Part shown: positions 1-64,000 of the stretch, in pieces
Layout: every line of letters starts with the position of its first letter
How positions within the stretch are numbered: the first letter of the stretch is position 1
Assembly: GCF_017549005.1 (NCBI RefSeq)
Contig: NZ_JAFYYT010000054.1
Location: 24,871-88,870 of the forward strand
Source of the DNA: Ruminococcus sp.
Lineage (GTDB): Bacteria > Bacillota > Clostridia > Oscillospirales > Ruminococcaceae
DNA length: 64,000 bases
Reading direction: 5' to 3'
Notes under the pieces: generated by a model
Told to the model about the DNA's origin: nothing
Database searches by the model: none
Seen by the model: the letters and a program-made list of their open reading frames with translations, nothing else
Program-made: the position numbers and the translations under genes

Positions 1-468
1 GTAAATAGAGTCTCCCTCGTTGAGGATTATCTCCTGATCCTCAAATACTACGGCAACAGTGCCCTTGAGGACGAGGTTGAACTCCTGACCTGAATGTCTT
101 ACGAGCTTTGCAGGCTCATCGGAGGGTTCAAGTGTGACTAAAAGAGGCTGCATTACCTTATCGGCATAGCGGAAAGCAAGATCCTTGAAGCGGTAGCCGG
201 GGAAACGGCTTATACTTCTGCCCTTACCGCGTCGCACGACCTGGAAAGTGTCGATACGGCTGGGTTCGCCTGTGACGAGCTCATTAAAATCGACTCCGAA
301 TTTATTTGCGATCTCATAGATGACGCTTATTGGAAAATCTCCGTTCTGTTCATAGCCTGCATACTGCTCGACTGAAAGTCCGAGTTCCTGAGCAAGCTTT
401 TCCTGTGTGTAGTCGCACACCTCACGCAGTTCTTTGATACGTGCTGCGATCTCATTGATGGTTTCCAT
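1..468 (-). CDS. XRE-family regulator with C-terminal cupin (partial)
   Basis: Reading leftward from the ATG at 468, 156 codons stay open to the window edge, so the 3' end is missing. Residues 1-65 form a helix-turn-helix of the XRE/Cro type (KELREVCDYTQEKLAQELGL, then YEQNGDFPISVIYEIANKFG). From about residue 95 the sequence matches a cupin barrel (HSGQEFNLVLKGTVAVVFED, then LNEGDSIY). This HTH-cupin layout is known in regulators that sense a small ligand; which one cannot be told here. GGAGG sits 8 nt before the ATG and a good promoter lies at 509-538. It is transcribed in the same direction as the metal importer upstream but is separated from it by a terminator, so it is probably its own unit. 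Confidence 0.85.
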   Translation of the reverse strand, partial: METINEIAARIKELREVCDYTQEKLAQELGLSVEQYAGYEQNGDFPISVIYEIANKFGVDFNELVTGEPSRIDTFQVVRRGKGRSISRFPGYRFKDLAFRYADKVMQPLLVTLEPSDEPAKLVRHSGQEFNLVLKGTVAVVFEDQEIILNEGDSIY

Positions 469-508
469 AGCGCAACCTCCTTTATGAAAATTAAAGTATA
501 CATTAGTA

Positions 509-538
509 ATGATATCATATTTTATGCTGTTTTGTCAA
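509..538 (-). promoter_or_regulatory. Sigma-A promoter of the XRE-cupin gene
   Basis: On the minus strand TTGACA (533-538) and TATCAT (509-514) are separated by 18 nt, about 40 nt upstream of the start codon. Confidence 0.6.
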
Positions 539-562
539 GATAGGCGCCGATTTATGATAAAG

Positions 563-596
563 AAAACACTTTCACGTTTAAAAGTGAAAGTGTTTT
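563..596 (-). terminator. Terminator behind the metal ABC importer
   Basis: Perfect 13-bp inverted repeat (563-575 and 584-596) with an 8-nt loop, starting 21 nt after the permease stop. The stem ends in AAAA/TTTT, so it can work in both directions. Confidence 0.75.
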
Positions 597-616
597 GACG
601 TTTTTAACAAAGCTGT

Positions 617-1486
617 TTATCTTCCGCGCTTCAGCACGGCGGAAATGATACAGAATATGAAGAATACAGTGATATCTGCGGAAACTATGGTGGAGCCCAC
701 AGGAGTTTCGGCGAGTATAGAGATTATTATGCCGAAAAACGCGCATAGCAGGGATATCACCACAGAGCAGATTATAACGCTGCGGAAGCTCTTGAAGACT
801 CTCATTGCAGAAAGCGCAGGGAAGATTATTAGAGCCGATATCAGCAGCGAGCCTACGAAGTTCATGGCTATTACGATTATCACCGCAATGACCACCGCAA
901 TGAGCAGATTGTACATATCCGAGCGTATTCCCGTAGCCTTTGCGAAGCTCTCATCGAAAGTAACGGCGAATATCTTATTGTAGAATACAAGGAACACGGT
1001 AACGACGATGACCGACATAGCAATGCAGATCCACACGTCCGCAGGTTTGAGAGTGAGTATAGCAGTGGAGCCGAAAAGCGTGCTGCACACATCGGCGGTA
1101 ACGTTTCCCGAAGTTCTGCCGATACCTTTTCTTGCGGCGATATTCATGAGCATATAGCCGAGAGCGAGAGCTCCCACCGATATCATGGCAACTGCCGCGT
1201 CGCCCTTAATCTTTGTGTTGCTGCCTGTTCTCAGCAGCAGAACTGCCGAAACTATGGTGACAGGCATGATAATGAGCATATTGTTGGTTATCCCTGTCAC
1301 AGTGGCGACTGCCATTGCGCCGAATGCAACGTGTGAAAGACCGTCGCCTATGAACGAGAAACGCTTCATTACAAGTGTAACTCCCAGCAAAGAGGAGCAC
1401 AGAGCGATAAGAAGTCCCACAATAAGGGCATATCTTACCACGGGGAGCTGAAATGACTGATGAAGCTTTGCAAACAGGTCACTCAC
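617..1486 (-). CDS. znuB: Metal ABC transporter permease (ZnuB/MntB family)
   Basis: About 289 residues, nearly all in eight or so hydrophobic segments. This is the ABC-3 permease family that imports Zn2+, Mn2+ or Fe2+. Family hallmarks are visible near the N terminus (FSFIGDGLSHVAFGA) and in the C-terminal half (NFVGSLLISALIIFPA). The frame opens at 1495, but GGGAGG lies directly against that GTG. The GTG at 1486 has proper spacing and is chosen here. It overlaps the ATPase stop by 8 nt, so the two are translationally coupled. It is the last gene of the three-gene import operon; a terminator follows. Zinc is the likeliest substrate because of the binding protein's acidic, His-containing loop, but manganese or iron cannot be excluded. 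Confidence 0.88.
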   Translation of the reverse strand: MSDLFAKLHQSFQLPVVRYALIVGLLIALCSSLLGVTLVMKRFSFIGDGLSHVAFGAMAVATVTGITNNMLIIMPVTIVSAVLLLRTGSNTKIKGDAAVAMISVGALALGYMLMNIAARKGIGRTSGNVTADVCSTLFGSTAILTLKPADVWICIAMSVIVVTVFLVFYNKIFAVTFDESFAKATGIRSDMYNLLIAVVIAVIIVIAMNFVGSLLISALIIFPALSAMRVFKSFRSVIICSVVISLLCAFFGIIISILAETPVGSTIVSADITVFFIFCIISAVLKRGR

Positions 1487-2201
1487 TGTCCTCACCTCCC
1501 ATTACAGAGATGAACGCCTGACCTATCCTGCTGGTCATGTAGTCCTCTTTAGTTCCGAAAAACAGCTGTTTTCTGCCGATGTGGAGTATATGCGTGGCGT
1601 ACCTCACAGCTGCGTTCATATCGTGTGAGACCATTATGACGGTGATACCGTCTTTTTTGTTGAGACTGCCGATAAGCTCGTACATCTCGTTTGTAGCTTT
1701 CGGGTCGAGACCTGTTACAGGCTCGTCCAGGAGTATCATCTTCCTTGCCGCACAGAGAGCTCTCGCAAGGAGGACTCTCTGCTGCTGACCGCCCGAAAGC
1801 TCGCGGTAGCAGCGCTTTGTGAGGGGCTCTATCTCAAGTCTCCTCATCATGTCGTGAGCGAGCTTCTTCTCTTCCTTATTGTAAAAGGGGCGCAGACCGC
1901 AGCGGTTCATGCAGCCCGAAAGCACGATCTCGCGCACCGAGGCAGGGAAGTCTCTTTGTACCATAGTCTGCTGCGGGAGATATCCTATCTCGTTCTTGCC
2001 AACTTCTCCGCAGAGCTCGACTTTTCCGTCAAGGGGCGCTCTCAGACCGAGCAGAGCCTTTATAAGCGTACTTTTTCCCGAGCCGTTCTCGCCGACTATG
2101 CAGAGGTAATCGCCGCTGCTCACGGTGAAATTCAGACCTTTTGTGATTACGTCGCCCTCGTAGCCGAGAGAAACGTTCTCACATCTAAGCAATGCACCCA
2201 T
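1479..2201 (-). CDS. znuC: Metal ABC transporter ATP-binding protein (ZnuC-like)
   Basis: 240-residue ABC ATPase. Walker A is GENGSGKST, the signature is LSGGQQQR, Walker B is ILLDEP and the switch histidine is in VSHDM. A Q-loop is present (GYLPQQT). It energises uptake through the adjacent permease. Its ATG follows the binding-protein TAA directly, and its 3' end overlaps the permease start. Gene order binding protein-ATPase-permease is typical of zinc/manganese importers. Confidence 0.92.
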   Translation of the reverse strand: MGALLRCENVSLGYEGDVITKGLNFTVSSGDYLCIVGENGSGKSTLIKALLGLRAPLDGKVELCGEVGKNEIGYLPQQTMVQRDFPASVREIVLSGCMNRCGLRPFYNKEEKKLAHDMMRRLEIEPLTKRCYRELSGGQQQRVLLARALCAARKMILLDEPVTGLDPKATNEMYELIGSLNKKDGITVIMVSHDMNAAVRYATHILHIGRKQLFFGTKEDYMTSRIGQAFISVMGGEDSE

Positions 2202-3176
2202 TTATCCAAGCACCTTCTTCAGAGTTTCCAGGTTTTCTTCCATTAACGATAAATATGTAACGCCTGACTCAACGTCCTTCTGAGTTACGGACTGCAGGGA
2301 GCTGAGCTTTTCGATAACGGCGTTCTTGCTATCTGAGTTGTCGATTATCGACCTTGCGATGGAGTCGTCGGAGTTTTCCAGTATGAACACCGTTCCGAGT
2401 TTAAGCTCGTCCAGCTTGCCTGCAAGGGTCGCAATGGTCTCAAAGCTTGCGTTGGTCTCGGCGGAGCAACCTGCAAAGGCGGCATAGTAGTCGATATCGT
2501 AGTCGTCAACAAGATAGCGGAACGGGAAACGGTCGCCCACAAGTATAGTCCTTACGTCGGAGCTTTCAGCCATTTCCGTATATTTTCCGTCAAGAGCTTT
2601 CAGTTTTTCCTCATATCTGTCAAGATTTGAGCGGTAAGCGTCTGCATTTGACGGGTCGGCTTCACAAAGGCTTTCGCATATGCTGCTGCAAAGGACTTCT
2701 GCGTTTTTCAGCGAGAGCCATATATGCTCGTCGTATTCGATACCCTCATCGTGTTCCTCGTCCTCGTCGGACTCCATGCCCTCTTTGGTCTCTTCTTCTT
2801 TCAGTCTCTGACCGAGAGCGTCAAACAGCCTTAAAACCTTAATGTCCTTGTTCCTGACATTCCCAATGGCGTCGTCCACCCATGTCTCGGACTCGCCGCC
2901 CGAGTAGATAAAAACGTCACAGTCTGAGATAGTGAGCATATCCTGAGTACTTGGCTGATAGTTGTGTATATCCACGCCGCTGCCGAGAAGATATGTGATA
3001 TCGGCGCTGTCAGTGCTGCCTATGATATTCTTTGTCCAGTCGTATTCGGAGAAGTTGGTGCAGACGATACTGAGCCTGCCGTCGTCGGCCTTGCGGCTTT
3101 CCGCACAGCCGCTCAAAGAAGCAGCCGCGATAACCGCAGCTGCCATAAAAAATAAAGCTTTTCTAAGCAAATCCAT
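2202..3176 (-). CDS. znuA: Metal-binding lipoprotein of the ABC importer (ZnuA-like)
   Basis: 324-residue cluster A-I (ZnuA/PsaA type) solute-binding protein. The N terminus is a lipoprotein signal peptide with lipobox LSGC, so the mature protein is tethered outside the membrane. Metal-ligand candidates are the His in DIHNYQPSTQD and the His in EHIWLSLKNA. Between them is a Glu/Asp/His-rich loop, as in zinc-specific members; it is more acidic than histidine-rich. AGGAG is 8 nt before the chosen ATG; a closer upstream ATG has too little spacing. A consensus promoter and a Fur-like box precede it, so metal-dependent repression is likely. Confidence 0.9.
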   Translation of the reverse strand: MDLLRKALFFMAAAVIAAASLSGCAESRKADDGRLSIVCTNFSEYDWTKNIIGSTDSADITYLLGSGVDIHNYQPSTQDMLTISDCDVFIYSGGESETWVDDAIGNVRNKDIKVLRLFDALGQRLKEEETKEGMESDEDEEHDEGIEYDEHIWLSLKNAEVLCSSICESLCEADPSNADAYRSNLDRYEEKLKALDGKYTEMAESSDVRTILVGDRFPFRYLVDDYDIDYYAAFAGCSAETNASFETIATLAGKLDELKLGTVFILENSDDSIARSIIDNSDSKNAVIEKLSSLQSVTQKDVESGVTYLSLMEENLETLKKVLG

Positions 3177-3201
3177 GTCATGAGCTCCTGATATTTGAAT
3201 T

Positions 3202-3216
3202 TGATAATCATTTTCA
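3202..3216 (-). promoter_or_regulatory. Fur-family operator (7-1-7 box)
   Basis: TGATAATCATTTTCA matches the Bacillus Fur-box consensus TGATAATnATTATCA at 13 of 14 defined positions. It lies just downstream of the -10 of the importer promoter, across the expected start site, where a bound repressor would block transcription. The Bacillus Zur consensus (TCGTAATnATTACGA) fits less well. Confidence 0.65.
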
Positions 3217-3222
3217 ATTTAT

Positions 3223-3251
3223 ATTATACTTTATTTAAAAGCTTCTGTCAA
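3223..3251 (-). promoter_or_regulatory. Sigma-A promoter of the metal importer operon
   Basis: Perfect TTGACA (3246-3251) and TATAAT (3223-3228) with a 17-nt spacer on the minus strand. Confidence 0.85.
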
Positions 3252-3320
3252 TAGTCATGAGTTAATTTCATATAACTCGGCGGATAAAATGAAAAAACGA
3301 TGATTTTTTCGGCGATATAC

Positions 3321-3349
3321 TTGACAATGTGAGTAATTTCATGTATAAT
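3321..3349 (+). promoter_or_regulatory. Sigma-A promoter
   Basis: Perfect TTGACA (3321-3326) and TATAAT (3344-3349), 17-nt spacer, 33 nt before the start of the small membrane protein gene. Confidence 0.85.
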
Positions 3350-3382
3350 ATCCTTGTAAATTTGATATAGGGGGGCGGTATT

Positions 3383-3847
3383 ATGCCGAAAAACACAAAA
3401 GACAAAGAGCTCGACAAAATGTACAAGGATCTCCTTGAGACAAGGAACGGAGCTCGTTCATCATCAAAAAGCGAAGGAAACCGACTGCTTACATTCTTCA
3501 TAGGACTTCTTCTGCTTGGCGGCGGCCTGTTCATGATATTCCAGAATATCGTGGTAGAGAGTTCGTGGGGACTTGGCGGATATTTCTTCAGGATAGGCAG
3601 TATAGGACTTCCCAACGGACTGATAATGCTTCCTATAATCGCAGGAATTGCAATGCTTTTCCTTATGGACAGGAAGATATTCGGCTGGGTGGTACTGTCG
3701 ATAGGAATAGTTATCGTACTTCTCAGCGTAATGCTGACCACACATCTGAGATGGCGCAGCACCAATGCTTACGTATTCATAGTCATGTTCGGCATGGTTG
3801 CGGCAGGTGGCGGAATGGTTCTCAGAGAGCTTTTCAGAAAAGACTAA
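3383..3847 (+). CDS. Small four-helix membrane protein, unknown
   Basis: 154 residues. A charged cytoplasmic N terminus (about 35 residues, rich in Lys/Asp/Ser) is followed by four probable membrane segments at roughly 36-55, 73-92, 96-115 and 126-146, and a short basic tail. I do not recognise the family. GGGGGGCGG lies 6-7 nt before the ATG. It has its own consensus promoter and a strong terminator, so it is monocistronic and well expressed. Confidence 0.8.
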   Translation: MPKNTKDKELDKMYKDLLETRNGARSSSKSEGNRLLTFFIGLLLLGGGLFMIFQNIVVESSWGLGGYFFRIGSIGLPNGLIMLPIIAGIAMLFLMDRKIFGWVVLSIGIVIVLLSVMLTTHLRWRSTNAYVFIVMFGMVAAGGGMVLRELFRKD

Positions 3848-3854
3848 GAACAAA

Positions 3855-3882
3855 GGACGTACCTTTCGGGTACGTCCTTTTT
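3855..3882 (+). terminator. Intrinsic terminator
   Basis: GGACGTACC and GGTACGTCC form a 9-bp stem followed by TTTTT, 8 nt after the stop codon. Confidence 0.9.
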
Positions 3883-3925
3883 AATGCGTAATAAGGTATC
3901 GGCTTGCGCCGACGGAGCTGAACTA

Positions 3926-3961
3926 AAAACAGGCAGAAGGAGTTTTTCTTCTGCCTGTTTT
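3926..3961 (-). terminator. Terminator of the GH16 gene
   Basis: 14-bp perfect stem (3926-3939 with 3948-3961) ending in AAAA/TTTT, 6 nt beyond the GH16 stop codon. The CAGGCAGA core recurs in other terminators of this window. Confidence 0.85.
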
Positions 3962-3967
3962 CGCATA

Positions 3968-5392
3968 TTATGTCCATGAGATATTGTAAAGCGTCACTTC
4001 ATGCGCTCCGAGAGAAGCGGCATTGTCGATATTTCCCAGCTGGAACTTTATATCCGCCGCCATATCGGCTGCAAAGGTGACATCGAAGCTGAAATGCTTC
4101 TTCTCTGGAGTTATCTCCACTTTTTCATCGAGATAGCGCGTGTAGGAGCTGTCCTCGGCAGTGACCACCATATTTCTCGGGACAGTTGAGCTCACATCGA
4201 ATGAAAGGGTGTGTTTTTCGCCTGCCTTTACCTCACGCGAGCGGAGAAGTCCCATAACTGCGTACTCAAGCTCGCCTGCGTTTTTGATATCCACAACGGT
4301 ACAGCCCTCCTTGTTGACTACGGAAGCCTCAGCGCCCTCGATATAATTATCGAGGGAAAGGGAAGTCATCTCCGTAGGACTGAAATCAGAGCCTTTTTTC
4401 TCATAGACCCTGACGTAGTCGATATCGAAGTGCTTCTCGCCGTCGGCAAATGTGGCAGGTTCAGCGTAAATACCGTCGATACCGTCGAAGTGACCGCCCA
4501 CTGCAAGGTTGAGTATCACATAGAAATTCTGGTCAAAGGGGGCAGGGTAGCTGAAGCCCTCGGAGTACCAGTCCGACTGAGTGCTGTACAGGGCGCCGTC
4601 CACGTACCAGCGTATCTCGCCGCGTTCCCATTCGATGCTGTAGGTATGCCAGTTCTGAGTACCGTCGCCGTTTTTGAAGATATAGTCGTTGGTGAGGTAG
4701 GTATTGTTCGGCCATGCACCGCCGAAGTGTATAGTTCCGCAGATCTTGTCGGGAGTGCTGCCCCAGCCTTCCATTATGTCTATCTCGCCTGATGAAGCCC
4801 AGCCGCCGTAAGCGCTGTCTTCGGGGAGCATCCATATGGCAGGCCACAGTGACTTGCCCGAATCGCACCTTGCGCGGACTTCGATCTTTCCGCCGCACAC
4901 CGAGAATTTATGCTGAGTATTTATCCTTGCCGAGGTGTAGTCGTAGCTGCCCTGCTTTTCGTCAACCCAGCTCTCCTTACGGGCGGCAATGGTAAGGATA
5001 CCGTCCTTTACCGCAGTATTCTGCGATGTATAGAACTCCTGCTCGTTGTTGCCCCAGCCGTTGGTTACGTAGTTTCCGCTGTCGTCGAGCTTCCAGTTGC
5101 CCAGTTCGTATGACCACTTGCTCTCGTCGAGCCTGTCGCCGCTGAACTCGTCGCTCCAGATGAGCTCATAGTCATTATCCGCGGAGCGTTCCGTCTCATT
5201 ACCAAGGAGAAAGCTGCCGAGAACGCGGAGCTCCTCTGCGGAAGCGCCTTTTTTTCTTGCGCTTACCATGTCGAATATATCAACGATACCGTCACCGTTG
5301 AAGTCAGTTTTTGGACTGCCGCCCGCATATGCCGGAAATGGCACGGAAGCAAGAAGCAGCGCCGCAGCTGTCAGTATTTTCAAGGCTTTCAT
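3968..5392 (-). CDS. Secreted GH16 beta-glucanase with half-dockerin and C-terminal CBM-like module
   Basis: 474 residues from the ATG at 5392, which has GGAGG at good spacing; an upstream in-frame ATG has none. Order: signal peptide (1-24, ending AYA); one dockerin-type calcium loop (DFNGDGIVD, about 30-38) and a helix but no second loop; GH16 catalytic domain (about 75-345) with the motif EIDIME, whose E203, D205 and E208 are nucleophile, assisting Asp and acid/base; a C-terminal beta-rich module (about 350-474) resembling CBM4/9. GH16 enzymes of this type cut beta-1,3 or mixed beta-1,3-1,4 glucans such as laminarin or lichenan. The exact substrate is not visible. It is monocistronic. The short dockerin segment at the N terminus is unusual and may not bind a normal cohesin. 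Confidence 0.9.
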   Translation of the reverse strand: MKALKILTAAALLLASVPFPAYAGGSPKTDFNGDGIVDIFDMVSARKKGASAEELRVLGSFLLGNETERSADNDYELIWSDEFSGDRLDESKWSYELGNWKLDDSGNYVTNGWGNNEQEFYTSQNTAVKDGILTIAARKESWVDEKQGSYDYTSARINTQHKFSVCGGKIEVRARCDSGKSLWPAIWMLPEDSAYGGWASSGEIDIMEGWGSTPDKICGTIHFGGAWPNNTYLTNDYIFKNGDGTQNWHTYSIEWERGEIRWYVDGALYSTQSDWYSEGFSYPAPFDQNFYVILNLAVGGHFDGIDGIYAEPATFADGEKHFDIDYVRVYEKKGSDFSPTEMTSLSLDNYIEGAEASVVNKEGCTVVDIKNAGELEYAVMGLLRSREVKAGEKHTLSFDVSSTVPRNMVVTAEDSSYTRYLDEKVEITPEKKHFSFDVTFAADMAADIKFQLGNIDNAASLGAHEVTLYNISWT

Positions 5393-5436
5393 GATTACCT
5401 CCGTATCTGTAGTGTATTGCCGTGCTTTACGACTTA

Positions 5437-5465
5437 ATTTTAGCATTAAAACAGGGCAAAGTCAA
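5437..5465 (-). promoter_or_regulatory. Promoter of the GH16 gene
   Basis: TTGACT (5460-5465) and TAAAAT (5437-5442) with a 17-nt spacer on the minus strand. Confidence 0.65.
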
Positions 5466-5558
5466 GAAATATCTCTCTGAACTATGTACAAAATTACTGC
5501 TTTTCGTAGCAAAACTAATGAATAAAGACTGCATTTCGGCGACTTTTTCAAATCATGC

Positions 5559-5587
5559 TTGCAATCGGGCAGACACCGTGATATAAT
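5559..5587 (+). promoter_or_regulatory. Promoter of the lipoprotein gene
   Basis: TTGCAA (5559-5564) and TATAAT (5582-5587), 17-nt spacer. It implies an untranslated leader of about 110 nt. Confidence 0.75.
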
Positions 5588-5596
5588 GTATCGTGT

Positions 5597-5673
5597 CGCA
5601 GGAATGGGATTTCCGGCAAATTTTCGGAAATACCCCGAAAAACGGAAAGCTCCTGCGTAAACTATAGACGTTT
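5597..5673 (+). promoter_or_regulatory. Structured 5' leader of unknown type
   Basis: A 7-bp stem (5597-5603 with 5651-5657) closes over an inner hairpin of ten pairs (5606-5615 with 5625-5635, one bulged A). An unpaired purine-rich strand (5637-5650) and a small AAAC/GTTT hairpin (5659-5673) follow. I could not match it to a known riboswitch class. It lies between the promoter and the ribosome-binding site, so it could control translation. Confidence 0.4.
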
Positions 5674-5705
5674 GGAATAATAACGATCCTATTGGAGGTC
5701 ATTTT

Positions 5706-6362
5706 ATGAAGAAAATTGTAACGTCAATAGCTGTCTGCTCACTTGCGGTATGTGCTTTTGTATCGTGCGGAAGCAAGTCCGAGAGCAAGAAGAAGTCTGC
5801 CGACATTGTCGGTAAATGGGCGCTCAGTGGAGTTGACAATCAGGAAGTCGAAAGCGCGGGACTCATCTTCCATGAAAACGGAAAGGGTTCCATGTATGAG
5901 GACGCCTCATCAATGTTCCACTTTGAGGACGAGGGCTTCAGCTTGGGCGGTTCTGTAATTTCCAACGATTACGTAAAGGAAGAGGGCGACACCGTTACGG
6001 TAGACGTAATGGGCGAGCAGATCCTCGTTATGAAGAAGCTTGGCGGCAATGACGGCTACTACGGAAAATACACTCTTGAGGGCGGCAAGCTTTACGACAA
6101 CTTTGCCGACAGCATGAAGGAGGAGACCGAAAAGAACGGCAAGCCTCTTGACATCACACTTAATTTTGAAGGTCCTCACAGCGAGCTTATCTTCAACAAC
6201 ATATTCACATATACAATCGACGATAAGAAGCTCAATATCTCAGGCTCTTCCGCAATATTCAACAGCGACGGAAGCGCTATGTCGGGAGATTACACCATAA
6301 AAGGCGACACTCTCACAATCACTGACTCAAAGAAGACAGACACTCTTACAAGAGTCAAGTAA
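5706..6362 (+). CDS. Lipoprotein with lipocalin-like repeat pattern, unknown function
   Basis: 218 residues. A lipoprotein signal peptide (lipobox FVSC, Cys21) is followed by a Lys/Ser linker. The rest is beta-rich and starts with IVGKWALSG, a pattern seen in lipocalin-like/DUF5640-type extracellular proteins. The ends of the two halves look alike (GKYTLEGGKLY near 118 and GDYTIKGDTLTI near 198), suggesting related beta units. TTGGAGG precedes the ATG. It has its own promoter, a folded leader and a strong terminator. Function unknown. Confidence 0.8.
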   Translation: MKKIVTSIAVCSLAVCAFVSCGSKSESKKKSADIVGKWALSGVDNQEVESAGLIFHENGKGSMYEDASSMFHFEDEGFSLGGSVISNDYVKEEGDTVTVDVMGEQILVMKKLGGNDGYYGKYTLEGGKLYDNFADSMKEETEKNGKPLDITLNFEGPHSELIFNNIFTYTIDDKKLNISGSSAIFNSDGSAMSGDYTIKGDTLTITDSKKTDTLTRVK

Positions 6363-6374
6363 TCATACATCAAA

Positions 6375-6410
6375 AAAACAGGCAGATACGTACAGGTATC
6401 TGCCTGTTTT
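6375..6410 (+). terminator. Intrinsic terminator
   Basis: 15-bp perfect stem (6375-6389 with 6396-6410) with the CAGGCAGATAC core and a TTTT end, 12 nt after the lipoprotein stop. Confidence 0.9.
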
Positions 6411-6427
6411 GCTGTAGCGGAAAAAAG

Positions 6428-6458
6428 CAGGCTGAAGAAGGCGCTCTTCTTCAGCCTG
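6428..6458 (-). terminator. Terminator of the metY-flavodoxin operon
   Basis: 13-bp stem (6428-6440 with 6446-6458). On the minus strand it is followed by CTTTTTT. Confidence 0.88.
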
Positions 6459-6465
6459 TTCTGAA

Positions 6466-6996
6466 TTATCCTTTAATATAAGCCACAATAGGCTCGATAT
6501 ACTTTTTATCGCTGAAGTCGCAGGACGAGGCGACGTGTTCTATCATAGCCTTGTCGGTTTCGGACTTGTTCTTCTTGCCCTTGAGCATAGCCGCAAAGGT
6601 CTTCATGAGCATTTTCGAGCCGAAGGACATCTTTTCGTAGCAAAGGCCGCCTACGCAGTAGAAAGCTTTTGCGACCTTCTTCTGCTCGTCGGTGAGCGTT
6701 TTGTCGAGAATGCCCTGTATTCCCGAGTACTCGGCAGGACTTGCTCCCACGCCGAATATAGCCAGCTTTTTGCCCTTCCACTTGTCAAGTCTCGAGGTGA
6801 ACCAGTCGGCCTTTGCGATCTTTTCCATAGACAGCCAGCTGCCGAAGATTATGGCGTCGAAGTCATTGAAGAAGCTGTCCTCCTTTTTGGAGGCTTCCTT
6901 CATGGTAATAGTCGTGCCGCCGAGAGCTTCGGCAAGCCATTCGGCATATTTCTGCGTGAAGCCCGTCTGCGAGAAGTATACTATCAGAGTTTTCAT
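6466..6996 (-). CDS. Flavodoxin-domain protein
   Basis: 176 residues with a flavodoxin fold. The FMN phosphate loop is at the N terminus (YFSQTGFTQKYA), followed by IIFGSWLSM and IFGVGASPAEYSG at the other flavin-contact loops. It resembles the Flavodoxin_5/HemG-like group rather than small electron-carrier flavodoxins, and is likely a cytoplasmic FMN-dependent redox protein. The start is 14 nt after the metY stop, so the two are co-transcribed. A role in supplying electrons for sulfur metabolism is only a guess from position. Confidence 0.85.
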   Translation of the reverse strand: MKTLIVYFSQTGFTQKYAEWLAEALGGTTITMKEASKKEDSFFNDFDAIIFGSWLSMEKIAKADWFTSRLDKWKGKKLAIFGVGASPAEYSGIQGILDKTLTDEQKKVAKAFYCVGGLCYEKMSFGSKMLMKTFAAMLKGKKNKSETDKAMIEHVASSCDFSDKKYIEPIVAYIKG

Positions 6997-7010
6997 TGTT
7001 TATCACCTGT

Positions 7011-8276
7011 TCAGATAGCTGCGAAAGCCTGCTTGAGGTCGTCGAGGATATCGTCGATATTTTCAAGGCCAACGGAAAGTCTGATAAGACCGCCGTTTAT
7101 GCCGCAGGCAACGAGCTGCTCGTCTGTGAGCTGACGGTGAGTTGCACTTGCAGGGTGGAGCACACAGGTGCGGATATCTGCAACGTGTACTTCATTGGAA
7201 GCAAGCTTGAGTGAATCCATGAACTTGATAGCGGTATTTCTGCCGCCCTTGATGATGAACGAGATAACGCCGCTTGTACCGCCGGGGAGGTACTTCTTTG
7301 CGAGCTCGTGGTACTTGTTTCCGGCAAGACCGGGGTAATTTACAGACTCTACCTTATCGTTTGCCTCGAGGAACTCAGCAACGGTCTTAGCGTTCTCGCA
7401 GTGCTGCTTCATACGGATAGGAAGTGTCTCAAGGCCGAGATTGAGGTAGAATGCGGACTGAGCTGAAGGATAGCAGCCGAAGTCTCTCATGAGCTGCATT
7501 CTTGCCTTGATGATGTAAGCAGCCTTGCCGTAAGCCTTTGTGTAGACAGTGCCGTGGTAGCTTTCATCGGGCTCTGTGAACTCGGGGAACTTGCCGTTTG
7601 TCCAGTCGAAATTGCCCGAATCAACGATAACACCGCCGCCCTGAACAGCATGACCGTCCATGTACTTTGTGGTGGAGTGGATAACTATATCGGCTCCGTA
7701 CTCGAAAGGTCTGCAAAGGATAGGGGTAGGGAATGTATTGTCGATGATGAGCGGAACGCCGTTCTTGTGAGCGATATTTGCGAACTTTTCTATATCGAAT
7801 ACAGAAAGTGCTGGATTTGCGAGAGTTTCGCCGAAAACAGCCTTGGTGTTCGGCTTGAAAGCAGCCTGTATCTCTTCCTCCGGGGCGTCGGCGTCAACGA
7901 AAATGCACTCGATGCCAAGCTTCTTGAGGGTGAAAGCGAAGAGATTAACGGTACCGCCGTAGATAGTGGCTGCCGATATGAAGCTGTCGCCTGCCTTGAG
8001 GATATTGAGCAGTGAAAGAAGCGAAGCTGCCTGACCGCTGGAGGTACACATAGCTCCGACGCCGCCCTCGAGGGCATTGATCTTTTCCTCAACTGCCATA
8101 ACGGTGGGGTTCTCAAAGCGTGAGTAGATAAGGCTCTTTGTAGGATCATCGAATACAGCGGCAACGTCGTCTGTTGAGTCGTATACGTAGGTAGTGCTCT
8201 GAACAATAGGCACTACTCTCGGCTCTGTATTCTTTGGGGTGTAGCCTGCGTGCAGGCATTTTGTTTCGATTTTCAT
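7011..8276 (-). CDS. metY: O-acetylhomoserine sulfhydrylase (MetY type)
   Basis: 421 residues, the normal length for O-acetylhomoserine aminocarboxypropyltransferase, a PLP enzyme that makes homocysteine from O-acetylhomoserine and sulfide. Features are TKCLHAGY at the N terminus, SSGQAA and YGGT for phosphate and ring contacts, LIIDNTF, and the Schiff-base lysine K204 in HSTTKYMDGH. GGAGG lies about 10 nt before the ATG. It is the middle gene of HD-metY-flavodoxin, with gaps of 30 and 14 nt. No S-box or T-box was seen in front of it. Confidence 0.93.
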   Translation of the reverse strand: MKIETKCLHAGYTPKNTEPRVVPIVQSTTYVYDSTDDVAAVFDDPTKSLIYSRFENPTVMAVEEKINALEGGVGAMCTSSGQAASLLSLLNILKAGDSFISAATIYGGTVNLFAFTLKKLGIECIFVDADAPEEEIQAAFKPNTKAVFGETLANPALSVFDIEKFANIAHKNGVPLIIDNTFPTPILCRPFEYGADIVIHSTTKYMDGHAVQGGGVIVDSGNFDWTNGKFPEFTEPDESYHGTVYTKAYGKAAYIIKARMQLMRDFGCYPSAQSAFYLNLGLETLPIRMKQHCENAKTVAEFLEANDKVESVNYPGLAGNKYHELAKKYLPGGTSGVISFIIKGGRNTAIKFMDSLKLASNEVHVADIRTCVLHPASATHRQLTDEQLVACGINGGLIRLSVGLENIDDILDDLKQAFAAI

Positions 8277-8306
8277 TATAGTGTGACCTCCGTCGTAAAA
8301 TATATG

Positions 8307-8813
8307 TTACTGCGGTCTCCTGCGGACTATCTTCTGCACCCTGGGGACGCAGAATTCCAGGACAGCGCAATACTTGTCGATTATCGTGATTATGTATGTC
8401 TCCTTGTAGCTTGGCTTTGGCCTTGTCATGGGCCACATATGCTTTTCTATCATATCCCGTTCGAGTCTGGTGACAGACGTTATCTTCGCGGCGTTGGCGC
8501 AGGCTTCCAGCGAGTGCTTTCTGCTGTGTGAAGCCTGACCCTTCGACTTTGTGGAGTTGTACTCCTTGCGGTCGTAATAGAAAAGGTCGTGCATAAGCCC
8601 TGCTCTTGCGGCTGAACGCGCATTGAGGCTGAGCTTCCTGCAAACTACATAGCTGTAGTATGAAACGTTAATGCAGTGCTGGAAACGGGTAGTGGAGACA
8701 TGATGGGTAATGGATTTCAGCTCCTGTATCTGTTTGCTTTCTATTATATCGCTGACGCAGTCATAGTAGCTGTTATCCGTCAGTTCTTTTGCTGAGCAAA
8801 TGGCTTTGAGCAT
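8307..8813 (-). CDS. HD-domain protein
   Basis: 168 residues with an HD phosphohydrolase core: H46 in TRFQHCINVSYYSY, then GLMHDLFYYDR with H75 and D76, and a later HSRKHSLEAC and IEKHMWPM, as in metal-dependent HD enzymes. The natural substrate is unknown; small HD proteins of this size hydrolyse nucleotides or phosphorylated metabolites. GGAGG is 9 nt before the ATG and a good promoter is at 8874-8902. It heads the operon with metY. Confidence 0.85.
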   Translation of the reverse strand: MLKAICSAKELTDNSYYDCVSDIIESKQIQELKSITHHVSTTRFQHCINVSYYSYVVCRKLSLNARSAARAGLMHDLFYYDRKEYNSTKSKGQASHSRKHSLEACANAAKITSVTRLERDMIEKHMWPMTRPKPSYKETYIITIIDKYCAVLEFCVPRVQKIVRRRPQ

Positions 8814-8873
8814 AGAGCAAAGCCTCCTTTATATAATGATTCCCTCTCATTATACAGTCATGCCGTTATTGAT

Positions 8874-8902
8874 ATTATACAATATCTCAGAGCAAAAATC
8901 AA
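8874..8902 (-). promoter_or_regulatory. Promoter of the HD-metY-flavodoxin operon
   Basis: TTGATT (8897-8902) and TATAAT (8874-8879) with a 17-nt spacer on the minus strand. In the 360-bp gap up to gdhA I see only the two divergent promoters. Confidence 0.7.
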
Positions 8903-9097
8903 TACAGATAACAAAAAAACTCATTATATTCATATGCAGCGCCGCAGAGAGCGCATCGAGCCTCAGACCTGAACTTCACACCAAGATGGGAAAGGCGGTT
9001 GTTGAAAGAAATATAGTCAGTATGCACAAACTTCGTCAAAAATTTTGTGCGTTGGGGATTAAAACGAAGAAATTTGCAAATTTACAGCAATAAAGTA

Positions 9098-9126
9098 TTG
9101 CAAAATGGAAACAGTAGTGTTATAAT
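9098..9126 (+). promoter_or_regulatory. Promoter of gdhA
   Basis: TTGCAA (9098-9103) and TATAAT (9121-9126), 17-nt spacer, about 48 nt before the start codon. Confidence 0.75.
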
Positions 9127-9135
9127 CAATAATGA

Positions 9136-10542
<1,407 letters not shown>

Positions 10543-10593
10543 TAAAAAAACTGATAGTGACTCATCAGTAAGAGCAGTAAAGTAAACTAACAG

Positions 10594-10627
10594 GTCTCCC
10601 GTTGTGCTAACCGACGGGAGACTTTTT
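10594..10627 (+). terminator. Terminator of gdhA
   Basis: GTCTCCCGT pairs with ACGGGAGAC, followed by TTTTT. Confidence 0.92.
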
Positions 10628-10691
10628 ATATTTAATAATGCACAATTAAGTAAGCCCTGAATTGGTGAAAACATAGAAACTCAACCATTTA

Positions 10692-10707
10692 AACAATAAT
10701 TATTGTT
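10692..10707. promoter_or_regulatory. Perfect 16-bp palindrome near a promoter
   Basis: AACAATAATTATTGTT is its own reverse complement and ends 7 nt before the -35 hexamer of the next gene. It may be a regulator site, but AT-rich palindromes also arise by chance. Confidence 0.35.
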
Positions 10708-10714
10708 GTTAATG

Positions 10715-10742
10715 TTGAAATATGTGCAAAATGTGATATAAT
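10715..10742 (+). promoter_or_regulatory. Promoter of the cytidylate-kinase-like gene
   Basis: TTGAAA (10715-10720) and TATAAT (10737-10742) with a 16-nt spacer. Confidence 0.65.
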
Positions 10743-10804
10743 ATGAAATGTAGTTATTTTATCATATTATGTAATAAGAATTATACCATGGGGGAGATAA
10801 TAAA

Positions 10805-11428
10805 ATGAAAAAAACTATAATCACTATTGAAAGACAATACGGAAGCGGCGGCAGCAATATCGGCAGACTCACCGCTGAAAAGCTCGGTATCAAATGCTAT
10901 AACAGACAGATACTTGAAATGACGGCTGAAAGGTGCGGGATCGCTCCCGAATATCTTGAGAATGCAGAGGAAAATGTTCCCACAAGCTTCCTGTATTCAC
11001 TGCTTTTGTCGGCAAATCCAGCAAGGACTATGGAAGAAAATCTTCCTCTGTCCGACAAGGTCTTTCTTATGGAGAGCCGCATAATCAATGAAATTGCCGA
11101 CAGGGAGAAGAAGTTCGTCATAGTCGGCAGGTGCGGAAGCTATATCCTCGAGGACAAGGGCTGCTTCAATGTGTATATCTATGCAGACCCCGAGGTCCGC
11201 GTAAAAAGGGCGATAGAGGAATACGGCGTAAGTGAGGGCAAGGCGGAGTCCATAATGAAAAAGGCGGATAAGCGCCGCGAGACCTTTTATAACGTCAATA
11301 CAGGCAGACTATGGCAGGACAAGGATCAGTATGCCCTGTGCCTGAACAGCGGAGTTCTCGGCGATGAACTCTGTGCGGAAATGATAGTCAAGGCATATCA
11401 GGAATATAATGAACGCTTTGCTGATTGA
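10805..11428 (+). CDS. Cytidylate-kinase-like family protein
   Basis: 207 residues. The N terminus ITIERQYGSGGSNIG carries the P-loop of the cytidylate-kinase-like (Cytidylate_kin2) family. Later motifs are VIVGRCGSYIL and a lid region KKADKRRETFYN. It probably phosphorylates a nucleotide or related small molecule in the cytoplasm. True CMP kinase (cmk) is usually a different, more conserved protein, so the substrate is uncertain. GGGGGAG precedes the ATG. A hairpin at 11484-11524 probably ends its transcript while feeding the next gene. Confidence 0.82.
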   Translation: MKKTIITIERQYGSGGSNIGRLTAEKLGIKCYNRQILEMTAERCGIAPEYLENAEENVPTSFLYSLLLSANPARTMEENLPLSDKVFLMESRIINEIADREKKFVIVGRCGSYILEDKGCFNVYIYADPEVRVKRAIEEYGVSEGKAESIMKKADKRRETFYNVNTGRLWQDKDQYALCLNSGVLGDELCAEMIVKAYQEYNERFAD

Positions 11429-11483
11429 TATAAAGAATAAGTTTCTATATAGGCAACAAAGTAACGCGCGGCTTTGAATATAT

Positions 11484-11524
11484 CAGCTCCTTTGCGGCAG
11501 AATAACCGTAAAGGAGCTGTTTTT
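11484..11524 (+). terminator. Terminator-like hairpin that contains the next gene's ribosome-binding site
   Basis: A 14-bp stem (11484-11497 with 11506-11519, one G-U pair, 8-nt loop) is followed at once by TTTTT and then the ATG at 11525. The 3' arm contains AAAGGAG, the only Shine-Dalgarno sequence for the DUF421 gene, so folding would both stop transcription and hide the ribosome site. Confidence 0.65.
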
Positions 11525-12250
11525 ATGTGTGTAGTACTGATACGATCGGTCATGCTGTATCTGCTTGTCATATTCGCGGTAAGGCTCATGGGAAAGCGCC
11601 AGCTCGGGGAGCTTCAGCCCTCGGAACTCGTCATAACCATACTTGTCTCGAACATCGCGACTCTTCCCATAGAAGACGTGAATATTCCCGTAATCGTAGG
11701 AGTCACGCCTATTCTGTCACTGGTCTGCTTTGAAGTCATTACCTCATGGATAAACCTTCGATTTCCCAGGCTGAGAAAGCTCATATCGGGAAGTCCTAAA
11801 ATAGTCATACGGAACGGGCGGATAGAGAGGGATATACTTCGGGAGCTTCGTTTTTCGGTGGACGACCTTCTTATGGCTCTGAGAAGCAAGGACATTTTCG
11901 ACCCCGACGAGGTGCAGTTCGCAATAGTCGAGACCACAGGCAGTGTTTCAGTGATGAAGAAGCAGTCCGCGGAAACTCCCACGCGGCGTGATATGGGTAT
12001 CTCCGCAGAAGAGACCGACCCGCCCGTGCTGATAATATCCGACGGAATATATGTGGAAAAGGCTATGGAGTCGCTGAAACTGAGCAGAAGCGCTGTAGAA
12101 AAGCTGCTTTCCGCCAATAATATGAGAGTAAACGACGTTTTCATCATGACTGCCGACAGCTCCGGGAGCTGTTTCATAGCTGATAAAAAGGGGAATACGC
12201 CCCGAAAAGTAAGGCTCGGAGGTGAAAAGAACGACAAGAGTAAGGCTTAG
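11525..12250 (+). CDS. YetF-family (DUF421) membrane protein
   Basis: 241 residues from the ATG at 11525, the only start with a Shine-Dalgarno (AAAGGAG). The N-terminal third has about three membrane helices and the conserved family block RLMGKRQLGELQPSE, followed by VSNIATLPI. The rest is a cytoplasmic alpha/beta domain with PKIVIRNGRI and LRSKDIFDPDEVQFAIVE. YetF/YkjA/YdfS-type proteins are linked to spores or envelopes in Bacillus, but the biochemical role is unknown. It is followed by a DUF4363 gene that overlaps by 29 nt, a common clostridial pairing. Confidence 0.88.
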   Translation: MCVVLIRSVMLYLLVIFAVRLMGKRQLGELQPSELVITILVSNIATLPIEDVNIPVIVGVTPILSLVCFEVITSWINLRFPRLRKLISGSPKIVIRNGRIERDILRELRFSVDDLLMALRSKDIFDPDEVQFAIVETTGSVSVMKKQSAETPTRRDMGISAEETDPPVLIISDGIYVEKAMESLKLSRSAVEKLLSANNMRVNDVFIMTADSSGSCFIADKKGNTPRKVRLGGEKNDKSKA

Positions 12251-12608
12251 CGCGGCAATTCTGCTGATACTGATAGCATTCAGTGTTTTTACGAGCGTTT
12301 GGGTGAACCGCCGCTGCGATGAAATGCTCGGGGAAATAAACAAGCTCAGTATCATGTCAGAAAACGGAGAAAGTGAAGCGCTCACAGGGAGCGCACAGGA
12401 GCTCGGAGAAAAGTGGGAAAGCTTCCGGCATTGGGCGTCTGTTCTGCTGAAGTACGACAAGCTTGTAGAAGCAGACAGGATAAGCGCAAGGATAATACAG
12501 CTTGCGGAAAGTGATGGCGAGGAGCTGAAAGCGGAGCTTTCTGAGCTGCGGGAGCTCCTTGAAATGCTAAAAAGCGGCGAAACGCCGCTTTGGAATAGCG
12601 TTTTTTGA
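12222..12608 (+). CDS. DUF4363 family protein
   Basis: 128 residues: one N-terminal membrane helix (about 9-27), then an extracytoplasmic helical region resembling DUF4363, a family usually found beside DUF421 genes. The GTG start lies inside the DUF421 frame and translation is probably coupled; the Shine-Dalgarno is weak and close. The last codons encode an AAAGCGGCG/CGCCGCTTT hairpin followed ten bases later by TTTTTT, which may serve as terminator. Confidence 0.78.
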   Translation: MKRTTRVRLSAAILLILIAFSVFTSVWVNRRCDEMLGEINKLSIMSENGESEALTGSAQELGEKWESFRHWASVLLKYDKLVEADRISARIIQLAESDGEELKAELSELRELLEMLKSGETPLWNSVF

Positions 12609-12637
12609 AAAAGTGAACAGTTATTAGTGCATTGAAA

Positions 12638-12658
12638 AGGGACGCCTTTGGCGTCCCT
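12638..12658 (-). terminator. Terminator beyond prfB and its adjacent remnant
   Basis: AGGGACGCC and GGCGTCCCT form a 9-bp stem with a 3-nt loop; on the minus strand it ends in TTTT. Confidence 0.6.
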
Positions 12659-12661
12659 GAA

Positions 12662-12892
12662 TTATTTCCGGAATTTTGTGCATGATACAGTCTGTTTTGC
12701 AGTATCAACGCTGAATGATATGTCGAAATCTTCGCAGTTCCAGCAATTTGTCTGATAGATACAGAAAGAGAACCCGACATCATCATATTTTACGTTGTAT
12801 ATATATTTGCCGTATTCACCGGCGCGGTTCTTTATTTTACTGCCGTTTACAAGGACCTTTTCGGCTTTTCCGCTTTTTGATATGCGAGCCGG
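12662..12892 (-). pseudogene. 5'-truncated gene remnant, 76 codons and stop
   Basis: On the minus strand a frame with protein-like composition (AEKVLVNGSKIKNRAGEYGK ... TNCWNCEDFDIS ... SCTKFRK) runs to a TAA at 12662. It has no ATG, GTG or TTG, and begins directly after an in-frame TGA. It looks like the C-terminal end of a secreted beta-rich protein whose 5' part has been lost. It lies between prfB and the shared terminator. Confidence 0.5.
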
Positions 12893-12910
12893 TCAATTAC
12901 TCATTACGAT

Positions 12911-14029
12911 TTACTTTTCCAGTGTTCCGTGAGAGAGTGACTTCAGATAAGCATTGATGAATCCGTCGAGGTCGCCGTCCATAACAGCCTGGATATTGCC
13001 GTTTTCAAAGCCGGTACGGGTGTCCTTTACAAGAGTATATGGCATGAATACGTATGAGCGTATCTGCGAGCCCCAGGCAATCTGGTTCTGAACGCCCTTG
13101 ATATCCTCGATCTTTTCGAGGTGCTCTCTTTCCTTGATCTCAACGAGCTTTGAACGGAGCATCTTCATGGCGTAGTCCTTGTTCTGATACTGGCTTCGCT
13201 GAGTCTGACAGGAAACAACGATACCTGTAGGCTTATGGATAAGACGTACAGCAGAGCTGGTCTTGTTGACTTTCTGCCCGCCTGCGCCGCTTGAACGGTA
13301 AACTTCCATTTCGATATCCTCGGGACGGATATCAACTTCGATAGAGTCATCGAGCTCGGGCATTACTTCAAGTGCTGCAAAAGAGGTGTGTCTGCGGCCC
13401 TGAGCGTCGAACGGAGAGACACGTACAAGTCTGTGAACGCCTGACTCGGATTTCATATAGCCGTAAGCATTCTCGCCCTCGATAAGTATAGAAGCGGACT
13501 TCATACCTGCTTCATCGCCGTCAAGATAGTCAAGAAGCTCGACCTTGAAATCGTGACGCTCAGCCCAGCGGTTGTACATACGGTAGAGCATTTCTGCCCA
13601 GTCCTGAGCCTCTGTTCCGCCAGCGCCGGCGTGGAAGGTGAGGATAGCGTTTGCATTGTCATACTCGCCTGTAAGCAGAGTTGACAGCTTTTCGTCCTCC
13701 AGCTTTGTTTTGAAAGCTTCGGACTCGCGCTTTATCTCTTCAACGTCGCTCTCGTCGTCAGCCTCGATAGAAAGCTCGATAAGAGCGATTATATCTTCAA
13801 GGTTATCGTTGAGCTTGTTGAAATTCTCGATCTTTCTTTCCAGTGATTTCTGCTCCTTGAGCACTTTCTGGGAGTTTTCGAGGTCGTCCCAGAAACCGTC
13901 CCTGCCTGTTTCTTCGGCAAGCTCGGCAACGCGCTTCTTTGCAGCTTCTATATTCAGAACGTCGGCAAGCTCCGACATTTCCTTTCGGTAGCCTGTCATT
14001 TCTACTCTGAGTTCGTCGAGTATTATCAT
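12911..14029 (-). CDS. prfB: Peptide chain release factor 2
   Basis: 372 residues from the ATG at 14029, preceded by AAAGGA; the frame extends 10 codons further without a ribosome site. Domain 2 carries the SPF tripeptide (VSPFDAQGRRHTS) that reads UGA/UAA stops, and domain 3 has the peptidyl-transferase motif SSGAGGQKVNK. The coiled N-terminal domain is complete. Unlike many prfB genes there is no in-frame UGA needing a programmed +1 frameshift, so autoregulation by that route is absent. Confidence 0.96.
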   Translation of the reverse strand: MIILDELRVEMTGYRKEMSELADVLNIEAAKKRVAELAEETGRDGFWDDLENSQKVLKEQKSLERKIENFNKLNDNLEDIIALIELSIEADDESDVEEIKRESEAFKTKLEDEKLSTLLTGEYDNANAILTFHAGAGGTEAQDWAEMLYRMYNRWAERHDFKVELLDYLDGDEAGMKSASILIEGENAYGYMKSESGVHRLVRVSPFDAQGRRHTSFAALEVMPELDDSIEVDIRPEDIEMEVYRSSGAGGQKVNKTSSAVRLIHKPTGIVVSCQTQRSQYQNKDYAMKMLRSKLVEIKEREHLEKIEDIKGVQNQIAWGSQIRSYVFMPYTLVKDTRTGFENGNIQAVMDGDLDGFINAYLKSLSHGTLEK

Positions 14030-14142
14030 AGTTTCAAATCCTTTCAAACATAGATACATATATTATATCACAGTTTCGGACGGACTGCAAGGGGAAAAAG
14101 AGAATTTTTCGCGTTGTGTGAAAATTTCTCAGCCCTTAGCCG

Positions 14143-14165
14143 TGTAGGGAACACCGTCCCCTACA
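14143..14165. repeat. Short dispersed inverted repeat
   Basis: TGTAGGG and CCCTACA flank nine bases, preceded by AGCCG and followed by repeats of TTAGTTC. The same AGCCGTGTAGGG string appears in reverse at 26514-26527. Confidence 0.4.
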
Positions 14166-14202
14166 ATCTTAGTTCTTAGTTCTTAGCTCTGATAATTCCG
14201 TC

Positions 14203-14231
14203 TTGACAAATGAAAAATTATCATGTATAAT
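14203..14231 (+). promoter_or_regulatory. Promoter of the valS T-box transcript
   Basis: Perfect TTGACA (14203-14208) and TATAAT (14226-14231) with a 17-nt spacer. Confidence 0.85.
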
Positions 14232-14237
14232 TATAAG

Positions 14238-14500
14238 GTATTCAAAGGCAATGATGAAGAGGAGTACGTGAGATACCCGATTTTCAGAGAGCTGCCGTAT
14301 GGTGAAAGGCAGTATGAGGGACTTGCGGAAGTAGCTTCGGAGCTTCGCGTGCCAACAGCAGATGCTCAGTAGTATGCGGCGTGATCCTCACGTTACAGGG
14401 GAAGGAGCTCACAGGCTCCGCAGAGTGCGGGGTAATACCCGAATTCAGGTGGTAACACGGACTTAGTTCGCCCTGAACCTTTAACGGTTCGGGGCTTTTT
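14238..14500 (+). promoter_or_regulatory. T-box riboswitch, valine type, upstream of valS
   Basis: Stem I has GATGAAGAGGAGTA at its 5' base and the distal AGAGAG/GGTGAAA motif. The likely specifier is GTA (Val, 14331-14333), preceded by GGAA and followed by a purine. The T-box core GGTGGTAACACGG is at 14448-14460. The terminator pairs 14470-14479 with 14486-14495, then TTTTT. Uncharged tRNA-Val would stabilise the antiterminator and switch valS on. The TGGT bulge fits a tRNA with A at position 73. Confidence 0.92.
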
Positions 14501-14562
14501 ATTTGCTCTGACCGACAAAAACACGGTGACGTCGGCTGACTGTCACGAAAAGGAGAATGAAA

Positions 14563-17184
14563 ATGGCAAAGGAACTTGCAAAGGCTTATAACCCCAAGGA
14601 CTTTGAGGATCGTATCTACGCCGCATGGAACGACAAGGGCTGCTTCCGTGCAGAGGCTGATCCAAAGAAAACGCCCTACACTATAGTTATTCCCCCTCCG
14701 AACATCACAGGACAGCTCCATATGGGACACGCCCTTGATGAAACATTGCAGGATATACTTATCCGCTGGAAGAGAATGAGCGGCTACAGCGCACTGTGGC
14801 TCCCGGGTACGGACCACGCAGCTATAGCTACTGAGGCTAAGATAGTTGAAGCTATGCGCAAGGAAGGCGTTACAAAGGAGGACCTCGGACGTGAGGGCTT
14901 CATGAAGCGCGCATGGGAGTGGAAGAAGCAGTACGGCGGCCGTATCGTTGAACAGCTCAAGAAGCTTGGCTCTTCCTGCGACTGGTCACGCGAGCGCTTC
15001 ACTATGGACGAGGGCTGCTCAAAGGCTGTAAAGGAAGTATTCATCAAGTACTACGAAAAAGGTCTCATCTACAGAGGCGAGCGTATAATCAACTGGTGTC
15101 CCAAGTGCCGCACCTCCCTTTCCGACGCAGAGGTAACATATGAGGATCAGGCAGGTCATTTCTGGCACCTCCGCTATAAGATAAAGGACAGCGACGGCTA
15201 TCTGGAGCTTGCTACGACACGTCCCGAGACTCTTCTCGGCGATACGGCTGTTGCAGTAAATCCGAAGGACGAGCGCTATACAGCTCTTGTAGGAAAGACT
15301 GTTATCCTGCCTATCGTACACCGCGAGATACCTATCGTTGCTGATGATTATGTTGAAATGGACTTCGGTACAGGTGTAGTTAAGATAACTCCTGCTCACG
15401 ACCCCAACGACTTTGAAGTAGGTCTCCGTCATAATCTGCCGGTTATCAACGTAATGAACGACGACGCTACAATAAATGACGATTATCCCGCATACGCAGG
15501 CATGGACCGCTATGAGGCAAGAAAGAAGATAGTTGAGGACCTCGAAAAGGAAGGCGCTCTTGTTAAGATAGAGGAGTACAGCCATAATGTAGGTACCTGC
15601 TACCGCTGCGGAACTACAGTTGAGCCAAAGGTATCGACTCAGTGGTTCGTTAAGATGAAGCCCCTTGCAGAGCCTGCTATCAAGGCTGTAAAGAACGGCG
15701 ATACAAAGTTCGTTCCCGAGCGTTTTGATAAGATATACTTCCACTGGCTTGAAAACATCAAGGACTGGTGTATCTCCCGTCAGATATGGTGGGGACATCA
15801 GATACCTGCATTCTACTGTGACGAGTGCGGCGAAATGGTCGTTACCAAGGAGAGCAGCGCGGTTTGTCCCAAGTGCGGAAAGCCCATGAGACAGGACCCC
15901 GATACCCTTGATACATGGTTCAGCTCGGCACTGTGGCCTTTCTCGACTCTCGGCTGGCCTGAGAATACCGAGGACCTGAAGTATTTCTATCCTACAAATA
16001 CCCTCGTAACAGGCTATGATATCATCTTCTTCTGGGTAATCAGAATGATGTTCAGCGGACTGGAGAACATGGGAAAAGTTCCTTTCGATACAGTTCTTAT
16101 CCACGGACTTGTACGTGACGCCCAGGGACGCAAGATGTCCAAGTCTCTCGGAAACGGTATCGACCCTCTTGAAGTTATCAACGAATACGGTGCTGACGCT
16201 CTCAGATTTATGCTGGCTACAGGAAACTCGCCCGGAAATGATATGCGTTATATCGACGACAAGGTAAAGGCTGCCCGTAACTTTGCGAATAAGCTCTGGA
16301 ACGCTTCACGTTTCATTATGATGAACCTTCCCGAGGACTTTGAGTTCAGGGGACTTCCTGCGGAGCTGGAGCTCGAGGACAAGTGGCTCGTGAACAAGTT
16401 CAATCAGCTTGCAAAGGAAGTAGGCGAGAACCTCGAAAGATATGAGCTTGGCGTTGCTTCACAGAAGATATACGACTTTATCTGGGATGTATTCTGCGAC
16501 TGGTACATCGAGCTCACAAAGCCGAGAATACAGGCAGGCGGCGAGACAATGGCAAAGGCTCAGGCAGTTCTGGTATGGGCTATGCAGGGTATGCTGAAGC
16601 TCCTTCACCCATTCATGCCGTTCATTACCGAGGAGATATGGCAGGTACTCACAAACGAGAAGTCAATGATAATCCTGGAGACTTACCCCACATATGACGC
16701 TTCTATCGACTTCAACGCCGAGGAGAAGGCATTCGAGAAGATAATCTCAGCTATCAAGGCTGTAAGAAATACACGTACAGAAATGAACGTACCTCCGTCG
16801 GTAAAGGCCAAGCTCTTCATCGAGACTGCCGACAAGGAGCTTTTCAACTCCTGCGCTGTATTCTTCGAGAAGCTTGCTTCCGCTTCAGCAGTCGAGACAG
16901 GGGACAAGTTCGATATACCTGATTCGGCAAACGCTGTTACCGATTCCGCACGTATATTCATTCCTATGGACGAGCTTGTTGACAAGGATAAGGAAATAGC
17001 ACGTCTTGAAAAGGAAAAGGCAAAGGTACAGAAGGATATCGACTTCCTCAGCGGAAAGCTCAATAATCAGGGCTTTATCGCAAAGGCTCCCACACAGCTC
17101 ATAGACGCCGAGAAGGCAAAGCTTGCAAAGGCTGAGGAGAAAATGGCTAAGATAGAGCAGTCTATCGCTGCTTTCAAGAAGTAA
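14563..17184 (+). CDS. valS: Valyl-tRNA synthetase
   Basis: 873 residues. The ATG at 14563 has AAAGGAG 7 nt upstream; another ATG two codons earlier is too close. Class I features: PPPNITGQLHMGHAL (HIGH motif at 53-56), an editing domain (about 190-340), zinc-binding cysteines (CDECGEMV and CPKCGKPM), and KMSKS in GRKMSKSLGNG. The C-terminal coiled coil (about 805-870, alternating Lys/Glu/Ala) is typical of ValRS and binds tRNA. It charges tRNA-Val and is controlled by the T-box in front. Confidence 0.97.
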   Translation: MAKELAKAYNPKDFEDRIYAAWNDKGCFRAEADPKKTPYTIVIPPPNITGQLHMGHALDETLQDILIRWKRMSGYSALWLPGTDHAAIATEAKIVEAMRKEGVTKEDLGREGFMKRAWEWKKQYGGRIVEQLKKLGSSCDWSRERFTMDEGCSKAVKEVFIKYYEKGLIYRGERIINWCPKCRTSLSDAEVTYEDQAGHFWHLRYKIKDSDGYLELATTRPETLLGDTAVAVNPKDERYTALVGKTVILPIVHREIPIVADDYVEMDFGTGVVKITPAHDPNDFEVGLRHNLPVINVMNDDATINDDYPAYAGMDRYEARKKIVEDLEKEGALVKIEEYSHNVGTCYRCGTTVEPKVSTQWFVKMKPLAEPAIKAVKNGDTKFVPERFDKIYFHWLENIKDWCISRQIWWGHQIPAFYCDECGEMVVTKESSAVCPKCGKPMRQDPDTLDTWFSSALWPFSTLGWPENTEDLKYFYPTNTLVTGYDIIFFWVIRMMFSGLENMGKVPFDTVLIHGLVRDAQGRKMSKSLGNGIDPLEVINEYGADALRFMLATGNSPGNDMRYIDDKVKAARNFANKLWNASRFIMMNLPEDFEFRGLPAELELEDKWLVNKFNQLAKEVGENLERYELGVASQKIYDFIWDVFCDWYIELTKPRIQAGGETMAKAQAVLVWAMQGMLKLLHPFMPFITEEIWQVLTNEKSMIILETYPTYDASIDFNAEEKAFEKIISAIKAVRNTRTEMNVPPSVKAKLFIETADKELFNSCAVFFEKLASASAVETGDKFDIPDSANAVTDSARIFIPMDELVDKDKEIARLEKEKAKVQKDIDFLSGKLNNQGFIAKAPTQLIDAEKAKLAKAEEKMAKIEQSIAAFKK

Positions 17185-17255
17185 TATGTTTTATCGTGGA
17201 AAAACTTCTTCATAAAGATGTTGCCGATATATGTATTATTATAAGCGTACTGAAA

Positions 17256-17289
17256 AAACAGCACTCCCGAAAGTTCGGGAGTGCTGTTT
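17256..17289 (+). terminator. Terminator between valS and htrA
   Basis: 15-bp stem (17256-17270 with 17275-17289) with a 4-nt loop, followed by CCGTTTTTTT. Its AAA/TTT ends could also serve the converging htrA gene. Confidence 0.88.
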
Positions 17290-17334
17290 CCGTTTTTTTA
17301 TGTAAAGGAGTATCAATGAAGATTGCATTGGGTG

Positions 17335-18879
17335 TTATTCTGCAATATCAGGAGCTTCTGCGTTATTTCTGTTTTTTCTTGCGGGAGCTTCCTCTTCGCC
17401 GCCGTTGTCTTCCTCGGCATTTTCATTGTCGGAAGCGCTCTTCTTTGACTTCTTGGAAGTCTTTTCTTCGTTCTCTTCGTCAGCCTGCGGCTTATCTACC
17501 TCGTCAAGTATGAGCTTTACAGTCTTTTCATCGCCGTTTCTGATGAATGTTACTTCAACCTCGTCACCTGCGGAGTAAATGTTCTTTTCAGCTGAGAGCT
17601 CCTCATAGCTCTTTACCTTCTTGCCGTTGAGAGCTACGATGATATCGCCGTTCTGGAGGCCTGCCTTTTCAGCGCCGCTGCCCTTCTTGACATCGGATAC
17701 GAATATACCTACAGGGAGATTGTACATCTTTGCAGCAGTTTCGGTAACGTCATAGCAGGATATACCGAGCTGCGGCTTACCTGTTACGTAGCCGTACTTC
17801 ATAAGGTCGTCGATAACGTTAGCTGTAAGGTTGGATGGGATAGCAAAGCCGATACCCTCGATAGAAGCCTCAGATGAACCGTATGAGGAGGACATCTTTG
17901 AGGAGTTGATGCCTATTACCTGACCGTACTTATTGATGAGCGGTCCGCCAGAGTTGCCCGAGTTGATAGCTGCGTCGGTCTGAATAAGGTTCATGGTCTT
18001 GTCGTTGATAGTGATGTGACGTCCGAGACCTGAGATCATACCGCCTGTAACTGTGTCCATAAGGTCAAAGCCGAGGGGGTTGCCGATAGCTATTACTGAC
18101 TCGCCAAGCATGAGCTCGTCGCTGTTGCCGAATTCAGCTGCTGTGAGATCTGTTTCGTCTATCTTTAAAACTGCGAGGTCGTAGTCAACATCATAGCCGA
18201 CGATCTCTGCTTCAAATGCTTCATCGTTGTTAAGGAGAACAGAAACGCTGTCTGCTTGTTCGCCGCCGTTCTCACTGTCATAGATAACATGGGCGTTTGT
18301 TACGATATAGCCGTTTTCGGATATGATAACGCCTGTACCTGTTCCCTTGTACTCTTTTGAAGTAGTACCGCCGTCGTTGTTTCCGTTTCCGAAGCCGAAG
18401 TCAAATCCACCGCCGAAGCCGAAATCAAAGAAGTCGTTCATTGACTGCCGCACTTCTGTTGTGAATGTGGATTCTATACCTACTACAGACGGGAGCATTT
18501 TCTCAACGATATCCTCTGTTGAAAGAGTGCTGCCGCCTACCTCTTCTGGCTTGATTATGCTTACGTTCTGAGCTGTTACTGACTCGGACTTTGCTTCCTT
18601 TGTGGCAGTTGTGGCCTTTTCGGTTTTCTTGCCGTCTTCCGCATCAACTACTGCTGCGCTGCGGATATTGCTCTCGCGGTTGAATATGCGGTAGCCCTCG
18701 ATAGAGCCTGCGGAAACGACTCCCATAGCTACAACGAAAGCAGCTACCTTCAAGAAGGAATGCTTTTTCCTGGGCTTCTGCTCCTGAGGCTGCTGTCCGT
18801 CTGTACTGAAGCCGTTGTAGCCCTCGCCGTTGTTCTGCTGGTTTTCATTGTTATTAAAATTGTAATTATACTCATTCAT
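17335..18879 (-). CDS. HtrA/DegP-like serine protease with PDZ domain
   Basis: 514 residues from the ATG at 18879 (AAGGA upstream; a GTG 3 codons earlier is too close to it). Order: Asn/Gln-rich cytoplasmic tail (1-40), one membrane helix (about 43-62), linker, trypsin-like domain with the triad in TNAHVI, DYDLAVLKI and GNSGGPL, a PDZ domain (about 370-455, DIIVALNGKKVKSYEEL), and a Lys/Glu-rich tail. A Gly/Phe/Asn-rich segment (DFGFGGGFDFGFGNGN) precedes the protease core. It is a membrane-anchored extracytoplasmic quality-control protease. It stands alone, with no two-component system beside it. Confidence 0.93.
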   Translation of the reverse strand: MNEYNYNFNNNENQQNNGEGYNGFSTDGQQPQEQKPRKKHSFLKVAAFVVAMGVVSAGSIEGYRIFNRESNIRSAAVVDAEDGKKTEKATTATKEAKSESVTAQNVSIIKPEEVGGSTLSTEDIVEKMLPSVVGIESTFTTEVRQSMNDFFDFGFGGGFDFGFGNGNNDGGTTSKEYKGTGTGVIISENGYIVTNAHVIYDSENGGEQADSVSVLLNNDEAFEAEIVGYDVDYDLAVLKIDETDLTAAEFGNSDELMLGESVIAIGNPLGFDLMDTVTGGMISGLGRHITINDKTMNLIQTDAAINSGNSGGPLINKYGQVIGINSSKMSSSYGSSEASIEGIGFAIPSNLTANVIDDLMKYGYVTGKPQLGISCYDVTETAAKMYNLPVGIFVSDVKKGSGAEKAGLQNGDIIVALNGKKVKSYEELSAEKNIYSAGDEVEVTFIRNGDEKTVKLILDEVDKPQADEENEEKTSKKSKKSASDNENAEEDNGGEEEAPARKNRNNAEAPDIAE

Positions 18880-19095
18880 AATATTCACTTTCCTTTTCGG
18901 TTATTTTATTTCTGAGGTTCTCCCTCAGCCTGTGATTATATTATATTAGCCCTTTGTGATATTGATTTGCGGCATTTGTATTGTTTTTGAGAATTTTATG
19001 TGTAAATTTTATCACAATTCCCGGCGCTTTGTGAAATTGATGTTAAGGACAGTCGGTATTCCGCCGCATGAATGGTAAAGGGCTGCGTCAAAGAC

Positions 19096-19124
19096 TTGCA
19101 TTATTTTTTATTATATGTTATAAT
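19096..19124 (+). promoter_or_regulatory. Promoter of the CNNM/CorC gene
   Basis: TTGCAT (19096-19101) and TATAAT (19119-19124), 17-nt spacer. Confidence 0.75.
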
Positions 19125-19155
19125 AGTAACATTATTATATAAGGAAAGGAATAAT

Positions 19156-20427
19156 ATGGACAGTTCAGATATATGGAAGATAGTTCTCGTCATTGCTATG
19201 ATGATCTTTTCAGCCCTGTTTTCGGGGACTGAAACGGCTTATTCCAGTGTTAACAAGCTTCGCCTGAAAAACTACGAGGCACAGGGCAGCAAAAAAGCGA
19301 AAAAAGCTCTCAGGCTCGCAAACCGCTTCGACGAAGTCCTCACAGCAGTGCTTATCGGCAATAATATCGTGAATATCGCCACTTCGTCGGTTAGCACCCT
19401 TATTTTTATCAAGCTTGTGGGGCCGAAAGGTCCTGCGCTGTCAACTATTGTTGTCACTGTGCTTGTGCTGGTGTTCTGCGAGGTACTGCCGAAATCCTAT
19501 GCCAAGAAAAACGCGGAGAAGCTTGCGCTCGCATTCGCTCCGCCCCTTACGTTCCTGGTGGGACTTTTCAAGCCCTTTGTGTGGCTGCTCAATAAGCTCT
19601 CGTCCCTTGTTTCAAAGGGTGATGAAGCTCCCAGCGTTACCGAGGACGAGCTAAAGTACATGATCGATGAGATCGAAGAGCAGGGCGTTATTGAGGAGCA
19701 GGAGAGCGAGCTGGTAAAAAGTGCGCTTGAATTTGACGAGATAACCGTAAATGAGATACTCATTCCCCGCGTTAAGGTCATCGGCGTTGAGCTTGGCTCG
19801 ACTATCGACGAGATAAAGGAGCTTTTCAGCCGTGAGATGTACTCCCGTCTGCCTGTGTATGAAAAAAGTCTTGATGAGATCAAGGGTATCATCACAAACA
19901 AGGCGTTTTTCAAAATGCTGGTGGAGGGCGGAAGCGATATCACGCCTATCATTCAGGAAGTTCCCCACATTGCCGATACAAAGCTCATAAGCGAGGCTAT
20001 GCGCGATATGCAGCGCTCAAAGGTACACCTTGCGGTAGTCATTGACCAGTACGGCGGTACTAAGGGAATAGTCACCCTCGAGGACATCATCGAGGAGCTC
20101 GTCGGCGAGATCTACGACGAGGACGACGAGATAGAGACAAATATAATGATGCTTGCACCTGACAAATACGAGGTGGCAGGCGATATGAGCATAAGCGATA
20201 TGCTTGAAATGCTGGATCTTGACGAGGACATGATAACTACGGACTACACCTCCGTGGGCGGCTGGGTGACAGATGTTATGGAGCATATCCCCGAGGCAGG
20301 CGAGACTGCCGAAAGCGGAATTTTCCGCATTACTGCCGCTGAGGTCAACGAGCAGAACGTAGAAAAGGTCATTATCGAGGTGCTCCCCACCGACGACGAT
20401 GATGACGAAGAAGATGAAGATAAATAG
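19156..20427 (+). CDS. CNNM/CorC (HlyC) family protein with CBS domains
   Basis: 423 residues from the ATG at 19156, with AAGGAAAGGA ahead. An N-terminal CNNM domain with four helices (about 1-170; SALFSGTETAYSSVNKLRLK is the family signature) is followed by a CBS pair (about 195-320; ILIPRV ... DQYGGTKGIVTLEDIIEE) and a CorC_HlyC transporter-associated domain (about 335-410). The tail is a run of Asp and Glu. Members act in magnesium export or divalent-cation homeostasis. It is monocistronic with a clear promoter and terminator. Confidence 0.92.
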   Translation: MDSSDIWKIVLVIAMMIFSALFSGTETAYSSVNKLRLKNYEAQGSKKAKKALRLANRFDEVLTAVLIGNNIVNIATSSVSTLIFIKLVGPKGPALSTIVVTVLVLVFCEVLPKSYAKKNAEKLALAFAPPLTFLVGLFKPFVWLLNKLSSLVSKGDEAPSVTEDELKYMIDEIEEQGVIEEQESELVKSALEFDEITVNEILIPRVKVIGVELGSTIDEIKELFSREMYSRLPVYEKSLDEIKGIITNKAFFKMLVEGGSDITPIIQEVPHIADTKLISEAMRDMQRSKVHLAVVIDQYGGTKGIVTLEDIIEELVGEIYDEDDEIETNIMMLAPDKYEVAGDMSISDMLEMLDLDEDMITTDYTSVGGWVTDVMEHIPEAGETAESGIFRITAAEVNEQNVEKVIIEVLPTDDDDDEEDEDK

Positions 20428-20455
20428 TGCTGAGAACTCGGAACCAAGATCGTAG

Positions 20456-20479
20456 GGGCTGCCTTTGGCAGCCCTTTTT
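20456..20479 (+). terminator. Terminator of the CNNM/CorC gene
   Basis: GGGCTGCC pairs with GGCAGCCC, loop TTT, then TTTTT. Confidence 0.9.
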
Positions 20480-20497
20480 GCTGATTGCTGATAACTG

Positions 20498-20532
20498 AAA
20501 CACCCGAAACAGTTTAACTGTTTCGGGTGTTT
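20498..20532 (-). terminator. Terminator of the kinase gene
   Basis: Near-continuous 17-bp inverted repeat (20498-20514 with 20516-20532) reading AAACACCCG ... CGGGTGTTT, adjacent to the kinase stop. Confidence 0.85.
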
Positions 20533-20533
20533 A

Positions 20534-21850
20534 TCATTCTACAGTGCCCTCGCTTCTGCCTATAGTGAGGACGAAGCCTTTGTTTATGGGCATTATGCCC
20601 TGTGGGTCAACTGTTTTTACCGTATTGTCGGGGAGCTTTACGCTCCATGTATCATTGGAGAGGTTGCGGAGAGCGTGTTTGCTTGGGTCCTTCTTGTTGC
20701 GGACCACCTCACCGATTATCTTATGGAAGTCGCCCTCCGTGTCGCCTGCCATGCCCTCATAGAGCTTAGCTCCGCCGAATGCAGGGAGCTCGAAGCGCTT
20801 GAACTTGATACTTTCGGTGCAGGTCAGCTGACCGTTGCAGTACATACAGTTCACGGAATACTTCGGGGCGATAAAGGTTTCCTTGCCGCAGTGAGGACAG
20901 GGGACTGTCTCGCTTCTCAGTTTAACAAAGGCGTCAAGCCATGTCATTTCGATAACGCGGTCGTAAGGGGGCTGTACCGACTTCTTTCCGAATGATTCTA
21001 TGAAAAGGTCGCGGATATAGTCGGGATATATCTTCCAGAAGCGGAGAGTATTGGTGTTGAGCTGATTGTTTGCGGCATTGCGGTCGTCCTCGGGGTCGAG
21101 AACGAATACGGGGTCTGAGCCGTAGAACTTCTTTTCAAGCTCGGGAGTCATGCACGGAGGAGTAGAGTATTTGCCCTCCAGCGGGTGCTCGATGAACAGC
21201 ATACGGAAGAGTATGACTGCCAGCGAGAAGCGGTCGGAACGCTTGTCGGGAGCTCCGCCGAGAACTACCTCGGGAGCCATATAGCGCTGTTTGCCGGCAA
21301 TTCCGAAGTTGACGCCGCGCTCGGAAACGTTGTCGTTGTCACATATGAGCACATCGCCGTTTTTCGGGTCTATGAAGAAGTTGCCGTTATTGAGGTCCTG
21401 ATAGCTGTAGCCGTCGTTGTGGAGAGCGCGGAAGCCCTCGATGATATTGATGGCTGCGTTGCAGCGGGCGGTTATATTTGCGAAGCTTGCCTTCATGCGG
21501 CGTGTTTTGGGGTCCCAAAGCAGGAAGCGTGTCAGCTCCTCATAGCCTGACGGGCGGAGTGGCATGATATAGCCGAAAGAGCCGTCTATCCAGTTGGAGA
21601 GCTCCTCAGGCCAGAGAAATGCCTTTGTGGGAGCGCCCTTTTTTATGTTTGCCTTGAGGTTTTCGTAGAATTCCTGGGGGTTTTTCATCTTGTCGATAGT
21701 GGACTTGTGGTACCATTTGAGCGCCATCTGCTTGCCGTTGCACTCAACGCGGTATACATTTCCCTGTCCGCCGCCGCCGAGAAATTCGAGTATGGTGAAT
21801 GTGGAATTGTATACTGTCCTGCCTGTGTAGCCTACTTTGAGTTCTGCCAT
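20534..21850 (-). CDS. Ser/Thr protein kinase with zinc ribbon and FHA-like tail
   Basis: 438 residues, no membrane segment. Kinase domain about 18-290: Gly-rich loop GGGGQGNVY, lysine in ALKWYHK, catalytic loop YQDLNNGN (Asp and Asn kept, the usual HR replaced), metal motif CDNDN in place of DFG, and MAPEV. A zinc ribbon follows (CPHCGKETF ... CMYCNGQL, about 318-345). The C terminus (about 355-438) has the RNxS-type pattern and beta-strand spacing of an FHA-like phosphopeptide-binding fold (KHALRNLSNDTWSV). This resembles kinases that work with VWA and PP2C-phosphatase partners, but none is adjacent. AAAGGAG precedes the ATG. Substrate unknown. Confidence 0.82.
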   Translation of the reverse strand: MAELKVGYTGRTVYNSTFTILEFLGGGGQGNVYRVECNGKQMALKWYHKSTIDKMKNPQEFYENLKANIKKGAPTKAFLWPEELSNWIDGSFGYIMPLRPSGYEELTRFLLWDPKTRRMKASFANITARCNAAINIIEGFRALHNDGYSYQDLNNGNFFIDPKNGDVLICDNDNVSERGVNFGIAGKQRYMAPEVVLGGAPDKRSDRFSLAVILFRMLFIEHPLEGKYSTPPCMTPELEKKFYGSDPVFVLDPEDDRNAANNQLNTNTLRFWKIYPDYIRDLFIESFGKKSVQPPYDRVIEMTWLDAFVKLRSETVPCPHCGKETFIAPKYSVNCMYCNGQLTCTESIKFKRFELPAFGGAKLYEGMAGDTEGDFHKIIGEVVRNKKDPSKHALRNLSNDTWSVKLPDNTVKTVDPQGIMPINKGFVLTIGRSEGTVE

Positions 21851-21873
21851 TTTATGCTCCTTTCGCTTTCAGC

Positions 21874-22827
21874 TTATAGGTTGGAAAATTCTTCGTTCTG
21901 AGGTTTCTTGTTTTGTGTGGTAGTCTCTGCTGTATCGGAGGTGGATTCTGTCTGCGGCTTGTCTTCTGTTGCAGCGGGGGCTGTAGTCGCGGCAGGGGCA
22001 GCAGCCACGGTATTCATGCAGAGCCATTCACACCATGTGGTGTAGTACTTTGCAAGGACGTGTACGCCGTCGCTTGCGTACTCGGCTGTAAGATAGCCGT
22101 AATCATCGTCGAATAAGGGATTGACGTCCAGGTAGTATATCTTCTTGTTGTCGTCAGCCATTCCCTGTATATTTGTATTCAGCGCATTTATTCTCTCATT
22201 GGTGATATACTGGGTCTCGCCTGAGGTTGTAACGTGGAGGTTTGCCTGCAAATATATCAGGGCGTCCTTCTGTATCTCGCGGATACCGTCAACGAGGCGC
22301 CTGTACTTTGCGGTTGTTCCCTCGATATCGTTGCCTATCTCGTTAATGCCGAGCATTACGTATATCTTGGCGTACTGCTTCTTGCGGAGCTTGTCCCATA
22401 CGGTCATGCCGTCCACGGTGGATTCGTCTATTCGCGCCACCATGAGGCCCTTGTCGCAGAAATAGTCCGCATTTTTCAGCGTACCGTAGAGGCTTATGCC
22501 CACTGTTCGGGAGTCGCCGATAAACAGGGCGTCGTCGAAGTACTCGGGGCCGCTTTCAATAAAGCTTGACGGCGGAGTTGCAGGCTCTGTGGGAGCTTCC
22601 GTGGCAGTCTCAGTGCCCTCTGATGTGGTCTGAGTCTCGGATGTGACGTCCTGACCGGCTGTCGTGGTGGTCTCGGCAGGCTGAGTTACCGCCGTAGGCT
22701 CCTTTACGGCAGCCTTTGGCTTTTTGATATTGCTGCTATCCCATATCTGCTTATATATGAACGGCGAAGCCACAACGCAGGTGACCAGCAGTATCAGTGT
22801 ATATATGCATTGTTTTAACTTGCTCAA
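21874..22827 (-). CDS. SGNH/GDSL hydrolase, membrane-anchored, O-acetylation partner
   Basis: 317 residues. A short cytoplasmic end and membrane helix (about 5-25) are followed by a Thr/Pro/Glu-rich linker (about 35-95) and an SGNH domain: nucleophile block FIGDSRTVG, block III VMLGINEIGND, and block V DGVHVL with the catalytic Asp and His. A second Thr/Ala/Pro-rich stretch ends the protein. It starts 12 nt after the MBOAT stop. Such pairs transfer acetyl or other acyl groups to a cell-surface polymer after the MBOAT protein moves the acyl group across the membrane. The acceptor polymer is not known. Confidence 0.87.
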   Translation of the reverse strand: MSKLKQCIYTLILLVTCVVASPFIYKQIWDSSNIKKPKAAVKEPTAVTQPAETTTTAGQDVTSETQTTSEGTETATEAPTEPATPPSSFIESGPEYFDDALFIGDSRTVGISLYGTLKNADYFCDKGLMVARIDESTVDGMTVWDKLRKKQYAKIYVMLGINEIGNDIEGTTAKYRRLVDGIREIQKDALIYLQANLHVTTSGETQYITNERINALNTNIQGMADDNKKIYYLDVNPLFDDDYGYLTAEYASDGVHVLAKYYTTWCEWLCMNTVAAAPAATTAPAATEDKPQTESTSDTAETTTQNKKPQNEEFSNL

Positions 22828-22839
22828 TTCTTTCTCTCC

Positions 22840-24531
22840 TTAAAATCTGAAATACATGAACGGGTCGTCCATTCCCATGTACATACAGTAGACTGCTGCG
22901 AGGAATACCGCAATCAGCGCTATGGCTGTAATGAATGAGTGCTTGATCTTCTTGTATACCAGCTCGGGCAGCCTTGTGGAGAAAACTATGGCTGCAGCGA
23001 AGTATTTCCAGTATATTTTCCATTTTTCAATGTAGTCGTTATCCATTACGGCATAGGTCTTCTGCGGCAGGAACGGGAGAAGTCTCCTGAAATAGATGCC
23101 CAGCTCGTGAAAGTCCGTTATCGCAAAGATAAGCCATGTGAGCGGGATTATCAGTATCATGTAGGCGTGACCGAGGGGCTTTATCCTGTTCAGCGTCTTG
23201 CCTGTCCAGAATTTTTCGCTCATGATTATTGCGAAAAGCACAAGTCCCCACATGACGAAGTTCCAGCTCGCGCCGTGCCACAGTCCTGTGAACAGCCACA
23301 CCACCAGCATATTGAATACCATTCGTCCCTCGCCCCTGCGGTTTCCGCCGAGGGGGATGTAGATGTAGTCCTTGAACCAGGTGCCGAGGGTCATGTGCCA
23401 GCGGCGCCAGAATTCCGTCATGGTCAGCGACATATAGGGGTGGTCGAAGTTGCGTGGAATATTGAAGCCCATTACTTTTCCGAGTCCGATGGCCATGAGG
23501 GAATATCCGCAGAAGTCGAAGTAGAGCTGGAAAGAATAGGCGAATATACCCAGCCATGCCAGCCGTGATGATATGCTCTCGTAGCCTATGGCAGAGATGT
23601 CGCTCCACAGTCCGCCTATCTGATTGGCTATGAGCACCTTGTAGCCGAGACCGATGGTAAAGGTCTTGAGACCGTCCTCGACATTGTGTATGCTGTGAGT
23701 ACGGCTTTTCAGCTCTTTGGCAACGTGGTCGTAGGTAACAATAGGACCTGCAATGAGCTGCGGGAACATTGTTATGTAGGCTCCGTAGTTTATGAGGTTC
23801 TTTTCGGCCTGAGCCTTGCCTCTGTATACATCGATTATGTAGGAGACGTTCTGGAAGGTGTAGAAGCTGATACCTATAGGCAGGATAATATCCTTTACGG
23901 TGAAACTCTGTCCGAACCAGTGATTGATGTTTTCAGTGCCGAATGTCCAGTATTTGAAGAAGATCAGCCACCAGAAGTTGAAAAGAATGCCGAATGTGAG
24001 CCAAAGCTTCTTGATATGGCGGCTGTGCTCGATGAACTGTCCCACTATGAAGTTGAGAAGCACCGTCAGCAGGAACAGCATGATATAAACGGGCTTCTTT
24101 ACGCCGAAGCTGTAGAAGATGACGCTTCCCGTGAATATGATAAGGTTCTGATAACCTATCCGCGATGAGGAATACGCCTGCATGAGCAGAAAGACTGCCG
24201 CTGCAAGGAAGAGGGCTACCGGGACAGGCTTGAAAAGCTCCATATTATGGAACAGGATATAGCCTGCGACTGCGCTTCCGAAGAGTATGACCACACATCG
24301 GAACCGCTTCTCGGAAGCCGTTGCGGATTCAAACAGGAGCCACACCACCGACGCGAGATAGATAAGTATGGGGAGCGGCCTTATGAGCCTCATGACATAG
24401 AACATATCTATGCCGGCTATAACGCTCGCTGTTACTAAAACGATATTTCTATATTTATTTTCAGACGCCGAATAGGCTATCATAAAAACAGGCAGGAATA
24501 TGAAGATAAATTCCAAGCTGCTGAATACCAA
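22840..24531 (-). CDS. MBOAT-family O-acyltransferase (AlgI/DltB-like)
   Basis: 563 residues from the TTG at 24531. That start gives the family N terminus MVFSSLEFIFIFLP and has AAGGG at good spacing; a GTG three codons earlier abuts it. There are about 12 membrane segments. The core has FWRRWHMTLGTWFKDYIYIP, then GGNRRG and the essential His in GLWHGASWNF. It carries acyl groups across the membrane for O-acylation of a surface polysaccharide, working with the SGNH protein encoded next. An extra block of hydrophobic segments (about 30-125) makes it longer than a typical AlgI of about 470 residues. Confidence 0.92.
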   Translation of the reverse strand: MVFSSLEFIFIFLPVFMIAYSASENKYRNIVLVTASVIAGIDMFYVMRLIRPLPILIYLASVVWLLFESATASEKRFRCVVILFGSAVAGYILFHNMELFKPVPVALFLAAAVFLLMQAYSSSRIGYQNLIIFTGSVIFYSFGVKKPVYIMLFLLTVLLNFIVGQFIEHSRHIKKLWLTFGILFNFWWLIFFKYWTFGTENINHWFGQSFTVKDIILPIGISFYTFQNVSYIIDVYRGKAQAEKNLINYGAYITMFPQLIAGPIVTYDHVAKELKSRTHSIHNVEDGLKTFTIGLGYKVLIANQIGGLWSDISAIGYESISSRLAWLGIFAYSFQLYFDFCGYSLMAIGLGKVMGFNIPRNFDHPYMSLTMTEFWRRWHMTLGTWFKDYIYIPLGGNRRGEGRMVFNMLVVWLFTGLWHGASWNFVMWGLVLFAIIMSEKFWTGKTLNRIKPLGHAYMILIIPLTWLIFAITDFHELGIYFRRLLPFLPQKTYAVMDNDYIEKWKIYWKYFAAAIVFSTRLPELVYKKIKHSFITAIALIAVFLAAVYCMYMGMDDPFMYFRF

Positions 24532-24629
24532 ATATATCACCCTTCAGTTAAATCATTTGTTAGAGCTTCCGCTGTTTGGTTTGCCTGTAAATCTGCGGAA
24601 AATAGCATTATAAAAACTCATACATTATT

Positions 24630-24658
24630 ATTTTACACGTTTGCCAATTAAATGTCAA
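24630..24658 (-). promoter_or_regulatory. Promoter of the MBOAT-SGNH operon
   Basis: TTGACA (24653-24658) and TAAAAT (24630-24635) with a 17-nt spacer on the minus strand. The leader is about 90 nt. Confidence 0.75.
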
Positions 24659-24731
24659 TAGCTTTGGGATAATGTAGCAATTTGCAGTAAACAGTCGGAC
24701 GGGCAGGCGGCTTTTCGGTGTTTTTGACAGG

Positions 24732-24761
24732 GTAAAAAATGAACGCCGGAAACGGCGTTCA
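24732..24761 (-). terminator. Terminator of the sodium symporter gene
   Basis: TGAACGCCG and CGGCGTTCA (24740-24761) form a 9-bp stem; on the minus strand TTTTTT follows. Confidence 0.92.
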
Positions 24762-24779
24762 CTTCATGTTCATATGTAC

Positions 24780-26183
24780 TTATATTTCCGTCACAAAGGG
24801 CGTGATAAGTATCATTGCCATGCATACGGGGCAGATGTACTTTATCATGACGCTGTAGAGTAGCTTCGAGCGGAAACGCTTTTCGCCGTACATAACCTCT
24901 TCCTCGATGTACTTCGTCTTTACGGCGTATCCTATGAGTATGCAGGTGAGGAGAGAGAGCACCGGCATCATTATATTGTTCGTGGTGAAGTCGAAAAGGT
25001 CCAGTATCTGCATACCGAATATGCTGAAATCAGACCATGTGCTGTAGCCGAGGACAGAGAGCATTCCTACGGCAATGGTAACGAATATCACTATTAAGCA
25101 GCTCTTTGCGCGGTTTAGTCTGAACTTCTCCATTACCACCGCAACTACGGTCTCCATAAGGGATATTGAGGAGGTGAGCGCCGCAAGGGTAACGAGTATG
25201 AAGAAAGCTGTGCCCAATACCTGTCCTGCCGGCATTGAAGCGAATACCTTCGGGAGAGTGATGAACATAAGTCCGGGACCCTTGTTGAGGGCAGACTCAT
25301 CTCCGCCCGAGAATACGAATACCGCAGGAACTATTATCATTCCGGCAAGGAATGCGACAAGTGTGTCGAATATCTCAATCTGACGGACCGAGCTCTCAAG
25401 GGAGTCCTCTTTTCGCATATATGAGCCGTATGTGACCATTATTCCCATAGCGATGGACATCGAGTAGAAAAGCTGTCCGCAGGCTGCCGCTATGGTCTGA
25501 AGGAGCCTTGAGAATGTGAAGCCCTTGAAATTGGGGAGAACATAGTATTTCAGCCCCTCTCCCGCGCCTTTGAGGGTAAGAGTATAGACTGCTATGCCGA
25601 TTATCAGCACAAGCAGCACGGGCATGAGGAACTTGCTTACCTTTTCTATGCCCTTTTCAACGCCGAAAAAGACTACAACTGACGTGAGAAGCACGAAAAT
25701 TATGAAAAACACGGAGGGCTGTTCGAGAAGTCCGATGAAATGCTCGAAAAACGTGAGAGTTTCGTCCGAGCCTTTGACCGCGTATTCCGCAACGGAAACA
25801 GCTTCACCGTCGCCCTTGGCAAAAACCGTCATATATTTCAGCACCCAGCCGCCTATAACGCAGTAATATGGGAGTATAAGAGCAGGAATGACTGCTGCGA
25901 GGACTCCGAGGGGAGAAAATCGCTTGTCAACTTCCTTGTATGCGCCGATAACGCTCTTGCCCGTTCGCCTGCCTATGGCTATCTCGGTCAGCATGAGGGC
26001 AAAACCGAAGGTTATGGCAAAGATAAGGTATATGAGCAGGAATATTCCGCCGCCGTACTTAGCGGCAAGATATGGAAAACGCCAGATATTTCCCAGTCCT
26101 ATCGCCGAGCCTGCCGCGGCGAGCACAAAGCCTATTTTTGAACCGAAGCTGCCTCTTGACGAGGGATTTGTTTTTTCTTTCAT
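24780..26183 (-). CDS. Sodium-dependent transporter, neurotransmitter symporter family
   Basis: 467 residues with about 11-12 membrane segments. The N terminus has the NSS signature GSAIGLGNIWRFPY with the unwound helix 1 that binds Na+ and substrate; helix 2 follows (GGGIFLLIYLIF). Bacterial NSS members import amino acids with sodium. The substrate, possibly a hydrophobic amino acid, cannot be assigned. It is monocistronic. Confidence 0.93.
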   Translation of the reverse strand: MKEKTNPSSRGSFGSKIGFVLAAAGSAIGLGNIWRFPYLAAKYGGGIFLLIYLIFAITFGFALMLTEIAIGRRTGKSVIGAYKEVDKRFSPLGVLAAVIPALILPYYCVIGGWVLKYMTVFAKGDGEAVSVAEYAVKGSDETLTFFEHFIGLLEQPSVFFIIFVLLTSVVVFFGVEKGIEKVSKFLMPVLLVLIIGIAVYTLTLKGAGEGLKYYVLPNFKGFTFSRLLQTIAAACGQLFYSMSIAMGIMVTYGSYMRKEDSLESSVRQIEIFDTLVAFLAGMIIVPAVFVFSGGDESALNKGPGLMFITLPKVFASMPAGQVLGTAFFILVTLAALTSSISLMETVVAVVMEKFRLNRAKSCLIVIFVTIAVGMLSVLGYSTWSDFSIFGMQILDLFDFTTNNIMMPVLSLLTCILIGYAVKTKYIEEEVMYGEKRFRSKLLYSVMIKYICPVCMAMILITPFVTEI

Positions 26184-26231
26184 AGTGTGACTGTCCTTTC
26201 GTATGGTGTCGAATAGTGCGATACAAATACA

Positions 26232-26260
26232 ATTATAGCATTAGTAATAAGAAAAATCAA
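26232..26260 (-). promoter_or_regulatory. Promoter of the sodium symporter gene
   Basis: TTGATT (26255-26260) and TATAAT (26232-26237) with a 17-nt spacer on the minus strand. Confidence 0.7.
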
Positions 26261-26272
26261 TATGAAGTCTGA

Positions 26273-26422
26273 CAAAAATCCGCGTCCGTGACAACTTTAT
26301 GGGATAAGACATCAGATGCGGAAACCGGTCAGGGAATCGAGCTTTCCATTCCTGACAAAACAACGCCGGAGGAACTTATAGCAAACAGCGGCTACAGATT
26401 TTTCTTTAACGACGGTTCCTGA
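26273..26422 (+). pseudogene. Short coding remnant, probably a lost C terminus
   Basis: After a TGA at 26270 the frame reads QKSASVTTLWDK ... GQGIELSIPDKTTPEELIAN ... RFFFNDGS and stops at 26422, followed by a terminator. A GTG at 26288 could start it, but there is no ribosome site. The composition is protein-like and resembles the end of an extracellular protein, so I read it as a decayed 3' end. The rest of the 370-bp gap holds the symporter promoter, a terminator and a dispersed repeat. Confidence 0.4.
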
Positions 26423-26458
26423 CCAAAGTAAAGATGTCCTGGCTCCCATAAAAAACAC

Positions 26459-26496
26459 AGCGCAGCAAGGATAATACCTGCTGCGCTTTTATTTTT
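26459..26496 (+). terminator. Terminator-like hairpin after the remnant
   Basis: AGCGCAGCA and TGCTGCGCT (26459-26487) pair around a short loop and are followed by TTTATTTTT. Confidence 0.65.
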
Positions 26497-26498
26497 CA

Positions 26499-26527
26499 GG
26501 CGGATAATATCCGCCCCTACACGGCTT
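26499..26527. repeat. Short dispersed repeat (GTGTAGGGGCGGA type)
   Basis: The minus strand reads AGCCGTGTAGGGGCGG and then ATATTATCCGCC, an inverted CGGAT/ATCCG pair. It shares AGCCGTGTAGGG with 14138-14149 and GTAGGGG with 20453-20458. Confidence 0.45.
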
Positions 26528-26556
26528 AGCTCTTAGTTCTGCTAACGGCTAAAGGC

Positions 26557-27414
26557 TCATTCTATCCCTGCCTGCTGTTTAGCGGCTGTGAGGGTGTTCT
26601 TCATGAGCATTGCGATAGTCATGGGACCAACGCCGCCCGGTACGGGAGTGATGAACGAAGCCTTCTTTTCTGCGGACTCGAACTCTACATCTCCGCAGAG
26701 CTTGCCGTTGTCAAGGCGGTTCATGCCCACGTCGATAACTACAGCGCCTTCCTTTATCATATCGCCTGTAACGAAGTTAGCTTTTCCGATAGCAACTACA
26801 AGGATATCAGCGCCGAGGCATACTTCCCTGAGGTTCTTGGTCTTGGAGTGGCATATAGTAACAGTTCCGTTCTTCTGGAGAAGCAGCATAGCCTGGGGCT
26901 TGCCTACGATATTGCTTCTGCCGATGACTACGCACTGCTTGCCTGTGATATCCGTGCCTGTGCTCTCTATAAGGCGCATAACGCCTGCGGGAGTGCAGGG
27001 GAGGAAAGCGTAGTCGCCTATCATTATCCTGCCCACGTTGACAGGGTGGAATGCGTCAACGTCCTTGTCGGGGGAGATAGCGTTGATTATTGCCTTTTCG
27101 TCGATGTGCTTGGGCAGGGGGAGCTGTACAAGTATACCGTTTACCCTGTCGTCGCGGTTGAGTACGTTTACAAGGTCGAGGAGCTGTTCCTGTGTGGTGG
27201 ATTCCTCGAGAGCGTACTCGAATGACTGGAAGCCTACTGCCTCGCAGGCTTTCTTTTTATTGTTGACGTATACTCTTGAGGCAGGGTTGTTGCCTACGAT
27301 AACAACCGCAAGACCTACCTTGAGTCCTTTTTCTTCCTTGAGCTTTGCAGCTTCCTCGGCAACCTCTGCCTTTACTGCTACTGAAACTGCTTTTCCGTCA
27401 ATGATCTGTGCCAT
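26557..27414 (-). CDS. folD: Bifunctional methylenetetrahydrofolate dehydrogenase/cyclohydrolase
   Basis: 285 residues from the ATG at 27414, preceded by GGAGG that lies within the end of lgt. It interconverts 5,10-methylene-THF, methenyl-THF and 10-formyl-THF. Signatures: [19 protein letters not shown] with the catalytic lysine, [30 protein letters not shown] and the C-terminal [12 protein letters not shown]. The frame continues upstream through lgt's acidic tail in another frame, which is not part of this protein. It is the last gene of the M16-M16-lgt-folD operon. Confidence 0.96.
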
Positions 27415-27415
27415 T

Positions 27416-28570
27416 TTATTTATCCTCCTTGTTATCCCCGGACTTTTCAGCCGGGCTGTCGGCTTCGTGCTTTTCGTCGCTGCTGTTCTCGTCCTCATCG
27501 TCGTAGTCGTCATCGTCATCGTCGTGGGCGTCCAGTTCCGACATATCGAAGTCGTCATCGTCATCGTTAAGTATATCGAGATCCTTGTCGTCGCCGATCT
27601 TTGCGTCCTCATGGGACATTCCCATGCGCTTTCTGCGCGATTCCTCGATAAGCTGGTGTGATTCCTCCGTATTTACATAGAGCGTCATGCTCTCGGGGTC
27701 ACGTTTTCTCCTTGCGAAGAGGAGTATCTGCAAAATTACGGACAATACGAAGAGTACTGCCGAAAGAGCCTGTGATATGCGGATATTTCCGAGCATGAGG
27801 CTGTCCGTGCGGAGTCCCTCTACTATGAAGCGCTCTGCGCCGTACCATGTAAGGTACATGAGGAATATCTGTCCGTCGTACTTTCTGTGCTTTGACAGGA
27901 AGGCAAGGACTGCAAATCCCAGCAGACACCATGCGGATTCGTAAAGGAAGCATGGGTGAACGGGATTTTCCCACAGCACCTTCACGTTATTGAAGTACAT
28001 ATCGCCGCCTATCTGCATATTATTGCTGATAGTGCGCTGTATTGTACCGCCTGTCATACCGAGTATACTGTCCGTGTTCACGCCGAAGGCTTCCTGATTG
28101 ATGAAGTTGCCCCAGCGTCCGATACCCTGTCCGAGGAGCAGTCCTATGACTGTTATATCCAGCATGGGGAGCACCCTGACCTTGCGTATCTTCGCGACAA
28201 TATATCCCACAAGGAACGCGCCTATGATACCGCCGTATATGGCAAGTCCGCCGTTGCGGGTGTTGATAATGGCTTTCCAGTCCCACTTGTACTCGTCCCA
28301 TTTCATCAGGACGTAGTAGGCTCTTGCGCCGATTATTCCGCCGATGACACCGCAGATTATAACGTCTATGGCTCTGTCGTAGTCGATACCGAAGCGCTTC
28401 ATTTTCGGCAGCACGTAGCATAACGCAAGGATAAGTCCGAGAGTTATGATTATGCCGTACCACTGTATCTCAAAGCCGAAAATGGTAAAGGCAGTCGGGT
28501 CGATGTGGAAAGACCAGCCAAGCTTCGGAAAGACTATTTCGTGTTCTTCCAGAAATGTTTCAGTAGTCAT
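27416..28570 (-). CDS. lgt: Prolipoprotein diacylglyceryl transferase with long acidic tail
   Basis: 384 residues; most Lgt proteins have 260-300. The catalytic part (about 1-290) has seven membrane helices, [10 protein letters not shown] with conserved Gly/Asn residues, and [14 protein letters not shown], the Lgt signature. It attaches diacylglycerol to the lipobox Cys of lipoproteins such as those at 2202 and 5706. The extra C terminus (about 300-384) is cytoplasmic and almost entirely Asp, Glu, Ser and Lys, with runs of Asp. Its ATG shares one base with the preceding stop (TAATG), so translation is coupled. Confidence 0.95.
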
Positions 28571-29850
28571 TATTCAGTCTCCTTTCCTATTACAGACAGA
28601 ACGCATCTGTCACTGTGCATTTCATTTTTCATGAATTCCGTTACATCGCCGCTTGTGAGCTCGGAAAGCACTTCTATGGAATCATAGGGACCTACGTTTT
28701 CCATATGAGCGTTGAGCATGAGGTTTGAAACGGCTTCCACGTTGTTGAGCTCTCTTATCATCATGCCGTAGGCTGATTTCTTGATACGCTGGAAGTCCTT
28801 TTCGTTTATTCCCTCTGTGAGGAGCCTGTTTATCTCGGCGGCAAGAGCTTCGCGGATAGTATCGGGGGCCTCGGATTCGCCCGAGAATATCACGGTGAAA
28901 TAGCCGTTCCCGTAGAATACCTCTCCGCAGAAAGTGGAGTTTATGATACCGTCTTTAAGAAGCCTTTCATACATGGGGAGCGCAGGGTCAGTGAGCAGGG
29001 AAGAAGCCGTGGAAGCGGCGGCAACCTGTTTCAGCAGCTCTATTCCCGACGCAGGTCTGCACTTGTAGCCTATCTGGAATATTGAAGCTCCGATAGGCTG
29101 GGTCTCGCGTATCTCGGGCGATACGATACCGAGGGGCTCCTCGGGGAAAACAGTTTCGAGCCCTTTGTCCTCGCAGGGTCTGAGGTACTTGTCGCATATT
29201 TCCAGCACCTTGTCCGCGCTGATGTTTCCTGCAATGGAAAGCACCATGTTGTTGAGGTTGTAGAAAGTGTCGTAGCACTTGTAGAGCAGGGGAGCGTCTA
29301 TCTTTGAAATGCTCGCGACAGTACCTGCGATATCCGTCTTTACAGGGTGTGCATGGTACATACACCTGAGCATATTGAAGAAAACGCGCCATTCGGGGTT
29401 ATCATTGGTCATCTGTATCTCCTGACCGATGATACCCATTTCCTTTTCAACGTTTTCCTTTGTGAAATAGGGCTTCTGAACAAATTCGAGGAGTATTTTG
29501 AGGTTTTCCTCGTAATTCTTCGAGCAGCTGAACAGATAGCAGGTCTTGTCGAAGGAAGTGAAAGCGTTGCACATTGCGCCCGTACCTGCATAGAGCTCGA
29601 AAACTCCGCAGTCCTCGTTCTCGAAGAGCTTATGCTCGAGGAAGTGTGCTATTCCCTCGGGGACTGTGGTATAACCGCTGTCGGCGGCGGTCCTGAACAT
29701 GGTGTTCACAGAGCCGTACTTTGTTCCGATAAGGGCGTCGATACCGCTGAAGCCCTGCATTTCACATATATAGATATCAAGTCCGCTGTCGTGCTTGATG
29801 TGTACGCAGCTGTCGCCTGTGCGCTGACTTGTTATTGTTTCTCTCTTCAT
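28570..29850 (-). CDS. M16 zinc peptidase (YmfH-like)
   Basis: 426 residues. Contains the inverted zinc motif HFLEH with a downstream Glu, so this is the catalytic member of the M16 pair. Its partner, encoded just upstream and overlapping by 4 nt, lacks the motif. Paired YmfF/YmfH-like peptidases are common in Firmicutes and act in the cytoplasm on peptides; the natural substrates are unclear. Co-transcription with lgt and folD is conserved in some relatives but the logic is not known. Confidence 0.92.
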   Translation of the reverse strand: MKRETITSQRTGDSCVHIKHDSGLDIYICEMQGFSGIDALIGTKYGSVNTMFRTAADSGYTTVPEGIAHFLEHKLFENEDCGVFELYAGTGAMCNAFTSFDKTCYLFSCSKNYEENLKILLEFVQKPYFTKENVEKEMGIIGQEIQMTNDNPEWRVFFNMLRCMYHAHPVKTDIAGTVASISKIDAPLLYKCYDTFYNLNNMVLSIAGNISADKVLEICDKYLRPCEDKGLETVFPEEPLGIVSPEIRETQPIGASIFQIGYKCRPASGIELLKQVAAASTASSLLTDPALPMYERLLKDGIINSTFCGEVFYGNGYFTVIFSGESEAPDTIREALAAEINRLLTEGINEKDFQRIKKSAYGMMIRELNNVEAVSNLMLNAHMENVGPYDSIEVLSELTSGDVTEFMKNEMHSDRCVLSVIGKETE

Positions 29851-31115
29851 TGAGCCTGTACCTCCTTGCTGAGCATGAGGTAGACGCTGTCTGGTCTCAG
29901 CGACCTTGCAGTCTGTATTATCCTCTCTTTGGTGACCTCGGTGAAGCGCCTGAAGTGCTCTTCGGGAGTTATGAGGTCCCTGTCGCAGAAGCAGTCGAAA
30001 TACCAGCCTATATATGAGGACGGAGTATCGCCTATCTGCAGTACTGCGTTGTCCAGCGCCATAATCGAGCTTGAGAGCTCCTCATCGGTGATATTGCCGT
30101 TCTTTATCTCTTCGAGCTGGGCGAGTATCTCCGCCTTTGCCTTTTCGATGTTCGAGCGTTCCACGCCGATATCAACGAAGAACGAGCCCTTTACCGATAC
30201 TGAGCTGCTGGTGCAGTAATAGCACAGGCTGAGCTTCTCGCGGACGTTGAGGAAAAGCTTTGAAAACGGCATTTCCCCGTAGATTATGCTCAGCATTTTC
30301 AGAGCGTACCTGTCGTCGGAATCGGTCTTGAAAGCAAGTACCGCCTTGCACTGGTTCACGTCGAACTCCTCGGAAACAGTTTCGACCTCGGGCTTGAGAG
30401 GGCTGTGGTTGCGGAAATCCACTGTTTTTGGCGCTCTTTCCGTGTTTTTGAAGCTTTCGCGGAACATTTCCGCAAAAGAGTCGTCCTTTTCGGGTGAAAC
30501 GTAGTATATCTCTATCTGAGCCGTTCTCATGAGCTCCTTGTATGCACGGTAGGCGTCCTTCGGACCTGCGGCAAGAGCTGCTTCCCTTACGCCGTAGCTT
30601 GAGGTAGCGGCAGGCTCGCCGCGGTATGCGGTCTTTGCAGCCTGCATGAGGGCGTAGGTGCGCTTGTCGTTGAGCTCGCTGCTAATATTGTCGAGGAGGT
30701 CCTTCTGCACTATCCTGAACGATTCCCCGTCGAAAGCGCCGTTCTCGGCATTGGGAGCGAAAAGGCAGTCTCTCAGGAGCTCCCTCATCTCTCCGCCGAT
30801 GTCCTCGCCGTCGATAGTGTATTTATTGCAGAGCCATGAGGCTTTTATGCATAAGGTCTGTGCGTCACCCTTTTTCCGCGTGGAAGAACTGAGACCTGCG
30901 CCGTAGAGCTCGGAAAGCTTCTCCGAAAGAGCCGCATACGTTCTGTACCTGCTGTTTGAGACAGTGAGTATGCTTGCTGCGAGATTGTTCACAGCGGCAG
31001 TTTCAGCGCTGAGCTCTGTGAGGAAGTAGACAGCTATTGAACAGGTCTTGAATTTACTGTCGATAATGGAGGTGAAACCTATACCACCGCCAAGATCGGT
31101 CCTGTTGTATGTCAT
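29847..31115 (-). CDS. M16-family protein without zinc motif (YmfF-like)
   Basis: 422 residues with M16 fold landmarks (ELSAETAAVNNLAASILTV, YGAGLSSSTRKKGDAQTLCI, then a second M16 domain with EMPFSKLFLNVREKLSLCYY). The place of the HxxEH motif is taken by unrelated residues, so it is a non-catalytic partner that probably helps form the substrate chamber. It is the first gene of the operon. Its stop overlaps the next start (ATGA). A weak promoter (TGGCAA, 17 nt, TATAAT) may lie about 60 nt upstream. Confidence 0.9.
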   Translation of the reverse strand: MTYNRTDLGGGIGFTSIIDSKFKTCSIAVYFLTELSAETAAVNNLAASILTVSNSRYRTYAALSEKLSELYGAGLSSSTRKKGDAQTLCIKASWLCNKYTIDGEDIGGEMRELLRDCLFAPNAENGAFDGESFRIVQKDLLDNISSELNDKRTYALMQAAKTAYRGEPAATSSYGVREAALAAGPKDAYRAYKELMRTAQIEIYYVSPEKDDSFAEMFRESFKNTERAPKTVDFRNHSPLKPEVETVSEEFDVNQCKAVLAFKTDSDDRYALKMLSIIYGEMPFSKLFLNVREKLSLCYYCTSSSVSVKGSFFVDIGVERSNIEKAKAEILAQLEEIKNGNITDEELSSSIMALDNAVLQIGDTPSSYIGWYFDCFCDRDLITPEEHFRRFTEVTKERIIQTARSLRPDSVYLMLSKEVQAQ

Positions 31116-31254
31116 AAAGCTTGCACTCCAATCATTAAAAGCTTTATTTTTGCAAAACTATATACTATTATACCACAACCTGATAAGAATTGCCATAGTA
31201 TTTTTAATTTTTTTTGAATTTTTATGGCTGCGGCTTCATAATATACTGAAAAGC

Positions 31255-31284
31255 TTGATTTTTTCCATGCAGAAGTGGTATAAT
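31255..31284 (+). promoter_or_regulatory. Promoter of the RING/zinc-ribbon gene
   Basis: TTGATT (31255-31260) and TATAAT (31279-31284) with an 18-nt spacer. Confidence 0.65.
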
Positions 31285-31326
31285 ATAAGGCAGAGCGATA
31301 AATGATATCAGAAAGGAGGCATGAAT

Positions 31327-32298
31327 ATGAGATACATTGGAGAGAAATGCCCTGTCTGCGATAATATCTTCACAGATGAGGACGATATAGTAGTATGTCC
31401 CGAATGCGGAACTCCACACCACAGGGAGTGCTATCAGATAAAAAACAGGTGCGCCAATGAGGAACTTCATGCCAGGGGAGAGAAATGGGAGCGCAAGGGA
31501 AAGCCGTCACGGTACAAGGTGTGCCCTTTCTGCAGCTTCCCCAACAGACTAACGGATACAGCCTGCCAGCGCTGCGGAGCTGAGCTGACCGCGGCTCAGG
31601 AACAGCCTGAGAGCGGCAGTACGGGAGGAAACGGCGAAAGACCGTGGAGAGATACATTCACAATGCCTGACGCTGAGGACCTGATGAATCCCATAAAATA
31701 CCTGGGACTTGACCCGGATGAGGACATGGGCGGCGCGACAGTCAAGGAAATGTCGGATTTTGTGGGACCGAGCACTATCTACTATATACCGAAGTTCAAG
31801 AAGATGAAGGAGGAGGGCGTAAGGCCGTCATTCAACCTCTTCTGTCTCCTGTTCCCGTCACTTTTCTTCGCAAACAGAAAAATGTGGGGCTGGGCAATAC
31901 TTGCGGCGTCACTGGGGATAATATTCAATCTGCCTGCAAATCTTCTTATGTATGACAAGGGGCTTCCCTCGGATATAATAAGCTTTCTGAAAAGCAACAA
32001 GCCTACTCTCGAGCTGATGAGCGAGATATTCGTTATGGCTGATATAGTCGTGAGAGTGATATTCGGACTGTTCTCCAACTGGTTCTATTACCGTTTCTCA
32101 CTGAACTCCCTGAAGAGAATAAAGAAAAACCGCAGACCTGCGGAGGAAATAAAGACTGTCGGCGGAGTTAAACCGCTGAACATGGTGCTCATCACTATCA
32201 TCAAGTACGGCATCGGTGTATTTGCTGTGATTGCGCTGTACATGGGATACGAAATGCTGACGACAGTCAGGGATTTCAGCGATCTGTGCATCAGGTGA
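31327..32298 (+). CDS. RING-like/zinc-ribbon membrane protein
   Basis: 323 residues from the ATG at 31327 (AAGGAGG 7 nt before; an ATG two codons earlier is too close). The N terminus is a prokaryotic RING-type zinc finger (CPVCDNIF ... VCPECGTPHHRECY), followed by a second ribbon (CPFCSFPN ... CQRCGAEL, about 61-85). The C-terminal half (about 160-315) has four membrane segments and resembles DUF2628. No ubiquitin-like system is visible, so E3 activity should not be assumed; such fingers also act in protein contacts. It is followed after 27 nt by a lipoprotein gene. Confidence 0.83.
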   Translation: MRYIGEKCPVCDNIFTDEDDIVVCPECGTPHHRECYQIKNRCANEELHARGEKWERKGKPSRYKVCPFCSFPNRLTDTACQRCGAELTAAQEQPESGSTGGNGERPWRDTFTMPDAEDLMNPIKYLGLDPDEDMGGATVKEMSDFVGPSTIYYIPKFKKMKEEGVRPSFNLFCLLFPSLFFANRKMWGWAILAASLGIIFNLPANLLMYDKGLPSDIISFLKSNKPTLELMSEIFVMADIVVRVIFGLFSNWFYYRFSLNSLKRIKKNRRPAEEIKTVGGVKPLNMVLITIIKYGIGVFAVIALYMGYEMLTTVRDFSDLCIR

Positions 32299-32325
32299 CG
32301 CTTTTATTCAACAGGGGGGAATAAT

Positions 32326-32862
32326 ATGAGCTTCAGAAGGGGACGTATCCTGTTCGTGCCGCTTTTCTGCCTGATACTTTCTGGCTGCGGACTCAGGGAC
32401 TATCCGACTTATACCTATGAGCTGAAAAACGGGCTCGGGGAGGATTATCTCATAAATTACTGCGAGCAGACGGATTATCCCGAGAATATAACCCGTGTAA
32501 AGGTTTTCAGGGAAAAGGACAAGATAAGCGACTATAACGGCGGCGCATATGCGGGCTGTGATTCGTATATACCGTCGCAGATGATGTTCGTCTGCAATGC
32601 GGACAAGGTGGATTACTATTATCTCAGGACGCAGAGCGGAGAATACATCGTTGCTGACGGAGTTGCGGACCTGAAAATGAACTTCAATATGCTTCTTCTC
32701 GGTAAAGCTGCGGAGGATATGACTGAGCAGGAGAAGAATACATACAAAAAGCTGTCGGAGACCGTCAGAAAAGCGGAGGCGGCTGACAGCATACAGAAGA
32801 AGTTCTCGGACTGCGGCTATAATTCTTCTGTTTTTATGACGTTTTACAATTACGATACATAA
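32326..32862 (+). CDS. Lipoprotein, unknown function
   Basis: 178 residues. N terminus MSFRRGRILFVPLFCLILSG followed by the lipobox Cys21 marks a lipoprotein. The mature part has no motif I know; it contains several Tyr and three more Cys residues (CEQTD, AGCDSY, SDCGY) that might form disulfides. A good ribosome site (GGGGGGA) precedes the ATG. It probably forms an operon with the RING/zinc-ribbon gene, since no promoter is visible in the 27-nt gap. Confidence 0.75.
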   Translation: MSFRRGRILFVPLFCLILSGCGLRDYPTYTYELKNGLGEDYLINYCEQTDYPENITRVKVFREKDKISDYNGGAYAGCDSYIPSQMMFVCNADKVDYYYLRTQSGEYIVADGVADLKMNFNMLLLGKAAEDMTEQEKNTYKKLSETVRKAEAADSIQKKFSDCGYNSSVFMTFYNYDT

Positions 32863-32864
32863 AG

Positions 32865-32901
32865 AAAAAGCCATAAAGAAGTAATTCTTTATGGCTTTTT
32901 T
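32865..32901. terminator. Bidirectional terminator
   Basis: 16-bp stem (AAAAAGCCATAAAGAA with its complement, 4-nt loop) between converging genes, with A and T tracts at both ends. Confidence 0.92.
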
Positions 32902-32906
32902 GTGGC

Positions 32907-33470
32907 TTATACGTAATCGTTGTCCCTTTCGGGGTACATCCTGTAGATAGGAGTATTGCTGTTTCCGTCGCCTATCCATATCTCGACCTTGGAGTTGTCG
33001 TCCTTGCGGTAGCATATGAACCAGCGGTTCAGCGGTTTTCCTGCCTCGGATTTAGTGTACTTTATAGGAGTTTTTCCCTTTCCGACTATAGCGTTGAGTT
33101 CGCTTTCAAAAGGCTCCGCTTCCTCGCCGCCGCCGCTCCAGAGTGAACGGTTGCCGCCTGCATTTTTGGCGCCGTCCTTTGTACAGGCAATGCAGAGGGT
33201 GTATTTTTCCTCTGTACCGCCGTATTTGACGGTAACTGACTCGTCCTTGATACTCTGAGCCACCAGTGCGTCGGAAGCTTCCTCGTTTCCTGCAATAGTG
33301 GTCATTACCGACTCATAAATGGTCTTTGCGCTTGCGATATCGGACGATCTCTTGGACTTTTTCACATATCCTACCATTGCAGGCAGGAGTATAGCGGAAA
33401 GAACACCGATAATAGCGATGACGACTATCAGTTCGATAAGCGTAAAGCCGCGTTTTTTTGTATTTGCCAT
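32907..33470 (-). CDS. Type IV prepilin-like protein
   Basis: 187 residues from the ATG at 33470, which has GGGGGGA upstream. The N terminus KKRGFTLIELIVVIAIIGVL is a textbook class III signal: cleavage after Gly, N-methylated Phe, Glu at +5 and a hydrophobic helix. The globular part contains two Cys (CIACTKDG) and a third (FICYRKDD). No pilus assembly genes are near, so it must use machinery encoded elsewhere. It is monocistronic with a consensus promoter. Confidence 0.92.
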   Translation of the reverse strand: MANTKKRGFTLIELIVVIAIIGVLSAILLPAMVGYVKKSKRSSDIASAKTIYESVMTTIAGNEEASDALVAQSIKDESVTVKYGGTEEKYTLCIACTKDGAKNAGGNRSLWSGGGEEAEPFESELNAIVGKGKTPIKYTKSEAGKPLNRWFICYRKDDNSKVEIWIGDGNSNTPIYRMYPERDNDYV

Positions 33471-33521
33471 ATTCAATCCCCCCAGATCATATCGTGCAAA
33501 TAAAGAGAAGTTATTAACTTT

Positions 33522-33550
33522 ATTATACTTTTTATTATGATATTTGTCAA
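33522..33550 (-). promoter_or_regulatory. Promoter of the prepilin gene
   Basis: Perfect TTGACA (33545-33550) and TATAAT (33522-33527), 17-nt spacer, minus strand. Confidence 0.85.
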
Positions 33551-33611
33551 TAGGGGTTAACGAAAAATTCACATAATTGTGCAATTGTTTCCATTTTGTA
33601 ATTTCTGCGCC

Positions 33612-34829
33612 TTATTTTACAACTACCTTTTTGAAGGCTTTCTTGCCCTTGCGGACTATTATTTCGCCCTCAAGGCGTATCATTTCCTTGGGATCGCTCT
33701 TCTTTTCGTCGTTTACAGTGATACCGCCCTGCTGTACAAGACGTCTTGCCTCTGAAACTGACGGTGCGAGCTCAGCCTTCACAAGGAGGTTGAGAAGTCC
33801 GATAGCGCCGTCTGTAAGGTCAGCGGAGTCTATCTCGGCTACAGGCATATTCTCGTTGGAGCCGCTTCCGCCGAAGAGAGCCTTTGCGGCAGCCTTTGCC
33901 TTTTCAGCCTCCTTCTCACCGTGAACGAGCTTTGTGAGCTCATATGCAAGGAGCTCCTTAGCAGCGTTGAACTGAGCGCCCTCCATTGTCTTTTCCATTT
34001 CCTCGATCTGCTCGACAGGAACAAAAGTGAGCATTTTCAGGCACTTGATAACGTCGGCGTCGTCAACGTTTCTCCAGTACTGGAAGAACTCATAAGGAGT
34101 GGTCTTTTCGGGATCGAGCCATACTGCGCCCTTTTCGGTCTTGCCCATCTTCTTGCCCTCGGAGTTGAGGAGAAGAGTGATAGTCATTGCATAAGCGTCC
34201 TTGCCCAGCTTTCTTCTTATGAGCTCTGTACCGCCCAGCATATTGCTCCACTGGTCGTCGCCGCCGAACTGCATATTGCAGCCGTATTTCTGGAAGAGCT
34301 GGTAAAAGTCGTAGCTCTGCATTATCATGTAGTTGAACTCAAGGAATGAGAGTCCGCGTTCAAGTCTCTGCTTGTAGCACTCGGCTGTGAGCATACGGTT
34401 TACGCTGAAATGAGCGCCTACCTCGCGGAGAACTTCGATATAATTGAGGTTCATGAGCCAGTCCGCATTGTTAACGACGATGGCCTTGTCCTCTGAGAAG
34501 TCGATGAACCGGCTCATCTGCTTCTTGAAGCAGTCAACGTTGTGCTGTATGGTCTCGGGAGTCATCATCTTACGCATATCGGTCTTGCCCGAGGGGTCGC
34601 CGATCATGGCAGTACCGCCGCCGATGAGGACGATAGGCTTGTTGCCTGCCATCTGGAGGCGCTTCATAAGGCAGAGAGCCATGAAGTGACCTACATGGAG
34701 GGAATCGGCAGTAGGGTCGAAGCCGATGTAGAAAGTAGCCTTGCCGGCGTTGACAAGCTCCTCTATTTCCTTTTCGTCTGTGAGCTGCGCGAGGAGACCT
34801 CTGCGCTTGAGTTCTTCAAAAGTAGTCAT
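33612..34829 (-). CDS. tyrS: Tyrosyl-tRNA synthetase
   Basis: 405 residues. Class I signature HVGH (45-48, ADSLHVGHF), tyrosine pocket with QSYDFYQLF and [14 protein letters not shown]-equivalent [10 protein letters not shown], and a C-terminal S4 RNA-binding domain (about 340-400, [17 protein letters not shown]). The gene begins 14 nt after the DUF4375 gene, so it is co-transcribed with upstream genes. There is no T-box directly in front; one with a tyrosine-like specifier lies 2.6 kb upstream on the same strand. Confidence 0.96.
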
Positions 34830-34843
34830 TATTTATTTCTCCT

Positions 34844-35338
34844 TTATATTGATAATTTATCTTCAGCAAGCTTTAATATCTCGTCCTTATGACTTAAAAC
34901 GAGCCTGCGTTTCCAGTTATATATGTATTCATCGTTATCATATATCCAGCTGTCGATATTTTCGGCTTCTTCCAGCCATTTCTGCGGATAGCCGAAGTTC
35001 TGTCCGTATTCGGGGGCTGTATAGTCATGTATGCCAATTGAAAAGATATCAGCCATTTCTTTTTCGCCCTGAGCTTCAAGACAGGCTTTTACTCTTTCAA
35101 GCTTTCCGTTTTCGTAAGATCCGCTCTCATAATACTGCCATACTCCGCAGCGCAGGCTCATTCCCTGCCAGCCGTCTATTTCCATGAACATAAAAAAGGT
35201 ATCGGGAATATCTGCGTAAGGAGTATCCTTGTATTTACTGTAAAGCAGTGAAAAAAGGGTACAATCGCATTCAAAGAGCTCGATTGCCGCTTTTTCCTCA
35301 TATGAATAAAGAAGCTCGTTCAACTGTTCTGCTGTCAT
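34844..35338 (-). CDS. DMP19/DUF4375-like protein
   Basis: 164 residues from the ATG at 35338 (GGAGG at 6 nt). It is soluble, acidic and helix-rich, with a run of Tyr, Trp and Asp (GIHDYTAPEYGQ ... SWIYDNDEYIYNWKRR). The helical layout resembles the DMP19/DUF4375 family, whose members include a DNA-mimic protein; family assignment here is tentative. It lies between the zeta-toxin-like gene (28-nt gap) and tyrS (14-nt gap). Confidence 0.65.
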   Translation of the reverse strand: MTAEQLNELLYSYEEKAAIELFECDCTLFSLLYSKYKDTPYADIPDTFFMFMEIDGWQGMSLRCGVWQYYESGSYENGKLERVKACLEAQGEKEMADIFSIGIHDYTAPEYGQNFGYPQKWLEEAENIDSWIYDNDEYIYNWKRRLVLSHKDEILKLAEDKLSI

Positions 35339-35366
35339 ATCATACCTCCGTAAAGAATGAAAAAGT

Positions 35367-35936
35367 TCAGGGAGTGATTTCATTGAGAATGGTTTCAAGC
35401 TCTTTGAGCCATTGCGGCGGCTCGTTTCCATATATCACGAGACTTCCGTTTCTGTATTCTCCCACGTTGACGAAACCGTTCTCATTGTCCCAGAACTCAG
35501 CTTCGCTGCAATAGGGGAGTATTGCAGTAAGGTCGCTGAAACGCTTTTCATATCTTCGCTGTACGTCCCCGGAGGGGATATCGTGACCGCCCTTGCGTAC
35601 CCTGTTTGCAATACGCAGCAGGCTTTCTTCACAGGAGCTTACACCTATATAATACAGCCTGACCTGATAATCGAGCTCGATAGCGCGGCGTATGGTCTTG
35701 AGTGTTCTTACTACCGAAAGAGTGGTCTCCTGAGTAAAGCTCAGACCTTTTTCAAGGCAGTCCTCAATAATAGATACAGCCTTTTTGCCGCCTTGTATGC
35801 GGTCGCCGCCAAACTCTGCATTTATCTTGTCGGTATCTATTATGATGCCGAGGTCATCTGTCTTGCGGACAAGAACACCTGTAAAACTGCTCTTTCCGAC
35901 GCCGTTGACTCCGCCGATTATGGTATATGTCTTCAT
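35367..35936 (-). CDS. Zeta-toxin-like P-loop kinase
   Basis: 189 residues. Walker A GGVNGVGKSS, then DTDKINAEFGGDRIQGGKKA and FTQETTLSVV, followed by YYIGVSSCEESLLRIANRV and the basic GDVQRRYEKRFSDL. These are features of zeta-toxin family kinases, many of which phosphorylate UDP-N-acetylglucosamine. No epsilon antitoxin is adjacent. Chromosomal members without antitoxin often have other substrates, so toxin function is not established. The ribosome site (GGCGGTG) is moderate. Confidence 0.82.
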   Translation of the reverse strand: MKTYTIIGGVNGVGKSSFTGVLVRKTDDLGIIIDTDKINAEFGGDRIQGGKKAVSIIEDCLEKGLSFTQETTLSVVRTLKTIRRAIELDYQVRLYYIGVSSCEESLLRIANRVRKGGHDIPSGDVQRRYEKRFSDLTAILPYCSEAEFWDNENGFVNVGEYRNGSLVIYGNEPPQWLKELETILNEITP

Positions 35937-36036
35937 ATTTCACCGCCTTTATTGAAAAAAAGCTTTTTATGCGTATAAGCAATGAAAACGTCGGGCGTTT
36001 TCATGTATATCACGACCTTTCGCTGCAAACGAACCG

Positions 36037-36966
36037 CTAAACGTTGTCCTTCTGCTCTTTTATGGAAGAAAGGGAAGGGGAGGAGCTCACGGAAAGAGCT
36101 TCATAGGCCATCTGCACCTGGAACTCATTGAGTTCGACCTGATAATGGGTGCATCTGCTTCCGTCCTGATCTTTCAGATTAACTATAAGGGAATACGTGA
36201 ATACCGAGCCTGCGTAGACTCCGTTCCCGTAGTGCTTTGTCTTGGTTATGTGCTTGTTTACGGACTCTATCTCGGCTCTGTCCATGCAGATTATCATGCC
36301 GTCCGAGTACATGACGACGTAATTACCGCCGATATTTATGCCGCTGTTGCAGGAATGCTCGCCGTTCCTGCGGTATGTGAGCATTTTGCCGTTGAGGTAG
36401 GAGCGCTCTATCTCGGGGAGCTTTTCGCCGCAGTTGGCTATAAATGATCTTACGGGCGTGTGCAGGAGCTTGAATCCGCCCCACATTGCCGCGAGGATTC
36501 CGCTTACCGCAAGGACTCCTCTTATATCATTCTGTGCAGCTCTGCATATTATGGCTGCCGCAAAGAAAATGGCGGCGGCTATGAGCCATACAACGCCAGA
36601 GGGCTTGAAAAAGCGGCGATCCAGGTCGGCTTTCATGGAGCTTGCCGTGACCTGCTGAAAATCGTTTTTCAGCACATAATCCGAGTACTTTTCCTGCCAT
36701 TTCTCGTCGCTGTGGAACTCATCGTTCCTGACCGCGTTCCTGAACTCGGCGTCCCTGCGCTTTGACCTGCACTCGAAAAATACCGAAACAGCGAGCACAG
36801 CTGCGACCGCCGCGGTCAGTGAAACGCAGAAAACTGTGGAAAAGCCTTTGAATTTACCCATGATAAAGCAAAGGGGAACGCATACAATATAAGCTACCAC
36901 TCTGCTTTTCAGCGGAGGAAGGTCGGGATCGAACTTTTTTCTCGGAGGTTCTTCAAATCTGCCCAT
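36037..36966 (-). CDS. Membrane protein, unknown
   Basis: 309 residues. Two membrane helices at about 25-65, a soluble loop, two more helices at about 125-165, then a C-terminal cytoplasmic region (about 175-309) that reads like a PH/YcxB-type beta domain (RSYLNGKMLTYRRNG ... INIGGNYVVMYSDGMIICM). Function unknown. It starts 17 nt after the preceding membrane protein gene, so both follow the T-box. Confidence 0.78.
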   Translation of the reverse strand: MGRFEEPPRKKFDPDLPPLKSRVVAYIVCVPLCFIMGKFKGFSTVFCVSLTAAVAAVLAVSVFFECRSKRRDAEFRNAVRNDEFHSDEKWQEKYSDYVLKNDFQQVTASSMKADLDRRFFKPSGVVWLIAAAIFFAAAIICRAAQNDIRGVLAVSGILAAMWGGFKLLHTPVRSFIANCGEKLPEIERSYLNGKMLTYRRNGEHSCNSGINIGGNYVVMYSDGMIICMDRAEIESVNKHITKTKHYGNGVYAGSVFTYSLIVNLKDQDGSRCTHYQVELNEFQVQMAYEALSVSSSPSLSSIKEQKDNV

Positions 36967-36983
36967 ATTTTCAGCTCACTTCC

Positions 36984-37445
36984 TCACTTTGCGTGTTTCA
37001 TGACCGCTTTCAGCAGACCGAGAAACGCGGAATGGATAAAGGTACGGACAGCGATGATGATATGTCCGCCCATGAAGACATAACTGATGTACCTGTAGAA
37101 GCTTCTGCCGGCATTTCCTTCGTTCCTGCCGGTAAGCGCGTCAAGGTAGGCTCCCACGTTTTCGCCGCCGAAAGTGACGTACTGGACGAAAACGGAAAGG
37201 ACCAGTGCAACGGTAAAGCCGAGGTTGAGCTTTGCGCTGTCAAGCCCTGCAAGTCCGGTTATAGGGTGGATATATCTTGTGAACAGGGACGTAAAAGCCA
37301 GAGAGATGAGGGTGCATATGGTCATGCGGATAAAAGGGAAGCCGATATTATTGTCCGCTGCCCTTATAAAGCCGATATACAGGCATAGAAGCGGAACAAG
37401 GAACACGGTCAGCGAAAGGCAGAGATATCCTGTGAGTTTTTTCAT
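36984..37445 (-). CDS. Four-helix membrane protein under T-box control
   Basis: 153 residues from the ATG at 37445 (GAGGGAA upstream). The frame stays open further upstream only because it runs through the T-box leader, which is not protein. Four hydrophobic segments (about 4-24, 33-55, 72-93, 122-145) separated by a polar loop. No family recognised. It is the first gene after the T-box and leads the run of minus-strand genes to tyrS. Confidence 0.78.
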   Translation of the reverse strand: MKKLTGYLCLSLTVFLVPLLCLYIGFIRAADNNIGFPFIRMTICTLISLAFTSLFTRYIHPITGLAGLDSAKLNLGFTVALVLSVFVQYVTFGGENVGAYLDALTGRNEGNAGRSFYRYISYVFMGGHIIIAVRTFIHSAFLGLLKAVMKHAK

Positions 37446-37462
37446 GCTGTTCCCTCTTTTCC

Positions 37463-37707
37463 GAAAAAATAAAAGCCCCCGAACAGCGAAAGAACTGTCC
37501 GGGGGCGAAGTTACTCGCGGTACCACCCCGATTTTTCCGTATAAACGGAACTCGAAAAGCTGTAACGGGCCTGCCCGTCCGCACCTACTGACGTTCAATG
37601 CGGCAACTCCCGAATGTAGGTCACTGTGCGCCGTCATTCCCTCACACCACACGGGAACTCTCTGTATCGGGCTCTGCACAGGTTTTATTCGTTCACAGTA
37701 TTTGTAC
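37463..37707 (-). promoter_or_regulatory. T-box riboswitch, probable tyrosine specificity
   Basis: On the minus strand the T-box core GGGGTGGTACCGCG is at 37516-37529. A terminator stem is built from GCCCCCGGACAG and CTGTTCGGGGGC and ends in TTTTATTTTTT. Stem I has the AGAGAG and GGTG distal motifs. Basal pairs are CGAAT/ATTCG (37687-37691 with 37611-37615) and CTGTGC/GCACAG (37676-37681 with 37624-37629). The 3' specifier loop is TGACCTAC (37616-37623). A TAC (Tyr) triplet followed by a purine, as is usual, ends the loop; CTA (Leu) is the alternative. TGGT fits a tRNA with A73, which excludes glycine. Confidence 0.85.
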
Positions 37708-37711
37708 ATTT

Positions 37712-37740
37712 ATAATAGCATATCTTTTTTGTGTTGTCAA
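37712..37740 (-). promoter_or_regulatory. Promoter of the T-box transcript
   Basis: TTGACA (37735-37740) and TATTAT (37712-37717) with a 17-nt spacer on the minus strand. Confidence 0.75.
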
Positions 37741-37835
37741 GAGAAAAAAGTTTTGCGTTTTTTGCTGTTTTTTCTGAAAGGATAAAGGTATTTCGGTAAA
37801 AAACGTCAAAGCTCAAGTTTTTTTCGGCTTAGTAC

Positions 37836-37864
37836 TTGAAATTTAATGCTGATTGGTATATAAT
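37836..37864 (+). promoter_or_regulatory. Promoter of the DUF1846 gene
   Basis: TTGAAA (37836-37841) and TATAAT (37859-37864) with a 17-nt spacer. Confidence 0.75.
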
Positions 37865-37896
37865 AAATTATTATAGTTTAACGGGAGGAAGATAAA

Positions 37897-39366
37897 ATGA
37901 GTTTTAAGATCGGATTTGACAATGAAAAGTACCTCAAGATGCAGTCAGAGCATATCCGTCAGCGCATTTCCCAGTTCGGCGACAAGCTTTACCTTGAATT
38001 CGGCGGTAAGCTTTTTGATGATTATCATGCTTCGAGAGTGCTGCCCGGATTCAAGCCTGACAGTAAGCTGCAGATGCTTTTACAGCTCAAGGACGACGCT
38101 GAGATAGTCATTGTCATCAATTCTGACGATATCGAGAAAAACAAGGTAAGAGGCGACCTCGGCATAACCTATGATATAGACGTTATCAGACTTTTCAACG
38201 TTTTCACAAAGATCGGACTTTATGTAAGCAGCGTAGTTCTCACGCGCTATGATGGTCAGCCCACTGCCGACGCTTTTCAGAAGCGCCTTGAAGCTCTCGG
38301 AGTAAAGGTTTACCACCATTACAGCATAAAGGGCTATCCTTCCAATTTACAGTATATAATAAGCGACGAGGGCTACGGAAGAAACGAATATATCGAGACC
38401 TCACGCAGGCTCGTTGTCGTTACGGCTCCCGGACCCGGAAGCGGTAAAATGGCTACCTGCCTTTCACAGCTCTACCATGAGCACAAGAGAGGCATCGACG
38501 CAGGCTATGCAAAGTTCGAGACCTTCCCGATCTGGAACCTTCCTCTCCGTCACCCTGTCAATATTGCTTACGAGGCGGCTACCGCAGACCTTAACGACGT
38601 CAACATGATAGACCCGTTCCACCTCGAAGCATATGGAAAAACTACCGTTAACTATAACCGTGATGTTGAGATATTCCCCGTTCTCAACGCTATGTTTGAA
38701 AAAATACTTGGCGAGTCTCCTTACAAGTCGCCTACGGATATGGGCGTAAATATGGCAGGAAACTGCATTATGGACGACGAAGCCGTTTCCGAAGCTGCAA
38801 GACAGGAGATAATCCGCCGTTATTATACAGGTATGTGCGAATACAGGAAGGGCCTTATTTCCGAAGACGAGGTAATGAAGCTCGAGCTCCTTATGAAACA
38901 GGCAAATGTCACCGTTGAGGACAGAAAGGTAGTATCCGCCGCTCTCGACAAGGAGAGGGCTACGGACGGCCCGGCGGCAGCTATGGAGCTTCCCGACGGA
39001 ACTGTCCTTACGGGACGCACATCAAATCTTCTCGGAGCTGTTTCGGCTCTGCTGCTGAATGCACTCAAGCACTTTGCAAATATCGACGATGAGATACTGC
39101 TCATGTCGCCTCACGTTATCGAGCCGATAATGGCTCTCAAGGTAAATCATCTCGGCAACAGCAACCCGAGAATGCATACGGACGAAACTCTTATCGCCCT
39201 TTCGATATGTGCAAATACAGACGAGAACGCTAAGAAGGCTATGGAGCAGATATCGAAGCTCCGCGGCTGTGAGGTGCATTCCACCGTTATCCTTTCACAG
39301 GTTGACGAGCGTATTGCAAAGAGACTTGGCATAAATCTCACCTGCGAGCCAAAATACGAAGCTTGA
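37897..39366 (+). CDS. DUF1846 family protein
   Basis: 489 residues, the usual size of DUF1846 proteins, with the family N terminus (MSFKIGFDNEKYLKMQSEHI). An internal nucleotide-binding-like loop is seen (VTAPGPGSGKMATCLSQLYH). The fold is known from structures, but the biochemical role is not settled. GGGAGG precedes the ATG. It is monocistronic, and codon bias suggests good expression. Confidence 0.93.
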   Translation: MSFKIGFDNEKYLKMQSEHIRQRISQFGDKLYLEFGGKLFDDYHASRVLPGFKPDSKLQMLLQLKDDAEIVIVINSDDIEKNKVRGDLGITYDIDVIRLFNVFTKIGLYVSSVVLTRYDGQPTADAFQKRLEALGVKVYHHYSIKGYPSNLQYIISDEGYGRNEYIETSRRLVVVTAPGPGSGKMATCLSQLYHEHKRGIDAGYAKFETFPIWNLPLRHPVNIAYEAATADLNDVNMIDPFHLEAYGKTTVNYNRDVEIFPVLNAMFEKILGESPYKSPTDMGVNMAGNCIMDDEAVSEAARQEIIRRYYTGMCEYRKGLISEDEVMKLELLMKQANVTVEDRKVVSAALDKERATDGPAAAMELPDGTVLTGRTSNLLGAVSALLLNALKHFANIDDEILLMSPHVIEPIMALKVNHLGNSNPRMHTDETLIALSICANTDENAKKAMEQISKLRGCEVHSTVILSQVDERIAKRLGINLTCEPKYEA

Positions 39367-39568
39367 TGCAGGGGCGAGTATCATCTGCCCGGGGCTTTGG
39401 TCATTAGCCGTCAGGGAACGGCATTGGATACGTTTGGAATATGACATTATATTTTATTTAAAAGTCCTTGCAGATACGCAAATCAGAGATTTGTTCCCTG
39501 CAATCGGACAATTATACCATAACGCTTCGCTTATATGATATAATAGGATTTTTGGAGTCAGCTGTATT

Positions 39569-39952
39569 ATGTTCAATAAAAATTTTGATAAGAGTTTTGA
39601 ATTTGCCGAAATAATGTTTTTTCTCGTTTTTTTCCTTGTATTGGGATTAATAATAGCCGCTGCCGTAAGAAGCATAATTATGTGGCAGAAAAATAATAAT
39701 TCTCCGCGGCTTACCGTAGACGCTTCTGTCGTTACAAAGCGTGTGAACGTTTCACGTCACAAGGGCTACTTGGGAGATGCCAGATATCATGCTATGTCCT
39801 CCACACGTTATTATGTGACATTCCAGGTGGAGAGCGGAGACCGTTTTGAGCTTTTGGTCAGCGGACAGGAGTACGGTATGCTCGCCGAAGGCGACCGCGG
39901 AAAGCTGACATTCCAGGGAACAAGGTATCTGAGCTTTGAGCGCGGTTATTGA
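39569..39952 (+). CDS. DUF2500 family membrane protein
   Basis: 127 residues: a membrane helix (about 13-38), then a basic linker and a beta domain of DUF2500 type (TVDASVVTKRVNVSRHKG ... YYVTFQVESGDRFELLVSGQ ... GDRGKLTFQGTRYLSFER). Function unknown. GGAG is 11 nt before the ATG. A TATAAT lies at about 39538 without a clear -35. Confidence 0.85.
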   Translation: MFNKNFDKSFEFAEIMFFLVFFLVLGLIIAAAVRSIIMWQKNNNSPRLTVDASVVTKRVNVSRHKGYLGDARYHAMSSTRYYVTFQVESGDRFELLVSGQEYGMLAEGDRGKLTFQGTRYLSFERGY

Positions 39953-39964
39953 ACTGAATAAATA

Positions 39965-40010
39965 ATGAGCCCCGAAACAGTGATAAAAGCTGTTTCGGGG
40001 CTCATTTTTT
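39965..40010 (+). terminator. Terminator of the DUF2500 gene
   Basis: 16-bp stem (39965-39980 with 39990-40005) then TTTTTT. Confidence 0.92.
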
Positions 40011-40092
40011 GCTGTATACTAAGGGATATTCGAGGGCACACAATGCGTCCCTGCATAGTTCTCGGCTATGAAGCCAATTGCTAAAGGCTTAT

Positions 40093-40635
40093 TTACCCCT
40101 CTATCTGCCGGGCAAGGAACTGTGCGGCAGCGTTTATCAGGCTTTTCTGCATATCTGTGGCTTCATTAGTCTTGTCGCCCGTGAGAAATACAACAGCTCC
40201 CGAAACATCGCCTGCCGTGATGATAGGTACTGCCGCTATGGCTGTCCTGTCAACTCCCTCGGCAGGGAAGAAGCTGTTGGTGCTGCCGTCGGGACAAAAG
40301 AACTGTCCGCGGTTTTCCATGAGTTCTTCAAGCTGTCCGGAAGCGCGGCGTTCGGAAAACTCCTTACGTGCTGCTCCTGCGGAAGCCACTACGTGATCCT
40401 TGTCGAAAATAAGCACGGCGCAGCCTGCGATCTTATGCATTATATCCGCTACGTAGCCTGCGTTCTCGCTCATTTCGCTTATGGCGGAGTATTTTTTGAA
40501 TATTACCTCGCCCTCACTGTTGGTATAGATCTCGAGAGGGTCGCCCTCACGGATCCGCATAGTTCTGCGAATTTCCTTAGGAATGACCACTCGTCCGAGG
40601 TCGTCGATACGTCTGACGATACCTGTTGCTTTCAT
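40093..40635 (-). CDS. spoVT: SpoVT-like AbrB-family transcriptional regulator
   Basis: 180 residues. The N-terminal swapped-hairpin AbrB domain (MKATGIVRRIDDLGRVVIPK ... RIREGDPLEIYTNSEGEVIF) is followed by a GAF-like domain (about 55-175), the layout of SpoVT. In Bacillus it tunes late forespore genes after sigma-G. Its presence suggests sporulation ancestry, or a retained regulator in a lineage often described as non-sporing. GGAGG lies before the ATG. Confidence 0.9.
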   Translation of the reverse strand: MKATGIVRRIDDLGRVVIPKEIRRTMRIREGDPLEIYTNSEGEVIFKKYSAISEMSENAGYVADIMHKIAGCAVLIFDKDHVVASAGAARKEFSERRASGQLEELMENRGQFFCPDGSTNSFFPAEGVDRTAIAAVPIITAGDVSGAVVFLTGDKTNEATDMQKSLINAAAQFLARQIEG

Positions 40636-40868
40636 TTATTCCAACCTCCAAATAATATTTTTGAATTTGTGAGGTTAGTATTTCCGTATTTTGTTGGATT
40701 ATGCGCTTGCCCGGGAAACGTAAATGATATGAGGATTGCAAATATTGGTATTTTGGAGCATGTCAAAAAGGCACATTTGAAATGAACTGCGCCACTTTAT
40801 GCTGTACGAACAAAGCGGTGCAATTCAATAGTGTAGTCGTTTTAAATTTATTGACATTGCCGAATATA

Positions 40869-40949
40869 GAAGGCAGTCTTGAATAAGAACTTGATTCTGA
40901 GCTCGGGTATGAGCCATATGACGTTAAGAACAAGGAAACTGACAAGTCT
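40869..40949 (+). pseudogene. Remnant of an IS256/Mutator-type transposase
   Basis: The frame reads EGSLE, a TAA stop, then ELDSELGYEPYDVKNKETDK and S. This matches the conserved N-terminal block of IS256-family transposases (ELEEELGY..YD.KNK.TDNSRNG). It carries an internal stop and fades out on both sides, so it is a fossil. The rest of the 560-bp gap (40636-41199) holds only repeat motifs at 41042-41093. Confidence 0.55.
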
Positions 40950-41041
40950 CATATAATAAAAATAGTTTTAATAATACTAACAAATTATGATATTTCAGTA
41001 ACAGTATTAAAGGCAACAAGCCAGATCTTTTGCTGTATTTT

Positions 41042-41093
41042 CACTCATTTTTCACTTTTGTTTTACAGCCTTGACACTCATTTTCAGTGTCAA
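41042..41093 (+). promoter_or_regulatory. Operator-like repeats upstream of the VTC-DUF4956-CotH operon
   Basis: Two direct copies of CACTCATTTT(T)CA start at 41042 and 41075, 33 bp apart (about three helical turns). The second lies within a perfect inverted repeat TTGACACT/AGTGTCAA (41071-41078 with 41086-41093). A TATAAT at 41109-41114 follows without a -35 at normal spacing, which suggests an activator-dependent promoter. Confidence 0.45.
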
Positions 41094-41199
41094 TTCAGCG
41101 TTCAAAGGTATAATCAAAGCATAGGATACGACGCACGCAGGCTGACATTCCCTTCATTGGTCTGTGTGCGTACCTATGACAAGGAAAAGAGGTGAAACT

Positions 41200-41868
41200 A
41201 TGGATCTCAGACATGAGATAAAGCATGAGATAAACTACTCCGACATGATAACGATACGTCACAGACTAAGCGCAGTTGCATATCACGATCCGCATACCAT
41301 AGACGGAAAATACTTTATCCGAAGCCTTTACTTTGATAATCCTGCAGACAAGGCGCTGATGGAAAAGATAAACGGAATGAGCAGACGTGAAAAGTTTCGT
41401 ATAAGATACTATAACGGCGATACCTCGGTCATTCATCTTGAAAAGAAAAGCAAGATAGACCACCTCGGCAACAAGCAGAGCGTACCGCTTACAGCACAGC
41501 AGGCACAGAGCATAGTTGACGGTGAAATTGCATGGATGATAGATTCGGAATACCCGCTTGTACGCGAGCTTTACTCAAAAATGCAAACAGAGGGCACAGC
41601 TCCGAAGACTATCGTGGACTACACAAGAGAACCTTTCATCTATTCCGCAGGAAATGTCCGTGTGACCATTGATTACAATGTGCGGAGCGGCATGAGATGT
41701 ACGGATTTTCTGGATCCCGGATGTGTGACGGTCCCCGTTTCGGACGCGATAATTCTCGAAGTCAAGTGGGACGGTTTTCTCCCCGATATAATCAGGGACG
41801 CAGTTGCCCTCTCAGACAGGCGTGAGGGAGCTTTTTCAAAATATGCAGCCTGCAGAATTTACGGATAA
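41200..41868 (+). CDS. VTC-type polyphosphate polymerase domain protein
   Basis: 222 residues from the ATG at 41200 (AGAGGTG upstream). A CYTH-like tunnel domain related to yeast Vtc4: basic strands HEIKHEINYSD, YFIRSLYFDN, EKFRIRYYNGD, HLEKKSK, and the acidic EVKWDGFLP near the end line the tunnel. Vtc4 makes polyphosphate from ATP; bacterial homologues beside CotH genes are not characterised. It is soluble and cytoplasmic, followed after 15 nt by DUF4956. Confidence 0.88.
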   Translation: MDLRHEIKHEINYSDMITIRHRLSAVAYHDPHTIDGKYFIRSLYFDNPADKALMEKINGMSRREKFRIRYYNGDTSVIHLEKKSKIDHLGNKQSVPLTAQQAQSIVDGEIAWMIDSEYPLVRELYSKMQTEGTAPKTIVDYTREPFIYSAGNVRVTIDYNVRSGMRCTDFLDPGCVTVPVSDAIILEVKWDGFLPDIIRDAVALSDRREGAFSKYAACRIYG

Positions 41869-41883
41869 TAAGGAGTTTTTATT

Positions 41884-42555
41884 ATGAGTTTCAGTGATAT
41901 CTTCAAGTCTAATTTTATAGAGAATGTGACCAGCGTCAGCATTCTTGACATGGCAATAGCCCTGCTTCTTGCATTCGGGCTGGGAATGTTCATCTTTCTC
42001 GTATACAAAAAGACATATTCGGGAGTAATGTACTCCGCAAGTTTCGGCACAACACTCGTTGCGCTTACAATGATAACTACAGTAGTTATCCTCGCAGTTA
42101 CAAGCAATGTAGTACTTTCCCTTGGTATGGTGGGCGCACTTTCCATCGTCCGTTTCCGTACAGCTATCAAGGAACCGCTGGATATCGCTTTCCTGTTCTG
42201 GTCTATCGCAGTTGGTATCGTCCTTGCGGCAGGCATGATACCGCTTGCAGTCATCGGCAGCGTTATCATCGGCGTTATCCTTCTTGTATTCGTAAACCGC
42301 AAGGCGCATAAGAACCCGTATATCGTAGTTGTACGCTGTGACGGCCACGACAGTGAAACAAAGGCGAAGGCTTTCCTTGACGGAAAGACCGAGAGATGCG
42401 TAGTCAAGAGCAAGACTGCTCAGAAAGGCTCTGTTGAGCTGAATATGGAGATACGCCTCAAGGACGACAACACTGATTTTGTCAATACCCTTGCAGATAT
42501 GGAGGGCGTCAGCAGTGCTGTTCTTGTAAGCTATAACGGCGACTACATGGGATAA
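41884..42555 (+). CDS. DUF4956 membrane protein
   Basis: 223 residues. Four membrane helices (about 22-40, 50-75, 80-100, 110-135) with the family block MVGALSIVRFRTAIKEPLD, then a cytoplasmic alpha/beta domain (about 145-223). DUF4956 is commonly encoded next to VTC and CotH genes, and is a likely membrane bridge between a cytoplasmic polymerase domain and an extracytoplasmic CotH kinase. AAGGAG precedes the ATG. Confidence 0.9.
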   Translation: MSFSDIFKSNFIENVTSVSILDMAIALLLAFGLGMFIFLVYKKTYSGVMYSASFGTTLVALTMITTVVILAVTSNVVLSLGMVGALSIVRFRTAIKEPLDIAFLFWSIAVGIVLAAGMIPLAVIGSVIIGVILLVFVNRKAHKNPYIVVVRCDGHDSETKAKAFLDGKTERCVVKSKTAQKGSVELNMEIRLKDDNTDFVNTLADMEGVSSAVLVSYNGDYMG

Positions 42556-42567
42556 GGGTGTGATAGA

Positions 42568-44880
42568 ATGTCAGCACATAAAAACATAGACAGGATATGC
42601 ATTGTGATAACAGCTATCGCAATTGCTCTTGCCTTTATCTTCTGCAACGGTCAGGTATTCGGCATACGGACTGCGGCTCACGCTATCGGCTATGAGAACC
42701 GTCTGTTTGACAGATCAAAGGTGCATACCATTGACATAGTCATGAACGACTGGGACGGTTTCATAGAGGGCTGCGAGAGCGAGGAATACTCCGCCTGCAA
42801 TCTTGTTATAGACGGTGAAGCCGTCAGAAATGTCGGTCTCAGAGCTAAGGGCAACACCTCACTCAGCTCTGTAAAAAATATGAACAGCAGCCGATACAGC
42901 TTCAAGATAGAGTTCGACCAGTACGAAAACGGCAAGACCTATCACGGACTTGACAAGCTGTGTCTGAACAATATTATTCAGGACAACACCTACATGAAGG
43001 ACTATCTTGCGTATACGCTGATGTATGATTTCGGCGTGGACGCCCCGCTTTGCAGCTATGCCTATATCACGGTCAACGGCGAGGACTGGGGACTGTATCT
43101 TGCTGTTGAAGCTATCGAGGATTCATTCCTTGAAAGGAACTACGGCAGCAATTACGGCGACCTCTACAAGCCCGACGCTATGGGCTTCGGCGGCGGCAGA
43201 GGCAACGGCAAAGATTTTAGTATGGGGAATTTTATGAATAAAGAGAGCGAAGAAAATAAAGAAAGCTCTGAAAAATCAAACGATAATGACAACTCATCAA
43301 AAACGCCCGGCGGATTTGGCGGCGGAATGCCTGATTTCGGAAATATGCCCGATTTCGGCGGAGATATGCCGCAGTTCGACCTGGAAAATATGCCCGGGGA
43401 TTTCGATCCTTCAAAGATGTTCGGAGAGGGCGGCGGAATGCCTGACTTTGGCGGAGGTGAGGGCAAAGGCGGATTTGGCGGCGGCTTCGGTATGGGCAGC
43501 GACGATGTAAAGCTGAAATATACCGATGACGATATCGACAGTTATTCCAATATCTTCAACAATGCGAAAACACCTGTTGATAAAGCCGATAAGAAGCGCC
43601 TTATCCGTTCGCTGAAAGCTCTGCTGGAGCAGTCAGACCTTGAAAGCACCGTTGATACCGAGGAAGTCATTCGCTACTTTGTAGTACATGATTTTCTTGT
43701 CAACGGCGACAGCTACACAGGTCAGATGATACATAACTACTACCTCTATGAGGAAAACGGACAGCTTTCAATGATACCCTGGGACTATAACCTTGCTTAC
43801 GGCTCATTTATGGGAGGCAATGCTTCATCTTCCGTTAATTCTCCAATTGATACGCCTGTATCCGGCGGTATGAGTGACCGTCCCATGATAGCATGGATAT
43901 TCGATAACGAAGAATTCACGGAGCAGTATCATGAGCTTTTCAGCGAATTTATCGAAAGCGTGGATTTTGAGAAGCTTGTAGCCGATACCGCAGACCTTAT
44001 CGACAGATATGTCGAGAAAGACCCTACAAAATTCTGTACCTATGACGAGTTCAGAACAGGTGTCGAAGCTATGAGCAGCTTCTGCAGGCTTCGTGCTGAG
44101 AGCGTCAGCGGACAGCTTGACGGTACTATCCCTGCAACTACAGAGGGACAGAATGCTGACAGCTCCGCACTTATTGACACAGAAGGACTGAATACGTCTG
44201 ATATGGGCTCTATGGGCGGCGGAAAAGGCGGCTTCGGCGGCAAGAGCGATCGGAAAGGCGGCTTCGGCAGAAACAGCAGCTCAGAAAAATCCAATAAAAC
44301 CGAGTCTTCAAAGGAAGCAGAAAAAGTCGGGATAAAGCAGGCCTCCGATACTTCTTCTTTCTCCGTAAAGACGTTGAGCAGTGTTCAGCTTCTTGCAAAT
44401 GAGAATGATTCAAGCCGCGGCAGCAAGTCACAGCGCGGAAACGGCGATAAGCCAGACTTTGGCGGTCAGCCTCCACAGGGCTTCGGCGGAGAAATGCCTG
44501 ATGATTTTGATCCGGGCAATATGCCTGATTTTGGCGGACAGCCGCCGCAAGGCTTTGATCCCGACAATATGCCCGGTGATTTTGATCCTGATAATATGCC
44601 CGGGGGAGCTTCGCCGTTCGGCAGTGAAAAGGCAGCTGCCAGCAACAGCGATGATGATACCGAAGTCACTGAACAACCTGATGAAGCAGTATCATCAGAC
44701 AATAACGGCGATACAGCTCAGGGAAAAAGAGCAAACATCGGCGAAAGACCTGATATGGGCAGCTTTTCTCCAATGAACGGTTCACCCCAGCAGAACAACA
44801 CCACAGCATATATATTGCTTGGAGCCTCTGCGCTCGTTCTGTTACTGGGTCTTGGATTTGCTTTCAAATTCAAAAGATAA
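42568..44880 (+). CDS. CotH-family kinase with Gly/Met/Pro/Asp/Phe-rich insertions
   Basis: 770 residues. One N-terminal membrane helix (about 9-27), a CotH kinase domain in two parts (about 45-202 and 312-510) and a C-terminal helix (about 746-766) followed by KFKR. Kinase features: LRAKGNTSLS, GLDKLCLNN, GEDWGLYLAVEAIEDSFLER and the metal-binding IPWDYNLAYG (D406). CotH of Bacillus is an atypical protein kinase that phosphorylates spore-coat proteins. Here the domain is split by a low-complexity insert (about 203-312) of MPDFG, FGGG and MPGDFDP repeats, and a similar block (about 545-742) precedes the second helix. These may be self-phosphorylation or assembly regions. It is the last gene of the operon. 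Confidence 0.9.
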   Translation: MSAHKNIDRICIVITAIAIALAFIFCNGQVFGIRTAAHAIGYENRLFDRSKVHTIDIVMNDWDGFIEGCESEEYSACNLVIDGEAVRNVGLRAKGNTSLSSVKNMNSSRYSFKIEFDQYENGKTYHGLDKLCLNNIIQDNTYMKDYLAYTLMYDFGVDAPLCSYAYITVNGEDWGLYLAVEAIEDSFLERNYGSNYGDLYKPDAMGFGGGRGNGKDFSMGNFMNKESEENKESSEKSNDNDNSSKTPGGFGGGMPDFGNMPDFGGDMPQFDLENMPGDFDPSKMFGEGGGMPDFGGGEGKGGFGGGFGMGSDDVKLKYTDDDIDSYSNIFNNAKTPVDKADKKRLIRSLKALLEQSDLESTVDTEEVIRYFVVHDFLVNGDSYTGQMIHNYYLYEENGQLSMIPWDYNLAYGSFMGGNASSSVNSPIDTPVSGGMSDRPMIAWIFDNEEFTEQYHELFSEFIESVDFEKLVADTADLIDRYVEKDPTKFCTYDEFRTGVEAMSSFCRLRAESVSGQLDGTIPATTEGQNADSSALIDTEGLNTSDMGSMGGGKGGFGGKSDRKGGFGRNSSSEKSNKTESSKEAEKVGIKQASDTSSFSVKTLSSVQLLANENDSSRGSKSQRGNGDKPDFGGQPPQGFGGEMPDDFDPGNMPDFGGQPPQGFDPDNMPGDFDPDNMPGGASPFGSEKAAASNSDDDTEVTEQPDEAVSSDNNGDTAQGKRANIGERPDMGSFSPMNGSPQQNNTTAYILLGASALVLLLGLGFAFKFKR

Positions 44881-44905
44881 TTCAAATTGCTTATCATTTA
44901 TAAAA

Positions 44906-44935
44906 AACAGGCAGATACTTTAGTATCTGCCTGTT
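44906..44935 (+). terminator. Terminator of the VTC-DUF4956-CotH operon
   Basis: 14-bp stem with a 2-nt loop containing the CAGGCAGATAC core also present at 6375-6410; followed by CTGTT. Confidence 0.75.
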
Positions 44936-44990
44936 CTGTTATAGTCTGTTGTAATGGGGAGCTCAAAATACCCGTTAAGATTTTGTGATA

Positions 44991-46358
44991 TTAAAGAGCT
45001 GCGGTATCATCAGTTTGCTCATATTTAAGTGTGCGCTTTGAATTAAAGTAAAAATATGCTGTAAAACACATTGCAATCTGCAATACTGTTGAGCACGGTA
45101 TCGCCATACCGATGAGGAAAAGGGAACAGTTTCCTATCTTTTGCATCAGAAACGCAAACGGAATTCTTACAAGGAATGCTCCGCAAATACCCTGTAACAT
45201 GACAAATTTTGTTTTTTCGATCCCATTATAATAACCGATAAAACAAAAAAGGAAGCAAGTATTGAGACAGTCGATAGCATAAGCTTTCAGGTAGTCCCAC
45301 GCAGCTTTAACGGTATCAGCTTCAGGTGAAAAGATTCCTGCAAGCAGATCACCGCGGAAGAATGTGATAAAGAACATTACGATACCAAACGCAAAGGAAA
45401 CCGCAATACCTGTTTTCAGAGCGGTTCTGGCTCTCTTCATCTGTCCTGCCCCGTAGTTCTGGGCTACGAATGCAGTCATTGACTGCATGAAAGAAATTGG
45501 TACAAGCATGATGAATACGCATACCTTTTCTGCAACGCCGACTCCTGCAGAGGCAGTAACACCGAGTCTGTTAACGATTCCGAGCATAACAAGGAACGAG
45601 ACACCCACGAGGAAATCCTGCAGCGCTATAGGAGTTCCGATACGAATTATTGCAGATGCGAAGTTTTTCTTCAGTTTTATATTGCTTTTATGAAATTCAA
45701 AGGGCAGTTTTGTATGACGTATCATCAAGAATGATATTATGACGCTTATGAGCTGTGCCATAACAGTTGCAAGAGCCGCGCCTGATGCGCCAAGATGAAA
45801 TCCTGCAACAAATACGAGGTCTCCTATGATATTGAACAGGCAGGCTATTCCTACAGCAATGAGGGGTGTTTTTGAGTCTCCGAGTCCTCTGAAAATACTT
45901 CCGAGCAGATTGTATGCTGTTATAACAACAAATCCTCCGCCGCATATCCTGATATAGTCCGAAGTGATATCAAATGCCTCCTTCGGCGCCTGCATTATAC
46001 GTGCAAGTCCCGAAGCGCCGGCAACACTTATGAGTGTGAACACAAGACCTGTTACAGCAAAAATGATCATACCCGTTCCTATGGTCTGAGCTGCATCGTC
46101 CGGGCGCTTCTGACCTATTTTCTGACCTACGGCAACTGTTATTCCCATAGAAAAGCTGACGATAAGATTCGTAAGCGTTGTTATGATCTGAGAACCTGTA
46201 GATACTGCTGACACATCTGCTGTTGCAGCGAATCGACCGACTACAAGCAGATCAACAGCGCCATACATCGCTTGCAGGAACATAGCAAACAGCACAGGGA
46301 GCATGAATTTCATAAGTTTCGGCAATATAGCACCGCTTGTAAAATCATTGTTTTTCAT
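44991..46358 (-). CDS. MATE-family efflux transporter
   Basis: 455 residues with 12 membrane helices in two related halves. The N-terminal LVVGRFAATADVSAVS and later GRFLGDSKTPL-like RGLGDSKTPLIAV are MATE hallmarks. It exports drugs or cationic metabolites by sodium or proton antiport; the substrate is unknown. GGAGG is well placed. The promoter at 46444-46473 gives a leader of about 80 nt with a hairpin and T run (see findings). Confidence 0.93.
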   Translation of the reverse strand: MKNNDFTSGAILPKLMKFMLPVLFAMFLQAMYGAVDLLVVGRFAATADVSAVSTGSQIITTLTNLIVSFSMGITVAVGQKIGQKRPDDAAQTIGTGMIIFAVTGLVFTLISVAGASGLARIMQAPKEAFDITSDYIRICGGGFVVITAYNLLGSIFRGLGDSKTPLIAVGIACLFNIIGDLVFVAGFHLGASGAALATVMAQLISVIISFLMIRHTKLPFEFHKSNIKLKKNFASAIIRIGTPIALQDFLVGVSFLVMLGIVNRLGVTASAGVGVAEKVCVFIMLVPISFMQSMTAFVAQNYGAGQMKRARTALKTGIAVSFAFGIVMFFITFFRGDLLAGIFSPEADTVKAAWDYLKAYAIDCLNTCFLFCFIGYYNGIEKTKFVMLQGICGAFLVRIPFAFLMQKIGNCSLFLIGMAIPCSTVLQIAMCFTAYFYFNSKRTLKYEQTDDTAAL

Positions 46359-46443
46359 TTTTATCCTCCATAAAAAAGCGGATAAAACAGCAGCGATACA
46401 CCTGCGGTCCTATCCCTTGAAACTTATAAATAACAACTATAGT

Positions 46444-46473
46444 ATTATATCATACTCTGTTACTGTATGTCAA
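46444..46473 (-). promoter_or_regulatory. Promoter of the MATE gene
   Basis: TTGACA (46468-46473) and TATAAT (46444-46449) with an 18-nt spacer on the minus strand. Confidence 0.75.
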
Positions 46474-46802
46474 TGTGATTATTGCAAAGCGATCATAAGT
46501 TAAACTCTCCGGAATACATTAATCTGATACAAAATAATTATGTGATATGAAGAGAGAATGCATTTCCGGTCATAGTGAGCAAAACAACTATCCGTTTGCT
46601 GTGCAATGATATCCGATTAAGCTGTCCATGTTATGAATGCTGATAATTGTCTGCATATTATCATTTTTACAATTGTAACATTCACAGTCGGTTTAAGGAA
46701 GTTATGCTGAATTTTCTTATATGATTCAGCAGGTAGCGATTGCAAGAACGAAACCGTTTATGAATTTCTGCATTTTGTCCACTTAATTCTTTAAAATGTG
46801 GA

Positions 46803-46831
46803 TTGAAATTGTCGGAATTATGTGCTAATAT
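46803..46831 (+). promoter_or_regulatory. Promoter of the GH43-CE1 gene
   Basis: TTGAAA (46803-46808) and TAATAT (46826-46831) with a 17-nt spacer. The remaining gap back to the MATE promoter (46474-46802) is AT-rich and I see nothing else in it. Confidence 0.55.
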
Positions 46832-46923
46832 TATATTGGATATATATTTATCATAAATTGACTGTAGAAATAAGTTGCAGTCAGAGAAACAAAGGGATAT
46901 TATTATTTAAAAGGAGAATTGGA

Positions 46924-49900
46924 ATGAAAAAACTTATTTCGGCAATTGCCATAGCTGCAATGTCAGCTGTATCACTTTGCGCGGCAGCTCCTGCTGTTAC
47001 GTATGCGGAAAATCCTATTGTACAGACGTCATTCACCCCTGACCCCGCTCCCGTTGTATTCGGCGACGAGCTGTATGTATTTACGGGCTGCGACCGTGAG
47101 GGCAACAACGATTTTTACTACATGACGGGCTGGCAGTGCTTTTCCACAAAGGACATGAAAAACTGGACAGACCACGGCAGGATACTTGAGGATACCAGTT
47201 TCAGCTGGTGCAATGCAAATGACGCATGGGCTTCACAGTGTATCGAGCGCAACGGCAAGTACTACTTCTATTTTACCACCACGAACAAGGGCGGCGGAGG
47301 AAGAGCTATCGGTGTTGCAGTTGCCGATTCACCCGAGGGTCCCTACAGCGATCCCAACGGTAAGCCGCTGTGCGGTCCGAACTGGGACTACATTGATCCT
47401 ACCGTTATTATTGACGACGACGGTCAGGCATGGCTCATGTTCGGAAATCCGAAGTGCTACTATGTCAAGCTGAAAGAGGATATGGTCACACTGGACGGTC
47501 AGATCCAGTCATTCAACCTCTCACTCAAGTCTGGCACAAAATATACAGAAGGTCCGTGGATATGCAAGCATGATAATCTCTACTATCTTGTTTTCGCTTC
47601 TATGGTTGACGGTTTCGGCGGCGAGAGCATTTCCTACTGTACAGGACCGACTGTTACAGGTCCGTGGACTCATCGCGGCACTATACATGAGGGCTCCAAC
47701 TGCTTTACAACACATGGTGGTATCATAGATTACAAAGGTCACTCATATTCCTTCTATCATATGAGTGGTATCCCTGGAGGAAGCTCTTTCAACAGAAGTG
47801 CTGCCTGCGAGGAGTTCAAATTCAATTCTGACGGTACTATCCCTGCTCTCAAGTCTACCAAAAACGGTCCCGACCAGATAGAGCCTCTTAATCCATTTGA
47901 AAGAGTCGAAGCAGAAACCATCTGCTGGAGCGAGGGAATAAAGACGGAGAAGGACGAAAACAACTCTGTCTGCATAGGAAGTATCAAAAAGGGAAGCTAT
48001 ATCAAGGTCGCAGGCGTGGACTTCGGTGAAGGTGCCGATAAATTCACAGCTTGTGTTGCTTCTGCCGAGAGCGGCGGAAACATCGAGCTCCACCTTGACA
48101 GCAAGACAGGACCTGTTGTGGGCAACCTCAAATTCGGCGGCACAGGCGGCTGGCACAGCTGGGAAGAGGTATCATGCGATGTGGCAGGCGCTGACGGCGA
48201 GCATGATCTTTATCTCGTATTCAACGGCGGAGACGGCTACCTTATGAACGTTGACTGGTGGAAGTTTGAAGGAGCCGGTTCAAGTTCTTCCGAAACAGAT
48301 CAGACATATATCTTCAAGAGCACATTTGAAGGCAAGCTTGACGGCTGCACGGACAGAGGCGGCTCGACTGTTGCTGTAAGCAAGGACGAAGCGTATGAGG
48401 GCGACAGCTCCGTATACTGCTCAGACCGTTCAGCTTCATGGAAGGGCGTTGGAAAGAACCTGAACTATAAGTTCAAGGCAGGGGAGAGCTACAGCTTCTC
48501 AGCCATTGTAAAGTACAATGAAGGCGCACCTTCAACCACATTCCATCTCACGCTCCAGTATGACGGGGCGGACGGTGAGGCGCACTATGACAAGATAGAC
48601 ACAAAGGAAGTTGCAAAGGGCGAGTGGACGCAGCTTGCAAACACAAGCTTCAGTATACCCGAGGGAGCCAAGAGCCCGCTTGTATATGTAGAAACCGAGG
48701 GAGATTCCGACGATGAAACTCCTGCTGTAAATTTCTATGTTGACAATTTCTATGCGGCGGTTGACGGCACGGTCATAGACGGTCCGAAGTCTGCGGATAC
48801 ACCTCATACCACAGATCCTCCTGCACAGGACCTGAAGGATATACTGAATTCAAAGGTAACAAGGTGGGGCGACGCCAACGCTGACGGCGGCGTAGATATG
48901 GGCGATGCTGTTCTTATAATGCAGTCGCTGGCCAATCCGGGCAAGTATAAGCTGACCGATCAGGGCAAATTCAATGCAGACGTATGCGAGGCAGGCGGCG
49001 GCATCACTTCAAACGATGCGCTTGCGATACAGAAGTATCTATTAGGTATATACACGAAGCTCCCCGAGAGCTATTCCGACAATATCAAGACAGTTACCGC
49101 ACCTGTTACAACTACAACAACTACTGTAAGATCGACTACTGTCACAACAACGACTACTTCCGCGACCACTAAAGCTGCTGAACATCTATCAATGAAGGAT
49201 TTTACAGCTAAAGTCGAGTCAAAGATAGCTGAAAAAGAGCCTGATTCCGCAAATCAGGCGAAGAACGGCGTAACATATGGCGAGATACAGAAAAAGAGCT
49301 ACTATTCAACGACCTGCAACAGACAGAAGGACGTAAACATACTTCTGCCTCCGAACTATGATCCGAGCAGGAAGTATCCTGTTATGTACATCATGCATGG
49401 TTACTATGAGGACATTGACAGAATGCTTACAAAGGGCAATGCTGAAATGCATACCCGCGAGATGATCGGCAATGCCATTGCTGAAGGCGCGGCGAAGGAA
49501 ATGATCTGCGTATTCCCTGATGTTTTCTCAAGTCCGACACTCAAGTCCTGCACAGGCATGGACGAAACAAACAATCAGGGCTATGATAACTTCATAAATG
49601 ACCTTACAAAGGATCTTATGCCGTTTATAGAGAAGAATTACAGCATAATGACAGGCAAGGAAAACACTGCTATCACAGGCTTCTCAATGGGCGGCCGCGA
49701 GTCGCTTCTCATTGGTATGAAGAGACCTGATATGTTCGGCTATATCGGCGCTATCTGTCCGGCTCCCGGAGTTACTGGCTCATTCAACTGGAGCAGTGAC
49801 GGCCAGCCTTACTTCCTGATGATAACAGGCGGAAGCAACGATACAGTTGTATATGACAATCCCAAGAACTATCACGAGAACTTCCAGAAGAATGGTGTTC

Positions 49901-49995
49901 CTCATGTATGGCACTATGTAAATGGAGGTTATCACGGTGATAACTGTATCAGAGCTCACCTCTACAATTTCTTCCGCATTGCGTTCCAGAACTGA
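46924..49995 (+). CDS. Cellulosomal bifunctional GH43 / CE1 xylan-debranching enzyme with CBM6, CBM22 and dockerin
   Basis: 1023 residues from the ATG at 46924 (AAAGGAG upstream). Signal peptide 1-28. GH43 about 32-310, with the base D40 (FTPDPAPVV), modulator D158 (YIDPTV) and acid E209 (YTEGPW). CBM6 about 325-448. CBM22-like about 460-612. Dockerin 647-712 with loops DANADGGVD and NADVCEAGGGITSND; the second is expanded. Thr-rich linker 725-750. CE1 esterase 755-1023, with S921 in GFSMGG, D973 and H1004. GH43 removes arabinose or xylose from arabinoxylan and CE1 cleaves feruloyl or acetyl esters, so the enzyme debranches xylan. The dockerin docks it on a scaffold protein not in this window. 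Confidence 0.95.
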   Translation: MKKLISAIAIAAMSAVSLCAAAPAVTYAENPIVQTSFTPDPAPVVFGDELYVFTGCDREGNNDFYYMTGWQCFSTKDMKNWTDHGRILEDTSFSWCNANDAWASQCIERNGKYYFYFTTTNKGGGGRAIGVAVADSPEGPYSDPNGKPLCGPNWDYIDPTVIIDDDGQAWLMFGNPKCYYVKLKEDMVTLDGQIQSFNLSLKSGTKYTEGPWICKHDNLYYLVFASMVDGFGGESISYCTGPTVTGPWTHRGTIHEGSNCFTTHGGIIDYKGHSYSFYHMSGIPGGSSFNRSAACEEFKFNSDGTIPALKSTKNGPDQIEPLNPFERVEAETICWSEGIKTEKDENNSVCIGSIKKGSYIKVAGVDFGEGADKFTACVASAESGGNIELHLDSKTGPVVGNLKFGGTGGWHSWEEVSCDVAGADGEHDLYLVFNGGDGYLMNVDWWKFEGAGSSSSETDQTYIFKSTFEGKLDGCTDRGGSTVAVSKDEAYEGDSSVYCSDRSASWKGVGKNLNYKFKAGESYSFSAIVKYNEGAPSTTFHLTLQYDGADGEAHYDKIDTKEVAKGEWTQLANTSFSIPEGAKSPLVYVETEGDSDDETPAVNFYVDNFYAAVDGTVIDGPKSADTPHTTDPPAQDLKDILNSKVTRWGDANADGGVDMGDAVLIMQSLANPGKYKLTDQGKFNADVCEAGGGITSNDALAIQKYLLGIYTKLPESYSDNIKTVTAPVTTTTTTVRSTTVTTTTTSATTKAAEHLSMKDFTAKVESKIAEKEPDSANQAKNGVTYGEIQKKSYYSTTCNRQKDVNILLPPNYDPSRKYPVMYIMHGYYEDIDRMLTKGNAEMHTREMIGNAIAEGAAKEMICVFPDVFSSPTLKSCTGMDETNNQGYDNFINDLTKDLMPFIEKNYSIMTGKENTAITGFSMGGRESLLIGMKRPDMFGYIGAICPAPGVTGSFNWSSDGQPYFLMITGGSNDTVVYDNPKNYHENFQKNGVPHVWHYVNGGYHGDNCIRAHLYNFFRIAFQN

Positions 49996-50158
49996 TGCAA
50001 ATGATAAAAGCTCCGACTGTAATATGTCCGTTCGTTAATCAGACGGCAAAATAATATTCTATCTGATTTTCAAAGCAGCTTGTGCATATTGTGCAGGCTG
50101 CTTTATCATTTACAGTGATCGGCAAGCTCCTTTTGCAGCGTGGAGCGGAACAAGAACG

Positions 50159-50201
50159 AAAAAAAGGCAGGCTTCATCAAACTGTGATGAGCCTGCTTTT
50201 T
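50159..50201 (-). terminator. Terminator of the GH11 xylanase gene
   Basis: GCAGGC...CATCA pairs with TGATGAGCCTGC (one bulged base) with AAAAA/TTTTT ends, 3 nt after the gene. Confidence 0.85.
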
Positions 50202-50203
50202 CA

Positions 50204-52294
50204 TCAGCCAATTGTAACATAAAGATATGGCGAATCTTTTACTGTTAACTTGAAATCGTCATTGAACTCAGCGTTCTTATCGAGTTCGATAAGGATATGC
50301 CAGAAAGTAACAGCCATATCGCCGCTGTTTTGCTGGCGTTCGATCTCGATCTCATCTTTTTTCACCTGAGTTACCCTATATGTATATGGAGCCGAAAAAT
50401 TTTCCTTCAGGATAATTGCCACAAGTTTATTTTTACTGAAAAAATCATCTTGATATCTCTTGATCTCTTCGTTGTAGCTGTCCACATCAGAGTATTTTGA
50501 AAACATAGGATCATTGGACATAAATACCTGATTTTCAGCCACATATTTTTCAAACTCCTCGCGGTTCGAGATAACCCATGTCTTAGGGCAGCTGCCGTCG
50601 TACTGTCCGCTGTTCTGTAAATAGCTGATCCTGAATTCATAAGAACCGTTTTTATTTGTAGTGACCGTTGCAGAAGTTGTTGAGCTTGCTGCTGTTGTGG
50701 AAGAGGTTATGGCGGTAGTTGTAGTTGTAGCTGAAGTGCTCGCAGTGGTAGTAGTTGTGGTTGTCGTTGTAGTGGTGGTAGTTGCAGTCGTAGTCGCAGC
50801 AGTCGTTTCGGCGGGCTCACTGAGCTTTTCAGCGCCAAGCAGGAACCTCTGCAGGCATACAAGATCGGCAACATTAACGGTATTGTCGCCGTTTACATCG
50901 GAATTGATGGGCGGAACGGAATTGTCCGAGAGCAGTTCGAGTATCGCTTTTCTTAGCAGTGTGAGGTCAAATACGTCGATTACTCCGTTGCAGTTGATAT
51001 CTCCGCGCAGATTGGAGCGCACCTCATTTTCGGCAGAAGTGAAAGGCTTTGTGCCCTTTAAGCCGGCATAAGCGTTGTCCATATAAAAGTTTCCGGTATA
51101 ATCCGGAGTTTCAATGAACAGGGTCATGTGCTTTGCGTCTTTCGGGATAGTATATGCGTAGTTTGAAAGCTCTGTCCATTTTCCGCTTTCAGCAGTGACT
51201 TCCGCAATGGTGTCATACTGATATCTTCCTTTTTGATCCATATACTGGAGCTCAAGGGCAAAATCCGCAGAATCGGCGCAGTCCTGCATAACGTAAACGC
51301 CGAAGCTGTAGGTCTCGTCCGGGAACACTCTTATTCCGCTGAGGTCTATGCTTGGTCCCTGCCAGGACTCGCTTCTGTTGCTGACAAGCAATGAATTTGT
51401 ACCCTCGTAGCTGACGCTGCTTTTTTTCAGAGACTCAAAGTCACGGGAATCCCAGTCATCAATGTATTGGTCGAAGGTATGCATGAATAAGTAACTTTCC
51501 TTCAGATCAGAAGTATTGCTTATATGACCGTACTGCTTTTTGTAAACGGTCAGCGGAGAGCTGTCCCTGCCCTCTCCCATTTTAATACTGTTGAGCTTTG
51601 CACTTCCGCTTGATCTGTAGCCTTCTATTTCAAATACCGCATTGTAAAGGGTTCCCGATGTATCAAGTCCGAGAACTCCCCACGAGTCAAAATGCTTTGA
51701 AATGTCTATGCAGCCGCTGACATGATTGGTCGTGTTGTTTTTTACGGTGTTTTTCGAGCGGACGCTCCAGTAACGCTGTACAGTGGCAGGTCCGTCAATT
51801 CCGGGCTGGTTGTAATAATTCGTTTTGAACACTTCATATTCGTGACCGTTAACGACTGTAGTACCCAGCAGCTGACTGTCCAACGAAGGAGATGGTCTCC
51901 AGCTGCCCCAGCCTTCGACGATGAAGTATTCCACCATAGGTGTTCTTGTCCAGCCGTATGCGCCGAAAAAAGCATTTCCTTTCGGAGTGAATTCAAGGTC
52001 GTAGCTGAAGGAAACATTATTGAAGTACTTGTAATTCTTTTTCTGGGAATCGTAATTGATTCCCATATCTGCGATAAAGTTCTCAACGTCATTCCATGAC
52101 AAAGTGAAAGAGCTTTCACCGGGTTCAAACTCCACATCGCCCTCATCGTTCTGGTTCCAGAGTTCATATTCCAGTCCGCCGATAACGTTCCTTTCCAGTC
52201 TGTCGGCGGCAGAAGCCGTGAAAGGAACGGAAGCTGTCAGTACTACTGCGGAAACTACAGCTCCCAGTATCCTTTTCGATACATTTGCTCTCAA
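50204..52294 (-). CDS. GH11 endo-xylanase with CBM22, dockerin and C-terminal extra domain
   Basis: 696 residues from the TTG at 52294. GAGGAG lies 8 nt before it; the GTG three codons upstream abuts that site. Signal peptide 1-29 (PFTASA). GH11 jelly roll about 38-240, with FFGAYGWTRTPMVEYFIVEG (nucleophile E122) and FEIEGYRSSGSA (acid/base E224): both catalytic Glu are present. CBM22 about 267-415. Dockerin about 430-492 (DINCNGVID and DVNGDNTVN loops). Thr-rich linker about 495-548. A C-terminal domain of about 145 residues (KNKLVAIILKENFSAPYTYR ... MAVTFWHILIELDK) follows, with a pattern like PrcB-type beta domains. It cuts xylan backbones and docks to a scaffold. The role of the last domain is unknown. 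Confidence 0.92.
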   Translation of the reverse strand: MRANVSKRILGAVVSAVVLTASVPFTASAADRLERNVIGGLEYELWNQNDEGDVEFEPGESSFTLSWNDVENFIADMGINYDSQKKNYKYFNNVSFSYDLEFTPKGNAFFGAYGWTRTPMVEYFIVEGWGSWRPSPSLDSQLLGTTVVNGHEYEVFKTNYYNQPGIDGPATVQRYWSVRSKNTVKNNTTNHVSGCIDISKHFDSWGVLGLDTSGTLYNAVFEIEGYRSSGSAKLNSIKMGEGRDSSPLTVYKKQYGHISNTSDLKESYLFMHTFDQYIDDWDSRDFESLKKSSVSYEGTNSLLVSNRSESWQGPSIDLSGIRVFPDETYSFGVYVMQDCADSADFALELQYMDQKGRYQYDTIAEVTAESGKWTELSNYAYTIPKDAKHMTLFIETPDYTGNFYMDNAYAGLKGTKPFTSAENEVRSNLRGDINCNGVIDVFDLTLLRKAILELLSDNSVPPINSDVNGDNTVNVADLVCLQRFLLGAEKLSEPAETTAATTTATTTTTTTTTTTTTASTSATTTTTAITSSTTAASSTTSATVTTNKNGSYEFRISYLQNSGQYDGSCPKTWVISNREEFEKYVAENQVFMSNDPMFSKYSDVDSYNEEIKRYQDDFFSKNKLVAIILKENFSAPYTYRVTQVKKDEIEIERQQNSGDMAVTFWHILIELDKNAEFNDDFKLTVKDSPYLYVTIG

Positions 52295-52341
52295 TTGGAT
52301 CACTCCTCTTTGAATAGAAATATGTTTTTGAATACATCAGT

Positions 52342-54540
52342 TTATTCTTTGACGCTGAATTTAAGCTCCTTGAAATCAATATATCCCGATGACTCCGAAG
52401 CTTCAACAGAGATACAGAGCTTATGGACAAGATGAAGTGACTTATCATCTTCGCCAATACACTGCAGCAGTTCTTCAAGGTTGAAGCTGTTTTCTAAATG
52501 GCTCATTTCACCGTCAGCAATGGGATCGTCCTTGCGGTAAAGCTCTGTGAGCGGTACAGCATTATCGTTATAGATATCCGAAGAAAGCGACTTTACCATG
52601 TAATACTCGCGGCCGTTCAGCACAACAATAGACGGAGTAACATCGCCTTTAAGGATATCGTCATTATCCTGTCCCGTTCTGCCTTCGACAATGCGGAAGT
52701 AGAACAGATCATCTCCTTTGCAGTATTCACCGCTCATTACCACATCGCATTTACCCGTTGCTTTTATGTCTGCGGAGTAACTGATATCAAAGTCAGAACT
52801 CGGCTTTTTGTATATTGTATGTGAATAGTCATCATAGGCATGACAGGTATATTTTTCCGTGTCATTCCACTCGGCTGTAAAGTCGTTGTTTTCTCTTAAC
52901 GCCGTCTTTATCCTGTCATCATTGATCATATCGGCAGCTATAGTGAATCTAAGCGCACCGTAGCTGTATAAAAATGATTCACGGTCTCCGATGAGCAGTT
53001 TTGTTTCTTCATATGAAACAGGTATCTCATCTGAAATTCTGAGAACGTATTTTGTCAGGAGCACAAGGTCGCTGACATCGCTTCTGAGATCGCCGTTGAC
53101 ATCGCCTGCTGTTTCGATCCTGCATGATTCCGCAGAATCTATCACAGCCCTGCGGCACACGGCGATATCAAGACTGTCCGTAACTCCGTCGCCATTGAGA
53201 TCACCGCTTGAATAGGCTTTATATATTTTGTTGCCGGAATTATAATCGGATTTTCTGTTTGCAATACAGAAGTCATCTACATAATAATCCGCAGGAGTCT
53301 CGGGGATAAGAGCGATCCTGTATCGGTGGCGGATATTATGGGCGTATTCAAAGGCAATATCCTTTATTTTAGTCCATTGTCCCGCTCTGCAATATCTTTT
53401 GCCGAGGCGATCTGTCTTGCGGTATTCAAAGGGAAGGTCGGAGTATTCGATGAGTTCTATATCAAATACCGCGTCTTTTTTCGAGTTGTTGAATACATTT
53501 GCTCCCGTGTAGTAAAATCTTTCACCTGTACTCGGAGAATTACTCAGATCATAGGGATCAAGCTCATAGTAAAACGCAGGGATCGAATCCCCGTCAGATG
53601 ATGAAATATGTATCGAATGCTCTCCGCCGTAAAAAACATCGTCAGATGTTTCGGAAACAGCCTTGTCTCCGAAAGCGCCGGCCTTACCGCTTTCATCTTC
53701 AAAGCCGTATTCAAGAATAGTTCCATAATCATCGGCGCGCAGCGGATCATGCTCCTCATACGGCAATACTGCCTTAGTCGGGCCGAATACTTCCTCGTCA
53801 GAGATATCATAGCTTATATCCAGGGAATTGAGCTTTGCCGAACCGGAGCTGTAATAAGCATCCACAGATAAGCAGATATTGTAAATAGTTCCCAGCTCAA
53901 AGCCGGCGTCGTCCCATGCCCTGAAATGAGCGGCAACGTCTACAGTGCCCTCAGTATGCCCTTCCTTGTCAGTGCCGAATGGCTCTTTTCTTGCAACGCT
54001 CCAGATATACCGGAAATGATCGGTATTGCCCATCTGCGCTGAATTTATACTGTACAGGTCATAAGTTACGCCGTCAATCTTTACAGTTGTCGTTTTTGAC
54101 TTGTCCATTCCGGATGGGACCCAGTCATTGTACGTTTCAACTATATAAAAGTTTGTTTTGGGCTCGGTGAACCAGCCGCTTACTCCTGCAAAGTCATTTT
54201 CACCGACAGTGAGATCGAGATCGTATGTCACCTTGCATTCATTGACCTGATATGCGCTTATGTTCTCATCTTTCAAGTACTTTCCTTTGAACATCCTGCA
54301 ATCATGGATGCCTTTCCAGCTTGCAGTAAAACCGTTGTGTCCGGAGTTTGTGAAACTTGCATCGCCATAATCGTCCCAGTTCCATATTTCGTATGAATAA
54401 CCGTCGAGTTCGCCGTTTTCAGCATAAGCTTCGGCATTTGCTGTGATAGTACTGCACTGAACAAAACTGCCGTTTACCGCACCGCAGGCACAGAAAGCCG
54501 CACTAAGTGACGCAAAAAGTTTTTTTATTGTTGAATTCAT
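52342..54540 (-). CDS. Dockerin protein with two GH11-like modules lacking the standard catalytic pair
   Basis: 732 residues from the ATG at 54540 (GGGAGGGA upstream). Signal peptide about 1-38. GH11-like module 1 about 42-245: its strands align with the neighbouring xylanase (IWNWDDYGDASF, SGWFTEPKTNFYIVET, VDAYYSSGSAKLNSL), but the nucleophile Glu is N130 and the acid/base Glu is D227. A CBM22-like module (about 275-428) and a dockerin (445-505, DLNGDGVTD and DVNGDLRSD) follow. Module 2 (about 520-732) keeps FYFRIVEG, LNGREYYMVK and SVEASESSGYIDF; the nucleophile site is Y614, and E713 is kept. It shares a 47-nt gap and strand with the GH11 gene. It is likely carbohydrate-binding or altered in activity. 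Confidence 0.85.
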   Translation of the reverse strand: MNSTIKKLFASLSAAFCACGAVNGSFVQCSTITANAEAYAENGELDGYSYEIWNWDDYGDASFTNSGHNGFTASWKGIHDCRMFKGKYLKDENISAYQVNECKVTYDLDLTVGENDFAGVSGWFTEPKTNFYIVETYNDWVPSGMDKSKTTTVKIDGVTYDLYSINSAQMGNTDHFRYIWSVARKEPFGTDKEGHTEGTVDVAAHFRAWDDAGFELGTIYNICLSVDAYYSSGSAKLNSLDISYDISDEEVFGPTKAVLPYEEHDPLRADDYGTILEYGFEDESGKAGAFGDKAVSETSDDVFYGGEHSIHISSSDGDSIPAFYYELDPYDLSNSPSTGERFYYTGANVFNNSKKDAVFDIELIEYSDLPFEYRKTDRLGKRYCRAGQWTKIKDIAFEYAHNIRHRYRIALIPETPADYYVDDFCIANRKSDYNSGNKIYKAYSSGDLNGDGVTDSLDIAVCRRAVIDSAESCRIETAGDVNGDLRSDVSDLVLLTKYVLRISDEIPVSYEETKLLIGDRESFLYSYGALRFTIAADMINDDRIKTALRENNDFTAEWNDTEKYTCHAYDDYSHTIYKKPSSDFDISYSADIKATGKCDVVMSGEYCKGDDLFYFRIVEGRTGQDNDDILKGDVTPSIVVLNGREYYMVKSLSSDIYNDNAVPLTELYRKDDPIADGEMSHLENSFNLEELLQCIGEDDKSLHLVHKLCISVEASESSGYIDFKELKFSVKE

Positions 54541-54578
54541 GTTGATCCCTCCCACCAAATGATCTGTTTTATATCTTA

Positions 54579-54607
54579 ATTATACAAAAAAGAATCAGTA
54601 TCAGCAA
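54579..54607 (-). promoter_or_regulatory. Promoter of the GH11-like/GH11 gene pair
   Basis: TTGCTG (54602-54607) and TATAAT (54579-54584) with a 17-nt spacer on the minus strand. No promoter is evident in the 47-nt gap between the two genes, so they are probably one transcript. The rest of 54608-54896 is AT-rich; a possible divergent promoter (TTACAC, 18 nt, TATTAT) lies near 54735-54764. Confidence 0.6.
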
Positions 54608-54896
54608 GTCGTTTATTGCTGTATATTCCGCTTTGAACAGCGCAGGGTTAAGCAGGTCTCGTCGTTATCTTCCCGGTAATGCCGAACCTTGAACAAGCAT
54701 ATTTTATTTGGGAAAAAATTTTTTAAAAACCTGTTACACTTCATGTAAAAAAAGCGTTATTATAAATAGAAGCATTTTTTTAGAAAAATATGTAACAAAC
54801 TACCTATGATGCTCATGGATCAGCATATTATTGTACGTGGTTCCAGGTGCTGTATCTTGAACATAAACATAATATATAATAAGGGAGGACTCATTT

Positions 54897-56702
54897 ATGA
54901 AAAACACGTGGAAAAAAGCTGCTTCTTTTGCGATGTCTTTAGCGCTGGTAGCAGCAAATTCAGCATTTTCACTGACAGAATCAAGCACTATCGTGGCAAA
55001 GGCAGCAGAAGCAGACGCTCAGGTGACGGAAACAACATTATTAAATAACGTTTCCGCTGTGCAGGGGGCAGACGAGTCGTATTATGACGCAGAGACGCAG
55101 ACACTTCATCTTAAAGGCTATGTGAGAAACGGGGGAAAGGGAACAGGAATTATCCTGCCTGAGGGAGTAAATGCAGAGGATATCAAGCACCTTGTAGCTG
55201 ATGAAGGAACAGTACTTCCTGTTGACTGCAGTTTTCTGATGTATAATCTGAACAAGGTAGGGTCAGTAGATCTGAAAAATGCTGATTCTTCCGCTGTCAC
55301 AAATATGTCATCTATGTTCGTACCTTATTATGATTCGCATGACGGCGAATATTGCTACGCAAGTGGCGGGATAAGCGAAATTGACCTTACAGGATTCAAT
55401 ACAAGTAATGTTACAGATATGTCGGATATGTTTTATAACACAAGTGTAAAAGCTCTTGATCTGAGCAGCTTTGATACTTCAAAAGTTACCGATATGTCGG
55501 GAATGTTTGCGTGTATGTACAGCATAAAAGACCTTGATGTCAGCAGCTTTGATACATCAAACGTAACGGATATGTCCTGTATGTTCGACGGATGGTGGCA
55601 CGTTTCTAACTATGTTGACATCAGAGGATTTGACACATCAAATGTCACAGATATGTCATATATGTTCTATTTCAACAGCTTGGATGTATTTGACCTGACA
55701 AACTTCGATACATCAAATGTAACTGATATGTCAGGAATGTTTGGCTGGGGCGGCGCTGAGGTAATTGATCTGAGCAGCTTTGATACATCCAAGGTCACAA
55801 ATATGTATGGTATGTTTTATATGACAGGACCTGAAACTATATATGTCGGCCCCGGCTGGACAGCAGAATCTGTTTGTGGCGGGGATATGTTCGGGGAATG
55901 CTATAAAATTGTTGGCGGCGCAGGAACAGTGTATGATCCCGATCATATAGATGCTGAGTATGCTCACGTAGACGGCGGCGCGGAAGATCCGGGCTATCTA
56001 ACATTTAAAGCTCCGAGAAGAGATGAGTCATACTTTGACGCAGAGACAGGAACACTTCACCTTAAAGGCTATGTAAGAAATGACGGAAAAGGTAAAGGCG
56101 TTGTACTTCCGGGTGGAGTAAACAGAATGAATGTTGCACATATCATTGCGGAAGAGGGAACTGTTCTCCCTGAGGATTGCAGCGATTTCTGCGGAAGACT
56201 GCCATACCTCAAATCAATTGACCTCACAAATGCCGATTCTTCAAATGTTACAGACATGAGCGGAATGTTTATAAATTATGCCGGAACAGAGCTTGACCTG
56301 AGCGGCTGGGATACTTCAAACGTAACAGATATGAGCATGATGTTTTATGGCTGCGAGCATCTTGAAACAGTAATAGTTGGAGATGGCTGGACAACGAGAT
56401 CGGTTGAGCTATCCGATATGATGTTCCTTGACTGTGATGAACTCAAGGGCGGTTCGGGAACAGTATTTGATGAAAAACATACTGACGCAGAATATGCCCG
56501 TATCGACGGAGGCAAGGACGCTCCCGGCTACTTTACAGCAGTAAGGAACGACGCCGAAGAAGAAACAACTGACGATAACGCAATTCCTGAAGAAGTAATG
56601 GATACAATAAACTATCTGTACAGCAATATCAATGATCCCACACTCAAGAGCGTTGCTGATTCAGCAATTCGCTTGTTCAACAGGTTCTTTTCTTTCAGAT
56701 AA
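54897..56702 (+). CDS. BspA-like (DUF285) repeat surface protein
   Basis: 601 residues. Signal peptide (about 1-37, KAA end). Then BspA-type leucine-rich repeats with the unit FDTSNVTDMSxMF, about seven in the first half (about 95-300) and two in the second. The region DESYYDAETQTLHLKGYVRN recurs at about 376 as DESYFDAETGTLHLKGYVRN, so the protein arose by internal duplication. No dockerin, LPxTG or membrane anchor is visible. Proteins of this type mediate adhesion to surfaces or host and plant material. GGGAGG precedes the ATG. Confidence 0.9.
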   Translation: MKNTWKKAASFAMSLALVAANSAFSLTESSTIVAKAAEADAQVTETTLLNNVSAVQGADESYYDAETQTLHLKGYVRNGGKGTGIILPEGVNAEDIKHLVADEGTVLPVDCSFLMYNLNKVGSVDLKNADSSAVTNMSSMFVPYYDSHDGEYCYASGGISEIDLTGFNTSNVTDMSDMFYNTSVKALDLSSFDTSKVTDMSGMFACMYSIKDLDVSSFDTSNVTDMSCMFDGWWHVSNYVDIRGFDTSNVTDMSYMFYFNSLDVFDLTNFDTSNVTDMSGMFGWGGAEVIDLSSFDTSKVTNMYGMFYMTGPETIYVGPGWTAESVCGGDMFGECYKIVGGAGTVYDPDHIDAEYAHVDGGAEDPGYLTFKAPRRDESYFDAETGTLHLKGYVRNDGKGKGVVLPGGVNRMNVAHIIAEEGTVLPEDCSDFCGRLPYLKSIDLTNADSSNVTDMSGMFINYAGTELDLSGWDTSNVTDMSMMFYGCEHLETVIVGDGWTTRSVELSDMMFLDCDELKGGSGTVFDEKHTDAEYARIDGGKDAPGYFTAVRNDAEEETTDDNAIPEEVMDTINYLYSNINDPTLKSVADSAIRLFNRFFSFR

Positions 56703-56753
56703 GCCGATATTGCGTGTTTGAAATGTAATCCCGTGTAAAAAGCTTATATATCC

Positions 56754-57065
56754 AAAAAACGAAGCCGACTTACCCTGATACTTATATAGGAGTTTTGTGC
56801 TTAATATTGAGGGAAACCCTTTTGAAAAAGGGTTCTCCCTCAAACTCCCTTCCTAAAACTTCCGGCTTAAATTTTCCTAAACAGGACGCCCAACGAAAAA
56901 ATAACACGCTCTGTACTTATTACAGTGGGCGTCCTGTTTAGGAAAATTTGGGTTAAAAGTCTTTGGAAAGGGGTTCGGGGAAGAACCTTTCCTCAGAAAG
57001 GTTTTCCCCGATATAAAGTATAAGTTCCTATATATGTATCGAGGTTATGATCGGCTTCGTTTTTT
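56754..57065. repeat. 312-bp palindromic repeat element, MITE-like
   Basis: Ends are perfect 15-bp inverted repeats (AAAAAACGAAGCCGA and TCGGCTTCGTTTTTT). At the centre a perfect 24-bp inverted repeat (56869-56892 with 56926-56949) surrounds a 33-nt loop. Each arm contains its own hairpin (AACCC-type near 56815-56833 and AACC-type near 56983-57005). It encodes no protein. A truncated copy is at 63886-64000. It has the look of a non-autonomous mobile element; the helper transposase is unknown, and no target-site duplication is evident. Confidence 0.6.
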
Positions 57066-57081
57066 ACGCCGCTAAATCATT

Positions 57082-57201
57082 ATGCTTACAGTCAAAAGAG
57101 ACAAAAAAGCAGGTGAAATCACAGCGTGTTGCACAAAGTTCGGCGTGATCCCAAAAAATCCTGAAAAAAACCGCGTAGTTTTTTCGGCTGATGTCGTCTA
57201 A
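57082..57201 (+). CDS. Possible 39-residue small protein
   Basis: ATG to TAA frame just after the repeat element. The sequence is protein-like (VKRDKKAGEITACCTKFGVI) but the ribosome site is not clear. It could be a remnant of a gene interrupted by the repeat, or a small peptide. A 27-residue frame (57205-57288) follows right after its stop and ends 15 nt before the dockerin gene; that one contains an AGCGGTGC/GCACCGCT hairpin (57256-57275). Confidence 0.3.
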   Translation: MLTVKRDKKAGEITACCTKFGVIPKNPEKNRVVFSADVV

Positions 57202-57303
57202 TAAATGAAAGCGCAGAACAATGCTTTCGGAAATATAATGGGAAAGCCTGTGTACAGCGGTGCAAGCGCACCGCTCAGCTTGTTATGAACAGGAGGAGTA
57301 AAA

Positions 57304-59190
57304 ATGAAACATTCGGTAAATAAAGGTGAATATACAGAAGCCGTGAACGGCGCAGAAAAAGTCGGTTCATCGGGTAGGATACTGCGTATAGTAAGCTCTG
57401 TTGCGGCTGGAGCCGTACTTGCTGCCGGCATTGGCGCTTCAGGTTTTATGCTTCGGAATGATAAAACAACAGCATCGGCACAGAATGAAAACTGCATTAT
57501 CCTGACCGAAAATGAAGTAAAGACCTGTCTTGCACAGAAAACATATGCTTCGGGTTCGCCCTTCGTTGATTTCGGGCAGATATATTTCACCGTATATAAT
57601 CTCAACGAAAGTTTTGCGGAGTATTCAAGCAAGACCTATGATGTTCTTGCAGAATACCTTAATAATTATAAGTGGGGCAATGCAAGCAGTATCGAAAAGG
57701 CAGCTATTCCCGATTTCAATGGATATGAAGGAAAGGGATATGAGATCTCCTGGAGAAAAGGCGGTATGTTCTATAATATCTATGTTACGGAGAGCGGAAA
57801 AGCATATTATCTGACCGAGCAGCAGTGCAGGGATGGCGGCGGGACGTTTGAATATTCTGTCATTGAAAGCTCAGTCTATGACATAGATTATAAGACATTT
57901 GACAAAGACATACAGGATATACTGGCTCATGACGTTCCCGACGCGGATAAATATCTCTCTCCGAGAGAACTGAAAAGGCTTAACGCAGGGGAATTTGAAA
58001 GAGCAGTGCTGCATGAGCAGCTTGAAGACCATTATAAACCTGTATGTCCCGAAGTCGGAGCCTCAACAGAAGCTTTTCAGAATTTCCTGAAAGACGATTT
58101 CGTTGCAATGCTGCAAAAGCGCAGTACCCTCAAATATGATCAGGATAAATTAAAATATACCGTTTATCGCTATTTTAAGACAAGTGACACAACAACACGT
58201 GAAGAATACTATACTGTCTGCACTGACGGAGTTGTCGGCATATGTCTGTATGAGATTGTGGGAGGCGATAAGATCCCTTCGGGTATGCTGGAATACTATA
58301 TTGATATAGAGGCGTTTGAAACAAAGCTGCATGAGGTTTTAACCGCAAAGAAAAACGCAGATGAAACCGTTACAACGCAGACAACTACCACAACAGCTTC
58401 TACCGTTACCACAACGACCTCAGCTGTAACTGAAAAGACGCTCGGCGACATGGACGGAAACGGCATACTTGACGCAGTAGACGCCTCGAAAATGCTTGCA
58501 GTTTACGCGAAATACTCAACAGGAGCGGCAGCTCCCACAGAAGAAGATACAGCAGTGGCGGACGTAAACAAGGACGGCTATATAGATGCAGTTGACGCGG
58601 CAAAGGTACTTGCATATTACGCGCATACCTCCACAGGCGGCAAGCTCACCATAGAGGAGTTCCTGAAGTCTGCCGGTAAACAGGACAACAAATCTGACCC
58701 AAAGACCTCACTGTCTGATGAAGAGCTTTTCAGAGCTTTCTATGCGGCACGTCATGACGGCAGCTACGGTTCGATTGACGGTTCTTACATAGCAATGGAT
58801 GAAAACGGAAATATGGTGGATTTCAAAGATGAAGCCACCTGCCTTATCTACAGAGCCGGAATACTCCCTGTCGACAGAGTTCTCGGCAGCATTGCCAATG
58901 AAGAGGAAGCCATAGCCAAGGGCAGAGAGCTGCTTCGTGCTCTCAATGGAGACGAGTACATCGAAAAACACGAAAGGGACTATATTGAACGCAACGGCGT
59001 AAAGGAGAAGATATACAAGGACAATCCTGATTATCGTGCAACATACTATGATGAATATGATATATGGGATTTCCGTCCCACACTGCTTTCGGGCAAGACG
59101 GAAAGCGGAGTAACGATCGCAACTCCGGGTTCAGTGCCGCATTTTTATATCCGCGGCAGTGACGGAAAGATATTGGCGGCTTTCCACTGA
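57304..59190 (+). CDS. Membrane-anchored dockerin protein, unknown function
   Basis: 628 residues. A 25-residue hydrophilic N terminus is followed by a membrane helix (about 27-48), giving a type II or signal-anchor topology with the C terminus outside. The next 310 residues (about 60-365) form one or two mixed domains, rich in Tyr, that I do not recognise. A Thr-rich linker (about 350-380) leads to a dockerin (about 380-440) with two intact calcium loops, DMDGNGILD and DVNKDGYID. A C-terminal domain follows (about 465-628). No catalytic motif is visible. AGGAGG precedes the ATG. A possible role is to hold a cohesin-bearing protein at the membrane. Confidence 0.85.
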   Translation: MKHSVNKGEYTEAVNGAEKVGSSGRILRIVSSVAAGAVLAAGIGASGFMLRNDKTTASAQNENCIILTENEVKTCLAQKTYASGSPFVDFGQIYFTVYNLNESFAEYSSKTYDVLAEYLNNYKWGNASSIEKAAIPDFNGYEGKGYEISWRKGGMFYNIYVTESGKAYYLTEQQCRDGGGTFEYSVIESSVYDIDYKTFDKDIQDILAHDVPDADKYLSPRELKRLNAGEFERAVLHEQLEDHYKPVCPEVGASTEAFQNFLKDDFVAMLQKRSTLKYDQDKLKYTVYRYFKTSDTTTREEYYTVCTDGVVGICLYEIVGGDKIPSGMLEYYIDIEAFETKLHEVLTAKKNADETVTTQTTTTTASTVTTTTSAVTEKTLGDMDGNGILDAVDASKMLAVYAKYSTGAAAPTEEDTAVADVNKDGYIDAVDAAKVLAYYAHTSTGGKLTIEEFLKSAGKQDNKSDPKTSLSDEELFRAFYAARHDGSYGSIDGSYIAMDENGNMVDFKDEATCLIYRAGILPVDRVLGSIANEEEAIAKGRELLRALNGDEYIEKHERDYIERNGVKEKIYKDNPDYRATYYDEYDIWDFRPTLLSGKTESGVTIATPGSVPHFYIRGSDGKILAAFH

Positions 59191-59231
59191 AAACATCTGA
59201 CAGGTACCTTAAAATTGCTCCTTAAATGACA

Positions 59232-59283
59232 TGATCCCCTCAGAGCTCACACATTTTCATGTGTGTCTGCTCTGAGGGGATCA
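59232..59283. terminator. Long hairpin between converging genes
   Basis: A 15-bp lower stem (59232-59246 with 59269-59283) and an 8-bp upper stem (59247-59254 with 59259-59266). There is no strong T run, but it sits where both the dockerin gene and the ABC exporter operon end. Confidence 0.65.
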
Positions 59284-59363
59284 CTGCGTCTGACAATAAG
59301 CAATTACATAACGTTCATCTTTCAGATTTATATCATTATTAGATCCCCAATGATACCGTTTTA

Positions 59364-60056
59364 TCATGCATTTTCCGCAACAGTATTCTGTACAGTTTCG
59401 GTAATGGAATTATTATAGTTCCTGCCCGAGGTGTTCCACCAATGCTGCATGAAGAAGTGAACGGCAGCAAAGCCGATGATATAAACAGCAATTGCGATAA
59501 GAGCGGCAGCAGTAACAGTTACCCCGAAACCGTTCCTGAAGCAGCTCAACTTCGAGAGGAGCACCATCTGATTAAAGAACATAACGAACAGAAGCGCCGA
59601 CAGGACGGTGTATGATCTGCTCTTGTACTTGCACATTGTCGCGTTGATGAAACAGGCTACCACGGTATTTACCGAATCCACGATGAGCAGATCGGCAGCA
59701 GTACCGCTTCCGCACCTGACATAAGCCGCTGTAAAGATGATGATGTCACATACAAGGCAGACTATTCCCATAGCCGCTATCGGAACGTCCGTGAAGAGCA
59801 CCTTTGCCTGAGGAAGCGAGCCGAAAAACTTCAAACGTGCTATACTGATATTGCCGACGAAGAATACCATCAGCAGCATAGCGTGAAGCATTCCCATACA
59901 GGCTACCATTTTTCCGTAATCATCACTGCCTTGTTTTTCAGGATCGACTATCAGGCTAATCAGAAGCGTGCCCGAAACTCCCAGTCCGAAAAGCAGAGTT
60001 AAGGGCTTGACAGCCGTCCTGAGATACAATTTCATTGCTTTCATAAAATTATTCAT
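59364..60056 (-). CDS. ABC exporter membrane subunit (second)
   Basis: 230 residues with six hydrophobic segments and a Gln/Asn-rich C-terminal tail. It follows another membrane protein of similar size by 10 nt and is probably the second permease of a YtrBCD-like exporter. Family unspecified. It ends the GntR-ATPase-permease-permease operon. Confidence 0.8.
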   Translation of the reverse strand: MNNFMKAMKLYLRTAVKPLTLLFGLGVSGTLLISLIVDPEKQGSDDYGKMVACMGMLHAMLLMVFFVGNISIARLKFFGSLPQAKVLFTDVPIAAMGIVCLVCDIIIFTAAYVRCGSGTAADLLIVDSVNTVVACFINATMCKYKSRSYTVLSALLFVMFFNQMVLLSKLSCFRNGFGVTVTAAALIAIAVYIIGFAAVHFFMQHWWNTSGRNYNNSITETVQNTVAENA

Positions 60057-60066
60057 AGCATTCTCC

Positions 60067-60753
60067 TTAATTATCCCAGTGCTTTTTCCTGTAATTACTG
60101 AGTACGGCCTTTTCGGAAATAACAGTCAGGACCACTGCTGCCGCCGCTGAAACTATCTGTACTGCGCCGAGTTTTCCGTTCGTGGTCTCGATGAGCATTA
60201 TTCCGATCATATTGACTGTGAAAAAGACCATTATTGTTATGACAGTTCTTGTCATCGGCTTGTTTATCAGTCTGCTGAATGAAGCTATCGCACGTGCGAG
60301 GAACACAGTTATGAACAGCGTTATACAGCTTCCGATACTGTTACCCATTTCAATTATACCGAGGGCGTCAAGTACTGCTAAAAACGCACAGAACGTCATA
60401 ACAGCGACCGCACCTTCTGCTATAAAGATTACCTGAGCCTTTGCGAACGTGTCGAAACCGCCCTTTACTGTTCTGAAATACTTTCCGCCGGGACTTACTT
60501 TGTCAAACATCATTATCATTCGCATTACCACAAGCATACTGCAATATATTGACGCAAGAGTGACGCTGAAAAGATAGTCTGTTTCTTCGGTATTGTCATT
60601 GTCCATAAACATCAGGAACGCCATGAGCAGCATAAGCCCCGAAAACAAAGCTACAGCGCCTATCGAGAGCCACATGACGCCGCTTGCGAATGAACGTCCC
60701 GTATATATCCTGTAAGCGTCAGGATATGAGACTGACGACCTGTTATTCTCCAT
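60067..60753 (-). CDS. ABC exporter membrane subunit (first)
   Basis: 228 residues from the ATG at 60753 (GGCGGAG upstream), overlapping the ATPase end by 11 nt. Six membrane segments (about 28-50, 65-85, 110-130, 142-160, 170-190, 195-212). Probable permease of the adjacent ATPase; related in layout to YtrC/D proteins. Substrate unknown, perhaps an antimicrobial peptide or lipid. Confidence 0.8.
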   Translation of the reverse strand: MENNRSSVSYPDAYRIYTGRSFASGVMWLSIGAVALFSGLMLLMAFLMFMDNDNTEETDYLFSVTLASIYCSMLVVMRMIMMFDKVSPGGKYFRTVKGGFDTFAKAQVIFIAEGAVAVMTFCAFLAVLDALGIIEMGNSIGSCITLFITVFLARAIASFSRLINKPMTRTVITIMVFFTVNMIGIMLIETTNGKLGAVQIVSAAAAVVLTVISEKAVLSNYRKKHWDN

Positions 60754-61630
60754 CTTTCTCCGCCTTTCTGAGTATGCCGATGCTGAGCTGCTGGAGGTTG
60801 GGCTTTTCGACAGCCGTATCCAGCTGAGATAGCCGGACCATATTGTCCGCAAGGGCGATACCCTCAAAATTAGTGCTGTTTCCCGTATAAGATATCATGA
60901 GGTTTTTCGCCTGTTCGCTCTTGTCAGCTTCGCCGTGAACGAGTATGTATTTTTCTTTCAGATCTTCCACAAATCCCTGTTCTATGATCTTTCCGCCTGC
61001 CATGAATATAGCGTAGTCCGTGGCGTATTCCATATCCGCTATGTTATGGGTCGAGAAAAGAACGCTTCTTTTGCCGTTACCGTCAGCTATATACTCCCTG
61101 AAAATATCGCAGAGCATATCCCTGGCGAGTGGATCGAGGGATGAGGCAGGCTCGTCGAGCACAAGGAGCTTCGTATCCCTTGAAAGCACAGCCGCAAGGT
61201 AAGTTCTCATGCGGTTTCCGTCCGACATTTTCATAAGTTTTTTCTGCTTTCTGTCATTGGGATCACCGATTTTGAACTTCTTGCAGAGCTGGCTGAAACG
61301 CTCCCTGCTGAAACCGTCAAATCCGATCTCCATTGAAGCGGCTATACTTTTCAGATTCCAGTCAAGAGGGAAGAAGTTTGCAGAAGAACAGTAGCCTATA
61401 CTGTTTCTGACCTCGTTGCTGTCGGAGTCCGAAAGCTTGTCGAAATACACTATTTCGCCGCTGTTTTTGCCGGTAACTCCGCAGAGTACGTCTATAAGAG
61501 TGGTTTTTCCGGCGCCGTTCGCACCGATGAGAGCTGTTGCGAATCCGCCCGGGATAGCAGCGTTTATCTCTCCGAGAGTGAAATCATTGTATTTTTTTAC
61601 GACCCCGTTTATTTTTAAAGCATTCTCCAT
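60743..61630 (-). CDS. ABC exporter ATP-binding protein (YtrB-like)
   Basis: 295 residues from the ATG at 61630; a GTG 4 codons upstream touches the AAAGG. Walker A GANGAGKTT, Walker B LLVLDEPAS, switch His in FSTHNIADMEY. The signature motif is degenerate (KMSDGNRMRTYLA instead of LSGGQ), as is often seen in YtrB-type ATPases. The last 80 residues are a regulatory tail. It follows the GntR gene by 21 nt. Confidence 0.92.
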   Translation of the reverse strand: MENALKINGVVKKYNDFTLGEINAAIPGGFATALIGANGAGKTTLIDVLCGVTGKNSGEIVYFDKLSDSDSNEVRNSIGYCSSANFFPLDWNLKSIAASMEIGFDGFSRERFSQLCKKFKIGDPNDRKQKKLMKMSDGNRMRTYLAAVLSRDTKLLVLDEPASSLDPLARDMLCDIFREYIADGNGKRSVLFSTHNIADMEYATDYAIFMAGGKIIEQGFVEDLKEKYILVHGEADKSEQAKNLMISYTGNSTNFEGIALADNMVRLSQLDTAVEKPNLQQLSIGILRKAEKDGE

Positions 61631-61651
61631 ATCATTATTCACCTTTCCGCA

Positions 61652-62020
61652 TTAATCTATTAGCCATAATGTCCTGAGTATACCGCTGAGCTGATCAAGA
61701 CCGATACCTGCAATTTTAGCCGAATGTATGGCATTTGTCAGATCATTCTCAAGCTGTCTCATGTACTGTTCCTCTATCATTTTCTTGTCCTGGGCGTTAA
61801 CGTAATAACCTTTGCCCTTTGAAGCAGTTACGAGCCCTTCTTCCGAAAGCTCCTCATAAGCCTTCATGGTAGTGATAACGCTTATTTTCAGATTCTGTGC
61901 AAGTACCCTTATGGAAGGAAGCGCATCTCCGGGCCTGAGCTTTCCCGAGAGGATATCCTCGCGGAGCTGAGCTGCTATCTGCTTGTAGATAGGTTCGTTT
62001 GAGTTCTGATAGATCTTCAA
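61652..62020 (-). CDS. GntR-family repressor (YtrA subfamily)
   Basis: 122 residues from the TTG at 62020; AAGGGGG lies 8 nt before it, and the upstream ATG would put that site inside the coding region. A winged helix-turn-helix (NEPIYKQIAAQLREDILSGK ... LRPGDALPSIRVLAQNLKIS) plus a short C-terminal dimer region, as in YtrA. YtrA represses its own ABC operon and responds to cell-wall antibiotics in Bacillus. A perfect inverted repeat across the promoter start is the likely operator. Confidence 0.92.
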   Translation of the reverse strand: MKIYQNSNEPIYKQIAAQLREDILSGKLRPGDALPSIRVLAQNLKISVITTMKAYEELSEEGLVTASKGKGYYVNAQDKKMIEEQYMRQLENDLTNAIHSAKIAGIGLDQLSGILRTLWLID

Positions 62021-62043
62021 GGTAAAAGCCCCCTTTCTGAACA

Positions 62044-62068
62044 ACTGTTTATGTGTTCTATAAACAGT
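62044..62068 (-). promoter_or_regulatory. Operator of the GntR-ABC operon
   Basis: ACTGTTTAT and ATAAACAGT (62044-62052 with 62060-62068) are perfect 9-bp inverted arms separated by 7 nt. They overlap the -10 and the transcription start. Confidence 0.8.
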
Positions 62069-62094
62069 ATATAACAGTTATACAGTTTTGTCAA
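62066..62094 (-). promoter_or_regulatory. Promoter of the GntR-ABC operon
   Basis: TTGACA (62089-62094) and TATACT (62066-62071) with a 17-nt spacer on the minus strand. Confidence 0.8.
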
Positions 62095-62213
62095 TAGGTG
62101 ATCGTAAAACAATTGATACAAAAAATCCTTGTTGATTTATGTTGAAAATGCACAAGGGCGAAGCAGCGTGATTTTCACTTGTAATTATGAAAGAGCACTT
62201 TAGGATATATCAC

Positions 62214-62242
62214 TTGACCTTGTTATTTATATGTGGTATAAT
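62214..62242 (+). promoter_or_regulatory. Promoter of the UDP-sugar dehydrogenase gene
   Basis: TTGACC (62214-62219) and TATAAT (62237-62242) with a 17-nt spacer, 88 nt before the start codon. Confidence 0.75.
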
Positions 62243-62329
62243 TACTATTAAAAAGCAGGATATGGCTTGTTTCAGCCCGGTTTATACCGTTATTCTGCGT
62301 AATATCAACATATTGGAGATTGATCAATA

Positions 62330-63568
62330 ATGAAAATAGCAGTAGCAGGAACAGGATATGTAGGACTTTCGATCGCAACCTTGCTTGCACAGCATAACAC
62401 TGTAACAGCAGTCGATATAATACCCGAGAAAGTCGAGCTTATCAACAATAAAAAGTCCCCTATACAGGACGATTACATCGAAAAATACCTTGCGGAAAAG
62501 GACCTCGACCTCACAGCAACTCTTGACGCGGAGTCTGCATACAAGGACGCTGATTTTGTAGTTATTGCAGCTCCCACAAATTACGACAGCAAGAAGAATT
62601 TCTTTGATACCAGCGCGGTCGAAGCGGTTATCGACCTCGTTATGAAGCATAATCCAGACGCGATAATGGTTATAAAGTCAACTGTTCCCGTTGGTTATAC
62701 TCAGTCTGTACGCGAAAAAACAGGCAGCAGGAACATCATCTTCAGCCCTGAGTTTCTCCGCGAGAGCAAGGCTCTTTACGATAACCTCTATCCGAGCCGT
62801 ATAATCGTCGGTACTGACATGAACGACGAGAGACTTGTTGAAGCGGCTCATAGCTTTGCAGGACTTCTCCAGCAGGGAGCTATCAAGGAGGATATCGACA
62901 CTCTCTTCATGGGATTTACCGAGGCGGAGGCTGTAAAGCTCTTCGCAAATACTTTCCTTGCGCTGAGAGTAAGCTATTTCAATGAGCTCGATACCTATGC
63001 GGAACTGAAAGGTCTCGACACACAGCAGATCATAAACGGAGTATGCCTTGACCCTCGTATAGGTACTCATTACAACAATCCTTCCTTCGGTTACGGCGGA
63101 TACTGCCTGCCTAAGGATACGAAACAGCTCCTTGCAAACTATGAGGACGTTCCGCAGAACATGATGTCAGCTATAGTTGAAGCCAACCGCACACGTAAGG
63201 ACTTCATAGCCGACAGAGTCCTCGAAAAGGCAGGATATTACAGCTACGGCGATAAGAACGAATACGACAGCAGCATGGAGAAGAATGTGGTCATAGGAGT
63301 ATACCGACTGACTATGAAATCAAACAGCGACAACTTCCGCCAGTCCTCCATACAGGGCGTAATGAAGCGCATAAAGGCTAAGGGCGCTACTATCATAATC
63401 TACGAGCCTACGCTCAATGAGGGCGAGACGTTCTTCGGAAGCGTAGTAGTAAACGACCTGGACAAGTTCAAGGCGCAGTCCGACGCTATAATCGCCAATC
63501 GCTATGACAGCTGCCTCGACGATGTTAAGGAAAAAGTATATACAAGGGATATTTTCAGGAGAGATTAA
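62330..63568 (+). CDS. ugd: UDP-glucose 6-dehydrogenase family protein
   Basis: 412 residues. N-terminal NAD-binding loop GTGYVGLS, conserved APTNYD and FSPEFLRES, and the catalytic Cys in [12 protein letters not shown]. It oxidises a UDP-sugar (glucose, or possibly an N-acetylated sugar) to its uronate with two NAD+, to supply surface polysaccharide. Length and block order match UDP-glucose 6-dehydrogenases. The start has GGAG at 11 nt, a rather long spacing. Confidence 0.93.
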
Positions 63569-63635
63569 GAAGGTTTCCGATTTTATGCGTTCAACGGCTG
63601 CATTAAATGATGAAAGGCGTATTTCCGCATAGTCC

Positions 63636-63839
63636 TTGACCGAAGCGGAATGGACATTTGTTTGTCCCCCTGATTACAAGAATATCCCGTATAAGGACAA
63701 GCGTACCGAAGCTTTTTATAAGGACGGTTTTGCGGTCATTTCGGATTTCCTGCATTCTATAGGATACCTTGTGGGTATTAATATCCCGAAGCGCTACAGA
63801 CGTCATCTGAATTTACTCGGAGAGAACGGGAATATATAG
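63636..63839 (+). pseudogene. Short gene remnant
   Basis: A TTG-started frame of 67 codons lies directly after an in-frame TAG. It reads TEAEWTFVCPPDYKNIPY ... AFYKDGFAVISDFLHSIG ... NIPKRYRRHLNLLG and ends at 63839. There is no ribosome site. The protein-like composition suggests a C-terminal fragment of a lost gene, perhaps from a polysaccharide cluster. Family unrecognised. Confidence 0.35.
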
Positions 63840-63885
63840 TTTTATGTTGAAAAGCCGCCACATATGTGCGGTACTCGTAAAGAAG

Positions 63886-64000
63886 TATATATGGGACTTA
63901 TCGGGGGAAACCTTTCTGAGGAAAGGTTCTCCCCCGAACCCCCTTCCAAAGACTTTTAACCCAAATTTTTCCAAACAGGACGCCCCCTGTAAGAGTTACA
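63886..64000. repeat. Second copy of the palindromic element, cut by the window end
   Basis: It matches the reverse complement of the right arm of 56754-57065 (CCCGAACCCC, CCAAAGACTTTTAACCCAAA, ACAGGACGCCC). It runs into the central loop (CTGTAAGAGTTACA) at the window edge. Some bases differ, so the copies have diverged. Confidence 0.6.

What the first reader, a model, noticed from the sequence alone, without database searches (positions are those of the whole stretch)
52342..54540. Dockerin protein built from two degenerate GH11 modules
The first module aligns strand by strand with the active GH11 xylanase encoded next door, but the nucleophile Glu is N130 and the acid/base Glu is D227. The C-terminal module, beyond the dockerin, keeps the motifs FYFRIVEG and SVEASESSG, has Y614 at the nucleophile place and keeps E713. 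GH11 retaining enzymes need both Glu residues, so this is a candidate pseudoenzyme, non-catalytic xylan binder or new activity carried on the cellulosome. Its expression with the active xylanase suggests a helper role.
Basis: partly seen in the sequence, partly recalled or inferred. Interest (0 to 1): 0.75.

Follow-up and report, generated by a model that had tools for sequence, protein, structure and literature searches.

The report
Dead xylanase modules on rumen cellulosome
A fibre-digesting Ruminococcus encodes a cellulosome protein built from two xylanase-shaped modules that have lost their cutting residues; it belongs to a conserved group of such dead enzymes, found so far in one genus, that probably hold on to plant-wall sugars rather than cut them.

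Summary

It is not a lone oddity. I aligned 22 members with this architecture, all found in one genus. Both catalytic Glu are present in 2 of 21 readable first modules and 0 of 21 C-terminal modules. One clade mostly lost the nucleophile, its sister mostly the acid/base (Gln in 5 of 10). Whole-protein dN/dS is 0.17-0.28 in 14 overlapping close pairs (none with P0001), so these proteins are maintained. The same genome has 6 more proteins with degenerate GH11 modules; in these and P0001, 14 of 17 modules lack a complete pair, beside 16 intact GH11 modules.

Best reading: a non-hydrolytic cellulosomal pseudoenzyme, probably a glycan binder; no ligand is shown. Expression with the xylanase is unmeasured: the gap is 38 bp, but an active GH11 gene was seen near only 5 of 23 family loci.

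The parts
52342..54540 (-). P0001, 732-aa secreted dockerin protein: GH11* - CBM22-like - dockerin - GH11*
   Evidence: ORF and translation; Pfam; relatives of the same architecture
54430..54540 (-). Signal-peptide region (aa 1-37)
   Evidence: Judged by eye from the sequence; no predictor was run
53806..54417 (-). Module 1, GH11 fold (aa 42-245), N130 at the nucleophile and D227 at the acid/base position; Pfam match aa 47-237
53233..53757 (-). CBM22-like module (aa 262-436)
   Evidence: Profile comparison with the CBM22 region of active GH11-CBM22 proteins, 97.1%, E 7.8e-11; not detected by Pfam
53041..53205 (-). Type I dockerin (aa 446-500)
   Evidence: PF00404 36.3 bits, cut-off 22.9
52345..53007 (-). 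C-terminal module, GH11 fold (aa 512-732), Y614 at the nucleophile and E713 at the acid/base position
50204..52303 (-). P0002, neighbouring GH11-CBM22-dockerin protein with both catalytic Glu; likely TTG start at 52294 after AGAGGAG (by eye)

Best explanation
P0001 is a catalytically dead, cellulosome-bound xylanase relative. SHOWN by computation: both GH11-fold modules lack the Glu pair that the retaining GH11 mechanism needs; relatives keep the same module order; close pairs of relatives evolve under purifying selection; P0001 has a dockerin. INFERRED: the dockerin docks it on the scaffoldin beside active xylanases; module 1, which keeps a cleft Trp (W53; its place in the -2 subsite is recalled) but has a remodelled thumb, holds xylan or a related glycan without cutting it; the CBM22-like and C-terminal modules add further contacts; the whole protein works as a targeting and retention arm of the cellulosome on hemicellulose. 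The repeated acid/base Glu-to-Gln state in the sister clade is a change made on purpose by crystallographers to trap substrate in GH11 (recalled), which is the main reason to prefer binding over other roles.
For: Fold and homology of both modules. Catalytic loss: both Glu in 2 of 21 readable first modules (L061, L074) and 0 of 21 C-terminal modules. Clade I (with P0001) has the nucleophile Glu in 2 of 11 and Glu or Asp at the acid/base site in 12 of 12; clade II has the nucleophile Glu in 8 of 10 and acid/base Glu in 2 of 10, with Gln in 5. On a 27-row tree the fewest changes are 5 at the nucleophile, 4 at the acid/base site and 3 for the complete pair taken as one state (several forks unresolved, gains and losses cost the same). 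Cleft residues kept: W53 equivalent Trp in 19 of 21, Phe in 2; clade II keeps the Tyr before the nucleophile strand in 9 of 10 and Arg and Pro after it in 9 of 10 each. Selection: whole-protein dN/dS 0.17-0.28 in 14 pairs over 68% identical, C-terminal module 0.16-0.45 (the pairs share sequences and L072 is a broken frame). Control: of modules scoring 180 bits or more with the active-GH11 HMM, 39 of 40 keep both Glu (the set holds near copies). Cellulosome: own genome has at least 141 dockerin and 10 cohesin matches at E 0.001, 8 of the 10 over the cut-off.
Against: No binding datum of any kind. In clade I, with P0001, the canonical cleft is damaged beyond the Glu: the Tyr before the nucleophile strand is lost in 11 of 11, and no member of either clade has the Pro-Ser/Gly-Ile thumb motif (0 of 22), so binding in the old cleft may be weak or changed. 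The C-terminal module keeps only 22% of the residues near-invariant in active GH11 modules. P0001 has no relative over 68% identical, so its own dN/dS is unknown. Three relatives have broken frames (L060, L062, L072). L061 and L074 keep both Glu in module 1.
Confidence: 0.5

Rival explanations
1. Decoy for plant xylanase inhibitors: the dead GH11 modules soak up cereal and grass inhibitor proteins (TAXI, XIP types) and so protect the active xylanases on the same scaffold, as the inactive GH12 paralogue XLP1 does for XEG1 in Phytophthora sojae (recalled).
For: GH12 shares the fold. PMC5814044 lists XLP1, XEG1 and GIP1 in the legend of its decoy figure (passages only; mechanism recalled). TAXI and XIP inhibit competitively at the active site (PMC9739030, passage) and are largely distributed in monocots (abstract start).
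Against: XIP-type loops enter the groove between thumb and palm of GH11 (PMC9739030, passage), and the thumb is remodelled in 22 of 22 members. It does not explain the CBM22-like and strongly diverged C-terminal modules. The inhibitor-facing surface as a whole was not measured.
Confidence: 0.1
2. Altered catalysis: the modules are enzymes with a new mechanism or substrate, using the remaining acid (D227 in clade I; the nucleophile Glu in clade II) or other residues.
For: Glu or Asp at the acid/base position in 12 of 12 clade I members and the nucleophile Glu in 8 of 10 clade II members; low dN/dS.
Against: The two clades mostly keep opposite halves of the pair, and the lost position is filled by unrelated residues (N, L, Q, S, K in clade I; Q, H, D in clade II). 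In the C-terminal module neither position is conserved.
Confidence: 0.12
3. Structural spacer or protein-protein module: the GH11 folds only position the dockerin or bind other cellulosome proteins.
For: Features not found in the neighbour, H264, P266, D328 and P329, are each 22 of 22. The best conserved residues of the C-terminal module, W558 and Y646, match positions conserved in active modules too and so look like fold residues.
Against: Retention of the cleft Trp in 19 of 21 and of Tyr, Arg and Pro cleft positions in clade II would be unexplained.
Confidence: 0.15
4. Decaying gene under relaxed selection, an ordinary dead duplicate of a xylanase.
For: Three of the relatives found have broken frames. 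C-terminal module dN/dS reaches 0.45 in one pair.
Against: Whole-protein dN/dS 0.17-0.28 in 14 pairs and 0.16-0.23 in 7 pairs of other degenerate GH11 proteins; same architecture at 27-48% identity to P0001; the degenerate modules lie outside the clade of active modules, so the state is old.
Confidence: 0.05

Closest known systems
GH11 endo-xylanases (clan GH-C), e.g. 1f5j, 2f6b, 7ayp and the neighbour P0002
   Same: Fold of both modules; sequence homology; module 1 in the same GH11-CBM22-dockerin order as P0002
   Different: No complete catalytic Glu pair in either module; thumb motif and several cleft residues lost
R. flavefaciens multimodular xylanases such as GH11-CBM22-Doc-GH11-CE1, GH11-CBM22-Doc-GH11-CE3 and GH11-GH11-Doc (PMC4081043 and PMC2930009, table passages)
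   Same: GH11 on both sides of a dockerin, or tandem GH11 with dockerin
   Different: Those tables list the modules as GH11; word searches of the main texts found no 'inactive', 'degenerate', 'pseudo' or 'catalytic residue'. Whether some listed modules are dead was not tested: those proteins were not fetched
XLP1/XEG1 of Phytophthora sojae (GH12)
   Same: Dead paralogue of an active clan GH-C enzyme (recalled)
   Different: Oomycete, decoy role (recalled; legend passage only); not compared here
GH28 pseudoenzymes of leaf beetles (PMC6549527, abstract)
   Same: Maintained inactive members of a plant-wall hydrolase family that matter for digestion
   Different: Different fold, eukaryote, no scaffold
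Carbohydrate-binding modules of cellulosomes
   Same: Non-catalytic modules on dockerin proteins
   Different: Defined by shown binding; here binding is not shown and the fold is that of a hydrolase

Membership tests
GH11 fold/homology, module 1 | GH11 sequence profile and fold | tested here: met
GH11 fold/homology, C-terminal module | GH11 sequence profile and fold | tested here: met
GH11 enzyme, module 1 | Two catalytic Glu | tested here: not met
   N130 and D227
GH11 enzyme, C-terminal module | Two catalytic Glu | tested here: not met
   Y614 and E713
GH11 enzyme, module 1 | Thumb with Pro-Ser/Gly-Ile tip (motif recalled; present in P0002) | tested here: not met
   Absent in P0001 and in 22 of 22 members. 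One profile alignment puts a lone Pro at the tip position in L058 and L074
GH11 enzyme | Endo-xylanase activity | not testable with these tools
   Needs protein
GH12, C-terminal module | Clan GH-C fold with GH12 sequence profile | tested here: inconclusive
Type I dockerin protein | Dockerin profile over Pfam's cut-off | tested here: met
   PF00404 36.3 bits, aa 446-500; 9 of 9 members of A2 match at E 0.01
CBM22 | CBM_4_9/CBM22 profile | tested here: inconclusive
   Pfam match in 0 of 9 members; profile comparison with neighbours' CBM22 97.1%, E 7.8e-11
CBM (any family) | Shown binding to a carbohydrate without catalysis | not testable with these tools
   No binding data
Pseudoenzyme | Enzyme fold with catalytic residues lost | tested here: met
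Pseudoenzyme | Gene maintained by selection | tested here: met
   For relatives: dN/dS 0.17-0.28 in 14 pairs. Not testable for P0001 itself
Inhibitor decoy (XLP1-like) | Binds the inhibitor of its active paralogue | not testable with these tools
   The remodelled thumb speaks against it

The most novel reading that the evidence does not exclude
Rumen Ruminococcus cellulosomes carry a genus-restricted radiation of degenerate GH11 modules, about as many as live ones in this genome (17 degenerate-type modules, 14 without a complete catalytic pair, against 16 intact), in proteins with one to four such modules, many with a dockerin. They form a new class of glycan-recognition modules derived from a hydrolase and account for part of the large set of dockerin proteins of unknown function in R. 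flavefaciens.
Probability: 0.4. Interest if true: 0.75.

Novelty: new variant of a known kind. Interest (0 to 1): 0.6.

Why it matters
R. [quoted passage not shown] If part of those are dead GH11 modules, an old open question becomes testable module by module; FD-1 itself was not examined here. It also warns that family counts can overstate xylanase capacity, since some degenerate modules pass Pfam's GH11 cut-off, and it offers a natural series of GH11 folds in which the nucleophile or the acid/base was removed separately.

Tried and rejected
Rejected: that the C-terminal module is a non-GH11 fold; that the protein is a recent dead copy of its neighbour; that the module matches are chance.

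Led nowhere or little: literature searches for GH11 with pseudoenzyme (2 papers, neither on inactive GH11 by title), 'inactive GH11' (2 papers on other subjects by title and abstract start), 'GH11-like' with Ruminococcus and cellulosome (0 papers), and searches gave no paper on inactive cellulosomal GH11 in what I saw (listings; only the first 20, 12 and 10 of 65, 136 and 54 papers were listed). Only an open-licence library was searched. NCBIfam named nothing in P0001. The CBM22 aromatic position is ambiguous: MAFFT puts Y325 (Tyr or Phe in 22 of 22) opposite the neighbour's Trp, profile comparison puts another residue there; no claim is made. The Gln of the thumb strand is absent in all 22, but the active neighbour has Arg and L013 Thr there, so that loss is not used as an argument. 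The wider census (of 129 modules under 180 bits, 24 have both Glu and 3 are unreadable) rests on an iterated local HMM, is approximate for the weakest modules and holds near copies; only the P0001-family counts are offered as firm. In one search, A4 matches under about 50 bits include ordinary GH11 modules, so I count 22 loci over 58 bits in 13 of 125 genus genomes (17 of 125 had any match at E 1e-6). In a sample of 297 genomes of the family (126 genera) only the window's own genome matched (5 of the 297 are listed as this genus). Orders and phyla beyond the family were searched only through two clade I peptide patterns.

Full report
WHAT IS THERE. The ORF at 52342-54540 (minus) encodes 732 aa from an ATG preceded by GGGAGGG. 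Pfam finds GH11 at 47-237 (87.9 bits, cut-off 27) and a type I dockerin at 446-500 (36.3 bits, cut-off 22.9). Against solved structures the protein matches GH11 xylanases (2f6b, E 1.2e-28), with N130 opposite the nucleophile Glu and D227 opposite the acid/base Glu. P0001 is collinear with its neighbour P0002 (GH11-CBM22-dockerin, both Glu present) at 26% identity (single-comparison E 7e-41).

THE FAMILY. Relatives were collected from one scan of genome contigs (9 loci, from Ruminococcus MAGs of sheep and yak omasum, an uncultured Ruminococcus MAG, R. flavefaciens Y1 (two loci), MA2007 and UBA1190) and from genus searches. Twenty-two members were aligned. L060, with a broken frame, was left out; L072 lacks the first part of module 1 in its frame, and L030 (= L062) lacks the C-terminal module in its frame. 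In module 1 both Glu are present in 2 of 21 readable members (L061, L074). Clade I, with P0001: nucleophile position N, L, L, L, Q, E, E, S, S, K, K (11 readable); acid/base E in 7 and D in 5 of 12. Clade II: nucleophile E in 8, L in 1 and K in 1 of 10; acid/base Q in 5, H in 2, D in 1, E in 2 of 10. In the C-terminal module both Glu are present in 0 of 21 (nucleophile position E in 2, acid/base position E in 5). On a tree of 27 first modules, with six active modules as the other side, clade II has support 100/98 and clade I 87/82; the fewest changes are 5 at the nucleophile, 4 at the acid/base site and 3 for the complete pair as one state. Several forks are unresolved, so these are counts on that tree only.

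OTHER CLEFT RESIDUES. Of 41 positions near-invariant in 24 dereplicated active modules (chosen for having both Glu), clade I keeps 67%, clade II 66% and the C-terminal module 22% on average. Clade II keeps the Tyr of the strand before the nucleophile in 9 of 10, and Arg and Pro in 9 of 10 each; clade I lost that Tyr in 11 of 11. The Trp equivalent to W53 is kept in 19 of 21, Phe in 2. The Pro-Ser/Gly-Ile thumb motif of the active neighbour is in 0 of 22. The subsite roles of these residues are recalled, not from a call.

SELECTION AND AGE. In 14 pairs over 68% identical, dN/dS is 0.17-0.28 for the whole protein and 0.16-0.45 for the C-terminal module (pairs share members, and one member, L072, is a broken frame). 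P0001 has no relative this close. Seven pairs of other degenerate GH11 proteins give 0.16-0.23. On a 112-module tree, the 24 active modules form one group (99) with a single nested exception, L075, which has the nucleophile Glu but Gly at the acid/base site; the other degenerate modules lie outside it; the 20 C-terminal modules form one group (98) (quick method, some long branches). The degenerate state is therefore old.

HOW FAR IT REACHES. The own genome has 29 PF00457 matches. Sixteen are strong, and all 16 modules have both Glu; the 13 weak ones belong to proteins in which iterated profiles find 17 modules in 7 proteins (three each in L009_11556, L009_1481, L010_12350 and L012, two in L011 and P0001, one in L009_13846), 14 of 17 without a complete pair. 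Four of the 7 proteins have a dockerin over Pfam's cut-off (P0001, L009_13846, L010_12350, L011); L009_1481 and L012 have matches below it and L009_11556 none. Five further genomes show weak GH11 matches beside the strong ones; of ten such proteins from them scanned with Pfam, 6 have a dockerin over the cut-off, 2 below it and 2 none. One three-module protein is 64-91% identical between genomes. In the wider set, 39 of 40 modules scoring 180 bits or more keep both Glu, against 24 of 129 below that, 3 of them unreadable (near copies included, weakest alignments approximate). The C-terminal module profile finds 22 loci over 58 bits in 13 of 125 genomes of the genus, and only the window's own genome in a 297-genome sample of the family. 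The own genome has at least 141 dockerin matches (150 of 245 candidates were scored) and 10 cohesin matches, 8 over the cut-off and 5 in one protein, so a scaffold for docking exists.

CONTEXT. P0001 and P0002 lie on one strand with 38 bp between them (47 bp to the likelier TTG start), and no terminator-like site is reported between them. Of 23 family loci an active GH11 gene is in the fetched flank in 5: the window, L099, L097 and L060 (gaps 1.0-1.7 kb; the three share the neighbouring ABC-type gene and so are one locus in three genomes) and L061 (8 kb). Degenerate multi-GH11 genes lie near two more, L068 and L073, and near L061. Fetched flanks ran from 0.1 to 16 kb, so absence is weak evidence. 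In R. flavefaciens Y1 (L073) the relative follows a gene that looks like the window's 46822-49995 gene (by eye). Expression was not measured.

HOW IT WORKS. Most likely a scaffold-docked, non-hydrolytic glycan holder: shown are fold, loss, conservation in relatives and the dockerin; docking, binding and ligand are inferred. Against a decoy for plant xylanase inhibitors stands the remodelled thumb, since XIP-type loops enter the groove between thumb and palm (PMC9739030, passage). Against new catalysis stands the variety of residues at the lost positions. Against decay stands dN/dS in the relatives.

NOVELTY. Dead glycoside hydrolases are known (GH28 in beetles, PMC6549527, abstract; XLP1, recalled, with PMC5814044 legend passage). 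Tandem and dockerin-flanked GH11 architectures are listed in R. flavefaciens (PMC4081043, PMC2930009, PMC2721979, passages); their main texts do not hold the words inactive, degenerate, pseudo or catalytic residue. I saw no report of a dead GH11 family on the cellulosome (listings, mostly their top rows, open-licence papers only). FD-1 has 118 dockerin proteins with 155 putative unknown domains (PMC2930009, passage); part may be of this kind, which was not tested on FD-1.

Noticed in passing
G000 contigs C5, C31, C35, C37 (loci L015, L018-L021): Several active GH11 N-terminal modules of this genome score almost alike and start with the same residues, and contigs end within or soon after these genes, which suggests homogenised repeats that broke the assembly.
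   Followed up: no
L028 vs L068; L063/L101 vs L100: Module 1 is far more alike than the C-terminal module in some pairs (dS 0.03 against 0.46; 0.24 against 1.2-1.4), which suggests exchange of module 1 between relatives.
   Followed up: partly
L060 9183-11354, L062 8179-10333, L072 about 4942-7107: Three relatives of P0001 have broken reading frames; whether by decay or by assembly error is not known.
   Followed up: no
L012 1586-4864 (minus), aa about 780-1092: The C-terminal 300 aa of a three-module degenerate GH11 protein (with an SH3-like stretch and an unnamed domain) recur in many other large proteins; 53 of 125 genus genomes match that alignment, most listed matches covering this part only.
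   Followed up: partly
window 50204-50626 (P0002 aa about 560-699): An unnamed C-terminal domain of the neighbour xylanase seems to recur at the C-termini of L013 2945-5059 and of the degenerate GH11 protein L009 13846-15993 (by eye).
   Followed up: no
window 52294-52303: P0002 probably starts at TTG 52294 after AGAGGAG, not at GTG 52303 (by eye).
   Followed up: no
L075 1208-3139 (G034): A GH11 module inside the active clade has the nucleophile Glu but Gly at the acid/base site: a separate loss.
   Followed up: no
L086 1466-4549 (G031), aa 452-548: One module of a four-module degenerate GH11 protein also has a weak GH12 match (20.7 bits, below the cut-off).
   Followed up: no
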